64,000 bases of DNA from Moesziomyces globuligerus. Lineage: Eukaryota > Basidiomycota > Ustilaginomycetes > Ustilaginales > Ustilaginaceae. Positions 1 to 64,000 of this stretch are shown piece by piece. Each line of letters opens with the position of its first letter. The stretch's first letter is position 1. A model generated the notes under the pieces. The model was not told the DNA's origin. It saw nothing but the letters and a program-made list of their open reading frames with translations, and ran no database searches. The stretch covers positions 1,426,001-1,490,000 of the forward strand of contig JARVLF010000016.1 of NCBI GenBank assembly GCA_030849465.1. The letters are read 5' to 3'. A program made the position numbers and the translations under genes.

Positions 1-1
1 G

Positions 2-913
2 TGTGAACAGCACGGGAAAGGTGGAGTGACAAAAGCAGACGCACTGGATGCGAAGCAGGGTGCTCAACACCTGGACGAGTCGCACTGGCTGTACGGGATC
101 AAGGCCGAGGAGATCGTCGACTTCAAGTGGCTTCCAGGCGTGTCGTTGCCAGCGACTCCTGTATCCGAGGATGGCTCGAAAGATGCTGGGCATGCCGAGA
201 GCACTCGTTCCAGCAAGCGGGCGCGACGGGCAAGCACTCGGACAAGCCGCGATTCTTCAACATCTGTGCGGGCAAAGGAATCTCAGCAGTCCTCAGCATC
301 CTCTGCTTCGCCGGGAGCATTGGAGGGAGACCCGAAGAAGTCGTTCGAGTCGGTGCGCTCGTATCTGCAGCATCTACGCACGCTGTCGTATCAAGAGGCG
401 CGGCAAGAGCTGATTCAATTCCCCGGCGTCGGACCCAAGGTGGCGGACTGCATCCTGCTCATGTCGCTCGACCAAGCATCGAGCATCCCCGTCGACAGGC
501 ACGTGTTTCAGTTTGCGGAAAAGTGGTATCGACTGCGTACCAAGAGGTACGAGGAGATCGCCGACTACTTCCGCGAGCTCTGGGGCGAGTATGCCGGCTG
601 GGCGCACAGCGTGCTCTTCACAGCCGACCTCCGTTCCTTCGCGACCTACAATACCGCCAAGAAGGAAGAGGCCGAGGCGGAGGCCACCGGCGCGACGTTC
701 TGGGGTAAGACCGAGGCGGCTGAGGAGACGGGACTGCCGACTCCGCCGTCGAGCCGGCTGGTCAAGGAGGATCCAGAGGCGCTGCTTCAGAAGGTCCATT
801 CGCCCCCGCGTATTGCGATCCCAGAGCTCGTGCCTCAATCTCTCGACGACGGGCGCGCCACACTCGCCGAACGCATCAAGAGCCGCCCCAAACGCAAGAG
901 CCGTCGAAGCTAA
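2..913 (+). CDS. OGG1: 8-oxoguanine DNA glycosylase, C-terminal part (5' end outside window)
   Basis: This is the C-terminal part of a bifunctional DNA glycosylase/AP lyase that removes 8-oxoguanine in base-excision repair. The frame is open to the left edge, so the true start lies upstream. The helix-hairpin-helix and GPD loop are clear: PGVGPKVADC carries the Schiff-base lysine (codon 437..439) and IPVD the catalytic aspartate (codon 494..496). They are followed by the family's LWGEYAGWAHSVLFTADL segment. The residues at the left edge, EQHGKGG, appear to match the LEEQGG loop of human OGG1. Between that loop and FESVRSYLQHLR lies roughly 100 residues of extra Ser/Arg/Lys-rich sequence with an NLS-like SSKRARRASTRTSR run. 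I assume this is a translated insertion and not an intron, because the frame stays open and no good splice pair is visible. The gene ends 180 bp from the stop of convergent NOB1. Confidence 0.9.
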   Translation, partial: CEQHGKGGVTKADALDAKQGAQHLDESHWLYGIKAEEIVDFKWLPGVSLPATPVSEDGSKDAGHAESTRSSKRARRASTRTSRDSSTSVRAKESQQSSASSASPGALEGDPKKSFESVRSYLQHLRTLSYQEARQELIQFPGVGPKVADCILLMSLDQASSIPVDRHVFQFAEKWYRLRTKRYEEIADYFRELWGEYAGWAHSVLFTADLRSFATYNTAKKEEAEAEATGATFWGKTEAAEETGLPTPPSSRLVKEDPEALLQKVHSPPRIAIPELVPQSLDDGRATLAERIKSRPKRKSRRS

Positions 914-1093
914 GACTCACCACCTCGTCCTCTCGGACATCTAATTAGCAAAGCCCCATACGGCATGACTCTCTCTGATCTCCAGTAATTGAAGAGGCAG
1001 GAATCTCAACCACGCCACATTGCCATCGAGCGTGAGAAGGTGCAGTGTGAAAGTGCAGTGTATCGGCATGGTGACAAAGAGGTGTGCTGGGTC

Positions 1094-2938
1094 TCACTTG
1101 CGCGTGCGGCGGTTTGCGTTTGGATTTTTGCGGCCATGACCGATGACGGGGAGATTGCTCTTGTCGCGCGAGGCGAACTGGCTGCCGAGGAAGATATCGC
1201 CCGTGTCCCAAGCCTCTTCATAGCGGACCGAGAGCGAGTCCTTGCCTGCGCGCATGGCCTTTTCGAGCGCGCGTTCCTCCTTGCGCTTTCGGCTGGCCTC
1301 CTTGGCGAGGGCGCGCTGCCACTCGAGCTGATCTTCGCGAAGGATGAGACCCGAACCGCCCGTCTTTCCGCCCGAGGCCGAACCAGCCTTGGGGGCGGGG
1401 ATGGAGTACTTTGTGCCGCGAAGGTTGAAGCGGTAGTTCTTCTTGAGGTGGAGCTGGAATCCGCCCTTGGCGGTATCGTCGACGGTGACGGCGACCTTGG
1501 TGAGCGTCGCATTGCCGCACACGGGGCAGAACTTCTTCTCCATGTCCTTGCACACCTTCATGCACGCATGGCAGCGCAGCACGAACGACTTGACCGAGCG
1601 CACGCGCGAACCGTGCACACCCACCAGCGACAGACCCATCTGCAGCAATACGTTCTGCACGGCAAAGTCACCGGTGATGCATGCCACCGTCATGTGACCA
1701 CCTTCGGAGACGTTGCCCATCGCATCCCACGACAGCGACGGACGCGACTGGATGGATGGGTCGTTGTAGTCGCGCGAAACGTGACCCGGCTTGTGCGGCG
1801 CCGACTTGGCCTTGGTCTTGCTGCTCGACTCGACGCGCTCCCAGCCCTCCTCGAGCGGCTCCTCCGGCTGCAGAAGGTCGGCTGGCTCGGGAACGTCGTC
1901 CTTACCCTGGTCTTCGGTGTACTTCCAGCCGGGCATGCGGTTGTCCGAGATAAAGCCCAGGCTGAAGTTTTTGGCCTTCTGCACGTTGTCAGGCGTGATC
2001 CAGGCACCCTCGCCCTCGTCTTCGGACTCCTCGTCCGTGTATTCTGCCTCGTTCCATCCCCGCTCCGGACCCGGCTGCACGTGCGACGTTGATGGTTGCT
2101 GCTCGACCTCGTGCTGCTGCGACTCGGGTGCGTGCGCTGCAGGTGCTGCTTGCTGCTCTGCGGCGACGGCCTTGGCTTGCTTCTTGGCCGCCTTCTTGTC
2201 TCGGTTCTCCCGGATGCGTTGCGCCACGAGCTGGTCCACCGTGAGTCCCGCTGCAGCCGCCTCCTCCTCGAGCTTCTTCTGCTTGGCCTCGGCCTTCTGC
2301 TGACGCTTCTTGTCGATGGCTGCTTGTCGTGCTGCCTTTGCGTCTGCCGATGTGGATGCGGACGACGACGATGCGGTCGCCTCACTGGCTTCAGTGGTAG
2401 ACGCTGCTGTGGAGGCGGATGGAGGGGCGGCTTCGCCCCTCTTGCCGTCTGGCCTGCTTCGAATGCGCTTGGTACCGTGCCTTTGCACCTCGCGCTCGTA
2501 GGTCAGCGCGATGACTTCGAGATCCTGTGTCGAGAGCACTCCGATGTCACCGGTCTTCTTGGCGAATTCGGATACGGCGACCATGCTGGCTGGGCCGGGC
2601 TGGACTACATGCAGCTTGAAGTCGGGTCGGAGGCGGAGCGACTCGAGGTACTCGCGGGCCGAGGCGTGCTTGATCTCCTGGATGACGCGCGGCGGGATGT
2701 AGTACTCAGAAGCGAGGGCGTCGAGGGGAGCGCGCATGATCAGCGCACCTGCATCGAGAATGAGCGTGTCGATTCGCGGCTTCTTGGTACGGACGGCGGA
2801 TTCGGATGCATCAGCAGCATTCTCCTCGGGCTTCGAGCTCGACGCTGCGGCCGCAGAGGATTCCGAGGCCGCATCTGGTTGAGGGGCGGCGGCGGCTGCT
2901 TTCGCGCCGGCCGCGGCCATGGCAGCCCATGTCGACAT
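1094..2938 (-). CDS. NOB1: NOB1, endonuclease for 20S pre-rRNA D-site cleavage
   Basis: Predicted PIN-domain endonuclease that makes the 3' end of 18S rRNA in late cytoplasmic pre-40S particles (family knowledge). The 614-residue protein begins MSTWAAMAAAG. The PIN domain starts at DTLILDAGALIMRAP and continues through the EIKHASAREYLESLR helix and the STQDLEVIALTYE acidic motif. A long Ala/Lys/Glu-rich linker follows. Near the C-terminus is a zinc ribbon, CHAC...CPVC, and then the typical basic tail GHGRKNPNANRRTRK. The frame is open for another 51 codons upstream, but that stretch is unlike the family, so I chose the ATG at 2936..2938. No intron is needed. NOB1 is divergent from the F-box gene across 583 bp. 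Confidence 0.93.
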   Translation of the reverse strand: MSTWAAMAAAGAKAAAAAPQPDAASESSAAAASSSKPEENAADASESAVRTKKPRIDTLILDAGALIMRAPLDALASEYYIPPRVIQEIKHASAREYLESLRLRPDFKLHVVQPGPASMVAVSEFAKKTGDIGVLSTQDLEVIALTYEREVQRHGTKRIRSRPDGKRGEAAPPSASTAASTTEASEATASSSSASTSADAKAARQAAIDKKRQQKAEAKQKKLEEEAAAAGLTVDQLVAQRIRENRDKKAAKKQAKAVAAEQQAAPAAHAPESQQHEVEQQPSTSHVQPGPERGWNEAEYTDEESEDEGEGAWITPDNVQKAKNFSLGFISDNRMPGWKYTEDQGKDDVPEPADLLQPEEPLEEGWERVESSSKTKAKSAPHKPGHVSRDYNDPSIQSRPSLSWDAMGNVSEGGHMTVACITGDFAVQNVLLQMGLSLVGVHGSRVRSVKSFVLRCHACMKVCKDMEKKFCPVCGNATLTKVAVTVDDTAKGGFQLHLKKNYRFNLRGTKYSIPAPKAGSASGGKTGGSGLILREDQLEWQRALAKEASRKRKEERALEKAMRAGKDSLSVRYEEAWDTGDIFLGSQFASRDKSNLPVIGHGRKNPNANRRTRK

Positions 2939-3521
2939 GATTGAGAGGAAGCGTGCGCTTTGGTTGGAGTTCGGCGAAGGTCGGTCAAGAGATGATGGTG
3001 GTACTTGGAATGCGTGATGGCATGCTGTCGGCGCTTCGTCTGGAAAATTTTGGGAACTTTTCTTCTGACCTGGCAGCCGCTCCGCCACCATCTGGCTGCC
3101 AAAATGAATTTTGACTTTTTATCGGATGTGCCTTCTTTGCTTCCAGGTCAGGGTCCATGCCGAGCCTCTGCCGGCCGACACGCGCTTTGATGGACGTGGG
3201 CGGTTAGAAGCCGACTCAAATCATGTGGAGGCGTCGAGGCCGAATGCTGCAACGGCTGCATGGCTTCATGCCAAGTCCGAGGCTCTTCGTAATCTGTGCT
3301 TCGACATTCACATTGTGCGTTTTGCCTATCCACTCCACCACCTAGCGAACCTGATATCAACTGCTGAAGCATCACGAGGCCCTGGATGGTCTCCCTCCAC
3401 ATTCTCAACATCCTGCTCCAGACAGCAAGCGAGACCGCATGGTCCTGCAACGCTGCTTAGCCGGGTTCATCAAAGGACGTCTACTTCCTTCGGGCCTTGA
3501 TCCAACCTCTGGCCGCCCAAA
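2939..3521. promoter_or_regulatory. Divergent intergenic region between NOB1 and the F-box gene
   Basis: 583 bp between two start codons, expected to hold both promoters and 5' leaders. Short ORFs in it have no recognisable product. I saw no RNA gene or clear regulatory motif. Confidence 0.4.
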
Positions 3522-6500
3522 ATGACCGCAGTCCTGCCGGACGAGGTGGTCTTCCACATCTTCTCGTATCTCGATCCCCGCTCTCTCGGTGCTGCCTTAC
3601 AGTGCAGCACGACCTTCTATCGCATTGGCACGAGCCCCGCCTTGTGGGAGCTCCCGTATCTTCTGCGCTGGTCGACAGGCGATCCTGAGCGAGAGGAGGC
3701 GCGCCAAACCACCAAATGGAGGCAAAGCAGACGTATCCAGCGACTCGAGCATCACGCGCGGCGTGCTTCCATCGAGAAGGACCTAGCGCCGCGGTCGCCT
3801 CTGGCCTCCCCGTTCCGCTATCTCCGACTTTCTTCGCAGCAGCCAGACTCGGAAGCATCATCTTCAGAACCGAGTGACCTTGCCCAGCTCGACTTTTACC
3901 GGCTCTTCGTCGAGCGCATCAGCATCGATCAGGAGGTTCTCGATGTTCTGTACGGCCAAGTCGAGGCCACGCATGGCCGCATCCCGATAATCACCTCCCT
4001 CGCTCAGAAATTCGGCAACGATGCCAAGGACATCCTCACGGCAGTCGTAGAGGCTCAGTCAAGCTGCCCGTCCTGGACACCTGACGGACTGCCTCCGTCA
4101 TCTTCTCGGAACGAGATCAGCTCCGAGGGCTCAGGCGAGTACCGCGTAAACGCATATCAAGCCCATCTCCCGACCACATTGCGTTCCGACACCCATCATC
4201 TCGTCATACTGCACCATGCCAGGGAGATTCTCGAACACCTGCAGCGACGCGAAGCCATGCACAAGATCGACGAGCTGTCGCGCATGTCCCACGACACGCC
4301 TGAGCCTCGACTAGAGTCGGCTATCGTGGCGGGCCACTTCGTCCCCTCCGACACGGAGACAGCGGTATCGCTGCTGACCCTGTTCCGAGGTGGCGAGGTG
4401 ACTTTCGTAGAAGACCAGCTCGATGTGCTGGCAGCCGCCTGCGATCTGTACCTGCAGCAACGATTCCAAGCTCCTTCTAGCGCTGCTCACGGCGATGATG
4501 GTAGCCCGACAGCCAAGGAGATGGCGCTGGCCATCTGCGACTTTCTCGCCGACCATGGATTCCGGGGCGCCCGCGATGATGTCTTTTCGGACCTCGACAA
4601 CCACTTTCTACATCACTGCTTTACCACCAACCGCGAGACTCTACCCCTGAGCTTGACGCTCATCTTCTGCGGCGTTGCCAACCGCTTGGGGCTGCGTGCA
4701 TCGCTGTGCAACTTCCCCATGCGCATCCTCGCCTTTATCATGTCGGATCCTGTGGCACCATTGCCCCGTGCGGACGACTCGCTCTCGTCGGTCCCGCACG
4801 ACATGTTCTGGCTCGACGTATGCGAGCATACCACGGTGGCGTACAGCATGCACAAGCCGACTCCGACAGACGCGTTTGCAAGGCAGGCGTCGTGGTTGGA
4901 GTCGCGGCCTCCGATCCTGGACCGGGATGATCTGACCGACTGGATCGGGAGGATGGGTATCCCGCCTTCCGACGACTTCTGGCGCCCCGCTTCGCCGGAC
5001 AGTATGATCCAGCGTGCCGCAAGGAACATCCTCAGCAGCGTCCAGAGGGCGCAGATCCTACCGAGGAACATGCAGCCCGGTGGCCAAGCAACGAGCGCAC
5101 TTCGGACGATGGAGCTCACTCAGAGATTATTACGACTTCACTATCAGTGGACGAATCTGGTGCGCATCGACCATGCCTTCCTGAGCTCGTTCTACGGACG
5201 TACGGATGCAGCAGAACACGAGGCCATCACCAAGGACGTGACAGCAGTGCTGAGAGGCGACGTCGCAATTCGATTGCGCTGCCTCGCAGAAGACGAGACG
5301 GCGTGGATGATTGTGCGGCGGTGGAGAAGCGAGTCGATGCGTTCGCTGACTACTGCGCCGCATTGCTGGGCATGGCCAGCCGAGAGGCCGGCGGAGCGAT
5401 TTCGGAGCTGGATGGATTCACGCGCGCTGGACCACGACTGGACGCGGGTGCGCGATGATGTGAAGCGGCGATCTGACCACTGGTCGGAACACGAGCAGCA
5501 GGCGGCCAAGTACGCGGCGGTCAACGCGTTGTTCCGGCTCAACACGCAGGTGAGCGCGCGCGAAGTCGACTGGATCGCCGCCTTCCTGCAGAGCTACTTT
5601 ATGCTCGACGTCGAGGTGATCGAGCGCGACTTCCTCGGCATTGAACACGCCCCCGACCGCACACCGGTGCCTCGCGCGGATACGGGCATCGAAGACGACG
5701 ATAGCGAGGGAAGCGAGTCGAGCAACGAGCCCAGCTTCTCGAGACAAGCCGTCGACGGAGAAGGCGCCGCGGGGATCGTGCAGAACATGAGCGTGCGCGT
5801 CATCCTGCGTCGCATGCTCCAGGCCGTGCGCGTCAAAGATGCCGAGCCGCCCCGGGTGAACCGAAGAGTGGGAGCAGAGGCCAGGCGGAAACGCGCGATT
5901 CGTGGCACACCATCTTCAACTGCAAGGCACGGGGCCAAGAACGATGCAGATAGCGCTTCAGGTGACGCTACCGAGGAGATGAGGAAGGAGGTGGGGGAGG
6001 AGGAGGAGGATCTGATCGGGTACCGAGTGGGCACGGTGTTTCGGCACCACACGTACCGCTATGCCGGCTGCATTCTAGGATGGGATCCGCACTGCGCTGC
6101 GCCGGAGGACTGGATCGTCAACATGGGCGTCGACCGTCTGCCACCCCCTCGGTCAGGAATCGCTTCCACCGAGGCTCGCAGTGGTGAGCGGCGAGGTGGA
6201 CGGCATCAGCCGTTCTACCACTCGCAAGTCGCCGACGGGACGCGGCGCTACGTGGCCGAAGTCAACGTCGAGCGCCTTACGGGACCAATCTGGATCTACG
6301 GTGATCCCGCTGCAACGGCCTCGGCGAGAGGTACAGAGGCCACAGGAGAGGCAACGATGTTGGCAACAGCCGTGCACAAGTTGCTCGGCCTCCGTGGGCT
6401 GGGCGAGTACTTCCGCTGCTTCGACCAGCAGCGTGCCATGTTGCGCCGAAATCGTGACTGCACAGTCATGTTTCCCGACGACTGGTCCGACGATGAAGAC

Positions 6501-6587
6501 GATCAGGAACTCCGAAATGCACCCCCACCACAGCACTCGTACGAGGAGGAGCAGACTGAGAGGCTCTCAGAAGACGGAAGTTGGTAG
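3522..6587 (+). CDS. F-box protein with transglutaminase-like and HspQ/YccV domains (FBXO21-like)
   Basis: A 1021-residue protein with three parts. Residues about 1-45 form an F-box (LPDEVVFHIFSYLDPRSLGA...CSTTFYRIGTSPALWE), which would bind Skp1 in an SCF ubiquitin ligase. Residues about 120-430 resemble the SirB1/transglutaminase-like fold seen in FBXO21 (ALAICDFLADHGFRGARDD, then LSLTLIFCGVANRLGL). Residues about 830-915 match the YccV/HspQ hemimethylated-DNA-binding-like domain (YRVGTVFRHHTYRYAGCILGWD ... YHSQVADGTRRYVAEVNVERL). This order is that of animal FBXO21; the substrate here is unknown. A basic/acidic low-complexity stretch (about 720-830) precedes the YccV domain. The ATG at 3522 puts the F-box at the extreme N-terminus, as is usual. 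Confidence 0.85.
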   Translation: MTAVLPDEVVFHIFSYLDPRSLGAALQCSTTFYRIGTSPALWELPYLLRWSTGDPEREEARQTTKWRQSRRIQRLEHHARRASIEKDLAPRSPLASPFRYLRLSSQQPDSEASSSEPSDLAQLDFYRLFVERISIDQEVLDVLYGQVEATHGRIPIITSLAQKFGNDAKDILTAVVEAQSSCPSWTPDGLPPSSSRNEISSEGSGEYRVNAYQAHLPTTLRSDTHHLVILHHAREILEHLQRREAMHKIDELSRMSHDTPEPRLESAIVAGHFVPSDTETAVSLLTLFRGGEVTFVEDQLDVLAAACDLYLQQRFQAPSSAAHGDDGSPTAKEMALAICDFLADHGFRGARDDVFSDLDNHFLHHCFTTNRETLPLSLTLIFCGVANRLGLRASLCNFPMRILAFIMSDPVAPLPRADDSLSSVPHDMFWLDVCEHTTVAYSMHKPTPTDAFARQASWLESRPPILDRDDLTDWIGRMGIPPSDDFWRPASPDSMIQRAARNILSSVQRAQILPRNMQPGGQATSALRTMELTQRLLRLHYQWTNLVRIDHAFLSSFYGRTDAAEHEAITKDVTAVLRGDVAIRLRCLAEDETAWMIVRRWRSESMRSLTTAPHCWAWPAERPAERFRSWMDSRALDHDWTRVRDDVKRRSDHWSEHEQQAAKYAAVNALFRLNTQVSAREVDWIAAFLQSYFMLDVEVIERDFLGIEHAPDRTPVPRADTGIEDDDSEGSESSNEPSFSRQAVDGEGAAGIVQNMSVRVILRRMLQAVRVKDAEPPRVNRRVGAEARRKRAIRGTPSSTARHGAKNDADSASGDATEEMRKEVGEEEEDLIGYRVGTVFRHHTYRYAGCILGWDPHCAAPEDWIVNMGVDRLPPPRSGIASTEARSGERRGGRHQPFYHSQVADGTRRYVAEVNVERLTGPIWIYGDPAATASARGTEATGEATMLATAVHKLLGLRGLGEYFRCFDQQRAMLRRNRDCTVMFPDDWSDDEDDQELRNAPPPQHSYEEEQTERLSEDGSW

Positions 6588-6706
6588 ACTCACAATCAAG
6601 TCGATTCATGTCGACATCTTACCCATCCGGATCCCCGATCGGGATACGCATGTGTGCGAGTGTGCGAGTCTCAGTCAGCATGAATTTTCGATTGCTGCAG
6701 GTGACC

Positions 6707-7987
6707 CTACCCCAGACCAGCGCTGCGGTACCAGCGAAGACGACCGTCCTCGCTAGCGGTGACGAAGCGTGTCATGGGCGGGGCCGTGGTGGTCTGAGCC
6801 TGCTCCTGCGGCTGGACGGAGGGTTGAAAGGCAAAGGCACGCATGGGTCTCACCTCGCTTGCGCTAAAGACCGGCGTGGTCTTGGTGGCCGAAGCGAGGT
6901 CCCAGAACTTGATCGTACTATCCGCGCCCAAGCTCGCAAAGACACTCGCTGGACCCGCTGCGGCCGGAGCCGCGATACCGACGACCCAGCCCTTGTGCGC
7001 CGCCAATGCAGCCACCGTCCCTGCGAGCCTCACCTGCTCTTCATCCGACAGCGCAGATGGGGCGGTGAGGATGGGCTGCACATCGTGCACGCTCACCGTG
7101 CGGTCGTCGGAACCGACCAGCAGGAGCGCATCGGTAAAGCTCAGTGTGCGGATGGGTGCCGGGTGATCGGCGAACATCGCGGCGAGGCGCAGCACGGGCT
7201 GCTGCGGCGAGCTCGACGTAAGCGTGTACAGCAGCACGCGACCCGTATCTGTGCCGACGGCGAGAAGATCACCTGACGCGTGGAAGGCCAGCGAGAGGCC
7301 GAAGAGGTCTTTGGAGCCTGTGCGCGAGGGTGGGGCCTGTGCACGCCCGATCAGCGTACCGAAGTCCGCGCCGGAGGTGGCATGGAGGGAGACGGTGGCG
7401 CCGGCACCGACGGCCGCGAACCAGGGCAGGGTCGGATGCAAAGCGGTCTTCCAAGCTTCCGACAGCTTACCTTCCCGCGGCCTCGCGTCGGCCACGGGAC
7501 ATGCTGGGAGCGAGTCGATGCGGCCCACCAGGAGCGACTCGGCATCGTCGACCGGCAGTGGCAGCAATGGCACGTCTCCGTCGTGGTCGGCGACCTCATC
7601 CTCGTCTATTGCTGGAGCTTGTGCAAGTGAGCCGAGGTCCCAGAGCGCGATGGTACCATCGATGGCCGACGTGAGTGCGAGCGTACCGGCATGGTTGGCG
7701 GAAATGCAGTGGAGCGCGTTGGCATGTGCGGTAGGAAGGCTTCGATACGCGCGCGCAGAGTGCGCGTCGAAGGCCTTGATGCGTCCGTCGCAGTCGCCCG
7801 AGAGCACAAGGCCCGCTGTGGATGGAGAGGACCGCGTCCAGCACACGGATACGACGGGCGAAGAGTGCGACTGCCCCGCGAGCGTCTCCTTGTCGCTCAG
7901 AAATTGCAGCGACTGTGAACGGGAAGGCCGTGTACAATGTCAATGAGAGCTTTGCTTGGCAGTGAATCCCGACGTGCAACTCACCAT
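6707..7987 (-). CDS. SKI8: WD40-repeat protein of the Ski8/WDR61 type (2 exons)
   Basis: Exons 7985..7987 and 6707..7912; the 72-nt intron 7913..7984 has a gtgagt donor and a cag acceptor and begins immediately after the ATG. The 402-residue product is a single beta-propeller: repeats include SGDCDGRIKAFD, TSAIDGTIALWD, VGTDTGRVLLY, VGSDDRTVSVHD, SLGADSTIKFWD, and a final VTASEDGRLRWYR strand typical of Ski8 proteins. Ski8 is a subunit of the Ski complex that feeds mRNA to the cytoplasmic exosome, and in some fungi it also acts in meiotic recombination (Rec14/Rec103). Assignment rests on propeller size and the terminal repeat, so another small WD40 protein is possible. The spliced N-terminus reads MSLQFLSDKETLAGQSHSSPVVSVCW, where the last part resembles the first Ski8 blade. 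Confidence 0.75.
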
Positions 7988-8337
7988 CTTCGCACGTATG
8001 TGTATGAAGCTGCTTGCGAACGCCCGTACAGATGATCAAGAAGAGTGATTGGACGAGTGAAGGCGTCGGAAGCAACGAGCAGTCGAGGTGGAGAAGAAAG
8101 TGGAGCGCTGCGTCTCTCAAAGTTCGGAAGTCGGCTCAGAAGGTCCCGAGCGGCTGCCCGAAATCCGCACCTTTTTCAGCCATTGGCTCGAGGTTCGCGA
8201 CTCCATACGGGCACACTCGTTACACCGTCACCGCCAACGCGCCCACACAGGAGCACGCACTCTCTCTTATCTGGTCAAGGACATACGGTGAACTCCTGTA
8301 CGCAGCAGGATCGATCGTGAGCCGCGGAAGAGCCAAG
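7988..8337. promoter_or_regulatory. Divergent intergenic region SKI8 / NUP42
   Basis: 350 bp between start codons. The NUP42 frame is open through it, but the first ATG suited to the CCCH finger is at 8338. No recognisable motif. Confidence 0.35.
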
Positions 8338-10200
8338 ATGGTGGTGTGCAAGTTCTTCCTTCAGAACCGGTGCGCGTACGGCAACAACTGCAAGTTCGAG
8401 CATCCGCAAAACGGCGCGCCCGGCAGAGCGTCGGGCTTTGGACAGAGCGCCTTTGCGCCACCGTCCGCCTTTGGAGGCGGCGCTGGCAATGCTGCAGCTC
8501 GGCCATCGGCATTTGGCGGAGGGAGCGCATTCGGCCAGCCTAGTGCCTTTGGCTCGCCATCAGCATTCGGCTCGCAGAACACCAGCGCGTTTGGATCCGC
8601 CTCCAAGCCCGCGACGAGCGCGTTCGGAGCATCAGCACCGTCTGCATTCGGGAGCAGTAGTGCTTTTGGAGCATCAGCCGCCGGTGGTTCTGCATTTGGC
8701 GGCTCTCCTGCGCCGTCAGGCTCGGCGTTCGGGGGTGTCAGCAAGCCCGCATCCGCATTCGGCTCGACAGCAGCGCCGACATCCGCCTTCGGCTCTACAG
8801 CCGCACCATCTGCCTTTGGAGCCCCTGCCGCTCCGTCTGCATTCGGATCGACGTCGACACAGGGCTCTGCATTTGGAACCAGCTCAACACCGTCAGCGTT
8901 CGGCTCGACTGCGGCACCGTCCGCGTTTGGCGCGGCCAAACCATCAGCATTCGGCGGCGCATCCAACACATCGGCGTTCGGCTCAACAAACACTTCTTCC
9001 GCCTTTGGCTCCACAGCAACACCTTCGGCCTTCGGATCGACTGCAGCCCCATCAGCGTTTGGCGCAACAACGACACCGTCAGCTTTCGGCGCCTCTGCAG
9101 CGCCCTCTGCGTTCGGCACCCCGTCGGCGCCTGCGTCGGCGTTTGGCAGCTCGTCGGCATTCGGCGCGTCTGCTGCACCCAGCTCTGCCTTTGGCGCGGC
9201 GGCGAGACCTTCGGCGTTCGGCAGTGGTGGTTCGACTTCTGCCACGCAGGCTGCACCGGCAGGGGGGCCGGTGGTGTCGGGCTTCGCGACGCTGAATCCA
9301 AGCTCGCCGTTTGCATCTCGTACGAATCAGTACGGCGATTCGAACCTACCCGAGGTCTCGCTCACTGCGGCAGGGATTGCAGAGGACCTCGGTGCGCAGG
9401 GCAAGCCGCTGTGGAAGCTCTCCGCGTACGGCCCGGCGAGAGGTGAGCCTAACCTCGTGGCGGGCAAGGATGTGAGCCCGGACGAGCTGCGCGTCATGGC
9501 GTACCAGGCCAGAGCAGGCGGACAGGAGGCGGCGTATGCTCAGCACGAACAGAAGCTATTTGGCGAGGCGGATGCAGCGTACAGGCAACTGAATGGCAAT
9601 GTCAATGCGGCTATGCAGCAGGCGCTGCGCAACAGGGAGGAGAAGAAGAAGAAGCAACAACAACAGCAGCAGCAGGCACAGTCGCAGCAGCCACAGCAAC
9701 AGCAAGGGCAACAGGGTGGAGCTTCGGCATTCGGAACGGCACCGTCCAATATGGCAAGTGCGTTCGGGCAGGCGTCAGCTTTCGGAGCAGCAACGCCAGC
9801 GACGGGGAGCAGTGCGTTTGGAACGACCACGCCCGCAACAGGGTCTGCATTTGGAACGATGTCGGCGTTCGGCGCAACGCCTTCGACGTCCACGTCGCAG
9901 CCCCCAGCGGCAGCGTCAGCATTTGGTCAAACTGCATCTGCATTTGGCGCGCCCACGAGCGCGTTTGGCCAGCCAGCAGCCAGCTCAGCCTTCGGTGCGT
10001 CGGCTCCTGGCTCGGCCTTCGGCGCGCCGACAGGGAGCGCCTTGGGTGCGTCCGCTGAGCCTACAAAGGTCGACGACCCGTACGCGACCGACGTACCCAA
10101 GCGCGCCGATCTCACCGAAACCGTACTCGCCGCCTTCGACAGCACCGCCTTCGAGTGGGGTCTCGTACCCTTCATAGAACCTCCCATCGATGTACGCTAG
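8338..10200 (+). CDS. NUP42: CCCH-zinc-finger FG nucleoporin (Nup42/Rip1/NUPL2 type)
   Basis: A 620-residue FG-repeat nucleoporin of the cytoplasmic face of the pore, where the family acts in mRNA export with Gle1 and Dbp5. The start at 8338 places a CCCH finger at residues 4-22 (C4, C12, C18, H22; spacing C-x7-C-x5-C-x3-H). Dozens of SAFG repeats separated by Ser/Thr/Ala/Pro spacers follow to about residue 310. A helical, non-FG segment (about 310-440) ends in a Gln-rich run encoded by caa/cag repeats, and a second FG block runs to about 580. The last 40 residues (TDVPKRADLTETVLAAFDSTAFEWGLVPFIEPP) resemble the Gle1-binding tail of Nup42. The open frame continues 108 codons upstream, but that stretch is unlike the family. 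The stop is only 66 bp from that of convergent TIP41. Confidence 0.9.
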   Translation: MVVCKFFLQNRCAYGNNCKFEHPQNGAPGRASGFGQSAFAPPSAFGGGAGNAAARPSAFGGGSAFGQPSAFGSPSAFGSQNTSAFGSASKPATSAFGASAPSAFGSSSAFGASAAGGSAFGGSPAPSGSAFGGVSKPASAFGSTAAPTSAFGSTAAPSAFGAPAAPSAFGSTSTQGSAFGTSSTPSAFGSTAAPSAFGAAKPSAFGGASNTSAFGSTNTSSAFGSTATPSAFGSTAAPSAFGATTTPSAFGASAAPSAFGTPSAPASAFGSSSAFGASAAPSSAFGAAARPSAFGSGGSTSATQAAPAGGPVVSGFATLNPSSPFASRTNQYGDSNLPEVSLTAAGIAEDLGAQGKPLWKLSAYGPARGEPNLVAGKDVSPDELRVMAYQARAGGQEAAYAQHEQKLFGEADAAYRQLNGNVNAAMQQALRNREEKKKKQQQQQQQAQSQQPQQQQGQQGGASAFGTAPSNMASAFGQASAFGAATPATGSSAFGTTTPATGSAFGTMSAFGATPSTSTSQPPAAASAFGQTASAFGAPTSAFGQPAASSAFGASAPGSAFGAPTGSALGASAEPTKVDDPYATDVPKRADLTETVLAAFDSTAFEWGLVPFIEPPIDVR

Positions 10201-10266
10201 CAACTTGCCCGCACATTTACACTCGGTCAACGCAGCATCTTGTACAACACAGCTCTGGTGGTAGTA

Positions 10267-11892
10267 TTAGCGGAGGATGGCGACGTCGACGCGTGCGCCT
10301 GCGCCCTGCCAAGCGTCGAGGTCGTAGGCGGACTCATCATTGAGCTGTCCGACAATGTGAGCTTGAGGCTCGGAATGCGGAGCGAGGGGAGCCTGGGCGG
10401 GCGAGAGGTCGACTTTTTCGCCCGGTCGGGAGCCTGGGAAGCCAGTCGGACCGGAGGGGAAGCGCGCAGCGCTCGTCGAGGGCGCCAGGAACTTGGCTCC
10501 GGGAAGAGCGTCCTTATCGGCCATGCGAGGGAGCTGTGCGCCCGTCGCCACGGCAGCATGGTACGCTGCCAGCGACGCGCGCGAGATCGTCGCGAGCGTC
10601 GCCGAGACCCAGTTGACGTCGGTCAGCGGCGACAGATCGTGCGGTCGGTACGGAGGCAGGCGCGAACGTACGAGCGCATACGGCGCCTCGCTACCACTGC
10701 ACTCGCGAATCAACCGCATCGGCTCCACCTCCCCCTCCCCCTGCCCCCCAGCCTGTGCGCTGCGCGGCGTCCCCAGGCTAAGCTTACCCATACTCGGCAA
10801 AGCGGCCGAGGCACCCGAGGCCCGCGGCATGCTGGTACCCGACAGAGGACGCGGAACGTGCGAGGTTCCGTCTGCAGGCCGGCTGAACTCGCAGTAGAGA
10901 CGCGTGTCGAAGACGCGGAAGAGCACGTCGTCGACGCGCAGGAAGAAGCGCTGCAGCACCAGGAAGCCAGACGGCATGACGCGAACCTTGACATTGACGA
11001 TCGAACTGCCGTTGTCCGCCAGCTCGTCCTCGTACAGCACAATGTCGTCGTAGAACACGATCGGCTCGCCGCTCGATGGGCCGAGCCTTTCCACGGGGAT
11101 CCGATCGCGCGCAGGATCCGTGCCGGGCACAAACCACTCCCGGCCCTCCTGCCTCTGCGGAGCGACGAGCTGGTTAAGCCCAGCTGCGCTCGGCACGGCA
11201 GGCTCGGTCGACAGCAGCGGCTGGGGGGCCACATCGCCCGTCAATCCGGGCCACGTCGTCGAGTAGGTCCAGTCGTAGTCCCTCGCATTGCTGATGTCCG
11301 TCTGCGACGCCGCGACGTCCTTGACAGCACTCGCGCCAAAGTGCGACGTGCCAGCCTCGGCGCCAGCGGCGCCGTCCTCGACTGTGTCGGGGGAGAGGAA
11401 CTCGTTTCGGCTCTTGCCCCACTCCTTGGCATAGGCGACCTTGATCGACGACGATTTCTTCGACTTGGGCTTGGCACCGGGTACGCTGCTGCCGGACGTC
11501 TTGGCTGCGGCGGAGGACTCGCGGCAGTCGATGCCGTGAAGACGGTTGCGCGACTGGACGCCGTCGATGGAACGCAGCGCCCGCACGGCGTCGAAGCAAA
11601 GGCTGAAGCCCGACGCAGCGTGCTGCAGCACGAGCGAGTTGTGCGGGAAAGCCATCTCGGGCGGTGGGATGCCCAGCAGCTCGGAGAGCGCGTCCATCTC
11701 GGCAGACGAGCCGATCGGTCCGCTTGTCACGCGGACGCTCCATCCGCCCACATCGATGCCGCGCGTCGTAGGCTGCAGCGACGGAGCTGTTGGGGTCGAT
11801 GTGCTCGATGCGCGCGACGCCGACGACGACGACGCAGCAGCAGCCGTCGTAGCCCGGGCCGGAGTGTGCGACCACGACGTCGAATTCGACAT
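10267..11892 (-). CDS. TIP41: TIP41-like protein (Tap42-interacting, TOR/PP2A signalling)
   Basis: A 541-residue protein with the Tip41 domain: GIDVGGWSVRVTSGPIGSS, then DALSELLGIPPPEMAFPHNSL, then the best-conserved block FYDDIVLYEDELADNG ... VKVRVMPSGFLVLQRFFLRVDDVLFRVFDTRLYCEF. In yeasts Tip41 binds Tap42 and modulates PP2A-like phosphatases downstream of TOR; the window also encodes the PP4 catalytic subunit. It is longer than yeast Tip41 (about 350 residues) because of Ser/Ala-rich linkers, including one of about 150 residues between KEWGKSR and the FYDD block, and a C-terminal extension. The start at ATG 11890..11892 (MSNSTSWSH) was chosen over 81 upstream open codons that do not resemble the family. 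No intron was seen. Confidence 0.9.
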   Translation of the reverse strand: MSNSTSWSHTPARATTAAAASSSSASRASSTSTPTAPSLQPTTRGIDVGGWSVRVTSGPIGSSAEMDALSELLGIPPPEMAFPHNSLVLQHAASGFSLCFDAVRALRSIDGVQSRNRLHGIDCRESSAAAKTSGSSVPGAKPKSKKSSSIKVAYAKEWGKSRNEFLSPDTVEDGAAGAEAGTSHFGASAVKDVAASQTDISNARDYDWTYSTTWPGLTGDVAPQPLLSTEPAVPSAAGLNQLVAPQRQEGREWFVPGTDPARDRIPVERLGPSSGEPIVFYDDIVLYEDELADNGSSIVNVKVRVMPSGFLVLQRFFLRVDDVLFRVFDTRLYCEFSRPADGTSHVPRPLSGTSMPRASGASAALPSMGKLSLGTPRSAQAGGQGEGEVEPMRLIRECSGSEAPYALVRSRLPPYRPHDLSPLTDVNWVSATLATISRASLAAYHAAVATGAQLPRMADKDALPGAKFLAPSTSAARFPSGPTGFPGSRPGEKVDLSPAQAPLAPHSEPQAHIVGQLNDESAYDLDAWQGAGARVDVAILR

Positions 11893-12316
11893 GCTGCGTT
11901 CGTACAGACGGTACAGGGATGCCTCGATAGAGATGAAGGAGGACCTGGTAGCCTCGACTCGATGTGGGAGTGGAGGGCAAGGTGTGTCGAGCTCAGAAAG
12001 CGCAAAAGGCGAGGCGCCAAGCCGAGTTGCTTCGTGCGCGGCGCGTCTCTTTTTTTGCGCAGCCTGTTTGCACCAACGGCGCAGCAAGCTGCCAAAGTCA
12101 TGAGAGAGCAACACCAGACGCTTCTTCGTGCGCACAACTTAGCTCATATCATCCCTCACACCATCAGGCCGCTGCATATAGACAGGGAAACGGTTGCGAA
12201 TATGCGTGTGTAGTAGTACAATGTGATGTATGGTTCAGAATGCAAGCGACAGTGCTGGTCCCGCTCGCTGGCGGACCTGTTGCGGTAAAGCGTTGTCAAG
12301 CAGCTGTGCTGGGGGC
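11893..12316. promoter_or_regulatory. Intergenic region TIP41 5' side / NOP14 3' side
   Basis: 424 bp that should hold the TIP41 promoter and the NOP14 3' UTR. No gene or motif recognised. Confidence 0.3.
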
Positions 12317-15300
12317 TCACTTCTTGCCCGCCCTGCGCTTGATGTTGGCCTTTGCGCGCTCGAGCTGCTTCTGCTCGCTCCTCTCCACCTGGAGCGTCGA
12401 CATGATCTTGTCCATCTTGCGCTTGTACGTCTGGTCCTCGTCGGCCTGTTCCTGCCTGCGCACCTCGGCGATGAACTGGTTGTCGCGGCGCAGCTCGCGG
12501 ATCGCGCCCTTGCGCTCCTTCTTGATGAGCGCACGCATCTTCTGGATCTGCACGCGCTCCACGTCCGGATCCAGCGCCGACTTGCGGTCCGGGTTGTAGC
12601 CCTGCTGGTCGAACTTGGGCACGTGCGAGGCGATCGCGATCGCACGGTGCGCCTGCAGACGCAGGAAGCGGCGCGACGACGACGCCAGCCCCAGCTGCCT
12701 CGTCAGCGACGTGCTCAGCGCCGAGCTCGACGTCGACGCGCTTGCCGAGAGCAGCACCGAAAACGGCGTGAACAGCTCCACGTACGACGTCGAGCCCGCG
12801 TAGAGCGTGCTGAAGCTCGCAGTCAGTGCCAGAGCCACCGAGAGCAGCTCCGCACACCGAGCCTGGTCCGCCTTCGCGTTCTTGGTCGTGATGAGGCTAG
12901 GCAGGTCCACGGCCTGCTGTGCCGCCTCGACAGCGTCGTTCTGGCGGAGACGCAAGTGTTGTGTGTGCGCCGCATCCACGTCGGGAGTCGGGATGCCATA
13001 CTCTTCCGTCGTGGCGTGAACCTTGGCCAGACCCTGGCTATCGAGCGGTGCAAGGATGGCAATCGCAGAGAAGAGGAAGTTGAGCGCTTCAGGGAACAGC
13101 CTCGCGCTCTCGCGTTCGTTGGATACCACCAGCGAACAGAGGAAGAGGCCGGACGCCAGATCGCTCACCGAGCGAATGCGTGCATGGCCCAGGTACTGCG
13201 CAATGAGCAGTGCCAAGGGTGTTGTCACTGCGTGCTGCTTGTCCGAGGTCGGCCAAATCGTGCCCACCAGCCTGAGCAGCGTCAGCTCGGCCAGGCCGGG
13301 CCACGTGCGGGCATCGGCCTCGGTGGGTCCCTTGGCAAGCCCGCGCGAAAGGTTGCGCTGCATGAGCGCAAGCTTGCTCACAAAGTGCTCGGCCGCCGTC
13401 GCGGGGTAGCTTTGCGAGAGACTGAAAATGTGCGGAATGAGCGAGTTGACGATGGCAAAGGCCAGCTTGTGCTTCTCGCCCGTGGCAGCCTGGTGCGCCT
13501 GGGCCTGTCCTGCCCAGTGGAGCGCGTGGTCGATGAGCACACCGATGAGCGCTTGCAGACGGTACTTGTTGTCCTCTGCAAGACTCGGGTGGTGCAAGGT
13601 GCGGATACGCTTGATCACCGTGGGGATGTTCTTGGGCTCGATCTCGTGCCTTTCGAGGAGGTTCAGCAGTTCGTCGTGGGTGGCGGGACAGGCGAAGGTG
13701 AAGGGCAATTTCGTTGCCGTGACGGGTGTCGCCTTGGTCTTGGATGACGAGCCAGCTTTGCCTGTCTTGCTCGAAGACGCTTCCTTCGAGCTACCCGTGA
13801 GAGCTTCGTGGTCTCCCTCCTGGTCCGACTCTTCGTCTTCGCCGATCTGGATGGCATCGTCGGCATCGGCGAGGTCGGCAAAGTCGTCCTCCTCCTCGTC
13901 TTCCTCCTCCGCCGAATCTGTCGCGGCACCTTCGGCATCCTCGCCATCCTCACCTTCGCTCTCGTCTTCGTCTCCATCCTCCTCGTCCTCGTCCTCTTCC
14001 TCGTCACTCTCGTCGACAGCTCCGCTCTCGGCAAGACCGGCACCAAGACCATACACCTCGCCCGCAGTCATGCCGTCGAGTTCAAAGTCGTCGTCAAGGT
14101 CATCGGCCTGTGCCGCGCGCTTTGGCCCTGATGTCGAGCTGCCAGCCTTCTTTCGCTTGCGGCGCGAACCACCTGCCTCGGCCTCGTTGTCATCCTCTTC
14201 GTCGTCGCTGTTGCCGCGCATTCGCTTTAGTCGTGCCTTCTCGGCCTTCATCAAGCGTTGTGCCTCGTCAGCGGCGAGCTCCTCTTCGCTCTTGAGACGA
14301 TCCTGAGGCTTGGCTCTGCGTTCGAAGGCGAGTTCGCGCACGAAGGCGTCATACGAGCTGGAAGGCTTCTCTGCGCCGTCGACCTCGCTCGTGCTAGCGC
14401 CGGCCACGGCAGTAGCATTAGCACCGGTGGCGGGCCCTGGGAACACGGACACTTTCGCCTTGGCCCTGGGGTCGACAGCCGGTGCTGGTGTTGGCACTGC
14501 GGGCTGTTCGTAGAGGAGGCCGCGGATGTCGGCGAGTTCGTCGTCGAGCTGCTCTCGCATTTCGTCATCGGCGTCCTTGGTCTTTTGACGCTCGAGCTTG
14601 TGGAACTTGGACTTGGCGATGACCTCGCGCATCACGTCTGCCTTGGACTTGTCGCCGTTCTCGTTCTCGCCGAAGCCACCAAAGTGATCTTGGCCTGTGA
14701 GACGTCCAGGGTCTGCGAGAAAGATGCGCACCAAGCAGGGATCCAATGGAATGCATTGTCAGTAACGCTTCATGCCAGTGGGAGAGAGTGGCTCGAGCAT
14801 GGGCACAAGCATGGTCGACAAGTTCGCTCGGATGTGCCATCAGAAATCTCCAGTAGAATCTTTTGACCGTCATGGGGTGGCGCTTTTCAGCGCACTTGTG
14901 TGTTGAGTCCGGATCGTTTTGTGTCGCCAGTAGCAGATCATCACATGGCGATCCGAGCGAATGTAGACGCATGCTGCGGACTCGCGTCAAGAGGATCGGG
15001 AAGCGCTTACCTTCTTCATCGTCGTCGTCTCCTGGCAGACGAATGTCAGCGAGGTCGTCGAGTCCATTGAGCGACTGTCCGTAGTGAGTGAGGAGCTCGT
15101 CATCGTCGTTGAGGTTGAATGCGGCGGCGCCCTTGGCCGCTCTCCTCTGCTTCTCGGTGGCGAATCGCTCGAGCATCTTCTCTTCGGGCGTCATGTTGGC
15201 GTCGTTCTCACCGAAACGGCGGTCGACGAAGGTGCTGGTGCGGTTGCGCGTCTGGAGCTCTGGAAGCAGCATCTCCCTCCTCTGCGCAAGGCCGCTGGCC

Positions 15301-15563
15301 TTGGCTGCGCCTGGCCGACCGACGGCGCCCTTGACCTTGCGACCGAGCACCTCATGCTTTGGCTTGGTCACCTTTTCGTCGAAAGGATTGAGACCGGAGA
15401 CGATGGAGCTGATCTTGTTGAGACGGGCGGCGGCAGCATCCTTTTCGCCCTGGCCGCCTGTGCGCGAACGCGACTTTTTGGAGAGCTGGCGACGATCTGT
15501 GACGCCAGAGCTGTGCAGCTTGGACTTGAGCTGCGACAGCTGCGAGCCTCCGCCCTTAGCCAT
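12317..15563 (-). CDS. NOP14: NOP14, nucleolar SSU-processome protein (2 exons)
   Basis: Exons 15011..15563 and 12317..14712. The 298-nt intron 14713..15010 has a gtaagc donor and a cgcag acceptor, and joining restores the frame to give EEDPGRLTGQDHFGGFG, the conserved Nop14 LTGxDHFGG region. The 982-residue product has the family's N-terminus (MAKGGGSQLSQLKSKL ... SGLNPFDEKVTKPKHEVLGRK), the RRFGENDANMTPEEKMLERFATEKQRR block, and a long Asp/Glu-rich stretch (about residues 390-490). It ends in the basic KKERKGAIRELRRDNQFIAEVRR...AKANIKRRAGKK tail. Nop14 is needed for early pre-rRNA cleavages and 40S assembly. NOP14 is divergent from NDUFA13. Confidence 0.93.
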
Positions 15564-16121
15564 CTTGGCTGAATGTGAGGGGATGCTTGAGCTGGCGAAA
15601 GACTGTGTAGTTGATCGCGTCAGAGCCAGTGATGTTTGCAGCGTGCAATGAGCTTGAAAGGAAGGGACGGGGGAAGAGAAAGAGGGTATATGGTGCGCGA
15701 GAGGCAGGCTGAGAAGGTGGACAGGCGTATGAGCCTTCCAACCACTTTTTCCACCTTCAGGGTCGTTCCGACAAAAATTTCGCTGCAGCAGGAAAAGAAA
15801 GAAATCCAGCAAAAGTGGCACAAAATCAGGAAGAATTGATGCTGGCCCTCCCAAAAAAAAGCCCTGTCCCTGGCCTTTTCCAACCACTTTTCGGCAAAAA
15901 GCAAGCGAAATCTCGATGTGGAGGTCAGATCGCCCGATTTGCACTTGTCGGCTCCGAGTTTGTCGAGCGGTGTGGGATCCGAAATGGCCTCGACGCGGTT
16001 GGGCGGCACTCGGGGCGTGGCCCTGAACAGTGAGTGGACACCGTTGCTGATCGTCTCGGCAACCTTCCTCTGACCAACCCATTCACCTGGATCCACGTTC
16101 AGCAGCACGATACAGGTCACG
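15564..16121. promoter_or_regulatory. Divergent intergenic region NOP14 / NDUFA13
   Basis: 558 bp between start codons containing several short A-runs (for example around 15770-15900). No gene recognised. Confidence 0.35.
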
Positions 16122-16951
16122 ATGAGCGGTGCAGGTAAGTGTCGGCAAAGTCCCGCAGCAATGCGCTGTCACCAACAGCGGCGACCCTCGACAGCGACAG
16201 AGGGCCGATCAGCTCGAACACGATTGCTGATGCTCACCTCTGTCCTCCCCCAACTCCACTGCGGCTGGTCTTTACGCAACCTCTTGCCACGTCTGGGTCA
16301 CATACCGATCCGCGCCCTCCTTTACAATCGCTGCTCGCTTCCGCTATGCTGCCCTTCGTCCCAACAGTTCCCTTCCGACAGTAAGTATGCGACCTCGCTC
16401 GCAACCCCGCCGGGCTTCTCCGCCGGTCTGCAAGCGAACTCAGACGGCCTGCGGACGGAATGCTCACTCGCGTCTGCTTCTCTGCTACTCGTTAGGGATC
16501 TTCCTCCTTCTGGAGGCTACCAGCCCATTCGATACAAGCGCAACTTGCCCGGCAAGAACCTCTCGGGTCTCACCATCTTTGGCGGTGTGATCGCCATCTG
16601 CGCATACGGCTTCTACAAGGTCGGCCAGGGTAACCTCGAACAACGGTAAGTCACATTGCGCACATTGTGCGGCCACCTTGCCAAGTGCATCTCTCTCGCG
16701 ACAAGTTGCTGATCTCCCTTTCCCTGGTCCTTCACTTGCTGTTCAACAGAGAGCTCAAGAGGGAGCGCGCGTGGTCGCGTATCCACCTCATTCCCCTGCT
16801 CATGGCCGAGTCCGACAGGGATGCATTCCGACGAAGCGAAGCTCAGCTTGCACGAGAGAAGGAGATCATGAAGGACGTGCCTGGCTGGGAGGCCGGAAAG
16901 TCGGTATACAACACCAAGCGTTACACTGCTCCCAACTTTGTTGTCCTCTAG
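16122..16951 (+). CDS. Mitochondrial complex I subunit NDUFA13/GRIM-19 (4 exons)
   Basis: Exons 16122..16134, 16368..16380, 16496..16645 and 16750..16951, with introns of 233, 115 and 104 nt (donors gtaagt, gtaagt, gtaag; acceptors cag, tag, cag). Exons 1 and 2 are each 13 nt. The joined frame reads MSGAVPFRQDLPPSGGYQPI, then RYKRNLPGKNLSG, which matches the start of GRIM-19/NDUFA13. It continues with a single membrane segment (SGLTIFGGVIAICAYGFYKVG) and RRELKRERAWSRIHLIPLLMAESDR ... KEIMKDVPGWEAGKSVYNTKRY. The protein is 125 residues, a little shorter than the human 144. It is an accessory subunit of the membrane arm of NADH:ubiquinone oxidoreductase in the inner mitochondrial membrane. The phases of all three junctions agree. 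Confidence 0.92.
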
Positions 16952-17465
16952 ATGTCCCACATCGCTATGCGGCACTCTATTGGGTAGCAGAGTGCCAATC
17001 AGAAACCCTCATCTCCAGATTTGCGTGTTTTTGCTCGAGCGCTCCACTTAATGACGTGTTGATGTCATATGCGTTGAAGCTGCGCTTCAGCTCGACGCCT
17101 TGATGACGAGAAGGATGCTTGATCAGTCTTCCGCACTGAACAAGATCCTGCAGAGGCAAGCCTGGCAACAGGACGCAGCTGGGAAGCATAACAAGACCCA
17201 TGCACGGGTTACTGCAAAGTACCGAGTGATCCGCGACCCTGCACGGCGCATCCCATCAGTGAAATAAGACCAGAGCACCATCCTCATTTCGACGTGGACA
17301 ACAGACGTCGAACCTGTGCTTCTCCAATGTACAGCATCCGCACACCTCCCGATTAGCACTGCAAAACAGGAGCCCCTGCGGTTTCATCATCGCAAGCACA
17401 CGAAAACACATGTTCGCTATCAACACTTTCTTCAGATGCTTTGCAAAAACGAAGATAAAAAATGC

Positions 17466-17470
17466 AAAAA
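17466..17470 (-). terminator. Pol III T-run after tRNA-Leu
   Basis: Five T residues on the minus strand beginning 7 nt beyond the tRNA 3' end, with a second T6 run about 10 nt further on. Typical Pol III termination signal. Confidence 0.7.
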
Positions 17471-17476
17471 GAATGG

Positions 17477-17582
17477 TGACAAGAGTGGGATTCGAACCCA
17501 CGCCCGAAGATAGCAGGTCACTTCCCAAATACTCAGGATATCTTCCTTAATGCTACGCCTTAGACCACTCGGCCATCTTGCC
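17477..17582 (-). tRNA. tRNA-Leu(AAG) with a 28-nt intron
   Basis: On the minus strand the 5' half begins GGCAAGATGGCCGAGTGG. The acceptor stem GGCAAGA pairs with TCTTGTC (one G-T) and is followed by discriminator A. The D-stem is GCC/GGC. The anticodon stem TAGCA/TGCTA closes a loop in which positions 34-36 read AAG (17546..17548), decoding CUU/CUC leucine codons once A34 is modified to inosine. The 28-nt intron, 17517..17544, lies one base 3' of the anticodon, the canonical place. A long variable arm with a CTTCGGG hairpin and a perfect T-arm (GTGGG TTCGAAT CCCAC) follow. The long variable arm and the A discriminator both fit leucine. Confidence 0.93.
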
Positions 17583-17610
17583 ATTTGATGTTAGCTTCAC
17601 TGCGTATTGC

Positions 17611-17617
17611 ATAAATA
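17611..17617 (-). promoter_or_regulatory. TATA-like box upstream of tRNA-Leu
   Basis: TATTTAT on the minus strand at about -29 to -35 from the tRNA 5' end. Some fungi, notably Schizosaccharomyces pombe, need an upstream TATA for tRNA transcription; its use here is an inference. Confidence 0.4.
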
Positions 17618-18070
17618 TCGCGGAGCGTTGCAAAGCTCAGCCCGCACGGTTCGCCTCTTGACCTCCACTCGGCCAACGTTGGATGCGGCACGCTTGGCAA
17701 GAACGCGTCCAGGAAGCAGCGCCGCCCAGGGGCCTCGCAGCATCCTCGCAGCTCACCATCCAATCCATCCTCGCTGCAACGGCTCTCTCGAGTTGTCATG
17801 GCCAGCATCATTTCTCCACGCCAGAACTGATGCAGCTTCATCGCACGTCCTAGAAAACGACTTGACAGCCTGCCTGGTCCGATCCGGCTGCTTGACTCTT
17901 TCCACCGATCTCCGGTTCCGCCAACGACCGTACCTTGATACCGAAAGAGCCGGGCCCTCTCCACCACTCTCGACCAAAATTGGAGCGCTCTTGAAGCCCA
18001 GTGATGACCACACGGGCCTGATCGGCGTGGAGCGGCTAAAGATCAGACGCAGGCGCGGACTCTTGCCAAC
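17618..18070. promoter_or_regulatory. Intergenic region tRNA-Leu / VPS41
   Basis: About 450 bp upstream of VPS41. The overlapping short ORFs on both strands have no recognisable product. It probably holds the VPS41 promoter and leader. Confidence 0.3.
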
Positions 18071-21000
18071 ATGTCTTCACCACAGGAGACAGTGAAACTG
18101 GCCGACGAGATCCGACAGAGACAGGCGGCAGATCGCCATTTCCCCACGTTTGCCACTCGAGGCTTTGGCCGTCGTACCAGACCCGCCTTGTATTCCGATC
18201 CATCCGTTCGGCTCTCAACAGCGCTCGATGACGATGACATTGGCAGGAGCGACTCACCCGCAGTAGACGTCTCCAAACCGGATGACGATTCACAGCAGCA
18301 GCAGCAGTCTGTGACCCTCCCCGACGACGACGATGAAGAGGCAGGACAGCTCGAAATGGACTACGCTCCGGCGGAGACAGCCACATCTGACGGACATGGC
18401 GACGGTCAGGCTCCGGAGAGCAAGGATGGGCATACGCAAGCTGACGACGAAGGGCCGTCGCTTGCTGCCGAGATTCTGGCGGCTGCTGCTTCATCTGAAG
18501 CGAGCTCTCCCAAGAAGCGTACCTACCGTCGGCGACCAGACTCGCTGCGACGTGCCGAGAGCAGTTCCTCGGCCGGTCGGGCCAGCACCAGCTCGCTCGA
18601 TTCCACGCCTACGTCTCCAACGCCCAGGCGCAAGCGACCTTCGCTCTCCCGCGCCGAATCTGGCACCGAGACGAGCCACGAGGTCGCTGCGAAGAAGCGA
18701 ATGACAGTCTTGCTCGAAGGCGAGATGCCTGAAACAGAACCGTCGTCTGCTATCCAGCCGACCGATGACTCGATTCGGCTTTCCGGAACAGACGCACGCG
18801 CAGGCTCCGACGCAGAGGACGAACTTCAAGTGGACAAAGACGTCAAGCACGACGCATCATCCCGGACCGAAGAGGAAAGAGCGGAGGACACAGATCTGGA
18901 CGAAGATGCCACAAGTCAAGCACAAATGAGCGATGACTACTCTGCAGAGGAGAGCGAGGAGGACGAGGAAGAAGATGTGGAGCCCTCCCTCAAGTACTCG
19001 CGCGTCAAGGGCGGAGTGAGCGACGTGCTCAAACGCGATACGGCGTCCGCTTTCGCACTCTCACCCCGCTTCATGGCGCTCGGCACACACGGCGGCATGA
19101 TCTACATCCTCGACATCAACGGGAATCTCGTGAAAGGCTTCCGTCTACACACCGCGTCCATCCTGGACGTCGTCATTGACAACACGTCCGACTTTGTCGC
19201 CGCAGCCTCGATGGATGGCCTCGTCTCGATATCGGCCCTTGCTACGGCGGAGCAGTACGTGTTCGACTTCAAGCGACCCATGCGATGCATCTCGCTCGAG
19301 CCCAACTTCGGCCGCAAGTCGTCCCGCGCCTTTGTGTGTGGCGGCATGGCTGGCTCGCTGACGCATCGCGAGAAGAGCTGGTTCGGACACAAGGAGACGA
19401 TCCTGCATTCGGGCGAAGGACCGATCTGGACCACCCGCTGGCGTGGCAATATGATCGCCTGGGCCAGCGACAAAGGCGTTCGCGTCTACGACACGGATGC
19501 CAAGCAACGGATCAGCTTCATCTCTGCCCCGAGCAAAGACGTGCGCGGCGATCTGCACCGCTGTACGCTGTACTGGCAAGACGACCGCACGCTGCTGATT
19601 GCATGGGCTGATCACATCAAGGTCGCAAAGATCAAGGAGAGGCAGTCGAACGGCTCGGCTGGTGGAGCTACAGCGTCTTCTGCCGCGTCCATCGCTTCGT
19701 CGTCCACACACAATGCGGCTGCGGCCCTGAGCAAGGTCGGTGTCCCGGGGACAGGCACTTCGCATCCGCAGTACTACATCGAGATCACGGCCATCTTCCA
19801 GCTCGACTGCATGATCTCAGGCATCGCGCCGTACGGCCTCGATTACCTTGTGCTGGCCTACGTGACGGAGGAGCCCGAGGACTCGGGCGAAGAGAGCGAT
19901 GAGGACAGCCAGGTCGCGTCGCGTCGGCCGGAAGCGCAGCGACCCGAGCTGCGCATCATCAGCCGGGCGGGGGAAGAGCTGAGTTCGGATGTGCTCAGCC
20001 TGAACGACTACTCGCGCTTCCAGTGCAACGATTATCTGCTGGTGCCTTCCGTCGAGGCGCACGCCTACTCGGCTGCGCTGCTGGCCGGACGCAAGGTGCG
20101 AGCGGAATCGACGGAGGCGTCGCAATTCTACGTCGTCAGTCCGCGGGACATTGTGGTGTCCAAGCCACGCGACGAGAAGGATCACGTCGAGTGGCTGCTC
20201 GAGCGACAGCGCTTCCAAGAGGCGCTCGTCAAGATCGAAGCGATGGGCCGAACGGCTGCGCTGCAGAACGGATTCGACGCCGAGGTGATCGGCAAAAAGT
20301 ACCTCAACTGGCTCGTGGAGGAGGACCGGTACTCGGAGGCGGCGCGAGTGGCGAGCAAGATCCTGGGGCGCAACGCCTCGGCGTGGGAGGACTGGATCTT
20401 CCTCTTTGTCGAGAAGGGCAAGCTGGGTCTGGCGATCCCGTTCATCCCGACGTCGGACCCGACGCTGAGCGAGATGGTGTACGACATGATCCTCGCGCAC
20501 TTTCTGCAGCACGATCTGGCCAAGCTGCTCGAGACGATCCGCGAATGGCCCGCCGAGATCTACTCGACGCCGGCGGTGGTCTTGGCCATCGAAGACCGAC
20601 TCGCCTCGGGCGACGAGGATGCGTCGTCGGACGGCAAGGCTACGGCGGCGACAGAGAGGCTGTTGATGGAGTGCCTTGCCGAGCTGTACATACGAAACCG
20701 GCAGCCGGGCAAGGCGTTACAGTACTACCTGCGACTGCGTCGTGCCAACGTATTCGACCTGATCCGCGACAACAACCTCTTCACCGCGGTGCAGGATCAG
20801 GCGCTGCTGCTGATCGAGTTCGAGGAAGACCTCAAGACGCGTCGTGCCGAGGGCGCGACGCCCTCGAAGCACGGAGCAGCGATCGCGCTGCTGGTGGATC
20901 ACACGTACTCGATCCCGATCGGACGGGTGATTGCGCAGCTCGAGACGCATCCGCGCTACCTGTACATGTATCTGGATGCGCTGTTCGACCGGGATCCGCA

Positions 21001-22048
21001 GCAGGTGACGCAGTTCTGCGATCTGCAGGTGAAGCTGTACGCCGAGTACGAGCCGGCGCGCCTGATGCTGCATCTGCGCGCCATGTCGTCGTTCTACAGC
21101 TTTGAAAAGGCGTATGCGATCTGCAGCGAGCACGACTACGTGCTCGAGATGGTGTTCCTCCTCGGCCGCGTGGGCGACAACAAGCGGGCGCTGTCGCTGA
21201 TCATCGAGCGGCTCGGCGATGTGGAGCGTGCGATCGACTTTGCCAAGGAGCAGAACGACGACGATCTGTGGGAAGATCTGTTGGGCTACTCCGAGTCGAG
21301 GCCGGCGTTCATCCGTGGGTTGCTCGAGAACGTGGGGGCTGAGATCGATCCGATCCGGTTGATTCGGAGGATCAAAAACGGACTCGAGATTCCCGGGCTC
21401 AAGGCGGCGCTCATCAAGATCCTCTCGGACTTTACGCTCCAGATCAGTCTGCTCGAAGGGTGCGAGGCGATCCTCAGCCACGATACGCGCGTGCTCAGCG
21501 ACGAGCTGCAGCGCTCGCAGCTGTACGCGAGCTACGTCGACGACGAGTCGGTCTGCGCCTCGTGTGGCTCGGCGTTGTTTGCGGCCAACATGGCGTCCAA
21601 GACGGCTCCGAACGCCGATGCGTATACGGCCGCAAGACAGCCCAAGGTGGTGGTGTATCTGTGTGGACATGTCCATCATTTGACCTGTCTGCTTCCACCC
21701 GCAAACGTGCCCGCGGTGAGGACCGAGACGAGGGCCGAGCAGGTCAAGTTCTCATCCACGCACGCGTTTGCCTGCACGCCCGCGGTGAGGCAGCGCTGGA
21801 ACCGCCGCGCCTGGCGCAGCTACGAGCCTGAATCGGAGCCTGCACACGAGCCGAGACAAGCAGCACCTGCTTCGCTCGTCGAACTCTCGCACTACGGCCC
21901 GCTCCACCGCGCCCACCAGGCTTCGGCTACCTTTGAGGCGCGTCTGCGCTACGAGGCGCGCCTCCGCTCGACAGCCGTGGCGAAAAGGGGCTGTCCGACG
22001 TGCATCAACGAAGGCCTCTCGATGCGTGCACTCTCGCTGACTGGATGA
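18071..22048 (+). CDS. VPS41: VPS41, HOPS tethering-complex subunit
   Basis: A 1325-residue protein. Residues about 1-300 are a Ser/Asp/Glu-rich disordered extension. A WD40-like propeller starts near 306 (KYSRVKGGVSDVLKRDTASAFALSPRFMALGTHGGMIYILD). A clathrin-heavy-chain-repeat alpha-solenoid occupies about 690-1130 (EWLLERQRFQEALVKIEAMGR, YLYMYLDALFDRDPQQV, CSEHDYVLEMVFLLGRVGDNKRALSLIIERLGD). A C-terminal RING-type zinc finger begins at C1162 (CASCGSALF), continues with LCGHVHHLTCL and ends in CPTC near 1308; its two halves are separated by about 105 extra residues. Vps41 is an effector of the vacuolar Rab7 (Ypt7) in fusion at the vacuole and late endosome. The acidic N-terminal extension is much longer than in Saccharomyces. 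No intron. Confidence 0.94.
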   Translation: MSSPQETVKLADEIRQRQAADRHFPTFATRGFGRRTRPALYSDPSVRLSTALDDDDIGRSDSPAVDVSKPDDDSQQQQQSVTLPDDDDEEAGQLEMDYAPAETATSDGHGDGQAPESKDGHTQADDEGPSLAAEILAAAASSEASSPKKRTYRRRPDSLRRAESSSSAGRASTSSLDSTPTSPTPRRKRPSLSRAESGTETSHEVAAKKRMTVLLEGEMPETEPSSAIQPTDDSIRLSGTDARAGSDAEDELQVDKDVKHDASSRTEEERAEDTDLDEDATSQAQMSDDYSAEESEEDEEEDVEPSLKYSRVKGGVSDVLKRDTASAFALSPRFMALGTHGGMIYILDINGNLVKGFRLHTASILDVVIDNTSDFVAAASMDGLVSISALATAEQYVFDFKRPMRCISLEPNFGRKSSRAFVCGGMAGSLTHREKSWFGHKETILHSGEGPIWTTRWRGNMIAWASDKGVRVYDTDAKQRISFISAPSKDVRGDLHRCTLYWQDDRTLLIAWADHIKVAKIKERQSNGSAGGATASSAASIASSSTHNAAAALSKVGVPGTGTSHPQYYIEITAIFQLDCMISGIAPYGLDYLVLAYVTEEPEDSGEESDEDSQVASRRPEAQRPELRIISRAGEELSSDVLSLNDYSRFQCNDYLLVPSVEAHAYSAALLAGRKVRAESTEASQFYVVSPRDIVVSKPRDEKDHVEWLLERQRFQEALVKIEAMGRTAALQNGFDAEVIGKKYLNWLVEEDRYSEAARVASKILGRNASAWEDWIFLFVEKGKLGLAIPFIPTSDPTLSEMVYDMILAHFLQHDLAKLLETIREWPAEIYSTPAVVLAIEDRLASGDEDASSDGKATAATERLLMECLAELYIRNRQPGKALQYYLRLRRANVFDLIRDNNLFTAVQDQALLLIEFEEDLKTRRAEGATPSKHGAAIALLVDHTYSIPIGRVIAQLETHPRYLYMYLDALFDRDPQQVTQFCDLQVKLYAEYEPARLMLHLRAMSSFYSFEKAYAICSEHDYVLEMVFLLGRVGDNKRALSLIIERLGDVERAIDFAKEQNDDDLWEDLLGYSESRPAFIRGLLENVGAEIDPIRLIRRIKNGLEIPGLKAALIKILSDFTLQISLLEGCEAILSHDTRVLSDELQRSQLYASYVDDESVCASCGSALFAANMASKTAPNADAYTAARQPKVVVYLCGHVHHLTCLLPPANVPAVRTETRAEQVKFSSTHAFACTPAVRQRWNRRAWRSYEPESEPAHEPRQAAPASLVELSHYGPLHRAHQASATFEARLRYEARLRSTAVAKRGCPTCINEGLSMRALSLTG

Positions 22049-22179
22049 GACTCGCCTCACGTCAATCCGCATGGTTCTCCCTCCAGTGTCGCGGATCCGC
22101 TTGTGTGCATGCGTGGATGCGTGAATGTGAGTTGCAGTTTCGCGAGTGGTGTGAGAGGTGTACATGCAGGCGGGGAGGT

Positions 22180-23050
22180 TTAGGGGTTGGGGATGCCTTG
22201 GGCGCTTGCTCGGGCTGCTGGAGTTGGGATGCCTTGCCACATTGCGCGTTCGCGATCGCCCTCTGGTCCAGCAGGCGGACTGGGCGTGAAGAACCTACAT
22301 CTAGACTTGAACGCTGTATACACACAAGAGGGTCAGTACCACATGCTTGACCATGTTTGCAGTTGCTCGGGTGGAGGGGGGCTTACCGTCGAGGCTACGA
22401 GCGCGGATGATGGTTTCGACCTTGAGCTCGTTGTGCAGTTGACGGTTGAGAGTTTCGGCCGTATTCTCAGCCCTACTCCATCGATCTCGCTGCGTGCTTG
22501 TTGCGGGAGTGTAGTCAGCATCGAGTCTTCTATCTGTGCTGGTATCCTGGGGATGTGGGGAAGGATTGGACGATTTGTCTGCGACCTGGATGCAGAAGCG
22601 GACGACTTCTTCACGGCCTATCCAGACGTCTACGAGTTCGCGCCAGAAGGCTGCACACGCCGCCGGCGCTGGAGTTGCATAGGTGCTGGTACCCAGATCC
22701 GTCGAGCTGGCCGAGTTCATGTTGGTCGAAGAGAGGAGCGAGGGGGAGGAGCTATGTCCGAGGGCGCGCGAACGCGCAAAGCTCCGGTTGAGGCGTGTGG
22801 TGATGCCATCGTCCAACTGGCGGTACTGCCGCAGCAGCTCCTTGAACTCGCCTATCGCCAGACACGTCGCCGGAGTGAGGTTCGAGACGCTAGGCGGCGT
22901 CAGAGGCTTGAGCACCGACGAAGAGCCCAGCTGAATCGGCTCGTACTCGGGTGCATACGCCGAACGCTCCGCAGCGCCGTTCGACGTCTCGCCAGAACCG
23001 CCCGTGCTACGATTGAACCGCGACATGGACGGCGAAACCCACGTCGACAT
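22180..23050 (-). CDS. MIX23: MIX23 (CCDC58/Cid2 family) mitochondrial intermembrane-space protein (2 exons)
   Basis: Exons 22387..23050 and 22180..22313, with a 73-nt intron (donor gtaagc, acceptor tatacag). Joining restores RARSLDAFKSRCRFFTPSPP, which corresponds to the FNERCRIHFKPP end of human CCDC58. The 265-residue product has the family core: CLAIGEFKELLRQYRQLDDGITTRLNR, then CAAFWRELVDVWIGREEVVRFC, where the 20-residue spacing between the two cysteines equals the human protein's, then ENTAETLNRQLHNELKVETIIRARSLD. Mix23 is imported by the Mia40 oxidative route in yeast. This version is nearly twice the human length because of a Ser/Gly-rich N-terminus (about 60 residues), loops, and a C-terminal tail. 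The start is at ATG 23048..23050. Confidence 0.85.
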
Positions 23051-23415
23051 GATGATCCCGATGATCCCGAAGCTATCTGCGACAGATGGGATTCGAGGAC
23101 GTTGGATGATATGAGCAAGAGCCGAGGCGCAAGTTGAAAGTGACCAAGAAAGCCTCAGTGAGTGGTGAGGATTGGCTGCAGCACGTCTCGTAATCTTCCG
23201 TCTTGCGCCTCGTGAGCTCAGCCCAAAAATCCGCCTCGGCTCAAAGCTGGAGAAAGCACCTCCACCCAACGCGCCAGCTGCACCCTTTGATCCCGTCTCC
23301 CGAGCTTTGGACGCAGTACACCTGAACGACCACCATCCCTGGACCGCGACCGAACTCAAGCCTCATAGCACTACGATGCTGAACAAGTGATTGCATTTGC
23401 GAGCGCGCACAACAT
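23051..23415. promoter_or_regulatory. Intergenic region MIX23 5' side / DLD2 3' side
   Basis: 365 bp expected to contain the MIX23 promoter and DLD2 3' UTR. Nothing else seen. Confidence 0.3.
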
Positions 23416-25128
23416 CTAGACCTGGATGTACTTGTACGGGTTGAGGATGCCCTTGGGATCAAAGAGGTGCTTGATCTTCTTCATGTACTCGATGCTCTCG
23501 GGCGACTTTGAGTAGCCGATCTTGGTGGCCTTCATGAGGCCGAGGCCATGCTCGGCGCTGACGGAGCCCTTGACACCGGAGGTCCACTCGTAGATGTAGG
23601 GTTCGATGATGTTTTCGATCCTCTGGTCGTACGACTTTGCGACAATGTTGATGTGGAGGTTGCCGTCGCCGATGTGGCCGTAACCGCAGACGGCGCCGAC
23701 GTCCTTGTCGTCGCCGTGGACGCCGTGGTCTTCGAAGCGCTTGCGCATGTCGAGGACGAGCGCGTACATCTTGTCAATCGGCATGGAGAGGTCGTACTTG
23801 AAGACCTTGCCCATCTTGCCCGCCGCCTCGGGGATGCTCTCGCGGAGCGCCCAGAGTCCCTGGAGCTGCGTCTCGTCCTGGGCGAGCACGCCGTCCTGGA
23901 TCATGCCTTGCTCGAGCAGATGCTCGAGCAGCAGCTGGAGCTTTTCGTCGTCGTGGTCCTTGTTCGAGCCGCTGGTCTCGATGAGCACGTAGAAGGGATG
24001 CCTCGCCTCGAAGGGATCGCGCACGCCGGCGGTAGCGTGCTTCTGCACGACGTCGAACGACGTCTGGTCGAAGAACTCGAACGCCGAGAGGATCTCGCCG
24101 CAGTGCTTCTTGACCTGGCCAAAGACGGTCTGCACCGCCTCGTACGAGTCGAGCGCAAAGACGGCGACGTTGACCGCCGAGGGTCGGCGCGGCGTGGTGA
24201 TGGCGACGCCGGTGATGAGGCCGATGGTGCCCTCGGAGCCGATAAAGAGCTGCTTGAGGTCGAAGCCGGTGTTGTCCTTGCGCAGGGTCGAGAGGTTGTC
24301 CATGATGGTGCCGTCCGGCAGCACGACCTCGAGGCCGAGCACGCTGCCGTGCAAGCTGCCGTAGCGGAGGAAGCGGAGACCGCCGGCGTTGGTGGCCACG
24401 TTGCCTCCGATGTGGCACGAACCCTTTGCACCGAGATCGAGAGGCATCATGTAGCCCTTTTCGGCGATGTGGTTGTCGAGGCTCTCGAGGATGCAGCCGG
24501 CGTCGCAGACGAGGGTACCGGCGACGTCGTCAAAGTGGCGGATCTGGTTGAGGCCGCCGAGCTGGACGAGGACCTCATCGAAGACGGGCACGCCGCCGCC
24601 GACGAGACCGGTGTTGCCGCCCTGGGGCACGACGGCGATGTTGTTGGCGTGGCAGTACTTCATGATCTCAGAGACCTGTTGGGTGGTCTTTGGCTTGAGC
24701 ACGAGCTGCGATTTGCCGTGGTACTTGTTCATCCAGTCGTTGTTGAACATGTCGAGCTCGCTCGAATCGACCACCTGGTAGGAGGCGGCGGATCCCGACT
24801 CGGGTGCGATGATTGTGAGGATCTGCGAGGGCGAGGGCAAAATCTTGGCGAAGGCCTCGACGTCGGCCGAGGTGATGGTTGCGAACGCATCGGAGCGCGC
24901 AACGGTGGCGAGGCCGCGGCGAAGCGACGGACCTGCGAGCTGCTGCTGCTGCTGCTGCGACTGAAGGGCACGGAGGGCAGGCAATGGCGTAGCGTGTGTC
25001 GAGTATGTGGCGGTGGAAGCGGAGGCGCCGATGATGCGCGGCGCGGACGAGCGGGCTGCCGAGGTGGACTGAAGCAGCTTTGCGACGCTCCGTGCGGTGG
25101 CGTTTGCCCTTGGCCTAGCGATCAGCAT
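23416..25128 (-). CDS. DLD2: Mitochondrial FAD-dependent D-2-hydroxyacid dehydrogenase (Dld2/D2HGDH type)
   Basis: A 570-residue FAD-linked oxidase. The N-terminus (MLIARPRANATARSVAKLLQ...) is Arg/Ala/Ser-rich without acidic residues, as expected of a mitochondrial presequence. The PCMH-type FAD domain has VVPQGGNTGLVGGGVPVFDE, then GYMMPLDLGAKGSCHIGGNVATNAGGLRFLRYGS and GFDLKQLFIGSEGTIGLITG. The C-terminal cap has VCGYGHIGDGNLHINIV and SAEHGLGLMK, holding the metal-binding histidines. These features place it with yeast Dld2/Dld3 and D-2-hydroxyglutarate dehydrogenase more than with Dld1; substrates could be D-2-hydroxyglutarate or D-lactate. The start at ATG 25126..25128 excludes 53 open upstream codons. 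No intron. Confidence 0.88.
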   Translation of the reverse strand: MLIARPRANATARSVAKLLQSTSAARSSAPRIIGASASTATYSTHATPLPALRALQSQQQQQQLAGPSLRRGLATVARSDAFATITSADVEAFAKILPSPSQILTIIAPESGSAASYQVVDSSELDMFNNDWMNKYHGKSQLVLKPKTTQQVSEIMKYCHANNIAVVPQGGNTGLVGGGVPVFDEVLVQLGGLNQIRHFDDVAGTLVCDAGCILESLDNHIAEKGYMMPLDLGAKGSCHIGGNVATNAGGLRFLRYGSLHGSVLGLEVVLPDGTIMDNLSTLRKDNTGFDLKQLFIGSEGTIGLITGVAITTPRRPSAVNVAVFALDSYEAVQTVFGQVKKHCGEILSAFEFFDQTSFDVVQKHATAGVRDPFEARHPFYVLIETSGSNKDHDDEKLQLLLEHLLEQGMIQDGVLAQDETQLQGLWALRESIPEAAGKMGKVFKYDLSMPIDKMYALVLDMRKRFEDHGVHGDDKDVGAVCGYGHIGDGNLHINIVAKSYDQRIENIIEPYIYEWTSGVKGSVSAEHGLGLMKATKIGYSKSPESIEYMKKIKHLFDPKGILNPYKYIQV

Positions 25129-26937
25129 GATGAAGATGTGTGCGCGGATTTGAAGAGTGTTGTGGCGGATGAGAGAAGTGTCCTCTGGAGAAGTCAAGTT
25201 CCAGAAAGAGGTGGTCGGAGGGGATAGGGATGGTTGAAGACAGGAAGCGAGCGAATGGCAGCTGCGGTAGAGCCAGTTGCGAGCCAAAGGCCATCTCGGC
25301 CGCTCCTTGACTGATTAGCAAGAAATTCCGGCAGCCGAGCCTCACACCTGCTTCTCGGAGTCATCCCGAAGAAAGCTGCGCGGCAAAAGCTGCCAAATCG
25401 CTAATCCGCTGCGTCCAAGTCCCCGAGGCTGGCGCGTCGTCGACCGACTTCGGAATTCAGCCGAACTCGTGGCCTAGCGGCGAGTTTTGGGCGGACGGAG
25501 CGTGTCTCGGTCTGCAGCCGCCGCTGCTCGGTTTCTCGGTTTCTCGGTTTCAGGGTCCAGTGGAGCGAGATCCACTTTACGCTTTTGTCTGATCAAGGTT
25601 CAGACGAGCGCCTCGCAACCTGCTCGCCGTTTACAATCGGGCCGTCTCCGATGGCTAGGTGGCAGCAGCTCAGCATCGGATACGGCCCGGCTCGGATGCG
25701 GCAGCAACCGTGGAATCAGCGAGTGCAGCAGATTCACGAGCAAGTTGGTCGACGTAGTATCGACCAGCTCCTTGCCCCGCCCTGGCTTTGAGCGACAATC
25801 GCTAGCTTTGCAGGCAGGGTCGAGACAGGCAATCACTATGAGCTTATCTGATTGCGCCCCTTTGCGCTTGATGGAATACCATGACAGCGAGCGTCATCTC
25901 CCAGACCCAGCGAGCCGGAACATCGATACAAACAGCTGCTCAGGCTTGCCTTTACGTAGCCTCAAGCCACCTGCAACTACGAGGCGGCGTGGATGGCCAC
26001 CTCGCGCATCTTGCCTAGCCTGCCATATAGTGGACCCCATCGTGGCGCCGGCTAGCATCTCTGCCTCGGAGCTGGCCGATGATCTTGACCTGCAACGGTC
26101 AACAGTCAGTCGACCTTTGCTACGCGAACGCCGTCGTCGGCAGCTGATGGGAATGACTCCATGGCGGGGCTGGCCGTGTCGCGAGTGTGGAGTCGAGAAT
26201 TCGATAAAAAAAAAACTTGAGAAATTCGAAAGTCGAGCGAGGGCGGCGTACGGCTCCTCAAGGATGCTGTCGAGGGCGCGGGTGGCGCTTCGCTCAGCGG
26301 CTGCGTCTCGACACGTCGCCCCCGGCTCGCTCTCAACTCGACGTGCAGCTGCCGGGACGCAGCCTCGACTCCACTCACGACGAATCTCGACATCCGCGGC
26401 TCGGACGAGCCTCACTCCATCAAGCTACCACTCCATCCAACTCCCCTCACGCGAGCGTGGCAAGCTACGCCGTCCGTCCTTGTCCACTTGCATCCGCATC
26501 GCCCGCCACCTCGGCTTCAAGTTGCATCGTCTTGGGCTTCTCGGCTTCCGCATCCTCCGCATCCTCGGCATCCTCGCACCGCGTCGGCACCCAGCATCGG
26601 CACTCAGCATCGCGTCGACTCGAAGCACCAGCATCATCTGTCCCTGCAACTGACAGCATCCGCCACAAACAGCCACATTCCGCTCTGCAGCTCCGCATCA
26701 TCCCCTCGCAGCACTCCTAGCTCAGCAAAGAGAAAGCTTAAGACTACTATCGCCACCACGACACTCGACTGCTGCCATCCCGAACCCAGCACCCAGGCGC
26801 AGTTGGCATCCATATCCGGCCAAGCAGACCCCCTCTCGTATCCGCTCACCGGTCTGCTCGGCTGAAATCTAGGACACCAAGGCGATCCTCCGCCTCGGCC
26901 GTCCTCTCCGCCCCTCCCCGCGCTCCCTTCGGTCATC
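25129..26937. promoter_or_regulatory. 1.8-kb divergent intergenic region DLD2 / PPH3
   Basis: One of the longest gene-free stretches here. ORFs of up to 388 codons cross it but lack ATG starts or family features, and they sit in Ser/Arg-rich composition typical of chance GC-rich frames. It contains a ctcggttt 8-bp tandem triplication at 25527..25550 and an A9 run near 26206. The part just before PPH3 is C-rich and is probably its leader. Confidence 0.4.
25527..25550. repeat. 8-bp tandem repeat, ctcggttt x3
   Basis: Three perfect head-to-tail copies in the DLD2/PPH3 intergenic region. Confidence 0.9.
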
Positions 26938-27855
26938 ATGGGCAGCGATCTGGATCTGCAGATCGAGCAGCTCAAGAAATGCCAGCCGCTCTCCGAGACG
27001 CAGGTCAAGGAGCTCTGCCTCAAGGCGCGCGAGATCCTCATCGAAGAGGGTAACGTCCAGCACGTCGATGCGCCCGTCACCATCTGCGGCGACATCCACG
27101 GCCAGTTCTTCGACCTCATGGAGCTCTTCAAGCACGGCGGCGCGTGTCCCGAGACAAACTACCTCTTCCTCGGCGACTTTGTCGACCGCGGCTTCTACTC
27201 GGTCGAGACCTTCCTCCTGCTGCTCGCGCTCAAGGTGCGCTATCCCGATCGCATCACCTTGATACGTGGCAATCACGAGTCGCGACAGATCACCCAGGTC
27301 TACGGCTTCTACGACGAGTGCGTCCGCAAGTACGGCAGCGTCAACGTGTGGCGGTACTGCTGCGAGGTGTTTGACTACCTCGCGCTCGGAGCCGTGGTGG
27401 ATGGTAGGGTGTTTTGCGTTCATGGTGGCTTGTCGCCTAGCATTGCGACCTTGGATCAGATCCGTAACATCGATCGTAAGCAGGAGGTGCCGCACGACGG
27501 CGCCATGTGCGATCTGCTCTGGTCCGATCCAGACGATATCACCGGCTGGGGTATGAGTCCGCGTGGTGCGGGCTACTTATTCGGTGGCGATGTCGTTCAG
27601 CAGTTCGCCCATACCAACGACCTCGACCTCATCGCCCGTGCCCACCAGCTCGTGCTCGAGGGCTACAAACTCATGTTCGACCAGACCATCGTCACCGTCT
27701 GGTCCGCACCCAACTACTGCTACCGCTGCGGAAACGTCGCCTCCATCCTCAAACTCGACGACGCACTCAATCAGAAGTACGAAACCTTCGATGCCGCCGC
27801 ACAGGAGGCTCACGGCGTTCCCGCAAAACGCCCCGCACCCGAATACTTCCTCTAG
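26938..27855 (+). CDS. PPH3: Serine/threonine phosphatase PP4 catalytic subunit
   Basis: A 305-residue PPP-family phosphatase. The metal-binding and catalytic motifs are intact: GDIHGQ (D52, H54), GDFVDRG (D80) and RGNHESR (N112, H113). The C-terminus ends in YFL, the tail that is methylated in PP2A-like enzymes. PP4 rather than PP2A is indicated by the N-terminus ([31 protein letters not shown], close to human PP4c DLDRQIEQLRRC) and by TETNYLF-like [37 protein letters not shown]4 (Pph3) with Psy2/Psy4 dephosphorylates gamma-H2A and DNA-damage checkpoint proteins. No intron. It converges on the clathrin light chain gene, 340 bp away. Confidence 0.9.
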
Positions 27856-28195
27856 CCACGCTTCTCTCCTTGTTACATGCGTCCGATGGTGCGAACAGCT
27901 TCGCACCGCTCCACTCTTGCTCCTCCTTTGTACTTGTAAGAAAATTCCTTCTTGGTTCTGTCTACGCCGCAATCTCAGCCCACGGTTGTCGGCGTTGTAC
28001 CCATCGCGTCTACGTTCCGCTTCTTGTCTGGCAAGCATTCGTGGTCCAGGAACCATTGAGGCCACGCACATCTCAAAGCTAGCACCTTCTTGACAATGGG
28101 GGGCGAATCTACAAAGCGCACGAGGGCGAGGGAATGAAGAGTGCGCAAGTACCGCGAGCATGAGATTCGGCAATCGTGCTCGGCTGGTCAAGCAC
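27856..28195. other. Convergent intergenic region PPH3 / clathrin light chain
   Basis: 340 bp between two stop codons, so 3' UTRs only. Nothing else recognised. Confidence 0.3.
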
Positions 28196-29153
28196 TTAGT
28201 AACCAGCTGCGCCGGGCGCGGTTTCGCCTTCTCTCCTGAGGCTGAGGTAGAGTTCCTTCATGCGCGAGAGGTCGGAGCTGCCGGGTCCCGAGCGTGCGGT
28301 GGTCTTGGACTGGCTGTTGTGCAGATCGACGAGCTTGGTCACGCGCGTCCAGGTGGTGCCCTCGGCGAGCTCGCGCGTGCGCTGCTCCTGGAACTTGGCC
28401 TCGCTCTCCTTGTTGGCCGCGATGTTCTTCTCCTTCTTGGCGTTGTACTCGGCGTAGAACTTGTCAATGTCCTGCTCCGCCTGCGAGATCGCTTCGGCCT
28501 TCTTCCGTTCGCCCTCGGCGTCGCGCTTGGCGATGGCGTCCTTCTGCGCCTCGCGCCACTGGCGCACCGGCTCCGGCTCCTCCGTAGCCTCCTCGTAGCT
28601 GTACGAGTAGCTCGGCTGAGCAGCAGCAGCCGCCGCCGTCGTCGTCGTCCTCGATCCAGCAGCCGGCGCAGGCGCACTCATCAAGTCATCCTACACCACC
28701 GTGATTTCGAGTCAGTCAGCTGATGCCAGAAAAGGGTCAGAGAGGTTCAAGGGGGAGACTTACTGCATCGTCATGGTACGTGGCGCCGTTGGTGTTGGTG
28801 GAAGGGCCGTCGTCGAGCTCGGGGAAGTTCTGTTCGAACTTGCCCACCTCGTCGTCGACGGGCTTGGTGGCGGTGGCGGAAGCCGGTTCGGGTCGATCAT
28901 CGATGTCGTCGAGGCCGAAGCCGCCCGAGGGAGCAGCAGTGGCAGATGTGGGGGCGGGTAGGCCATCGTCGTCCAGCGCGGGGAAGGCGGATGCAGAGCG
29001 TTCAAAGTCGTCGGCCGATGCGCCAGCTCCAGGACCCGACGAAGAGCCGAACAGATCAGCGTCGCCCGAGAGCACGCCAGCCGCCTCGCGCTCGCGCGCA
29101 AGGAAGTCGGCAGTAGGGTCCGAAGGCTTGGACTCGCCAAAGTCGAAGGCCAT
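28196..29153 (-). CDS. CLC1: Clathrin light chain (2 exons)
   Basis: Exons 28764..29153 and 28196..28690; the 73-nt intron 28691..28763 has a gtaagt donor and gtgtag acceptor, phase 0. The 294-residue product starts [28 protein letters not shown], the fungal light-chain N-terminus, followed by an acidic, Ala/Pro-rich region. The second exon encodes the heavy-chain-binding helix: [23 protein letters not shown], then [25 protein letters not shown], then [19 protein letters not shown] ... [16 protein letters not shown]. The protein would regulate the clathrin triskelion in endocytosis and Golgi traffic. Confidence 0.93.
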
Positions 29154-30094
29154 CGTGCTGGTTATGATCTTAGAAGGTGGGATGCAGCTGCAGCGGCCGC
29201 CGGAAGTGCTATGGGCCTGGCGTTTCGGATGTAGAAGGGCGAGTCGTAAGGCGCCGAGTGAAGGTCGGGATGAACCGGTAGAGGAGGTCGGGAAAAGACA
29301 GGTAGGAAGAGGTTGCGGAGATCGCGATGGGGTGGTGGGCTCTAGAAGGTGTTGAGGTTGCGGCAGCGTGCTGCACACCCACACACCAGCACTGCATCTG
29401 CATCTGCACTGCGACCGAGCCAGCTGCTCCAACAGCGTCACGGTTGACTGCTCGTCCACCCATCGGCGTCTGTGCGCGTGGCTTCTGAAACGTTCACAGC
29501 GCATCGGGCAGCACAGCATCAACTCCAGCGATCCCTGTCCGCCCAGCACAGCTTTCGCGACGTGATCGATTTCTCCCGCCTTGAATTTTGTTAATTCCAT
29601 CAGCTCGCACAATTTTGCGCATCAAAAATTCCAGCCTCTCAACGATGCTCTCTCTCTGTCTCGCTCTTCTCTCTACGCTCTTCTGACCTACAAGACCTGG
29701 CGCCTTAGACCACACGGCCTTGCTGCTGAAGCGAAGATGAGATCCGTGCAGACTGGACCACCGCCCTTCAGAGTCATTCGAGACATGTGCATCGATTCAA
29801 ATGCGACGTTTATGATCGCCGTCCACTCCCGAGGAGAACAGACAGACGGGGAGAATACATGGCGAGGAAGATGGGAGAGTAAAAAATGGGAAGATGCGAT
29901 TGGCGAATGCACGTAAGTGTACAACAGGTCTCGAGCAGGCTCTCGCCCTCCTGCATCGAGACCCCATGTTTTTGGGGGGACTTTTTGGGACGTGAACATC
30001 ACCACCTCGACAACCCGCTTGGGTTGCCTCGGTGCGGTCCAGTCCTCACGAGATGAACGGCGGTGTGGGGGCGAAACAGTTGAGCATGGGTAGC
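29154..30094. promoter_or_regulatory. Intergenic region CLC1 5' side / RPS11 3' side
   Basis: 941 bp. The right part is RPS11 3' UTR, the left part the CLC1 promoter. It contains a tRNA-Leu-like fragment at 29701..29719 and pyrimidine-rich tracts near 29650-29690. ORFs here have no recognisable product. Confidence 0.35.
29701..29719 (-). other. tRNA-Leu 5'-half-like fragment (A-box relic)
   Basis: On the minus strand this 19-mer differs at one position from the D-arm segment (GGCCGAGTGGTCTAAGGCG) of the tRNA-Leu at 17477..17582. No acceptor pairing, T-arm or B-box follows within 100 nt, so it is not an intact tRNA. Confidence 0.5.
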
Positions 30095-31407
30095 TTAGAA
30101 GCGACCGAACTGCTTGGCGGCCTTCTCGGCCGACTTGTTCTTCGAGACCTTGAGGACGTTGAAACGAACAGTCTTGGAGAGGGGGCGGCACTGGCCGACG
30201 GTGACGGTGTCGCCGACCTGGACACGGAAGGCGGGCGAAACGTGCGCGGCAACGTTCTTGTGGCGCTTCTCGTAACGCGAGTACTTGGGCACAAAGTGCA
30301 GGTACTCTCGGCGGATGATGAGCGTGCGGGTCATCTTGGTCGAGACAACCTTGCCGGTCAGGATACGGCCACGGATCGAGACGAGACCAGTCCAGGGGCA
30401 CTTCTTGTCTGCAGGGTCGGCCCAAATGCGACGAGGGAGGAGAGAACGCAACAAGGTCAGTATTCGCTTCAACAGTAGGGTCTTGAGGGCCCTGCAATCG
30501 TCGCATCTTCGCGTCCAGCTTTCCGTCTTCCGTTGAGCTGTGCGGACAGCGATCTGTCGAGAAGCGAAAGTCCAGCAAATACGTGCTGAAGGTAGTCGGA
30601 ATCCAGTGGCGCCCAGAAAGTCGGAAGACGTCGAGACACTCTGATTGTCGGAAGGCCGCGCGGTCGTTGGGCCAAGATCAAGGCCAAGACAAAATCGTGG
30701 ATTGCTGATATGCGATAGCGCCAAAGATCCACTCTGGCTTGCCCAGCTTATCGTTTCTTTCTGTCCCGACGTCGTAAATGTATCTGACCTTGCTTCGCGT
30801 ATGCGAGCGAAAGATGTCCTGTCTGAATGGTGTCGACACACCTCTGCCGAAGCGCGAATCCGGGACGAACGATGTCATCCACACAAGTGCTGTATCCTCC
30901 TTCCGCTGACTATGGTCCCTACTGGCGCGCCAGGCCATAGAAGCGTCATGGCATCTTGGGCCTGTCATGACGATGGACCGATCATGACCGCACCGCCAGA
31001 GTCGAATGCGGCTGGATTATACCCCTGCAAGTCCTCCGGTCCACCCTCCTGTCGATACGCCTGACTACCGTGCTCAATTCCTGCGGTCCGCTTCACGTCG
31101 ATGAAGGTCGGTGTAGATGCTGCAAGTGTCGACGATCTGCTGCAACCCAGCGTAGTGTGTCGGAATGCGTTTCGGGTAGACGGGAAAGCTGATGCTGCGA
31201 AGGCTGGACGATGGCTGCTGGGTCTGTTGTCGGATGCTTACCAATGTAGGTACCGTCGATGGCGGCACGGGGGGTCTTGAAGCCAAGACCGACATCCTTG
31301 TACCAGCGGCGGTCGCGGGTGGTCTTACGGGCAGCCTTGGAGTTGTAGAAGATGGGCTGCTTCTGGAAGGCCTTTTCGGTCTGGACACCGAGCTCAACGT
31401 TCGACAT
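30095..31407 (-). CDS. RPS11: 40S ribosomal protein S11 (uS17), 2 exons
   Basis: Exons 31242..31407 and 30095..30408, separated by an 833-nt intron (donor gtaagc, acceptor ctgcag). The junction gives [27 protein letters not shown], matching human RPS11 ([22 protein letters not shown]). The 159-residue product contains [52 protein letters not shown] and [18 protein letters not shown]. It is a core 40S subunit protein. The gene is divergent from RPS12 over 804 bp, so two ribosomal protein genes may share control sequences. The long intron is unusual for this window. Confidence 0.95.
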
Positions 31408-32211
31408 GATGGGCGAGTTTGTTGGGTGAGGGACGGTGGAGAAGGGGGATCGAGAGGTCTTGAGGTAACGATGGTGGTGACAACAACGACTGACAGCCTT
31501 GATCCAAGCAAGTGTGCCGCCGCGCCAGCGTACGCTCCCCGTGGGCCGGGAGCTTCTTCGAGCCTCAGGACAGCAGTCGATTCGAGATTCCACATCCGCC
31601 CGCCACGGCTCGCGCTCTCGCACTGCTCGTCTGAGACTCGCATCGTCAGGGCCCACAATGCCAGCTGCTGTGCGCTTTCGACTCACCAGGCCGGCTCTGG
31701 GTGCAGAGCGCGGCATTAGAGTCGGCCACGCTCCATCGCCACTAGGCAGGCAGCCAAATTGGAATTTCGTCGAATTGAACTGGCAATCTGTACTCCAGAC
31801 CAGCACTCATCGAGTCACGTGGTAGCGTCAAGACCTCGGCCGAGGTCGCAAGTCGCATGCCAGATCGGCATCAATTTCCAATCGGGAGCACTCTTCTGGA
31901 GAGTTGGCGGGGGGCTCCTCACATGTGGCCTACCCCGATCTTACGAGGCGCGCTAGGGAACGTTGGATTCGAGGTTTCTGCATGCAGCAGGCGAAGGAAT
32001 TCGAAGCTGTTCATGCTGGCCTCAGGCGGTCCAGCGGGGCTGGCGACAAGCACGGCTCAAAGCCATCGCTGCTGCCAGGCTACCACCACCCACATCATAT
32101 CTCGTATTCCCATTCTTCACCAGACGTGCTGAGTAGGAATCGCCTAAACTTTCTTCCTTAGCGATCCCTTTCGAAGAAGCCACCCTTTTTTTCTTTCACC
32201 CAACCGTAACC
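31408..32211. promoter_or_regulatory. Divergent promoter region RPS11 / RPS12
   Basis: 804 bp between the start codons of two small-subunit ribosomal protein genes. It contains the two-part element described at 31812..31845 and, just before RPS12 (about 32145..32205), a pyrimidine-rich tract of the sort found at transcription starts of highly expressed fungal genes. Confidence 0.6.
31812..31845 (+). promoter_or_regulatory. Two-part ribosomal-protein promoter element (copy 1)
   Basis: GAGTCACGTG at 31812..31821 (includes an E-box CACGTG), 13 nt, then the palindrome CTCGGCCGAG at 31835..31844 followed by G; the palindrome extends to 16 bp (31832..31847). It lies about 370 bp upstream of the RPS12 ATG, pointing toward it. 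The same arrangement occurs upstream of RPL18. The binding factor is unknown. Confidence 0.6.
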
Positions 32212-32652
32212 ATGTCTGACGTCGAGGAGGTTCCCCAGGAGGTCCAGGAGGTCGAGGTCGCCGACGCCGCCCCCGCCGCCAAGGGCGCCATGTCCATCGA
32301 GGACGCTCTCCAGGAGGTCCTGAAGAAGGCCCTCATCCACGACGGTCTCGCCCGCGGTCTCCGCGAGTGCGCCAAGGCGCTCGACCGCCGCCAGGCCCAC
32401 CTTTGCGTTCTCGTCGAGACCTGCAACGAGCCCGAGTACCTCAAGCTCATCGAGGCTCTCTGCAACGAGCACAAGATCGACCTGCTCAAGGTGTCTGACC
32501 CCAAGACGCTTGGCACCTGGGCTGGTCTCTGCAAGATCGACCGTGAGGGCAACCCCCGTAAGGTCGTCGGCTGCTCGTGCGTCGTCGTCAAGGACTACGG
32601 TGAGGAGTCCGAGGGTCTCAACGTCCTCCTCGAGTACTTCAAGAGCCGCTAA
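32212..32652 (+). CDS. RPS12: 40S ribosomal protein S12 (eS12)
   Basis: A 146-residue protein with an acidic N-terminal tail ([19 protein letters not shown]) and the eS12 core of the L7Ae/L30e fold: [58 protein letters not shown], then [36 protein letters not shown]. The length matches other eukaryotes. No intron. Codon use is highly biased to C/G endings (ctc, gtc, aag), as expected of a strongly expressed gene. It is divergent from RPS11 and convergent with SAP18. Confidence 0.97.
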
Positions 32653-33335
32653 GCGCTTTTCGCTTCGGCTCGGCCCAACGCTCTCAACCCGTTGGTCGTC
32701 CCAAGTGATGCATTTCTCTGGCTGAAGGTTAGTATTGCATGTCGCCGACCAGGTTTCCGATCCGGGATGCAGGGTAGCTGGAACGGAGCGAGGCGACGCA
32801 AAGTCGTATCGAGGCGGATAGCATGGAGGCAAGACAACACGGAGGATGCATTGCTCTCTCTGCTCGTACAATGATGAACCACAGGACTCCCTCAACGGAT
32901 GGTGCCCTTCCATTTGCGGTCGGGTACAGAGAAGAAAACCCCCTATCCGGAATCATTATACACGTCTGACATCGAGCGTCGAGCAAGAGCATGTCCATGA
33001 TAGCTGGCGGAGGGAAGCATCGAAGACATGAAGGATGGCCGCGATGGTTCTGGAGCGAGACTTGCTGCAGCAACCAACGACATGTGACTGACTCTATTAT
33101 CGTCGATTCTGCTCTCTTTCGCTGGACGCTTGCGCCGATAGTATCTCGTTGATTACGCTTCGAGCTCTCCTCCTTTCAATCAAAACAGGCCGTTCTGGCC
33201 GCTCAAACCCCATTCTTATATGTGTGTGGACCCGGTTGGGCTACTGGAAGGTTCGGCTCGCATTGAAAGCGAAGTGTCGGTTGCTGAGGTACAATTACAA
33301 GGATGCCAGGATGTGCAGACGCCTGCGTCCGGGCA
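32653..33335. other. Convergent intergenic region RPS12 / SAP18
   Basis: 683 bp between two stop codons. No gene or repeat recognised; long for a 3'-3' gap in this window. Confidence 0.3.
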
Positions 33336-34171
33336 TCAGTATCGGTAGGGACGTTGGCGATCGGCCGAATGACGTCTGTCGCGGTCGGTGGCTCTGGACT
33401 GCTTGGGAGCCAGAGCGAGGGAGGGGTCGGGCTTGACGACGCAGTCCAAGAAGTCGCCGTCCGCCAGATCGAGCTGCGCCAAGGTGATTGCGGCGGCAGT
33501 ATCGTCGATCTCGTCCCTGAGCATGTCGAAGCCGAGCAGGGCGGCGTTCGAATTAGGATTGGACTTGGCCCTTGCTTCGACCGGGGACTCTGCATTGGCG
33601 GCTGCGTCGTTGTCTGCATCGTTGCCTGCAGCTTGACTCGAGTCGTTGCCTGTATCAAGCTCCATAACGTCTGAGAGGAGAGCTGTGATAGCGTCAAGCG
33701 GGACGCGGGTGACTCCAACGCCAGCGGAGGTAGCTTGGTATTCGCGCGAGCGGTCGTTCCAGGAGATGCGCCGGAAAGCGTGCAGAGCGAGGGGCGTAGA
33801 GATGGATGGGTCTGCATCGTATAGCATCTGAGCGACTTCTCTCAATGTGTTTGTCTTCCTGCAAGAGCGAAGAAAGCGAGGATGTGTTAGTGCTGAGAAG
33901 GAGAGATGGCTGGAGGTGCATGGTGGCGAGGGTGTTACCAGAGATGGAGCTTGAACTCGTCCCGAGACAAGCGGGCGCTAGAATGAAAGTCGTCGAGCGG
34001 GCGGAAGGGGGCAGGCTTGACATAGACACGCAGGAGGAAGGGAGTGGCCTGCAGCATGGGAGCAGAGATAGAAAGAGTGTTGAAGTTAGAGACGTCGTCT
34101 TTGGAAACGTGTGCTGCCGGCCAACGTGAGCGACGTACCTCGTCGGCGGGTGATGGAGAGCGTTGAGTCAT
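33336..34171 (-). CDS. SAP18: SAP18 (Sin3-associated polypeptide) family protein (3 exons)
   Basis: Exons 34139..34171, 33939..34048 and 33336..33858, with introns of 90 and 80 nt (donors gtacgt and gtaaca, acceptors ctgcag and ttgcag). The spliced frame reads MTQRSPSPADEATPFLLRVYVKPAPF, then RPLDDFHSSARLSRDEFKLHLW, then KTNTLREVAQMLYDADPSIS. This follows human SAP18 (CPLLLRVFTTNNGRHHRMDEF ... LQIYTWMDATLKELTSLV). The third exon adds LALHAFRRISWNDRSREYQATSAGVG and LAQLDLADGDFLDCVV, with a roughly 70-residue acidic insertion between them. The product is 221 residues, against 153 in human. SAP18 links to the Sin3-HDAC and ASAP/splicing complexes. Confidence 0.88.
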
Positions 34172-34896
34172 GGCGGCCTCACGACCCAGTGTCGGCCGGA
34201 AGATCACTCTCTACGTCGAGACTGGCGGTGGTGGCAATATGATGCGTTGAGGAGGCTGCTGAAAGGTGGTCGGGGCAAAGCTGGTGCTCGAGCCGGCGTG
34301 GAGAAGCGTAGGAAGTGGAGGATTGCACTTGGGCCAAAATCCCGAAGTGCGTCCGGAACGAGAAGCTCGGCGCGTGTTGCTCTCTCGCACGCTAAGCCCT
34401 CGTGCCCTGACGCGGCGTGCGCCAAAAAGTGTTGTTCTGAAGGCACAGCTCGCTTGCAGACCCTGTCTTGGCCAGCCAAGCTGAGCGTGACATACGCGAA
34501 AGAACAACCAGGCTCATCATGCAGATCTGCTTCACTCGCGGCGACAACTCATCTCGCAAGTGCCATCACTGCCGACCGTGGCAACGCATACAGCGCTTCG
34601 CTTTCGCAACAAGCGCAAGTCACCCGCCTCGAGTCACCCGCCTCGACGATCGGAAGAGCTCCGAAAGCCGCATCGGCCTCTGCCGGCACTGGCGTCGATT
34701 CCAACTGCATCCACAGCGACAAGATTCTCTGGCCGCTCAACTGCTGCCCAACATACGCATTCAAGCCGCACGAGGAGTGGGAGCATAGGCCATGTCGCAG
34801 CGCATCTAAACGCGACTTGTCCAAGGCCGCTGTGCATTGTCTTGTCGCCGCCTGACGCCGCATACAGCGCACCTCTTTGTCCGCGCTTCTGCAAAG
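34172..34896. promoter_or_regulatory. Divergent intergenic region SAP18 / CDC7
   Basis: 725 bp. Open frames on both strands lack family features. It should hold the promoters of both genes. Confidence 0.35.
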
Positions 34897-37071
34897 ATGG
34901 GCGGCAACTCTCGACAAGACATCGAAAGCGCTCCCGCAGCCGCTCCAGACCAGCGCTCGCAGCGCTCGCAGCGCTCGCAGGAGGCCGCTTCCCACTCGTC
35001 AGTCCACACTCCCGCCACTGATGAGGCTGCAACAGTCCACTCCGCGTCCTCCTTTGCCACTCCTGCACGCTCAACACCACTTGCCTCGCATCAGCCAGAG
35101 CAAGCACAAGCGACGTTCACACCTACCCGCGACCCGATCCAGCACGAGACCACCGCGTCCACCATGATCTCTCCGGACTCAAGATACGCACATGCTGCCC
35201 CATCACTCCAAACGACGGCAGCATACAAGCAGCTCCAGCTCCCACCGGCAGCACCGCGTCATCTTGCTCACCAACTGCACCAACCTCCTCCCCGGCTGGC
35301 CCCAGAACTACCACCGGCTGAGGCGCACACCGACGACACCGCCGATGATGTGGATGAACTCGGCGAGGAAGAAGTCCCCGCCACCTCGATGACCACTTCG
35401 AGCGAAGATGCACGCTATTCCGAGATGATCAAGCTTCAGGAGGAGATCGAAGATCTCGAGACCGCCATCGAGGGCCTCAGCGACTACTACAAAATCGTCG
35501 ACAGACTCGGCGAAGGCACCTTCTCCTCCGTCTACAAGGCCATCGATCTGCAGCACTTCGCCTTTCACAACGAAGAGTGGGTCTCGCGCGGGCCCCTCGA
35601 TCCCTTCCGCAAGGGCGTCTGCCACGTCGCACTCAAGAAGATCTACGTCACCTCGAGTCCACAGCGTATCTACAACGAGCTCTCCATCATGGAGGATCTG
35701 CGTCCTGCAGAATACGTCTCCTACCTCATCACCGCCTTCCGCTCCGAGGATCAGATCGTCGCCGTCATGCCCTACACCCGCCATCGCGACTTTCGCGACT
35801 ACTACAAGGAGATGCCGCTCGGCGACTTCAAGTACTACTTCCGCTGCCTCTTTTCGGCCTTGCAGAGCGTCCACGAGGCTGGCATTATGCACCGCGACAT
35901 CAAGCCCGCAAACTTCCTCTACGATCCTACCACAGGACACGGCACCCTCTGCGACTTTGGTCTCGCCGAGCGCTTCGAGCCTACCGAATGGCGTGGCAAG
36001 TGTCACCACACCTGTCCCACGGACGAGCATCCGCACGGCACCAAAGAGATCAACCGTGCCGTCGACTCGATCTTCTTCGAGCCCGGCAAGCCCCTCGCAG
36101 GCCGCGTGCCGACAGGCGATGCTTCGGTCTCGGGTGCTCACAGCGCGCATGCCTCGGCATCATTGTCGGCCGCTACGGGTGCAGATGGGCTCGGTGGGCC
36201 CTCGCGTGCCGGCATCTCGCCCATGGACCCACCGCCGGAGCGTCCTGGCTACCTCCTCAATGATGCGCGTCAGCCTGTGCGCGCGAATCGAGCAGGAACC
36301 CGAGGCTTCCGTGCGCCCGAGGTGCTCTTCAAGTGCCAGGATCAGACGGTGGCCATCGACATCTGGTCGGCAGGCGTCATCCTGTTGACGCTTCTGATTC
36401 GCCGTTTCCCCGTGTTCAACTCGAACGACGACGTCGAGGCCCTGCTCGAGATCGCTGCGATCTTTGGCAAGGGACGCATGGAGACGTGTGCGATGCTGCA
36501 CAACCGCACGTTTCAGAGCAACGTGCCGAGCATCATGCATACGCGCAGCCTCACCGACTTTATCTTTAGGCTCAATCCCGAGCTCGCCAATGCTGGTCGT
36601 CATCCGAATCCGGAGCAGTACCGTCAGGATGTGACGGAAGCGCTCGACTTGGTCAAGTCGTGCCTGCATCTCAACTGCACCAGCCGCAAGACGGCCGCCG
36701 AGCTGCTCGAACATCCCTTCCTGCGCATCGATCCGGCCGACGAGATGGACGGCATGGAAGAGGACGAAGAAGCGCTCGAGTTCAAGATGCACCAGGACTT
36801 TGCCGACTATTATCAGACGGGAGACGAGGTGGGCGAGAACAGCATCCGTCAGGAGGACGAGCTGGACGAGATCGACGAGGATGCATACGGTGACACGGAG
36901 GAGGTCGTCCAGCTGCACAGTAGGCGCGGCAACTCGGCGGAGCCCGTCGAAGGCAATGGCGTATCTGCCCACGTCGAAATGACTCGCGAGGCAAGCGACT
37001 GGCACCAGCAGCCGCATGGGCTTTCGGTGGTTGACAAAGAACCAGCCACAGCATCACCACAGCCTACCTAG
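34897..37071 (+). CDS. CDC7: CDC7 (Hsk1) replication-initiation protein kinase
   Basis: A 724-residue Ser/Thr kinase. After a Ser/Gln/Pro-rich N-terminus of about 195 residues (with an SQR triplet repeat) come YYKIVDRLGEGTFSSVYKA with the Gly loop near 204, HVALKKIY with the ATP-binding lysine, HRDIKPANFLYD with catalytic D334, and DFG from D353. A kinase insert of about 110 residues lies between DFG and GTRGFRAPEV (near 466), the arrangement that characterises Cdc7. The fold ends near 600 (LLEHPFLRIDP), followed by an acidic tail. With Dbf4, Cdc7 phosphorylates MCM helicase subunits to fire origins. The start at 34897 (MGGNSRQD) is the first ATG of the frame; 20 upstream codons are open without ATG. 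Confidence 0.93.
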   Translation: MGGNSRQDIESAPAAAPDQRSQRSQRSQEAASHSSVHTPATDEAATVHSASSFATPARSTPLASHQPEQAQATFTPTRDPIQHETTASTMISPDSRYAHAAPSLQTTAAYKQLQLPPAAPRHLAHQLHQPPPRLAPELPPAEAHTDDTADDVDELGEEEVPATSMTTSSEDARYSEMIKLQEEIEDLETAIEGLSDYYKIVDRLGEGTFSSVYKAIDLQHFAFHNEEWVSRGPLDPFRKGVCHVALKKIYVTSSPQRIYNELSIMEDLRPAEYVSYLITAFRSEDQIVAVMPYTRHRDFRDYYKEMPLGDFKYYFRCLFSALQSVHEAGIMHRDIKPANFLYDPTTGHGTLCDFGLAERFEPTEWRGKCHHTCPTDEHPHGTKEINRAVDSIFFEPGKPLAGRVPTGDASVSGAHSAHASASLSAATGADGLGGPSRAGISPMDPPPERPGYLLNDARQPVRANRAGTRGFRAPEVLFKCQDQTVAIDIWSAGVILLTLLIRRFPVFNSNDDVEALLEIAAIFGKGRMETCAMLHNRTFQSNVPSIMHTRSLTDFIFRLNPELANAGRHPNPEQYRQDVTEALDLVKSCLHLNCTSRKTAAELLEHPFLRIDPADEMDGMEEDEEALEFKMHQDFADYYQTGDEVGENSIRQEDELDEIDEDAYGDTEEVVQLHSRRGNSAEPVEGNGVSAHVEMTREASDWHQQPHGLSVVDKEPATASPQPT

Positions 37072-37240
37072 CTGGCAAACTTGAGCACGCTTGGCAATCA
37101 CAGAGAACACACACACGCACAGGAGTTCGGGAGCAAGCCAAGTGAAAAGTGTTGAATCAATCGAGATGTGGATTTTGGTGGGTGGATGGGAATGTACAAG
37201 CTGGCGTGGTCGTTGGAGGCAGGGAGGACCGACGATGGAC

Positions 37241-38980
37241 CTAGGCGTCGTTCTGAGTCTCGGTCTCGTCTTCCTCGGGGATATCGTCGCCCTCCTCGCC
37301 AAAGTTGGCGGGGACACGGTACATCCTGATGGTCTGCTTGTTGGGGTCCTTGAGGAGGACGTACTTGCCCTCGTCGGCCTTGCGGGCGAGGTCGGCGATG
37401 GTACGAACGATGCCCCAACCGTTGCCGAGGTTGACGGCCATCTGACCGGCGAGTTCGCGCGGCTTGAGCCACGAGGTACCGAGGATGGTGTGACGCGAGG
37501 CATCCTTGGGGTTGGCACGCGAGATGTAACCCAGCTTCATGCTGTCGGCACCTGCGAGCAACGACTGCACAGCGAAGCGAGCGAGCTTGAACGAGTTGTT
37601 CTTCATCTCGGTCGCCACGACGGCACCGCGCTGCGTGTCGAGCTTGGAGCGCCACTCGGGTGCGCCGCCGGCGCCCTGGGCGCGCGAGTCAAACTCGTTG
37701 AGCGACTTGATGGTGATGAGCTGCTTGTCCTTGGACGCGCCGGTGGTGTAGGCATCCACCTCGGTACGCACCACGAGCTCGACGGGATCGGCGTCTTCGG
37801 ACGAGAGGTTGAACTTGCGGTAGCGGTAGGCGCACGAGGCGGCCGGATCGGTCTCGTCGGACGAGTAGAAGGGGTTCTGGTGCTCGAGCTTGTACACGTT
37901 CTTCTCGTTGACGATCTGGAATGCAAAGTTCTGGTTGATGTAGGTCGCCTCGAGGCTGAGCGCCGAGGGGGTGTTGAGCGCGTTGGCCTTTGCGGCAGCC
38001 TCGTTCTCCTTGCCCTCGGGCGCCTCGCTGGGCGGGTCGGCGGCGTTCTCGTTGACGGTGAGGAAGTCAAACGGACCGCCGTCGCGCTTGTCGAAGAAGA
38101 CCTTGCCATCGGCGGTCTTGGTGATGATGATGTCCCACGAGTAGACGGAGCGGGTGGCGCACATGAGGAGCGCGAGGATCGAGTCGGTCATGTAGATCTT
38201 GGCGTCGTGCTTGGAGGCGATCTCGTGGATGATGGGGTCGTCCGAGGTGGTGGGGTTGTATCGGATGCGGTCGAGCGACGAGAGCGCCTGGGAGGTCTTT
38301 ACGGTGACGCGGTCGTAGGATCGGTCGTACTCGTAGAGGGCGCCGTACGACGAGATGTCCTCGGGCTCCTCGACGTCGAGGCGGAGCTTGCCCAGACGCA
38401 CAAAGTCGATCTCCTCCACCTGCTCCCAGTCCTGGCCGACGGTGACGGAAGCCTCGCGGATGCGCTGGGGCTTGTCCCACTCCTTCCAGCCGAACCTTCC
38501 GCCGCCGCGGCCGCCACGAGCACCGCCACGGCCGCCGCGAGCACCACGACCCGCACCTGCACCGAACTTGGAGGCACCACGGCCACCAGCAGCACCAGCG
38601 CCGCCACGACCGCCACGGCCACCACGCTGGCCCATCTGGCCGAGACCGCCGCGACGAGAGGCAGCGGTGCGGGTGTTGTCGACGACGGAGAAGGAGGCCT
38701 CGTCATCGCCGTGGAAGTAGGCGAAGGCGGAGGAGGCGGCCGAGGTACCGAAGTTCTGCTGCACATCACGCGCGCGGCCCTGGCGACCGCCGCGAGCGTT
38801 GGCGGCGTCGTTGGAAGCGCCGGAGGCGTTGTTCCAGTCTGCGATGCGGCCGACCTTGTCGTTCTTGGCGTAGGGAGCAAAGGGGATGTCCTTGAGCTCG
38901 GCGGGGAGCGCGTTGGAGCCGGAGGCGGGACCCCAAAGGTCGTTGTCCGGCTGAAGCTGAGGAAGCTTGAAGCTCGCCAT
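37241..38980 (-). CDS. Translation initiation factor eIF3 subunit D
   Basis: A 579-residue eIF3d. The N-terminus MASFKLPQLQPDNDLWGPAS and the IPFAPYAKNDKVGRIADWN segment are conserved. A Gly/Arg-rich RGG stretch (about residues 110-160) precedes RFGWKEWDKPQRIREASVTVGQDWEQVEEIDFVRLGKL. The cap-binding core follows: EDISSYGALYEYDRSYDRV, IHEIASKHDAKIYMTDSILALLMCATRSVYSWDIIITK and NQNFAFQIVNEKN, then LGYISRANPKDASRHTILGTSWLKPRELAGQM. The acidic C-terminus is typical. eIF3d is peripheral in eIF3 and can bind the cap in specialised initiation. The start at 38980 excludes 76 open upstream codons. No intron. Confidence 0.95.
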   Translation of the reverse strand: MASFKLPQLQPDNDLWGPASGSNALPAELKDIPFAPYAKNDKVGRIADWNNASGASNDAANARGGRQGRARDVQQNFGTSAASSAFAYFHGDDEASFSVVDNTRTAASRRGGLGQMGQRGGRGGRGGAGAAGGRGASKFGAGAGRGARGGRGGARGGRGGGRFGWKEWDKPQRIREASVTVGQDWEQVEEIDFVRLGKLRLDVEEPEDISSYGALYEYDRSYDRVTVKTSQALSSLDRIRYNPTTSDDPIIHEIASKHDAKIYMTDSILALLMCATRSVYSWDIIITKTADGKVFFDKRDGGPFDFLTVNENAADPPSEAPEGKENEAAAKANALNTPSALSLEATYINQNFAFQIVNEKNVYKLEHQNPFYSSDETDPAASCAYRYRKFNLSSEDADPVELVVRTEVDAYTTGASKDKQLITIKSLNEFDSRAQGAGGAPEWRSKLDTQRGAVVATEMKNNSFKLARFAVQSLLAGADSMKLGYISRANPKDASRHTILGTSWLKPRELAGQMAVNLGNGWGIVRTIADLARKADEGKYVLLKDPNKQTIRMYRVPANFGEEGDDIPEEDETETQNDA

Positions 38981-39843
38981 GGTGAAAGGACGATGCTTGG
39001 GCGTGGAAGGTCTAGATGCGTCCTCGACAAAGACAGGGCAGCTTCGAGAACAGATGAAGGAGCGAAGAAGCGCAGCAGTCGAGGGCATCGACAGGCAGAC
39101 AGCGACCGCCCACGCACACGCGCAGGCTGGCTCCGAGTGCAGCTCGAGCTCCAGCTTCGACTTGAGCTTCAGCGCGAGCTTCAGCGCGAGCTTGGTTCTT
39201 TCTTCCAAGTCAAGTCGAGCTCAGCCGCGCTCAGCCGCGCTCCTTCACCACCAAGTGTCGCGCCATCTCTGCTCTGCTCAACTGCAGCCCGGCAAGTTTT
39301 TTTTTTCTTCTCGCAAGCTGCCTCTTGCCTTTCATCATTAAAGCATGTTAGGCTGAGCCAAATTCGAGGCTGAGGGGAATTTCCACGTGATGCCAAAACG
39401 CGCCATTTGAAAATGTGTTAGGTTCGTGGGTTTCTCAATTTTGGGCTGAGCTGCATCCGACTGAGCAGAGCTGAGCAGCGCTGCAGAAGGGTCTGACGCC
39501 TGCGGGAGCTGCCAACGCCTTCGCCACACGCGACCGGACCTGCACGTCATCCCCCCAGACCAACAACACTGACCATCTGCCTGGATCGCATCCAACACCC
39601 ACCTCGACTCCACAGCGGCTTGCTCGCCCAGAAAAAAAGAAAGCGCAATCCAGCGCACCTTGGTCGTAGTCTCCTTTCCACTTCGCCACCATCATCGCCG
39701 TCACCCATTGCGTCTGCGCACATCCTTATCCGGCATCCGTAGCCGCCGTATCTGCGCCTCTTTCCGCGCTCACGCCCGCCTCCACCTAGCCCGCCTCCCG
39801 GTCTTCCTCTGGCCCTCGCGCTCGAACGAGCTCCTCTTTCAGC
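38981..39843. promoter_or_regulatory. Divergent intergenic region eIF3d / VID27
   Basis: 863 bp with two short tandem duplications: a 12-bp unit at 39164..39187 and the 10-bp unit tcagccgcgc twice at 39221..39240. It also has a T-run near 39298. No gene recognised. Confidence 0.4.
39164..39240. repeat. Two short tandem duplications upstream of eIF3d
   Basis: gagcttcagcgc occurs twice head to tail at 39164..39187, and tcagccgcgc twice at 39221..39240. The positions fit the eIF3d 5' leader or promoter. Confidence 0.85.
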
Positions 39844-42192
39844 ATGTTCATGCTCAAGAGCTTGTTCGGCAAGATCTGGGGCGACTCCAACAACCAGGAG
39901 CTCATCCAGATCCCCGCAGGCGCACTCTACCTCGTTCGTCCCAACGGTCCCCAAGGCTCCCGCGAGTGCATCTACGAAGACGCCGTCCTCGCCATCCGCA
40001 GAACCACCTCGGAATTCCACTACCAGCTCGTCGTCACAAAGGCCTTCCAAGATACCCAACCCGAGCTCGTCGACCAGGAGGAGGACGACATCGACGACGA
40101 GCGCGCCTTCCTCATCGACCAAGCGCTCGACTTCCGCCTCTCCACCCGCGGCAAGGACCGCACCTTGGTCTGGCGCGACTTTGAAGGCGACCAGGACGAT
40201 CTGCTCGAGTTCGTCATCGACAACAAGCAGGTCAACGAGGTCACCATCACCATCTTTGAAATCACCTTCCTCCAGTGCGTCTACGAGCATGCCTTCCGCA
40301 CCAGCCACGAACGTGCCTCCGAAGAAGACCTCGACAAGCTCCGCTACAAGGATGAGGCTGATCAGCGCCTCAAGCGCGACCAGAAGAAGGCGCTCGACAA
40401 GAAGCTCCAAGATGCAGGCATCGGGTCCAAAGACACATCCACATCGGCCGCATCCACCTCCGCAGCACAGCCTCTCGTCAAGGCCGAACCAGCCGTCGTC
40501 GCGCCAACCGTCGCCCCGGCGGCCGACACGGCTGGCCCACAGATCGACGATAACGGCACCGTCTTTTCCGCCACCGCAGATCTCTACCTCTACGACCTCA
40601 AGTCGCAGTACTTCCTCGTCCAGGAGCGCAAGGTCGACATCAGAGTCGTCGAGGCTGGTCGCTTCTTATTCTGGCTCTCCATCCGCGGCGCAGACAAGAC
40701 CTGGCTCGCTCAAAAGGTCGAGAGCGACATGAACATGAACTTCTCGCCCGAACAGACCTCGGCCGTCTGGAACTACTTCACCGACGACCGCCAGTGCTTC
40801 TCCTGGCTGCTTCGCTTCGAGGACAAGGACGCCTACTCGCACTTCCACAAGGGCTTCAGTCAGGTCATCTACGAGACCCAGAACGAAGAGCCCTGGTCCA
40901 AGGCCAAGAGCGACGATCGCGCCTACGCCGAGACCGCCTACGAGCAGGGCGAGCCCATGGACCTCGACGACATCAGCGAGAGCGAGGCCGGCGACGAGTC
41001 CGTGCACACCGCCCGAGAGGAAGAGGACGACGACGAAGAGGAAGTCGCCGCCGAGCTCCAGAGCGGCCAGGCTGGTTCCGACGAAGCCGCGTGGCCCGAA
41101 GAGACCTCGCTGCTCGCAGGCAAGCAGGACGTCAACTCTCTGCTTGCCGTCGGATACAAGTTCGACCGCTCCTTCGTGGCACGAGGTGACAAGATCGGCG
41201 TCTTCCGCCACACCGACGACAACAGGCTCGAGTTCGACACTACCATCAACAACGTCGGCACGCCGACCGGCAAGGGATTCAAGCCGCTCAAGATGATGCT
41301 TCACAACCAGGACGCGCAGATGGTCATGATGGATCCGTCCAACAAGCATGCGATCTACAACATGGACCTCGAGTACGGCAAGATCGTCGAGGAGTGGAAG
41401 GTGCACGACGACGTGCAGCTCAACAACGTCGTGCCCAGCAGCAAGTATGCGCAGATGACCGCCGAAAAGACCATGATCGGCCACAGCCACAACGGCATCT
41501 TCCGCATCGATCCGCGCCTGGGGGGCAACAAGCTCGTCGACTCGCAGTTCAAGCAGTACGCCTCCAAGAACGACTTTTCCGTCGCAGCGACCGACGACAA
41601 GGGCCGACTGGCTGTCGCGTCCAACAAGGGTGACATCCGTCTCTTTGACAGCATCGGCAAGAATGCAAAGACGGCGTTGCCGGCGCTGGGTGATCCCATC
41701 CTCGGCATCGATGTCTCGACCGACGGACGCTACATCATCGCCACGTGCAAGACGTATCTGTTGCTCATCGACACGCTCATCGGCTCGGGTCGCTACCAGG
41801 GACAGCTTGGATTCGACCGCTCGTTCCCCGCAGATGCAAAGCCGCAGCCGAAGCGTCTTACGCTCAAGCCGTCGCACGTGGCCTTCATGGGCTCCGAGAT
41901 CTCCTTCACGCCCGCACGCTTCAACACGGGCACGGGTGCGGACGCCGAGACGTCGATCGTCACCAGCACGGGGCCTTACGTGGTCAGCTGGTCGTTCAAG
42001 CAGGTCAAGAACGGAAACTACGGCGCCTACGTGCTTAAGCGCTACGGCGGCGAGATCATCCAGGACGAGCACACGTTCGGCTCGGACCAGGCCATCGTCG
42101 TCGCCTTCGAACACGACGTTCAGATGGCAAAGAGGAGCCAACTCCTCAAGCCCACGCGCAAGTCTCTGGCTCCGGATGGCTTCGGTCGCTAA
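39844..42192 (+). CDS. VID27: VID27 family protein
   Basis: A 782-residue protein. The N-terminal Vid27 region (MFMLKSLFGKIWGDSNNQELIQIPAGALYLVRP ... YEDAVLAIRRTTSEFHYQLVV) is followed by a central PH-like domain (FSATADLYLYDLKSQYFLVQERKVDIRVVEAG ... FSWLLRFEDKDAYSHFHKGFSQVIYE). An acidic stretch (SESEAGDESVHTAREEEDDDEEE) leads to a WD-like C-terminal propeller (VARGDKIGVFRHTDDNRLEFDTTINNV ... GHSHNGIFRIDPRLGGNKLV). In yeast Vid27 is linked by mutant phenotype to vacuole import and degradation of fructose-1,6-bisphosphatase; the biochemical role is unknown. No intron. Two possible ATGs lie within 6 bp; the first was taken. Confidence 0.92.
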   Translation: MFMLKSLFGKIWGDSNNQELIQIPAGALYLVRPNGPQGSRECIYEDAVLAIRRTTSEFHYQLVVTKAFQDTQPELVDQEEDDIDDERAFLIDQALDFRLSTRGKDRTLVWRDFEGDQDDLLEFVIDNKQVNEVTITIFEITFLQCVYEHAFRTSHERASEEDLDKLRYKDEADQRLKRDQKKALDKKLQDAGIGSKDTSTSAASTSAAQPLVKAEPAVVAPTVAPAADTAGPQIDDNGTVFSATADLYLYDLKSQYFLVQERKVDIRVVEAGRFLFWLSIRGADKTWLAQKVESDMNMNFSPEQTSAVWNYFTDDRQCFSWLLRFEDKDAYSHFHKGFSQVIYETQNEEPWSKAKSDDRAYAETAYEQGEPMDLDDISESEAGDESVHTAREEEDDDEEEVAAELQSGQAGSDEAAWPEETSLLAGKQDVNSLLAVGYKFDRSFVARGDKIGVFRHTDDNRLEFDTTINNVGTPTGKGFKPLKMMLHNQDAQMVMMDPSNKHAIYNMDLEYGKIVEEWKVHDDVQLNNVVPSSKYAQMTAEKTMIGHSHNGIFRIDPRLGGNKLVDSQFKQYASKNDFSVAATDDKGRLAVASNKGDIRLFDSIGKNAKTALPALGDPILGIDVSTDGRYIIATCKTYLLLIDTLIGSGRYQGQLGFDRSFPADAKPQPKRLTLKPSHVAFMGSEISFTPARFNTGTGADAETSIVTSTGPYVVSWSFKQVKNGNYGAYVLKRYGGEIIQDEHTFGSDQAIVVAFEHDVQMAKRSQLLKPTRKSLAPDGFGR

Positions 42193-42689
42193 TCAGGGGT
42201 GTGACTCTTGTGAAGGTCCCCGGATGCCCGACGTTTGGCGGACGTGCCATTTGTAAAGATATTTAGCTGCACTAATGCTCCGCCCTCACGGGCCCACTTT
42301 TGCTGAAACAAAGATACCAATACCGATCATACCAGCTTTGTTTTGAGCAGATCAACATAAAGGTGGAATGAGCGCGCAGAGCGTCTGTCGGACGATGGGT
42401 GAATGCAGAAGCAGTGGATGGAAGGAGGAACGTCGGAGTATGGTGGGAGGCTTTTGCCAATGCTGCTTTGCTGCGCCTCGGTGTGGAGTTGGAGTTAAGA
42501 TGGAGCGCGTCGCTGGCTCGGGAGACGGAAAAGGCGCGGATGGGGAAAGTAGGAATTGCTTCGAGCCGACCGACGCCTTTGGCCGCTTCTGCAACTTTCT
42601 AGATCACCTGTGCGCCATTGTACTGCGCCTCCATCCACAGACCTTCCCTCTTTCACCTCTCCCTTGCTCGCGGGACCTTATAAGCAACG
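42193..42689. promoter_or_regulatory. Intergenic region VID27 / ISY1
   Basis: 497 bp between tandem genes. Nothing recognised besides likely 3' UTR and promoter. Confidence 0.3.
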
Positions 42690-43667
42690 ATGGCGAGGAA
42701 TCAGGAGAAAGCACAGTCGATGCTGTACCGGTTCCGGGAGGCGCAGGCGACCTCGCTCGGGCTGACGCCCAAGACGACGCGGCGACCGCGGCTCGCCTCG
42801 TCGGTGAGCTCGCTCAAGGAGTGCGAAAAGTGGCGCGGCGAGGTGCTGCGCGAGATCTCGCGCAAGGTGAGCAAGATCCAGGACTTTGGTCTCACCGACT
42901 ACGAGGTGCGCGATCTCAACGACGAGATCAACAAGCTGCTGCGGGAAAAGGGGCACTGGGAGAGGCAGATCGTAGCGTTGGGAGGTGCCAACTATGCGCG
43001 AGCGGTGCCTTCGATGTTGGGTGGCGATGCAGGCATCGGTGGACGCGGATACAAGTACTTTGGTCGTGCCAAAGAGCTGCCGGGTGTCAAGGAGATCTTT
43101 AGCAAGACGCGCCAACAGGAGGAGGTCGAACAGAGCTGGAGGACCGAAAAGTACCAGCGGTTTCAGAATCAACCACCCGCCTACTTTGGCGACGAGGACG
43201 AAGACGATGCATCCCTTCTGACCCAAGAGGCAGAAAGGGAAGAACACGAGTGGGAGGAGAGGTATAGGGAGATCGTCGAGCGTCTGCAAAGCGATCAACG
43301 CCAACGTCGAGCCGAAGCGGGAGAGGATGACGAGGAAGACGATGCGGTGGTTGTCGTGCCAAAGATTCCAAGACCGACACCGAGGGCATGGAGGCAAGAG
43401 ATGGAGGCTTTCGCTAGCGCATACTCGAATCCAGAAGCGCAGCAACAACTGGCGACCGGTTCGCAGGATCAGGCCTCGGCAGCCAAACGTCAAAAGGGAT
43501 CCGACGGCAACCCGCTCCCAGCGACAACGACCCCCGCAGTGGCATACTCGATCTTCACCCGCGACGATCTCGCCCCGCCCACCATCCCCGACCGCACCGC
43601 GCTGGAAAAGATGATCCTCAACGCCAAAAAGCGCCAACTTCGCCAGCAATACATCGGCTCCTCATAA
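42690..43667 (+). CDS. ISY1: Pre-mRNA-splicing factor ISY1
   Basis: A 325-residue protein with the Isy1 N-terminus: MARNQEKAQSMLYRFREAQA, then KECEKWRGEVLREISRKVSKIQDFGLTDYEVRDLNDEINKLLREKGHWERQIVALGG. It continues with the ARAVPSMLGGDAGIGGRGYKYFGRAKELPGVKEIF segment. The C-terminal half is acidic, then basic, and less conserved. Isy1 is a component of the NTC/Prp19-associated catalytic spliceosome near the first-step active site. Length agrees with other filamentous fungal and animal orthologues. No intron. It is convergent with RPL18, 441 bp away. Confidence 0.95.
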   Translation: MARNQEKAQSMLYRFREAQATSLGLTPKTTRRPRLASSVSSLKECEKWRGEVLREISRKVSKIQDFGLTDYEVRDLNDEINKLLREKGHWERQIVALGGANYARAVPSMLGGDAGIGGRGYKYFGRAKELPGVKEIFSKTRQQEEVEQSWRTEKYQRFQNQPPAYFGDEDEDDASLLTQEAEREEHEWEERYREIVERLQSDQRQRRAEAGEDDEEDDAVVVVPKIPRPTPRAWRQEMEAFASAYSNPEAQQQLATGSQDQASAAKRQKGSDGNPLPATTTPAVAYSIFTRDDLAPPTIPDRTALEKMILNAKKRQLRQQYIGSS

Positions 43668-44108
43668 TCCCGCCATCCTCCCTGTCAATTCCATCCATTG
43701 TACTTGTACCAATCCCACATTTCTAACCCCACATCCACTTTCCATCTCTCAAATATTCCTCATGGAAGCCTTGAGCAGCTCATGAGCCAGGGCAGCGCGC
43801 ACACAGACGTCTCGAGGTGTGAGAGAAAAAGTACAGATTCTGCATTGATGCGTGGTAGTGGGGTTGGGTGTAGGAAGGATTGTCGTCGGTTGGTCGCGAC
43901 GGACGCACACCGCACGGGGTGACAAAGGAACCGAGGGAAAGTCGCTCGAATGCCAAATTTTTGGGTCGGGAAAAGCGCATATGGCACGAATCCGACACGC
44001 CCAACATTGTGTACCACCAAGTTGGAACAGTCGGGACTCGTGGCCCCCTCACGAGGGCTGGGAAAAGATGCATGTCGGAAGTCAGGGAAGCGAGGCGAGG
44101 CAAGGTTT
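43668..44108. other. Convergent intergenic region ISY1 / RPL18
   Basis: 441 bp between stop codons; 3' UTRs only as far as I can see. Confidence 0.3.
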
Positions 44109-45721
44109 TTACACCTTGAAGCCACGCGAGGCACGACGACCACGGGCCTTCTCGAACTTGCGGCCCTTGGCGCGGATGTAGGGCTTCTTGTTCTTGTGGG
44201 GACCGAAGCCGAAGTGCTTGACGGCCTCGCGGGCGTTCTTCTGGCCGCGGATGAGCACAGTGTTGGAGCCGGTGGGCGCGCGGGTGGCGAGCTGGTCGAG
44301 GGTGAGGCACTCACCGCCGGCGGCCTCGATGCGGGCGCGGGCAGTGTTGGTGAAGCGGAGAGCGGCAACCGAGAGCTTGGGCAGCTCGAGGACGCGGTTG
44401 TCGTCGGTGATGGTGCCGACAACAACAACGGTCTTGGGGGTCTCCGAGGCCGAGGCGGCAACGCCACCCTGCGACTTGGTCAGGTAGATGACGCGCGAAA
44501 CCGAGACGGGGGGCTGGTTGATCTTCGACATATAGAGGCGGCGGAGGACGGCCTTGTTGAATCGGCTGTCAGTGCGGCGGGCAAGGAAGCGGTAGAGCTG
44601 CAAGGGGGCGCGTCGAGTGAAAAAGGGTAGTGACAAGGTGGTCAGTGGACATGTACGGACAGGGCGAGTGTGAACAGGAAAGGACCCAATATTCGCTGTT
44701 TGTCGTGACCTGGGATTGCAGCGCCTTTCGTAGTAGCCCCTGTCCAAGCTTTCTACAGGTTCTTCATGAGACCTCCTCTTCCTCCAATCCCTTGTCCGGC
44801 GTTTCCACGGAACGTAGTAACAGTCGAGACGGTCGAGACGGTCTAATGTTGTGGAAGTATCGTCCAACGATGCTCTTCCAACTGTGCGCATGCCGATCCC
44901 GGAACAGCGAATCTGTGGTCCTTCTCGTCGAGGGCACTTACCTTGACCAGGAGCAGGAGGTAAGGGTCCTGGCTCTTGGGAGCGGTACGCTGACCGTTCT
45001 TGACGTGCTTCTTGGCGATATCAATACCCTAGAGTGGCGGTGGAGAGAGCGGATAAGATGTCCGTTGTCGGCGGGTCAGCAAGGCTGCCATGAAGGTGCG
45101 GTACTGGAGATGGCAATCCGAGACGAGCAATCCAACGAGTCGAGTGTCGAACGACGTTGCAAATGACAGGTTGGTGATGCCTGAGCGTGACTTATCGCGG
45201 CTTTGGCTGAATGCGCGCGGCAAGAATGACAAATGCGGCGTGATGCATTCTGCTGGAGTGCTGGATTGGACGTCTGTGCTCTGCACATCCTGCGTCGAAT
45301 GTGTTTCCTGGTGTACGTGCTAGTAACGGCGCCGAGGTGTGGCGACTGCCCGGCTTGCCGATCCAGCCGCGAGCATCACGGAGAGCCATGCAATCTCGCT
45401 GCTAAGCTTCGATAGCCCAGATTCGTCTGCACCGTGTCCCTTCACTAGACCTCCGGGCACGACCAACTGATCCGCCCGGGACCCCTACTTCTGACCAGCA
45501 TGCGTCGTGTTCTATACCAGCGTGACACACTGTGAGCGTATCATTCGCCATCCGTAGTGATGACAAAGTATGCATGCGTCGGGTGGCGAAGTGTCGGCCG
45601 GAATTGCACGTCGGTTGCAGTTGGACGTGCCGGATGTCGGTGTGCGGTTGCGTGCGAATGTCTGCTGTCGTCGTTGGATGCTGTCGGATGTGCCATGTGC
45701 ATTGCGGGCACAACTTACCAT
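44109..45721 (-). CDS. RPL18: 60S ribosomal protein L18 (eL18), 3 exons
   Basis: Exons 45719..45721 (only the ATG), 44942..45028 and 44109..44597; introns of 690 nt (gtaagt ... ctctag) and 344 nt (gtaagt ... ttgcag), both phase 0. The joined protein starts [30 protein letters not shown], then [32 protein letters not shown], matching human eL18 ([39 protein letters not shown]). It ends [25 protein letters not shown]. 192 residues, close to the usual 186-188. The single-codon first exon was chosen because it is the only ATG followed by a strong donor within the upstream kilobase and it supplies the conserved MG start; an RNA check is needed for that exon. Confidence 0.9.
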
Positions 45722-46684
45722 TTTGATGAATGTCTTGACGGGGTGGAGATGGTGAGGGAGAGCAAGCTGATGATAGCGACGACGGCCTTTCCACACTCTG
45801 GGCCTGGCTGGCTACCTGGCGCCGGCAGCCTGGCAGCTTCGGCTCTGCAGCCTGGCTCCGACCTGGGCGAATGCGGTTCCGCAAGCCTGCCTGAAATTCT
45901 CAAGCCAGCCGACGCTTCTCAAACTTGCGGTCCAGCCTGACTGCCGACAGCCACTGAGTGCGCGCGGCCAAGGCTCGGGCGGCAGAGCGCGGTGCCCATC
46001 GCACACTCGAGTTCCCACTGCTTGTGGGCGGCAGCGAGGCGAGCTGGGAACGCCTGCGAGCTCCTCGGCCGAGCTTTGGGACAGATCACATGACTCAATA
46101 TTCCTACAATAATCCTAAATCGGGGGTTTCAGAACTCCAGCGCAGATCCGAGATCCATGCAGTCGCGTCAAAATCTACAGTCCGAGTTCCGAGCTGGGGT
46201 CACAGGACGACGCGAAATGGATGCGGGCCAAAATGAAAGAAGGTTGGACGCGATCACTGCCGCTGAGGGACGGGAAAGTGAGCGAGGCAGCGCCACGTCC
46301 GTGCAGGTTTGCCCATCCACACTTGAGTTCGGGAGAGCTTCCGCCCAAGGTTTCCTGGCTGCAGCATCCTGCAGCAATTTCTGGTTGCCTTGCCCTGTCT
46401 TGTCGAGCATCGCCCAATCATACTCACCAACCTCGCTTTAACTTAGCTTTTGCTCGGCGCCGCAACAAAGATGGTAAGTTGACGTCCTCTCAATAGAACG
46501 AGAGCACATGTGCCTGTGCGCTGCCAGCTGCAGCTGCGTGCGACACAAAAGTGTTGATCTTGGTCGAGCGTCGCACGGAGCTCATCTGATCATCTCATTC
46601 GCCTTGTCCCACTGTACGCTTCCCGCAAACCTCATCACCCATCCGCACCCGCTCTCGGTCGCCCTCTTGCCATCACTCACCACG
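45722..46684. promoter_or_regulatory. Divergent promoter region RPL18 / TRA2-like gene
   Basis: 963 bp between start codons. It contains the second copy of the two-part ribosomal-protein element (46063..46096), with TGACTCA inside it at 46091..46097, and an ATG with a strong donor at 46471 that I could not join to any gene. Confidence 0.5.
46063..46096 (-). promoter_or_regulatory. Two-part ribosomal-protein promoter element (copy 2)
   Basis: On the minus strand GAGTCATGTG (46087..46096), 13 nt, then CTCGGCCGAG (46064..46073) and G. It is about 340 bp upstream of the RPL18 ATG and points toward it, matching the copy near RPS12 in order, spacing, orientation and distance. Confidence 0.6.
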
Positions 46685-47800
46685 ATGGACTCGCTCGACA
46701 CCATGGACGTCAACATGGATCGTCGCACCGTTCCGGACTACAAGGACATTGATGAGGACCGCAGGCCTGAGTCGCCTCCGCGAGGCCGCTCGTACTCGCG
46801 CTCGCCCTCCACCACGCCCGTGCCTGGTCGACGTGCTCGCACGCCCGTCCGCAGCATGAGCCGCAGCCCCAGCCGCAGCCGTAGTCGCAGCCGCTCTCCC
46901 CTTCCCCGTCGACGCTCCCGATCCCCTGCTGCTCGTCGCTACGACAGAGATGACCGCGACAGGCGCGGCGACCGTCGCGATGACCGTCGCGACCGAGGTG
47001 CCCGCACGCCGCCACCTCCCCGTGGCGACCGCCGTCGCTCGCCACCTCCCAAGCCGCGCAACGCGCCCGCCCACGTCGACCCCACCACCGTGCTCGGCGT
47101 GTTCGGTCTCTCCATCCGCACGGTCGAGGCCGACCTGAACCACGAATTCGAGGCCATCGCTCCCGTTGACAAGGTCGTCATCGTCTACGATGCCCGCTCC
47201 GGCCGCTCGCGCGGCTTCGGCTTCGTCACCATGCGCACCGTCGAGGGCGCCAGCGCTGCCATCGACGCGCTCAACGGCAAGGACCTTCACGGCCGCCGCA
47301 TCCGCGTCGACTTCTCCACCACCCACAAGCCCCACGACCCCACCCCAGGCATCTACAAGGGTGAGGTGCGCCCCGACGACCGATACCAGGCACCGCCCCG
47401 AGGAGGCCCCGGTCGTGGTCCCCCCGGTCGCGGCGAGGGCTCGAGGTACAACGGCCGTGCCTACGACCGTGCGGCCCCCTCGTACCGCGACTCGAGGGAC
47501 CGCGGCGACTCGTACACCGGCTCGTCGTCCAGGCGCAGCTACGCAGACTCCCGAGACGACTGGCGCCGTCGCCCCTCACCACCCCGCAGGCCGCGCAGGT
47601 CGCCTAGCCCCGCCGGCCGCCGTGGCGGCAGCAGGTACTCGCGCTCGCCCAGCCCGCGTCGCGGAGGCGACAGGTACGAGGCCGACCGCTACGATGCCGA
47701 CCGAGAGGAGCGAGTGCCCCCTCCCTCGAGAAGCCGCCACGGAAGCCACCTCGACAGCCCCCCGCGCGAAGACAACGTCGAGCCCAGCCGATACTACTAG
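46685..47800 (+). CDS. SR-type RNA-binding protein (Tra2-like) with one RRM
   Basis: A 371-residue protein with the RS-RRM-RS layout of Transformer-2. An N-terminal RS region (SYSRSPSTTPVPGRRARTPVRSMSRSPSRSRSR, then Asp/Arg repeats) leads to a single RRM at about residues 130-210, with RNP2 TVLGVFGLSIRT and RNP1 SRGFGFVTM. A C-terminal Arg/Gly/Ser/Tyr-rich region follows (DRYQAPPRGGPGRGPPGRGEGS ... SPSPAGRRGGSRYSRSPSPRRGGDRY). Such proteins bind purine-rich exonic enhancers and regulate splicing. The ATG at 46685 is followed by in-frame ATGs at 46703 and 46715 (MDSLDTMDVNMDRR). No intron in the coding part. Confidence 0.85.
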   Translation: MDSLDTMDVNMDRRTVPDYKDIDEDRRPESPPRGRSYSRSPSTTPVPGRRARTPVRSMSRSPSRSRSRSRSPLPRRRSRSPAARRYDRDDRDRRGDRRDDRRDRGARTPPPPRGDRRRSPPPKPRNAPAHVDPTTVLGVFGLSIRTVEADLNHEFEAIAPVDKVVIVYDARSGRSRGFGFVTMRTVEGASAAIDALNGKDLHGRRIRVDFSTTHKPHDPTPGIYKGEVRPDDRYQAPPRGGPGRGPPGRGEGSRYNGRAYDRAAPSYRDSRDRGDSYTGSSSRRSYADSRDDWRRRPSPPRRPRRSPSPAGRRGGSRYSRSPSPRRGGDRYEADRYDADREERVPPPSRSRHGSHLDSPPREDNVEPSRYY

Positions 47801-48523
47801 AACCGCTCTGATGCTCCTCGAAATCGAGGTCGAGCTTCGCGTCGGCATAGCGCCCGACCGCTCCGTCGATGACTACCTCTGTATGCTCCAAGCCCCCGTT
47901 GGGAGGTCGCGCCGCCCAGGACTTGCCTGTCTTTTGCCCCCCCAAGATCCGTTCCTCGCGATACCAAAACCTGCCTGTCCCTTCCCATGGTGCCGATGCA
48001 ACCGATCGGTCACAAGTCCGCTCTGTGTTCTTTCTCAAGCTCCTCAACTTCGATGCCTTGCTCCCTTAAAGATTCCCAAGATTTTTCCGTCAAGTTCAAG
48101 TTCGCTCCCCCGCGTGTGTGCAAGAAAGTGAAGGCCAACGATCGCAAGCAGCCGTGTGGTGGCAGAGTGCCACAGAAGCAGTGAACGTGTCCGGACCTCT
48201 CCACCGAGAAGTGCTGTTGCTTACAAGTATCCGGTTTCGAGTCGAAGCCGGTCCAGACCCAAGCAGCAGAATCAAGACAGGAGGGCAAGATTGCTTCCCA
48301 ACAAGGTAAGCGCAGTGATGTGCAGTTTTTTGCTCTCGCTTTTTTTCTTCCGGGTCGTGATGAGTACCAACAGCCCGGCAAACTCGGACGGCAAGCTTCA
48401 GGTGAGTATGGCTCTGCTGCTCCATCGTCCCGGAAACGCTCTGGTGCGTGCATCTGTCAGTGCGCGGCAATCCACGATATCATCCGATCCTGCATGGCGT
48501 ATCTTGCGTGGTGTGGCTGCGAT
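47801..48523. other. Convergent intergenic region TRA2-like / esterase-Dph4 gene
   Basis: 723 bp between stop codons. Short open frames only; several T- and A-runs. No gene recognised. Confidence 0.3.
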
Positions 48524-50773
48524 TTACAATGACTGTGCGAGTTGGCGGCGGAGGTCGAGCATGGCGTGGATGAGGTTGTGGTTGTCGTTCCACCTCGTGT
48601 CGACGTCTACGCGGATGGAGCCGTCCTTCTGCAGAATGCGAATGAGTCGAGGGTCCGCTTTGCGTCCTTCGAGCCACTGCGCATGCACATCCTCACCCCG
48701 CAGAAAGCCCTGGTAAGGTTCCAGCCACTCGGCCACCTTGTCTTGCTCCGCTCCTGGCTGCAGGGAGGAGAACCACCAGACGTAGTCGTCGAACGAATGG
48801 CTCACGCCGCCGTAGGCCGGTAGCGCCCTATCGATCACCTGGGCACGGTAGTCGATACGGTAGCGCAAGATGCGATCCGGGTCCAGTCCACCGTCGATGA
48901 GGTCGGAGACAAACATGCGTTCGGCGATATACACCTGCGAGTCGGAGCAAACCCTTCCGAATGTCTCGCCGATCTCGTCCTGCGTCATCACGACGCCCGT
49001 GTCGTCGGCGTCGTCGTCGTAGCGCACACGGATGTTTTCGGAGCAGCCATCGCAGCTAACCAGGTCCACCTGATCGTGCACCTGCTCTTCCGACAGCACG
49101 TACGCCGAGCCGCACCGGCACGCGTAGCTGAACGTCAGCCCCGTCTCGCCGTGCTCGGCGGGCTGGAACGCTTCGAACTCGACCGTCGCCGAGATGCGCG
49201 GACCCGACGACTTGGCTGCCGCCGCACGCGCTGCAGCCAGCGAGTCATCGTACGACGCCCGCAGCCCGTCGTCGACGAGCGTCTTGTAGGCGTGGTTCAG
49301 CCGCCGGATCAGCGCATCCGATGACGCTAGCGACTCGGCCTCCGACGCCTCATCCTCCTGCGACACCACACGTCCACCACCCTGCTGCTGAAGCTTGTCC
49401 GGATGATGCTGTCGCACCTGCGCCAGATACGCCGCGCGGATCTCGCTCGTGCTCGCCGAGGCTCGTACTCCGAGCGTAGTATACAGCGATTCTGCCTCTG
49501 ACCCGACGACGTTACCGTTGCTCTGGTCCTTAGCGCTTTGCTCGCTCGTCGTCTTCGGCACGGAGACACCGTAGTACGGAAGCATCTTGTGCACGAGCGG
49601 TAGAGTGTAGTAGTTGTTGACCTGACGGACGAGCGAGTCCCTGTCCGTGGGCGTGTTGATGTAGCGGTACACCCACTCTTCTTCCGCGCACTCGCCGATC
49701 AAGAAGCGCACGCCGTGCTTCTGGGCCCACCTCGCCAATCTGCCGTCCATCATGGCGCGGGTCCAGTCGGGCTTGACGAACGCCGCTGGCTGCGAGTCGC
49801 GTGTGGCTCGGAAGGTATGCATCTGCATCCGCGGCAGCACGCGCGCGAGCTCCTCATCATCCACCTGGCGCAACCGGGCGATCTTTTCGGCTGCCGTGCG
49901 TTCGGCAGGCACGCCAAGGGCCGCTGCAAGCTCTTCGAACTGCGCCCTTGTCTCCTCCACGGGCTTCGAGGGCCATACGGCCGCATTGGACTGGAGGAAG
50001 ACCCTGCGGATGATGGGCTGGTAGGTGGTGTCACGCATGCAGAGGTCGAACTCGTGCAGGAGCTGCGAATGCGTGCTGTGCGCGCCTGCCGAGAGTCCGG
50101 CGAGGGTGATGTTGTGCGGATCGCCGCCAAAGTGCTGAATGTTGCGATGCACCCATTCGAGCGCAGCCCTCTGGTCCCAGAATCCATAGTTTCCCGTCAC
50201 GCCGTCGGCGTCCTCGGTGCGCAGCGCGTCGTGGGCGAGGAAGCCAAAGACATTGAGACGGTAGGCGGGCGTGACGACGATGGCCTCGAGGCCGGCGGTG
50301 TGCATCCAGTCGCTCGGATCCTTGTCGGGCGCAAAGTGCGCGTTGCCGATCTGGAGCCAGCCGCCATGGATGAAGCAGAGCACTGGAAGCTTGTGGCTCA
50401 GCCGCGAGCCGTCCGCACGCACGGGACACCAGATGTTGAGGTAGAGGCAGTCTTCGCTCTCCGCCAACACCGGGCGGTCGGGGATGGTGATGCCGTTGGT
50501 CAGCGCGTAGTTCGAGGGCTGCGGACACTGCTTGGCAAATTCCTGGTAGCGTCTGCCGTCAGCATCGTAGCGGTGGCTGCTGGGTAGAGGCTGTGGCCTC
50601 CTCCATCGAAGCGGCCCGACTGGAGGCTGCGCAAAGGGGATGCCCGCGAAACGCTGCGACTTGGCCTCGCCCGTGCGCTTGTCCTGCGCAACGCTTCCAA
50701 CGATCGTTCCCTGACTAGGGATCTCAACGCTAGCCGCAGCATGGTCGATAAACGTGCTCGACGCCTGCCCCAT
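48524..50773 (-). CDS. Type-B carboxylesterase with internal Dph4-like J domain and CSL zinc finger
   Basis: One intronless frame of 749 residues with a nested domain order. Residues 1 to about 410 are the N-terminal part of a type-B carboxylesterase/para-nitrobenzyl esterase: QRFAGIPFAQPPVGPLRWRRP, SEDCLYLNIWCP, PVLCFIHGGWLQIG (oxyanion loop), GNYGFWDQRAALEWVHRNIQHFGGDP, and the nucleophile elbow GLSAG with S228. A likely acid is in ECAEEEW (about E365). Residues about 428-512 form a J domain with HPD at 457-459, and about 528-586 a CSL zinc finger (C552, C554, C574, C577; CDGCSENIRVRY); this pair is the layout of Dph4/Jjj3, a co-chaperone of diphthamide synthesis. Residues about 600-749 return to esterase, with GGVSHSFDDYVWWF supplying H659. 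The triad is thus complete only if both halves are one chain. MGQASS fits an N-myristoylation signal. The frame is open 80 codons upstream, but without ATG. Confidence 0.85.
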   Translation of the reverse strand: MGQASSTFIDHAAASVEIPSQGTIVGSVAQDKRTGEAKSQRFAGIPFAQPPVGPLRWRRPQPLPSSHRYDADGRRYQEFAKQCPQPSNYALTNGITIPDRPVLAESEDCLYLNIWCPVRADGSRLSHKLPVLCFIHGGWLQIGNAHFAPDKDPSDWMHTAGLEAIVVTPAYRLNVFGFLAHDALRTEDADGVTGNYGFWDQRAALEWVHRNIQHFGGDPHNITLAGLSAGAHSTHSQLLHEFDLCMRDTTYQPIIRRVFLQSNAAVWPSKPVEETRAQFEELAAALGVPAERTAAEKIARLRQVDDEELARVLPRMQMHTFRATRDSQPAAFVKPDWTRAMMDGRLARWAQKHGVRFLIGECAEEEWVYRYINTPTDRDSLVRQVNNYYTLPLVHKMLPYYGVSVPKTTSEQSAKDQSNGNVVGSEAESLYTTLGVRASASTSEIRAAYLAQVRQHHPDKLQQQGGGRVVSQEDEASEAESLASSDALIRRLNHAYKTLVDDGLRASYDDSLAAARAAAAKSSGPRISATVEFEAFQPAEHGETGLTFSYACRCGSAYVLSEEQVHDQVDLVSCDGCSENIRVRYDDDADDTGVVMTQDEIGETFGRVCSDSQVYIAERMFVSDLIDGGLDPDRILRYRIDYRAQVIDRALPAYGGVSHSFDDYVWWFSSLQPGAEQDKVAEWLEPYQGFLRGEDVHAQWLEGRKADPRLIRILQKDGSIRVDVDTRWNDNHNLIHAMLDLRRQLAQSL

Positions 50774-51201
50774 GGTGCTCGAGTTGCCCAGTGGATCTTG
50801 CGCAGATACCGAGCGTGCCGAAGGTTGGAGCGCGATGGACCAGTGCGAGGACCGACCGACGTCTCGGACGCAGGCTTCAAATAATTTGAGCGGCGGCGTG
50901 CTCTGGGAGCAGCGTTGACCCGCAACGACGCTTTGTCCAGCAGGCTGGATCTGGTTGAGCCGGTCAATGTGGTGGAGAAAGGCGCGGATACCGGTGGATC
51001 CGTGCGATGTCACGAGACTCGGCTCGAGCAGCCGGCAATCCTTTTTTTTTTCGCCTTGGTATAGCCGTGCATTTCGCCGGCCCGCCGTAGCCTCTCGTAT
51101 CCGTATCCCACACCTGCCTTTGCCTCGTACTCATCCTCCTACAGTAACCTCACAGGACTCCGGTCCTTCTCGGACCAGCTAAAAAGAAAGGTGGGAAAAG
51201 C
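50774..51201. promoter_or_regulatory. Region upstream of the esterase-Dph4 gene
   Basis: 428 bp between the esterase start and the 5S rRNA terminator. The esterase frame remains open into it, without an ATG. No other feature recognised. Confidence 0.3.
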
Positions 51202-51206
51202 AAAAA
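51202..51206 (-). terminator. Pol III T-run after 5S rRNA
   Basis: T5 on the minus strand starting one or two bases beyond the mature 5S 3' end. Confidence 0.75.
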
Positions 51207-51207
51207 G

Positions 51208-51325
51208 AACTGCAGCACCTAGGATTCCCGCGTGGTCCCCCACCGCAGTACTGACTAGGCGATACCTTGCTTAACTTCGCAGATCGGACGGGATGCGGTG
51301 CTTTCAAGGTTCTATGGCCGCAGAT
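51208..51325 (-). rRNA. 5S ribosomal RNA
   Basis: 118 nt on the minus strand. It reads ATCTGCGGCCATAG, then the conserved AAAGCACCGCATCCCGTCCG, GATCTGCGAAGTTAAGC, and GGGGGACCACGCGGGAATCC, and ends TAGGTGCTGCAGTT; the 5' and 3' ends pair as helix I. The internal control region (A-box, intermediate element, C-box) lies in the conserved middle part. A TATA-like box at about -22 to -30 and a T5 terminator flank it. Single dispersed 5S genes, away from the rDNA repeat, are common in many fungi. Ends are by comparison with other fungal 5S sequences and could shift by one or two bases. Confidence 0.95.
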
Positions 51326-51346
51326 GTCTGGACGGAGTGGCTAAGC

Positions 51347-51355
51347 ATATATATA
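51347..51355 (-). promoter_or_regulatory. TATA box upstream of 5S rRNA
   Basis: TATATATAT on the minus strand, about 22 to 30 bp upstream of the 5S 5' end. Confidence 0.5.
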
Positions 51356-51608
51356 GGCATGAACAGCGTTGCTAGAAAGGTGAGCTGCGCACGTTGGACT
51401 CCTCACTTTCGCGTGCGGGTCTTGGTCTCTAGGTCGTCACAGCCGGATGGATGTTCACTGGGGTAATCTGCATGAAGTCATAAGGGGGGAGCTATATACG
51501 GGAAGCGGGGTGTTTCCACCATCGCGAATGGACGGCTGCGAACGGCATTGCCAAAGACGTTTCAAGCGAGGCGGAGGAGCGTATGGACTCGAACCCATGG
51601 AGCGACGT

Positions 51609-52769
51609 CTACAAGCGGGAGATGATCTGCTCGGTGAAGGCGCGGGTGCCGAGCTTGCCGCCGAGGTCGCCGGTGCGCTCGCCGGCGGCGATGGTCTTGA
51701 AGATGGCGTTCTCGATGCGGTCGGCCTTGTCGAAGAGGCTCATGTGGCGGAGCATCATGATGGACGAGAGGAGGAGCGCGGTGGGGTTGGCCTTGTCCTG
51801 GCCAGCAATGTCGGGCGCCGAGCCGTGGACGGCCTCAAAGATGGAGGCGTCCTTGCCGATGTTGCCGGAGGGGGTGAGGCCGAGACCGCCGATGAGGCCG
51901 GCGCACATGTCGGAGAGGATGTCACCGTAGAGGTTGGGCATGACCATGACGCGGTCTGCGTATGGCGCGGGGTCCTGGACGATGCGGAGGCAGGCGCGGT
52001 CGAGGAGGTCCTCGTCGTAGGCGATGTGGGGGTACTCCTTGGCGACCTGTCGGCAGGCGTGGAGGAACATGCCGTCGGACATGCGCATGATGGGAGCCTT
52101 GTGGACGGCGGTGACCTTGTTGCGGCCGTTCTGCTCTGCGTGGTGGAAGGCGTAGCGGGCGACGCGCTCGGAGGCCTCGTAGGTGATGAGCTTGATGGAC
52201 TGGACGACGCCGTCGACGACCTCGTGCTCGATGCCAGAGTATTCGCCCTCGGTGTTCTCGCGGATGAGGACGGTGTCGACGTTGTCGTAGGCGGTCTTGA
52301 AGCCCTCGATGGACTTGCACGGACGCACGTTTGCGAAGAGGTGGAAGGTGCGGCGGAGGGTGAGGTTGAGCGAGACGTGGCCCTTGCCGATGGGGGTGGC
52401 GAGGGGACCCTTGAGGGCGACGGTGTTCTTCTTGATGGAGACGATGGACTCCTCGGGGATGGTCTGCTTGCCATCCTTGATGAAGGGAGCGACCGAGACC
52501 TCCTCCCACTTGATGGGGACGTCGGCGGCACGGTAGATCTCCTGGACGGCGTTGGAGACCTCGGGGCCGATACCGTCACCGGGGATCATGGTGACGGTGT
52601 ACTTGCCGTCGGGACCCTTCTGCTTGTTGTAAGCCGAGGTGGGAGCGTTGGTGACGGGCATGGCGAGGCCGCGGACGGACATCTTGTTGAGCTTGAGCGC
52701 CGACGAGGCGAGCGAAGGGCGCTTGGCCAGCGACGAGCTGGCCGATCGGAAAGCGGGTGCGGCGAACAT
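51609..52769 (-). CDS. IDH2: NAD+-dependent isocitrate dehydrogenase subunit 2 (catalytic), mitochondrial
   Basis: A 386-residue subunit of the octameric NAD-IDH of the TCA cycle, which converts isocitrate to 2-oxoglutarate. The first about 35 residues ([23 protein letters not shown]...) form a mitochondrial presequence. The core shows [36 protein letters not shown] (substrate-binding arginines), [45 protein letters not shown] and [29 protein letters not shown] (Mg-binding aspartates), then [22 protein letters not shown]. Intact substrate and metal residues mark it as the catalytic subunit. No intron. It is divergent from IDH1 over 2.1 kb. Confidence 0.95.
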
Positions 52770-54889
52770 GTTGGTGATGGTAGGGCGACAGCGACGAGCG
52801 AGGAGGAGTCGAGGTGTGGAGAGGTGGTGAGGAGGAAGATTTGTGTCTCGCTCGACCTAGCTGGGTGGATGCTCGACGCAATCGAGTCCACTCGCCCACT
52901 CGCCCGTCCGCCGACATTTGCGTCCTGGTGCGATTGCTGGTTTTGCCTTCTTCCCTCAGAGTCGCACCTGCGAAAACGCGAATCGAACGAGAAGAAGAAA
53001 AAAATCCCGAATAAATCTCAGATAAATATTCTGAATCAAAGAAAGCTCCGCAAAGACACTGGGGAGAAGCCTGCGACGCGTGCTATCGGCAGGAAGAAAA
53101 GGAGGAAAAAGTAGAAAATCGAGCGAGTATGCTTGGAGGACCGCGGTTTTTGCGTCGATCTAAGAAACGCGGTGTGTTCGGGCGTGGGCAGCGCTTCTCG
53201 CCAACGCTCTCCATCGCGAAGCAAAGCCGCACTCGGCCTTGGACCATCGCTTCTCTGCACCCTGCTTTTCAGACGTTCCAAGCATTTCTGATATGGTGGC
53301 CAACAACGAGCATGGACTCTAGAAGACTAACTGAACTGTGTTGGCGCTGTCTCGAATCGCTATGAGCTGTGGGCTGGGCGGCTCTATCGGTCTTGGTGGG
53401 GGTGCATCTGGTTGGATGTGGCATGAACGGGGAGCGTCTCTGCACGGGCCCAAGTCGCTGCTGCACTCAACTTGACGCGTTTGGCACGGGTCAAGTCGGG
53501 CGGCTTGCTCCGAGCGCCGAGCGAAGCAAGACCAGTCGGCGGACGACCCGTCTCCGGTCCTGCCTTTTTTTTTCTCTTGTTCTCGATGTCTCAACGTGGC
53601 AGAGGCACCGAACTCGGGTCGTGCGCCGCCTGGTCCGCCGAGCCTGTCACGGTTCGCAGCTGGCATGCGCAATCTCGCATGCGCTGGCTGCGAGCCTGCG
53701 CCGGCGCCGTGAACTCCGTCGTGACCGACAATTGCGCCTCGCTTGGAGCTTCAACTGTACTCGGCACATTCACAAGCCTTTGTCGAGCTGCAACCAAGCA
53801 TTCGGGGATTTTTCGCCGGCAGGTCGAGACACATGGCAGCAGCCAATCCGGTTCGGTCGCAGATGCATCAGATAGGCAGAGGTTGACGAGACCCACGAGC
53901 TGGACGGAGCTGCCGGACATGTCGATCCGCCTTGCTGTGAGGATGCGGTAGCGGTAGCGGTAGACTGTAGCAGGCAGGGTCGAAGAAGCGTGGCGTCCAG
54001 ATGGCCGGTGTGGTCGACGGCGTCGAGCGACGAGGCATGCTCCAAGGCCGGTCAATACCGCCAGCGCCTGGAATGGTATTTCCGACCCGGCTGGCTGGCA
54101 AGCAACGCGGATTTCTCCGAGCCCGTCTCGCGCTCGGACTTGGAGTGGATCGACAGCGTCTCGAATTCTTGACCTTGCGAGGTCGGACCGTCGATGGCCA
54201 TGCTCGTCGTCGCTGCATCGTTTGGCCAGGTCGGGCTATGTCACGTACAGTCTGGTGCTGCATCCGAACGCCGCCATCGCCGCTGGTACAGAGGTGTTTG
54301 CCCCACTTTGAGCCATGGGATGCAGCTGGGCTGGCCCTCTGCACGCGCTGCGCTCCACCACGCACCAACTAGAAGTTGACGAGTGACCTGACGCAAAACC
54401 AGAAGATCTGATTTGAATCCTCTTGCGCACCGAGATTGTTCACGTGGAGCGAAGGGAAAGCCTTTGTGTTTTTTTCTTTTCCATCGACCCTGGCTGCAAC
54501 CCTGACGCAGTCGAGCGCCCACTGCACCCAGCAGCAAGGTCGAGGGTAAAGAAAAACTCTTCTCGTCCTGCACGCCCCGCTCGGCCGTTCCCTGCTACTT
54601 TTTTTTTTGAATTTTCTGCTGAAGGATTCGGGGCCGCGATCCAGCTTGGCCCAGCGAGTGGGCAATCCGTTCTTCCAGAGCAGCGCCGATACGGGCTGGT
54701 GGTGGTTCAACAGACCTGGCGGCAGTCACGGTTTGGATGTGATCCGCGCAGGGTGAGTTGCAACCGACGCCCGACACTCTGCCCCTTCGACCTCCTCTCA
54801 CCCTCTCCACCCTTCTTGCTCGTCCACCTCGCCCTCCTACCTTGCTGTCCTCACCACCTCGCGCACAGCACCGCACAGCACCGCCCATC
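52770..54889. promoter_or_regulatory. 2.1-kb divergent intergenic region IDH2 / IDH1
   Basis: The longest gene-free stretch in the window. Several ORFs of 100-170 codons occur on both strands, none with a recognisable product or splice pattern. It contains a T10 run at about 54599 and C/T-rich sequence immediately before IDH1. It would hold both IDH promoters. Confidence 0.45.
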
Positions 54890-56056
54890 ATGAACACGCT
54901 CCGACAGCTCAACCGGGCTGCTGCCCCCGCCCTCAAGCAGGCCACCTCCAAGAACGGCCTCCTCCTCCCCAACCTGCCCCAGGTGCTCCGCCCGGCCACC
55001 ACGCTCGCCGCAGGCACGCCCAAGATCTCCAAGGGCCCCACCAAGTACGGCGGCGTCTACACCGTCACACTCATCCCCGGTGATGGTGTGGGTGTCGAGA
55101 TCACCGACTCGGTCAAGGAGATCTTTGAGGTGATGAACGTGCCCGTCGAGTGGGAGCAGTTCAACGTCTCGGGCGAGACGCACGGCTCCGAGTCGCTCTT
55201 CAAGGAGGCCATGGAGTCGCTCAAGCGCAACAAGGTGGGCCTCAAGGGCATCCTCTTCACGCCCATCGAGACGGGCTCGCACAACTCGTGGAACGTCGCC
55301 ATGCGCCAGCAGCTCGACATCTACGCCTCGCTCGTCATCTGCAAGTCGCTCCCCGGCTACCCGACGCGCCACAAGGACGTCGACTTTGCCATCATCCGTG
55401 AAAACACCGAGGGCGAGTACTCGGGCCTCGAGCACTCGTCCTACCCGGGCGTCGTCGAGTCGCTCAAGGTCTCGACGCGCGCAAAGGCGGAGCGCATCTC
55501 GCGCTTCGCGTTTGACTTTGCGCTCAAGAACGGCCGCAAGAAGGTGACGTGCGTGCACAAGGCCAACATCATGAAGCTCGGCGACGGCCTCTTCCTCAAC
55601 ACCTTCCGCCGCGTCGCCGAGGAGTACAAGTCGAGCGGCATCGAGTCGAACGACATGATTGTCGACAACACCTCGATGCAGCTCGTCTCGCGCCCGCAGC
55701 AGTTCGACGTGATGGTGATGCCCAACCTGTACGGCAACATTGTGTCCAACATTGGCGCTGCGCTCGTCGGCGGGCCCGGTACGGTGCCCGGCTGCAACAT
55801 CGGCCGCGAGTTTGCGCTCTACGAGCCCGGCTGCCGTCACGTGGCCAAGGACATCATGGGCACCAACGCGGCCAACCCGGCGGCCATGATCCTGAGCGCC
55901 ACCATGATGCTGCGTCACCTCGGCCTCGACACGCAGGCCAACCAGATCGCCGAGTCGGTGTACAAGGTCATCTCGGACGGCAAGGTGCGCACCGCCGACA
56001 TGGGCGGCAAGTCCAAGACTCACGAGTTCACTCAGGCCGTCCTCGGCAACCTCTGA
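54890..56056 (+). CDS. IDH1: NAD+-dependent isocitrate dehydrogenase subunit 1 (regulatory), mitochondrial
   Basis: A 388-residue partner of IDH2. A presequence-like N-terminus (MNTLRQLNRAAAPALKQATSKNG) precedes YTVTLIPGDGVGVEITDSVKEIFEVMNVPVEWEQF. It carries [57 protein letters not shown] and MPNLYGNIVSNIGAALVGGPGTVPGCNIG. Replacement of the catalytic subunit's [14 protein letters not shown] by GNIVSNIGAALVGG (loss of the Mg-binding Asp residues) identifies the regulatory, AMP-binding type of subunit. The ATG at 54890 starts the presequence; 44 open codons upstream lack an ATG. No intron. Confidence 0.95.
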   Translation: MNTLRQLNRAAAPALKQATSKNGLLLPNLPQVLRPATTLAAGTPKISKGPTKYGGVYTVTLIPGDGVGVEITDSVKEIFEVMNVPVEWEQFNVSGETHGSESLFKEAMESLKRNKVGLKGILFTPIETGSHNSWNVAMRQQLDIYASLVICKSLPGYPTRHKDVDFAIIRENTEGEYSGLEHSSYPGVVESLKVSTRAKAERISRFAFDFALKNGRKKVTCVHKANIMKLGDGLFLNTFRRVAEEYKSSGIESNDMIVDNTSMQLVSRPQQFDVMVMPNLYGNIVSNIGAALVGGPGTVPGCNIGREFALYEPGCRHVAKDIMGTNAANPAAMILSATMMLRHLGLDTQANQIAESVYKVISDGKVRTADMGGKSKTHEFTQAVLGNL

Positions 56057-56230
56057 TCGCTCAGAGCCGCGGCAGGCTGAGCCCAACATCACGCCGACGT
56101 CGATCTAGCTGACGGCCCGAGGCGGTCTCCTTTCCCGCCTCGCCGAAATGGATCGACCCTGTACATCACATCTTTTTCTTACGACCCCGAGCCACATATA
56201 TGCAAGCATGCCTGATTCCCCAACCCGAAC

Positions 56231-56262
56231 GCGAGCTGGGTGGTTTGCGAGCTGGGTGGTTT
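56231..56262. repeat. 16-bp tandem duplication
   Basis: gcgagctgggtggttt occurs twice, head to tail, downstream of IDH1. Confidence 0.9.
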
Positions 56263-56315
56263 GTAGAGGGAGAAGCACGCATGGAAGATGCAAGGCTGGA
56301 CTACAAGTGTGGTGG

Positions 56316-56966
56316 TTATGCTGGTGATTGCGTGGCTGCTTTTGGTGCTGTGGTGGATCGGGAGAAGGGAGGATGAGGCAGACAGTGCGGTAAGGGAGAG
56401 CGGAAGCAGCTTGGTTCGGCGTAGGCTGAGCCGTGCAAGACCGAGGCGCGCTTGGCCGCGTCGGATGACCGAGACCTCGAGCGTAGATTGCTGCTGAAGG
56501 AAGCGTCAGGAGCCGATGAGCAGCTCTTGCGTCTTGAATGTGGCCTCGGGCACTGGCTCTTTGCCGTGGCGGTTTCGCGCGGAACATGACGTTGTGACGG
56601 TTTCGAGTGCAGGAATTCGGACCTGTTGGCTGAAGCTTGATCAGGTTGAGCAAGATGTAGCGAGGCGGATCGTCGTTGCAAGTGCTTCGGTCGACGCGTG
56701 GTTTGGGTGGATGGCTCTTGTTGCAGCAGTTGACGCTGCTGCCACGTAAGCTCGACTCGAACCGGCTCTTCGGCATCGCCGACAAGCTCGTTCGGAGACT
56801 TGCCGGACGAGCTTCTGCGTCTCTGCCTAGGCGGTCGTGTCGGACGATCCGACGTGCTCGCCTCGCTGGCTTGTTGGCGTTCTCGCTGGGCTTGCTGGGC
56901 TTGCTGACCGCCGAGGCGCCAAGAGGATCGAGTCGCCACCATGATTGTCTTGAATCTGCCACTCAC
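56316..56966 (-). CDS. Possible small hypothetical gene, Arg/Ser/Gln-rich
   Basis: A 216-codon frame whose first true ATG gives MVATRSSWRLGGQQAQQAQRERQQ. The composition is low-complexity and very basic, and no domain is recognised. A different minus-strand frame is open across the same DNA, which weakens the case. The frame could also be a chance opening in GC-rich DNA. Listed only because this 1.66-kb gap has no better candidate. Confidence 0.2.
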   Translation of the reverse strand: MSGRFKTIMVATRSSWRLGGQQAQQAQRERQQASEASTSDRPTRPPRQRRRSSSGKSPNELVGDAEEPVRVELTWQQRQLLQQEPSTQTTRRPKHLQRRSASLHLAQPDQASANRSEFLHSKPSQRHVPRETATAKSQCPRPHSRRKSCSSAPDASFSSNLRSRSRSSDAAKRASVLHGSAYAEPSCFRSPLPHCLPHPPFSRSTTAPKAATQSPA

Positions 56967-57120
56967 GCTCCCAGCTCGTCATCCGACACAGGCGGTAAGA
57001 GCTGCGGTGTGCAAGAAGGATAGAAAGGATGAGAAAAGACTCGACATGAGCATCCACCAGCGAAAAGCACCGGCGAAAGGACCCGTGGGCCTTGCCCGTG
57101 CTCTGCTCCTCACGCCCTTG

Positions 57121-57164
57121 CAGCTTGCTTCCAGCTTGCTTCCAGCTTGCTTCCAGCATGCTGC
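57121..57164. repeat. 11-bp tandem repeat, cagcttgcttc x3 plus a degenerate fourth copy
   Basis: Three perfect units at 57121..57153 and a diverged one at 57154..57164, upstream of RTP1. Confidence 0.9.
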
Positions 57165-57714
57165 CAGCTCGCCTGACAGCGAGGCCGCGACTTGCCCGCA
57201 CCCTGGATGTTGCCAGTCGAGGGCGGTGCTGCTCCGAGGCCAGGCTCGACTGTCGCCCACAGCAGCCATGCAAATATGACAGGTCACTATCGCCTCCCTC
57301 CTCTGCGGCTACATTCCTAGCATCTTCTCCTCTGCCTTATTCGGCTTTTCCCCGCTCGGCACCAATGTATGGTGGTGCTGCAGCCAGAAGCTCGCCTCGT
57401 CAGCCGACATCAATCTGCATGCGCCAAGGGTCGACGCACTAGCTCATATGCGCCATGCCACCTTATAATCCGCGCTGTGCAGCTACACCTCCACTTTGGC
57501 CTAGCTTCCTCGAGCCTGTCAGACTGAGCGTTCGGTGATTTTTTTCAACCAGGGCCTTGTCTCAGGGTCTGGTCCGGCAATAGAGCCACGCGTCACTGGA
57601 AGACGAGCGAAGCCTCGCCAAGACGGGTTCGCCGCTGAGCTTCTCTGCTTCATCCTTCACGTCGTGCCATCACCACCTTGACGCGAGCCACCCCCGATCG
57701 ACCACACGAGCTGC

Positions 57715-60700
57715 ATGCAACCAGGCTCTGAGCGAAATGCGCTGCAGTCTCCGGCGCCCAGCATGGCCGACGTGGATTCCACCTCCGAGACGCCGTATCG
57801 TCAGCGCCTGAGCCTCGCGCTGCATGCCTCGCGCATCCTCACCGGCGCGCTCGACGACGAGCTCGGCATCCAGAGGGCCACCAAATCCACCAAGCTCGGC
57901 GCAAAGCATCACGCAGACAACCACGAGGCCCTCCACGCCACTCTCGCCGACCGCATCCGCACCGCCATAACCGCCTGGTCCGAGCTCGAGGCCTTCCCGC
58001 TCCATCCTGATCCCGAAACTGCCACCGGCGATCTGGCGCTGCACCTCCTCTCGCACATCCACGGCTGTCTGGTCGAGAAGAAGCGCGACGTAGCTTCCAG
58101 GGTAGCGGTGCACGATGACCAGATCCCGGCGCTCAAGCGCAAGGGCATCCAGCTAAAGGAGGACGTCGGTCTCGGCATCAAGGATGTCAAACTCGTCACA
58201 ACGCTCCAGTCACTAGCCTCGCGATGGGCGTTGAGCTCCCGCTTGAAAGCCTACGACCGAGCACTCTTCTCACTCGCCCCGAACAGCAAAAGCAGACCAC
58301 AGAAGATCGCGGATCCGCAATCACTCACCCCGCACAACCGATTCCAAGAGATCGACGACGACGACGACGCTCACCAGCGCGACGCGGCGATCCATGCCTT
58401 CGCAACAACACGCACAGATCTTGCCATCGAAGTGGATGCGCTCATGGCCATCTTGAAGGATGTCACAGCACCGCAGACCCCGGCCGGCCCGCCATCGACA
58501 ACGACCGACGTCGTCACGGTGGTGCTGCGTGTCGGCATCGTAGACTACCTTTCCTGCCTACTCCGTCTCGGATTCGGACCCATGCCACCACTGCTCGAAG
58601 AAGCAGCTCGACCACGATCAGCAGCGGTCAAGGACTCGGTACAGAGGCAGGCAGCTGCCGCGACCAACCAACTGCTCCGCTTCCTCTCGACCCACTCGGC
58701 CATGTCGGCGCTCTCGTCGGTCATTGCGCACTCGGACGCCAAGCTCGGCGTCCCTACATTCGTCAAGGCTATCTCATCCCGGCTGCTGAGCGCGCAGCTG
58801 CTCAGGCCCGACGGCGTGCGCTCGCTGCTCATCATCACCTTTGGCACCGGCGACCTAGCCGAGGCGGCCGAGCTCGGTGCGGCGGATGCAAACACCGCGA
58901 CCGCTCGCACGGGCACCGAAGAGCCCGGATCCAACTCGCTCAAGCGTCTCGAGCAGTGTTCTCGCCTCCTCCTCACACCTCCGCACGCCATGCCCGTCGA
59001 TGTGTACATGCCCATCATCCTGCCCAACCTGCTCGACATCCTCGCACCGGATCCCGCATCTGCCGCCACAGTGACGCCGCCGCCCCAGGAACAGATGCGT
59101 GCAGCCGGCTTCGTCCTCACGCGCATCTCGGAGCGTCACCCGGACCTCTTTGCCAAGGCTCTCCACGACCGCGTCTTTGCCAAGTTCAGCCCAACGATTC
59201 CGGACGCAGCCGCAGCGAAGGCGGATCACAGTGCAGACGCAGAGGCCGAGTCGGTGGTTGCGACGTCGCCCGCCGACTTTGAGCGCGCCGTGGCGACGCT
59301 CTCGAGCTTCCTCCTCTTTTCGGAACCATCGCCGACGTTCTTCACCACGCTCTTCGACCCCATCCTCCCGCAGCTCCTGACCCTGCACGACTTCCTCTCT
59401 GCCCCTCCCAGTGCGGCGGGCAAGGGCAAGGTGCGCTCCGTCGAGTCGGGCGGACGGACCGACTCGCTCAAGGTCGAGGTGGCCAACTTCCTCCAGACGT
59501 GGCTGCGGCTTGTCGATGCCGCGCACGGCGCGAGCGCGCTGGTGCGTGCCATCCAAGCCGCCGAGTTCGGCATCGGCTGCGAACCACGACACGTCCGTGG
59601 AGATCTCGGTGGTGAAGAGGCGCATCGTTTCTGGAGCCAGGAAGACGACGGCATCGCGATCCGGTACGGCCGAGCGCCGCCGTCCGGCGCGCAGGATCTG
59701 TCGGCGCTGTGGAACGACCTCAGCCTCGCGGCGCTCGCCAAGCAGATCAGCGCCGGCAGCAACGACGAGATCGACCTCGCCAAGATCGCCCCGGACCTTG
59801 CGGCCAAGCTGGGCCTGCACCCGGATCCGCGGCTCGTAGCGGTGCTGCTCAAGACGGCCGAGCGCAGGGAGATGGCGCGGCTCATGCTGCCCTCGATCCT
59901 CGACATGTACATGGCGCAGAAGGCAGCATCGCGCGCACAGATGTCGGCGGGTGCAGGTCCATCCGAGACACGTTCGGTGCTCTACCTCCAGCTCATCCTG
60001 CAGCTCTTCGACGCGTTTGGCGCAGACCTGCTCCAGGGCGACACGCAGTCCACGCTGGCGTTCATCGACTTTGCGCTCTCCAGCCCCAGCCAGCGCTCGT
60101 CACCGTCTTCCGGTCCAGCGTCGCAAGAAAAGTCGAAGCCACACGAGAAAGCCGACGAGTCGTTGCCATTTATCTCGGCCAAGCCAGCACAATCGCGCTC
60201 CAGCGTCCCGTCGCTGTTCAATGTGGCGGCAGAGGCGTCGGATGCTTCCGAGCTGTTCGGGTCGGAGTCCAACGAGACCCATGCGGCCGAAGCGGCAGAG
60301 GAGGCCGACGAGGATGAGGAGGAACTGGTCACGACCGCGCTAAGCCTGCTGCTCTCGCTGCTCGAGGCCAACACGGGCCTCTCGACCGAGACGCAGCCGA
60401 TGCTCGTTGTCGTGCTGCACAAGATCGAAGCGCTGCTGGATAGCGTCTCGGACGAGGTGCGCGCGCTGGCCAAGGAGGCCAAGCTCGTGCTCCTCGCGCG
60501 ACGCAACTCTGTGCGCGGTGGAGGTCTGCAGGGGGATGAGAAGTCGGGCAAGGCGACGAGTGAGACTTCGGCCAAGGCGCTTGCATATGTGCGGGCGCAG
60601 GAGACGTATCAGGAGGCGCTGAAGCTGCTGCAGGATCCGATTCTGCCCGTGCGCGCGCACGGCCTGGTGCTGCTGCGTGGCCTCGTCTCGGACGACGCCA

Positions 60701-61698
60701 AGCACGGCGGCCAGGCGGTGGCGCGCGTCGACCCGGCGCTGGTGCCGGCGATCCTCGACATCTTCCTGCACGCGGTGCAGGACGAAGAGTCGTACCTCTA
60801 CCTCAACGCCGTCCAGGGTCTGTCGGCGCTGGCTTCGAGCGGAGGCGGGCAGACGATCGCGAGGCTCGTGGCCATCTACATTGGGCGGGACGATGGACTG
60901 GCCTCGCAAAAGATGCCGGCGCGCGAGGTGGAGAAGCGGCTGCGTGTGGGCGAGGCGCTGCTGCAGGTGGTCCAGCGGTGCGCCGACGCGCTCCCTGCAC
61001 ACGTCGATACGGTGGTGCCGCCTCTGCTGGCCAAGCTGCGCGACGCGGCGATGCCCAACGTGCTGCGCTCGTCGTTCGTCTCGATCCTCGGCACCGTCGT
61101 CGAGGCCGCCCCGCTCGCCATGGCCGCCAAGGGATACGCGGCCCAGCTCGCCGAAACCTGCATCGAGATCGTCGTCCTCGAGCTCGTACACCGTCCCGCA
61201 CCCGGTCCGCGCGGACCGGTACGACTCAACGTCCAGGGCAAGCGCGTCGACGCCGACGACGACGACGCGCATGAGGCGCAGGCGGCCGAGCAGCGTAGAC
61301 TCGACAGCGCGACGATCGTCGATCCCAAGGTGGCCCATCTGCGCCGAGCGGCCATGCTGCTCCTCACGCTGCTCGTGCGCGGAACTAGCCTTCAGCTCGA
61401 TATGGCACAAGATGACGGCCCGGCTCAACTCGTAGAAAGGCTGTCGGCGCTGAGGCTGCCGGGAGGCGGTGTGCTCCCGTCCGTCGATCGGTCTCACCAG
61501 AGCGCTCCGGCCACGAAGCTCGAGCGGAAGGACTTGCTCTTCCCAGTGCGCCTCGTGACGCGGCTGCGCGAGGTCGCCGCGTACGCAGCGGCCAATGACA
61601 CAGACATGGTCGTGCGCACCCACGCCCACGACTGCGTCGAACACATCGACGCGCTCCAGCTCGATCTGGTCCGCGCCGATCTCCTCCACACCCGCTAG
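57715..61698 (+). CDS. RTP1: RTP1/TANGO6-like RNA polymerase II assembly factor
   Basis: A 1327-residue alpha-solenoid protein. The conserved C-terminal Rtp1 region is clear: DPILPVRAHGLVLLRGLVSD near residue 970, then LVPAILDIFLHAVQDEESYLYLNAVQGLSALAS. It continues with KRLRVGEALLQVVQRCADALPAHVDTVVPPLLAKLRDAAMPNVLRSSFVSILGTVVE and DPKVAHLRRAAMLLLTLLVRG near 1200. In yeast Rtp1 binds RNA polymerase II subunits and helps assembly and nuclear import; in animals the homologue is TANGO6. The N-terminal two thirds is helical and weakly conserved, with an acidic Ser-rich linker at about 795-880. The start may be the ATG at 57715 or an in-frame ATG at 57763 (MADVDSTSET). No intron. Confidence 0.88.
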   Translation: MQPGSERNALQSPAPSMADVDSTSETPYRQRLSLALHASRILTGALDDELGIQRATKSTKLGAKHHADNHEALHATLADRIRTAITAWSELEAFPLHPDPETATGDLALHLLSHIHGCLVEKKRDVASRVAVHDDQIPALKRKGIQLKEDVGLGIKDVKLVTTLQSLASRWALSSRLKAYDRALFSLAPNSKSRPQKIADPQSLTPHNRFQEIDDDDDAHQRDAAIHAFATTRTDLAIEVDALMAILKDVTAPQTPAGPPSTTTDVVTVVLRVGIVDYLSCLLRLGFGPMPPLLEEAARPRSAAVKDSVQRQAAAATNQLLRFLSTHSAMSALSSVIAHSDAKLGVPTFVKAISSRLLSAQLLRPDGVRSLLIITFGTGDLAEAAELGAADANTATARTGTEEPGSNSLKRLEQCSRLLLTPPHAMPVDVYMPIILPNLLDILAPDPASAATVTPPPQEQMRAAGFVLTRISERHPDLFAKALHDRVFAKFSPTIPDAAAAKADHSADAEAESVVATSPADFERAVATLSSFLLFSEPSPTFFTTLFDPILPQLLTLHDFLSAPPSAAGKGKVRSVESGGRTDSLKVEVANFLQTWLRLVDAAHGASALVRAIQAAEFGIGCEPRHVRGDLGGEEAHRFWSQEDDGIAIRYGRAPPSGAQDLSALWNDLSLAALAKQISAGSNDEIDLAKIAPDLAAKLGLHPDPRLVAVLLKTAERREMARLMLPSILDMYMAQKAASRAQMSAGAGPSETRSVLYLQLILQLFDAFGADLLQGDTQSTLAFIDFALSSPSQRSSPSSGPASQEKSKPHEKADESLPFISAKPAQSRSSVPSLFNVAAEASDASELFGSESNETHAAEAAEEADEDEEELVTTALSLLLSLLEANTGLSTETQPMLVVVLHKIEALLDSVSDEVRALAKEAKLVLLARRNSVRGGGLQGDEKSGKATSETSAKALAYVRAQETYQEALKLLQDPILPVRAHGLVLLRGLVSDDAKHGGQAVARVDPALVPAILDIFLHAVQDEESYLYLNAVQGLSALASSGGGQTIARLVAIYIGRDDGLASQKMPAREVEKRLRVGEALLQVVQRCADALPAHVDTVVPPLLAKLRDAAMPNVLRSSFVSILGTVVEAAPLAMAAKGYAAQLAETCIEIVVLELVHRPAPGPRGPVRLNVQGKRVDADDDDAHEAQAAEQRRLDSATIVDPKVAHLRRAAMLLLTLLVRGTSLQLDMAQDDGPAQLVERLSALRLPGGGVLPSVDRSHQSAPATKLERKDLLFPVRLVTRLREVAAYAAANDTDMVVRTHAHDCVEHIDALQLDLVRADLLHTR

Positions 61699-61829
61699 AC
61701 ATGTGCCTCAGCACGACCTCCGCAGCCGTTCGCCATGTGCGGGGGAAACGAGGAAAGAAATATTAGACGTTCGCATGGCTTGGTCTGTACAAGTACAACG
61801 TGGTGACGGGGAGGGGTAAAGGAGGGGGG

Positions 61830-62918
61830 TTAGAGTTTGGGTTTTGTGATGGGGCCTACGCCGTGGGTATGGGCTGGGTCGAGCGGGGGAGCGATGGGGA
61901 AGTCGGCACGTTCGTCGTGAGGTTGTTCGAGGTCATCGTTGGTGCGCTGAGCGCTCCTTGTAAAGCTGAAGGCGTCGGGCGTCTTGAGGAACTGCATCCT
62001 CGGCTTGACCCTGAACTTCTTGACGGCCAAAGGGCTGTTGAAGGCGAGATTGATGAGGTCCGCCTGAGTGGGTTGGCCGGGGCTGGTGAGGGAGAACATG
62101 GGTTTCTCGCCATACGCAATGGTTGCGGCGAGGATGAGGATGTCCGAGGTGAGACCGCGGATGGGATTCCTCTCGTCCCAGAAGGTATGTCTTCGGACCC
62201 TGCTGTTGTTGAGCCACAAGATGTCGCGGCAGGTATGCCAGTCCGAGATGGGCGAGACCTCGCTCTCTGGCATGTGGCGGAGAGCCTCGGGTTCCGGATT
62301 CGGTGGCAGGTGCAGCGATCTGCGCAGCGGACGCGGCGGATTGTGGTAGAGGAACGAGATGAGCGGGAGCGAAAAGAGGCTGTCGACCTCGCGCGGGTTG
62401 AGGTGCGGCTGGATCGTATGGTCGGTGAGCAGCATGACGAACGGCGTCACCACCAGCTCGTTGGCCGAGAGGAACGGCGGCAGCTCGCACAGCTTGACTG
62501 CCTTGGTCGGATCGATGGGCAAGCCGGTCTCCTCGTACGCCTCCCTGCGTGCTGTATATTCGAGGTCGCGATCGGTCGGCTCGAACCTCCCGCCGGGGAT
62601 CGCCGTATCGCCTCCATGCGACCTCAGCCGTGCGGATCGCTTGGAGAGGATCACGTACAGCTCGCCATTGCGCCCGGCGAAGAGCGCCAGCAGCACCGCC
62701 GCACGCCGGTAGGCTGGAATCGCCGCCGCACACGGCTCCGACCCGGGCCTGGCGCGGTAGTTGCAGAGGTTCTGCAGCGAATGCACCGAGTGGCTCGTCA
62801 GCGTGCTCAGCAGCTCCCGAGGCACCTGGTCGAGCAGCGAGGACGAGGCGGCCGCCGACGCCTCGCCGGATCGGTCCGGCCCAAAGACGAGGTTGTACAG
62901 CGCCTCTTTGACCCTCAT
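61830..62918 (-). CDS. PCD1: Nudix hydrolase, coenzyme A diphosphatase (Pcd1/NUDT7 type)
   Basis: A 362-residue Nudix enzyme of the CoA/acyl-CoA pyrophosphatase group, which is peroxisomal in yeast. The subgroup signature upstream of the Nudix box is present (VILSKRSARLRSHGGDTAIPGG), followed by the box itself at about residues 110-132 (GGRFEPTDRDLEYTARREAYEETGLP) with the REAYEE metal ligands. The ATG at 62916..62918 gives MRVKEALYNLVF. The same frame has an earlier ATG at 63056 that would add 46 residues rich in Arg, Ser, Ala and Leu, resembling a mitochondrial presequence. The C-terminus is PKL, a weak variant of the PTS1 peroxisomal signal. No intron. Confidence 0.88.
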   Translation of the reverse strand: MRVKEALYNLVFGPDRSGEASAAASSSLLDQVPRELLSTLTSHSVHSLQNLCNYRARPGSEPCAAAIPAYRRAAVLLALFAGRNGELYVILSKRSARLRSHGGDTAIPGGRFEPTDRDLEYTARREAYEETGLPIDPTKAVKLCELPPFLSANELVVTPFVMLLTDHTIQPHLNPREVDSLFSLPLISFLYHNPPRPLRRSLHLPPNPEPEALRHMPESEVSPISDWHTCRDILWLNNSRVRRHTFWDERNPIRGLTSDILILAATIAYGEKPMFSLTSPGQPTQADLINLAFNSPLAVKKFRVKPRMQFLKTPDAFSFTRSAQRTNDDLEQPHDERADFPIAPPLDPAHTHGVGPITKPKL

Positions 62919-63379
62919 CGCTGACCGCGAGCACGTTAGGGGGATTGGTGCAGAGCTGACCAGGGGTTGGGCTAGGGTGGAGACGTGAGGGCAAAGGTGG
63001 GGCCAGGTGGTAGCCGTGCGAAGCCGGACGCAGCTGTCGGCGAGTGCGCGCCACATGGACCCACGGCGGCTCTCGAGGACGTGAATCAGCTCGACGCCTT
63101 TTGTCCGCCCATTATTAGACTTCCGTTGCAGTTTAGCTTACCGGTTGTTTGCCGACCCGGACACGGACACGGACACGGCCCAACTTCCCAACTCAGTGTC
63201 CGCGTTCCCGATTTGTTCGCACTTGTGGTCTCACACCTTGAGGTATTTGCCTCCACTCCAAGTCCGGGTCCGTCCATGCACGGTGTGCGGCAGCGCACGT
63301 CCTTCGTAGTTGAACGTTCGATCAAGACAACATCCTCGCTTTGGCCCTTTCGTCGTAGCGTCCACGACAAGCGGCAGCC
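62919..63379. promoter_or_regulatory. Divergent intergenic region PCD1 / VPS37
   Basis: 461 bp, with the hexamer acacgg three times in tandem at 63161..63178. It overlaps the possible N-terminal extension of PCD1 (to 63056). Confidence 0.4.
63161..63178. repeat. 6-bp tandem repeat, acacgg x3
   Basis: Three perfect units in the PCD1/VPS37 intergenic region. Confidence 0.9.
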
Positions 63380-64000
63380 ATGACAGAATCACCGGCGTCG
63401 TCGCTGCAGACGCGGCTCACCACCACCTTCCCACAGACGGCGCTGCTGAGTCGCCAAGACCTGCAGGCGCTCGCGGCCGACGACTTGGCACCGGCCCCAT
63501 CTTCGGCGCAGCAGTCGGCCACCGACGCCATCTCGGCGGAGCAGGCATACTTCGAGGCTTTCTTCCACAGCCTTCCACAGACGCAGCACCTCTACCGTGC
63601 GCACGCCGATCTGCTGCGCTCCAACGAGGCCAAGGCGCAGCGCAACCTCGAACGCCAGGTACCGCTCCAGCAGCTGCGCGCCCAGACGCTCGAGCTCTTC
63701 GAACGCGCAAAGCGGCTCGAGGCCGAGTGGGCGCAGCGCGAACCGCAGCTCACCGAAGCGCAGAAGCGATTCCATCCGTCGGCGCTCCACTTCAGCCTCA
63801 CGCAGTCGGCGAGCAAACTCAACGACACGTCCGAAGAGCTCGCCAACGCCTTTGTCGAAGGCCTCCCCTACCCGACCGACGACTCGGGCACGGCGCCCGA
63901 GGCGGTCATCGACGATGCAGCGTTCGTGAGGCGCTACAAGCAGCAGAGGCTCCTCTACCACAAGAGAAGGCTCGTCGCGGATAGGTGGGCGAGGAACCAG
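63380..64000 (+). CDS. VPS37-like ESCRT-I subunit, Mod(r) domain (3' end outside window)
   Basis: The frame from ATG 63380 stays open to the right edge, giving 207 residues with no stop. It starts MTESPASSLQTRLTTTFPQTALLSRQD. A long helical segment, LLRSNEAKAQRNLERQVPLQQLRAQTLELFERAKRLEAEWAQREPQL, leads to SALHFSLTQSASKLNDTSEELANAFVEG and FVRRYKQQRLLYHKRRLVADRW, the pattern of the Mod(r) domain (repeated ...LL... helices, then SEELAEAFLEG and FL..Y...R..YH.RKA). Vps37 joins Vps23, Vps28 and Mvb12 in ESCRT-I, which sorts ubiquitinated cargo into multivesicular endosomes. Other frames here encode no family-like protein. The C-terminus and any intron near the edge cannot be seen. Confidence 0.82.
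   Translation, partial: MTESPASSLQTRLTTTFPQTALLSRQDLQALAADDLAPAPSSAQQSATDAISAEQAYFEAFFHSLPQTQHLYRAHADLLRSNEAKAQRNLERQVPLQQLRAQTLELFERAKRLEAEWAQREPQLTEAQKRFHPSALHFSLTQSASKLNDTSEELANAFVEGLPYPTDDSGTAPEAVIDDAAFVRRYKQQRLLYHKRRLVADRWARNQ

Follow-up and report, generated by a model that had tools for sequence, protein, structure and literature searches.

Proteins of the Dph4/Jjj3/DNAJC24 type are small and stand alone, carrying a J domain followed by a CSL zinc finger. Dph4 has a housekeeping role, is conserved and assists in forming diphthamide, itself a conserved modification carried by translation factor eEF2. J domains engage Hsp70. In Dph3/Kti11, the CSL finger occurs as a stand-alone protein without a J domain. 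According to the passages of PMC5473770 drawn on here, diphthamide in yeast requires Jjj3. The exact function of Dph4 in diphthamide synthesis is called elusive or unsettled in the cited part of the review PMC8153317, where it is also stated that the CSL domain of human Dph4 binds iron and that work in yeast confirmed neither iron binding nor electron transfer. Extra domains on a diphthamide-pathway protein of eukaryotes are described in the relevant section of PMC3541065, in which Dph6 carries fused RidA domains.

Here we analysed a window of Moesziomyces globuligerus DNA (the whole stretch of 64,000 nt), in which a Dph4-like module lies within an open frame that begins as a carboxylesterase. 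The module resembles Dph4/Jjj3/DNAJC24 in the order of its domains, in its HPD motif and four CSL cysteines and in its similarity to DNAJC24 (PDB 2l6l) across both domains, but differs from these proteins in being embedded in a frame of 749 residues. It shares the CSL finger with Dph3/Kti11, which has no J domain. The N-terminal part (N part) resembles the type-B carboxylesterases (PF00135, including cholinesterases, liver carboxylesterases and Candida-type lipases) in its GxSAG serine and its aligned acid; in contrast to these enzymes, a foreign module of 167 residues follows the acid and the C-terminal part is not recognised as esterase, probably because of divergence. The locus differs from Dph6-RidA, as presented in that part of PMC3541065, which is a C-terminal fusion whose domains are proposed to serve the reaction, whereas the present case is probably an insertion into an unrelated enzyme. 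Both parts belong to known families. Among the matches listed from open-licence PubMed Central papers, no title or abstract opening described their combination in an esterase-Dph4 architecture.

Organization of the esterase-Dph4 gene

The features of the gene are collected in Table 1. The initial annotation had reported one uninterrupted frame of 749 codons, and a recount of the codons, the coordinates and the single stop agreed with it, as did a recount of the residues that it had named (S228, HPD 457-459, C552/C554/C574/C577 and H659). The start codon is the earliest in-frame ATG and lies in a good context (ACCATGG). Upstream of 50773 the frame stays open without a further ATG, and its open length in the six-frame search of the assembly is 868 aa. 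Searching Pfam with hmmscan returned COesterase, DnaJ and CSL in this order, each above its curated cut-off and far beyond chance. Beyond the module, the frame stays open for a further 158 residues. Translation of the frame confirmed that the module has neither a start nor a stop of its own, as had been claimed; the nearest upstream methionine, given as M398, is in fact M397.

Table 1 Features of the esterase-Dph4 gene (window coordinates; residue numbers refer to the 749-residue protein)
Feature	Position	Strand	Basis or remark
Single open frame of 749 codons	48524..50773	-	ATG 50771-50773, stop 48524-48526
Carboxylesterase type-B N part, residues 15-389	49607..50731	-	COesterase, E 1.8e-65
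Presumed nucleophile S228 in GLSAG	50090..50092	-	Ser in 45/45 aligned bacterial rows
Presumed catalytic acid E365	49679..49681	-	Glu/Asp in 45/45 aligned bacterial rows
M397, closest in-frame ATG ahead of the module	49583..49585	-	Within esterase sequence
Dph4-like module, residues 425-591	49001..49501	-	Boundaries set by eye; closest PDB relative DNAJC24 (2l6l)
J domain, residues 430-509	49247..49486	-	PF00226, E 3.5e-10
HPD motif, residues 457-459	49397..49405	-	Common to 7 other J domains of the same genome (alignment A2, the module plus these 7)
CSL zinc finger, residues 532-586	49016..49180	-	PF05207, E 2.4e-13; C552, C554, C574, C577
C-terminal tail, residues 592-749	48527..49000	-	Probably the rest of the esterase fold; no family match alone, but His motif, lengths, two-block test
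Presumed catalytic H659 in GGVSHSFDD	48797..48799	-	Placed on the catalytic His column by the top semi-global alignment, with a total score no better than shuffles

The GC3 values of the esterase N part, module and tail were 0.81, 0.80 and 0.78, respectively. The corresponding coding scores were 0.28, 0.36 and 0.33 bits per codon relative to a reference set of long window frames, taken without curation and including one that is antisense to another, and the 749-codon frame was the best of the six in each segment. Codon usage is thus continuous across N part, module and tail.

Several neighbouring features were also recorded. A 5S rRNA gene (51207-51325, minus strand; 115 bits with Rfam) lies directly upstream of the esterase-Dph4 gene on the same strand. 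The plus strand at 46508-47800 encodes an RRM protein with abundant Arg-Ser and Arg-Gly, judged SR-like by eye (RRM E 4.2e-14 for 46622-47800). At 17477-17582 (minus strand), a tRNA match over 106 nt suggests an intron-containing tRNA.

The module as the sole Dph4 found in the assembly

The assignment of the module to the Dph4/Jjj3 layout held up in both Pfam domains, in the motifs and in a PDB match spanning the two domains. All four CSL cysteines and the HPD motif are retained. When residues 425-596 were compared with all PDB sequences, DNAJC24 (2l6l) was the best match (E 1.8e-7, covering residues 6-159 of 172), followed by 1wge (deposited as a hypothetical protein), 2jr7 (a DPH3 homolog) and then J domains; eight sequences fell under 0.001, and the statement on the nearest relative applies to PDB.

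Six-frame searches were run on the assembly, which comprises 18.5 Mb in 24 contigs. Two CSL fingers exceeded the Pfam cut-off, one in the module and the other in a Dph3-like protein encoded by a short frame on contig C12. A third CSL match (C6:1400778) was rejected as a Dph4, having an E value of 0.138, under the cut-off, and an internal stop. The whole module gave ten matches up to E 10, namely itself, the C12 Dph3 (5.8e-4) and eight at E values of at least 0.008. J domains gave 29 matches, 26 of them above the cut-off. In line with the earlier statement that no separate Dph4 gene was apparent, the six-frame CSL and whole-module searches found no second Dph4 in the 18.5-Mb assembly, although such searches are blind to introns and a Dph4 with an intron inside its CSL finger could escape them. 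Among the other J domains, that of a 403-aa open frame on contig C22 was found as two pieces 69 nt apart (L035 and L037, C22:63833-64120) and may carry a small insertion.

Genes or candidate genes for other steps of diphthamide synthesis were located as well. Dph1/2-type genes are present on contigs C18 and C24, and Dph6 on C8. There are two TP_methylase matches in the assembly, one on C14 and one on C2, the latter reading by eye as a Dph5 candidate. A Dph7 candidate on C6 carries motifs that we take to be typical of the Dph7 family. Because genes or candidates for Dph1/2, Dph3, Dph5, Dph6 and Dph7 are present, a Dph4 is expected in this genome, and since the pathway is otherwise complete, we infer that the Dph4-like module works. 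The module is therefore the sole Dph4 found in this assembly, and most likely a functional one. The possibility that the esterase stands in for the methylesterase Dph7 was rejected, as the separate candidate gene on C6 makes it unnecessary for the diphthamide methylesterase step.

The carboxylesterase N part

The presumed nucleophile S228 is invariant in alignments A3 (46 rows) and A1 (7 rows). The column of the presumed acid E365 was lost in later, contorted mixed alignments. In the predicted structure, the N part was confident and adopted a cholinesterase fold; the CSL finger and the tail were of low confidence, and the module alone, predicted without an alignment, had a mean pLDDT of 49.8 and was set aside. 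The initial annotation had placed the insertion between the catalytic Ser and His. Its position after S228 stands and can be narrowed, the module following the acid E365 and preceding the presumed His.

The protein starts with MGQASS (50756-50773, minus strand), which fits the N-myristoylation consensus, and no obvious signal peptide was seen by eye. This start and the lack of an obvious signal peptide are consistent with a cytosolic, perhaps myristoylated, protein.

The C-terminal tail: esterase or unrelated extension

After the finger, the frame had been described as returning to esterase. Overall similarity of the tail to the family is not significant, and modest support for this description comes from the His motif, the lengths and a two-block test. 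Queried alone, the tail matched no Pfam family at E values up to 10; against PDB it gave two matches, both unrelated (E 0.58 and 0.59). When a profile built from 66 bacterial relatives (a usable frame was obtained from 66 of 80 loci) was run with hmmsearch, the tail was not set apart from 200 shuffles. In semi-global alignment, 83 of 150 shuffles equalled or beat the tail (z -0.3), whereas the C parts of six paralogues reached z values of 3.8 to 18.9, with His on the His column in five of the six. With hhalign and 72 sequences, the score of the tail was reached by 84 of 300 shuffles, and other hhalign modes performed no better. In an 8-block test the tail scored -0.5. Of 2000 shuffles, 184 reached this value, as did 53 of 356 windows taken from other frames; the six paralogues, themselves included in the profile, scored 43 to 137. 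As the paralogues were recognised by the same methods and the tail was not, the tail is either highly diverged or something else.

If it is something else, the gene would be an end-to-end fusion in which a truncated, dead esterase N part is followed by a Dph4 whose C terminus is extended by unrelated sequence, so that no fold would have received an insertion. The null results above favour this explanation, and so does the misfit of the post-His blocks to the tail: across six block subsets, the tail was equalled by 795, 202, 105, 25, 155 and 790 of 2000 shuffles, the last value being that of the post-His blocks. For three of the six subsets (blocks 1-4, block 4 alone and blocks 5-7), the highest-scoring position along the protein fell outside the tail. 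Against the fusion, the strand and His blocks gave the value of 25 of 2000, with no better placement elsewhere in the protein, this being the best of six block choices. The protein contains the His motif a single time, and 122 of 20000 shuffled tails and 53 of 72 family members contain it too; it was derived from the family and written after the tail had been seen. Once the module is subtracted, the acid-His spacing is 127 residues, within the family range of 45-136, and the protein length is 582, compared with a family median of 529; 90 residues follow H659, compared with a median of 94. When bacterial C fragments were aligned alone with MAFFT, all 30 His fell on H659 in two of six trials and not in the other four, and with N rows added this occurred in none of six; those later mixtures with window fragments that placed His on H659 did so at the cost of a misplaced acid region or of stretched N rows. 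Some fungal esterases have a similar His region of the GVTHATD type, which may serve as a lead. On the basis of the motif and the lengths, the tail is probably the rest of the esterase fold, and we regard the end-to-end fusion as rather improbable.

Junctions, splicing and assembly

The GT-AG pair that had been put forward as the best flanking the module would break the frame, as claimed, since it spans 536 nt (49515-48980). Between donors of codons 380-440 and acceptors of codons 575-640, however, 19 GT-AG pairs keep the frame. Their existence would speak for a nested or alternatively spliced gene, with the module as an unusual intron or retained segment and the esterase and Dph4 made from different transcripts; M397 could then begin a product of 353 residues consisting of module and tail. 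The best donor among the 19 matches GTRAGT at four of six positions and none of the pairs has CTNAY within 80 nt before the acceptor, judged by a general fungal consensus that may differ in this genome. A removable intron with ends in these codon ranges was rejected on these grounds. The module also lacks its own start and stop, and its codon usage does not depart from that of its flanks. We therefore give such a nested arrangement a low probability, lower than that of the fusion. An error of assembly or sequencing that fused two genes is lower still, to the point of being very improbable. A single assembly underlies the frame, but two joins would be needed, both in frame, and the frame is uninterrupted within a contig of at least 1.49 Mb. 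Furthermore, no second copy of the module or of the tail was found in the assembly, and no listed repeat pair connects the junctions. Repeat D12 (49500-49510) touches one junction and has its partner inside the module, while repeat D2 (48980-49001) touches the other and has its partner within the N part. A mobile-element insertion was rejected, as no listed repeat pair joins both junctions. Overall, neither unusual splicing nor misassembly is likely to explain the locus.

Proposed model and implications

The explanation that we consider likely is that a single gene encodes a single chain, a carboxylesterase-family protein that carries a complete Dph4/Jjj3-type module in a surface loop between the acid and the presumed His. 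The esterase would fold around the module, and a loop insertion would require the two ends of the module to be near each other. As in other Dph4 proteins, the J domain would engage cytosolic Hsp70 and the CSL finger would assist Dph1-Dph2 at step 1 of diphthamide synthesis on eEF2. A cytosolic location would bring the J domain to the compartment in which it has to act. Hydrolase and co-chaperone are probably independent passengers on one cytosolic chain, and a functional coupling of the hydrolase with eEF2 modification is speculative. Such a protein would most likely have originated by in-frame insertion of a DPH4 coding sequence into an esterase gene, followed by loss of the separate DPH4.

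A more far-reaching reading, which we hold to be doubtful, is that the sole Dph4 is a loop insertion in a catalytically competent esterase whose myristoylated start tethers the co-chaperone and Hsp70 to a membrane. If this were true, eEF2 modification would be tied to the abundance or location of the esterase. For the loop insertion as such, if the protein is made whole, a housekeeping co-chaperone would be paired with an enzyme in an unusual way, and it would be an unusual case of an entire two-domain co-chaperone accommodated within an enzyme fold. A Dph4 existing only inside an enzyme would amount to a natural domain-insertion experiment on the tolerance of both Dph4 ends, and would offer a handle on whether the function of Dph4 depends on diffusing freely or on a specific location or partner.
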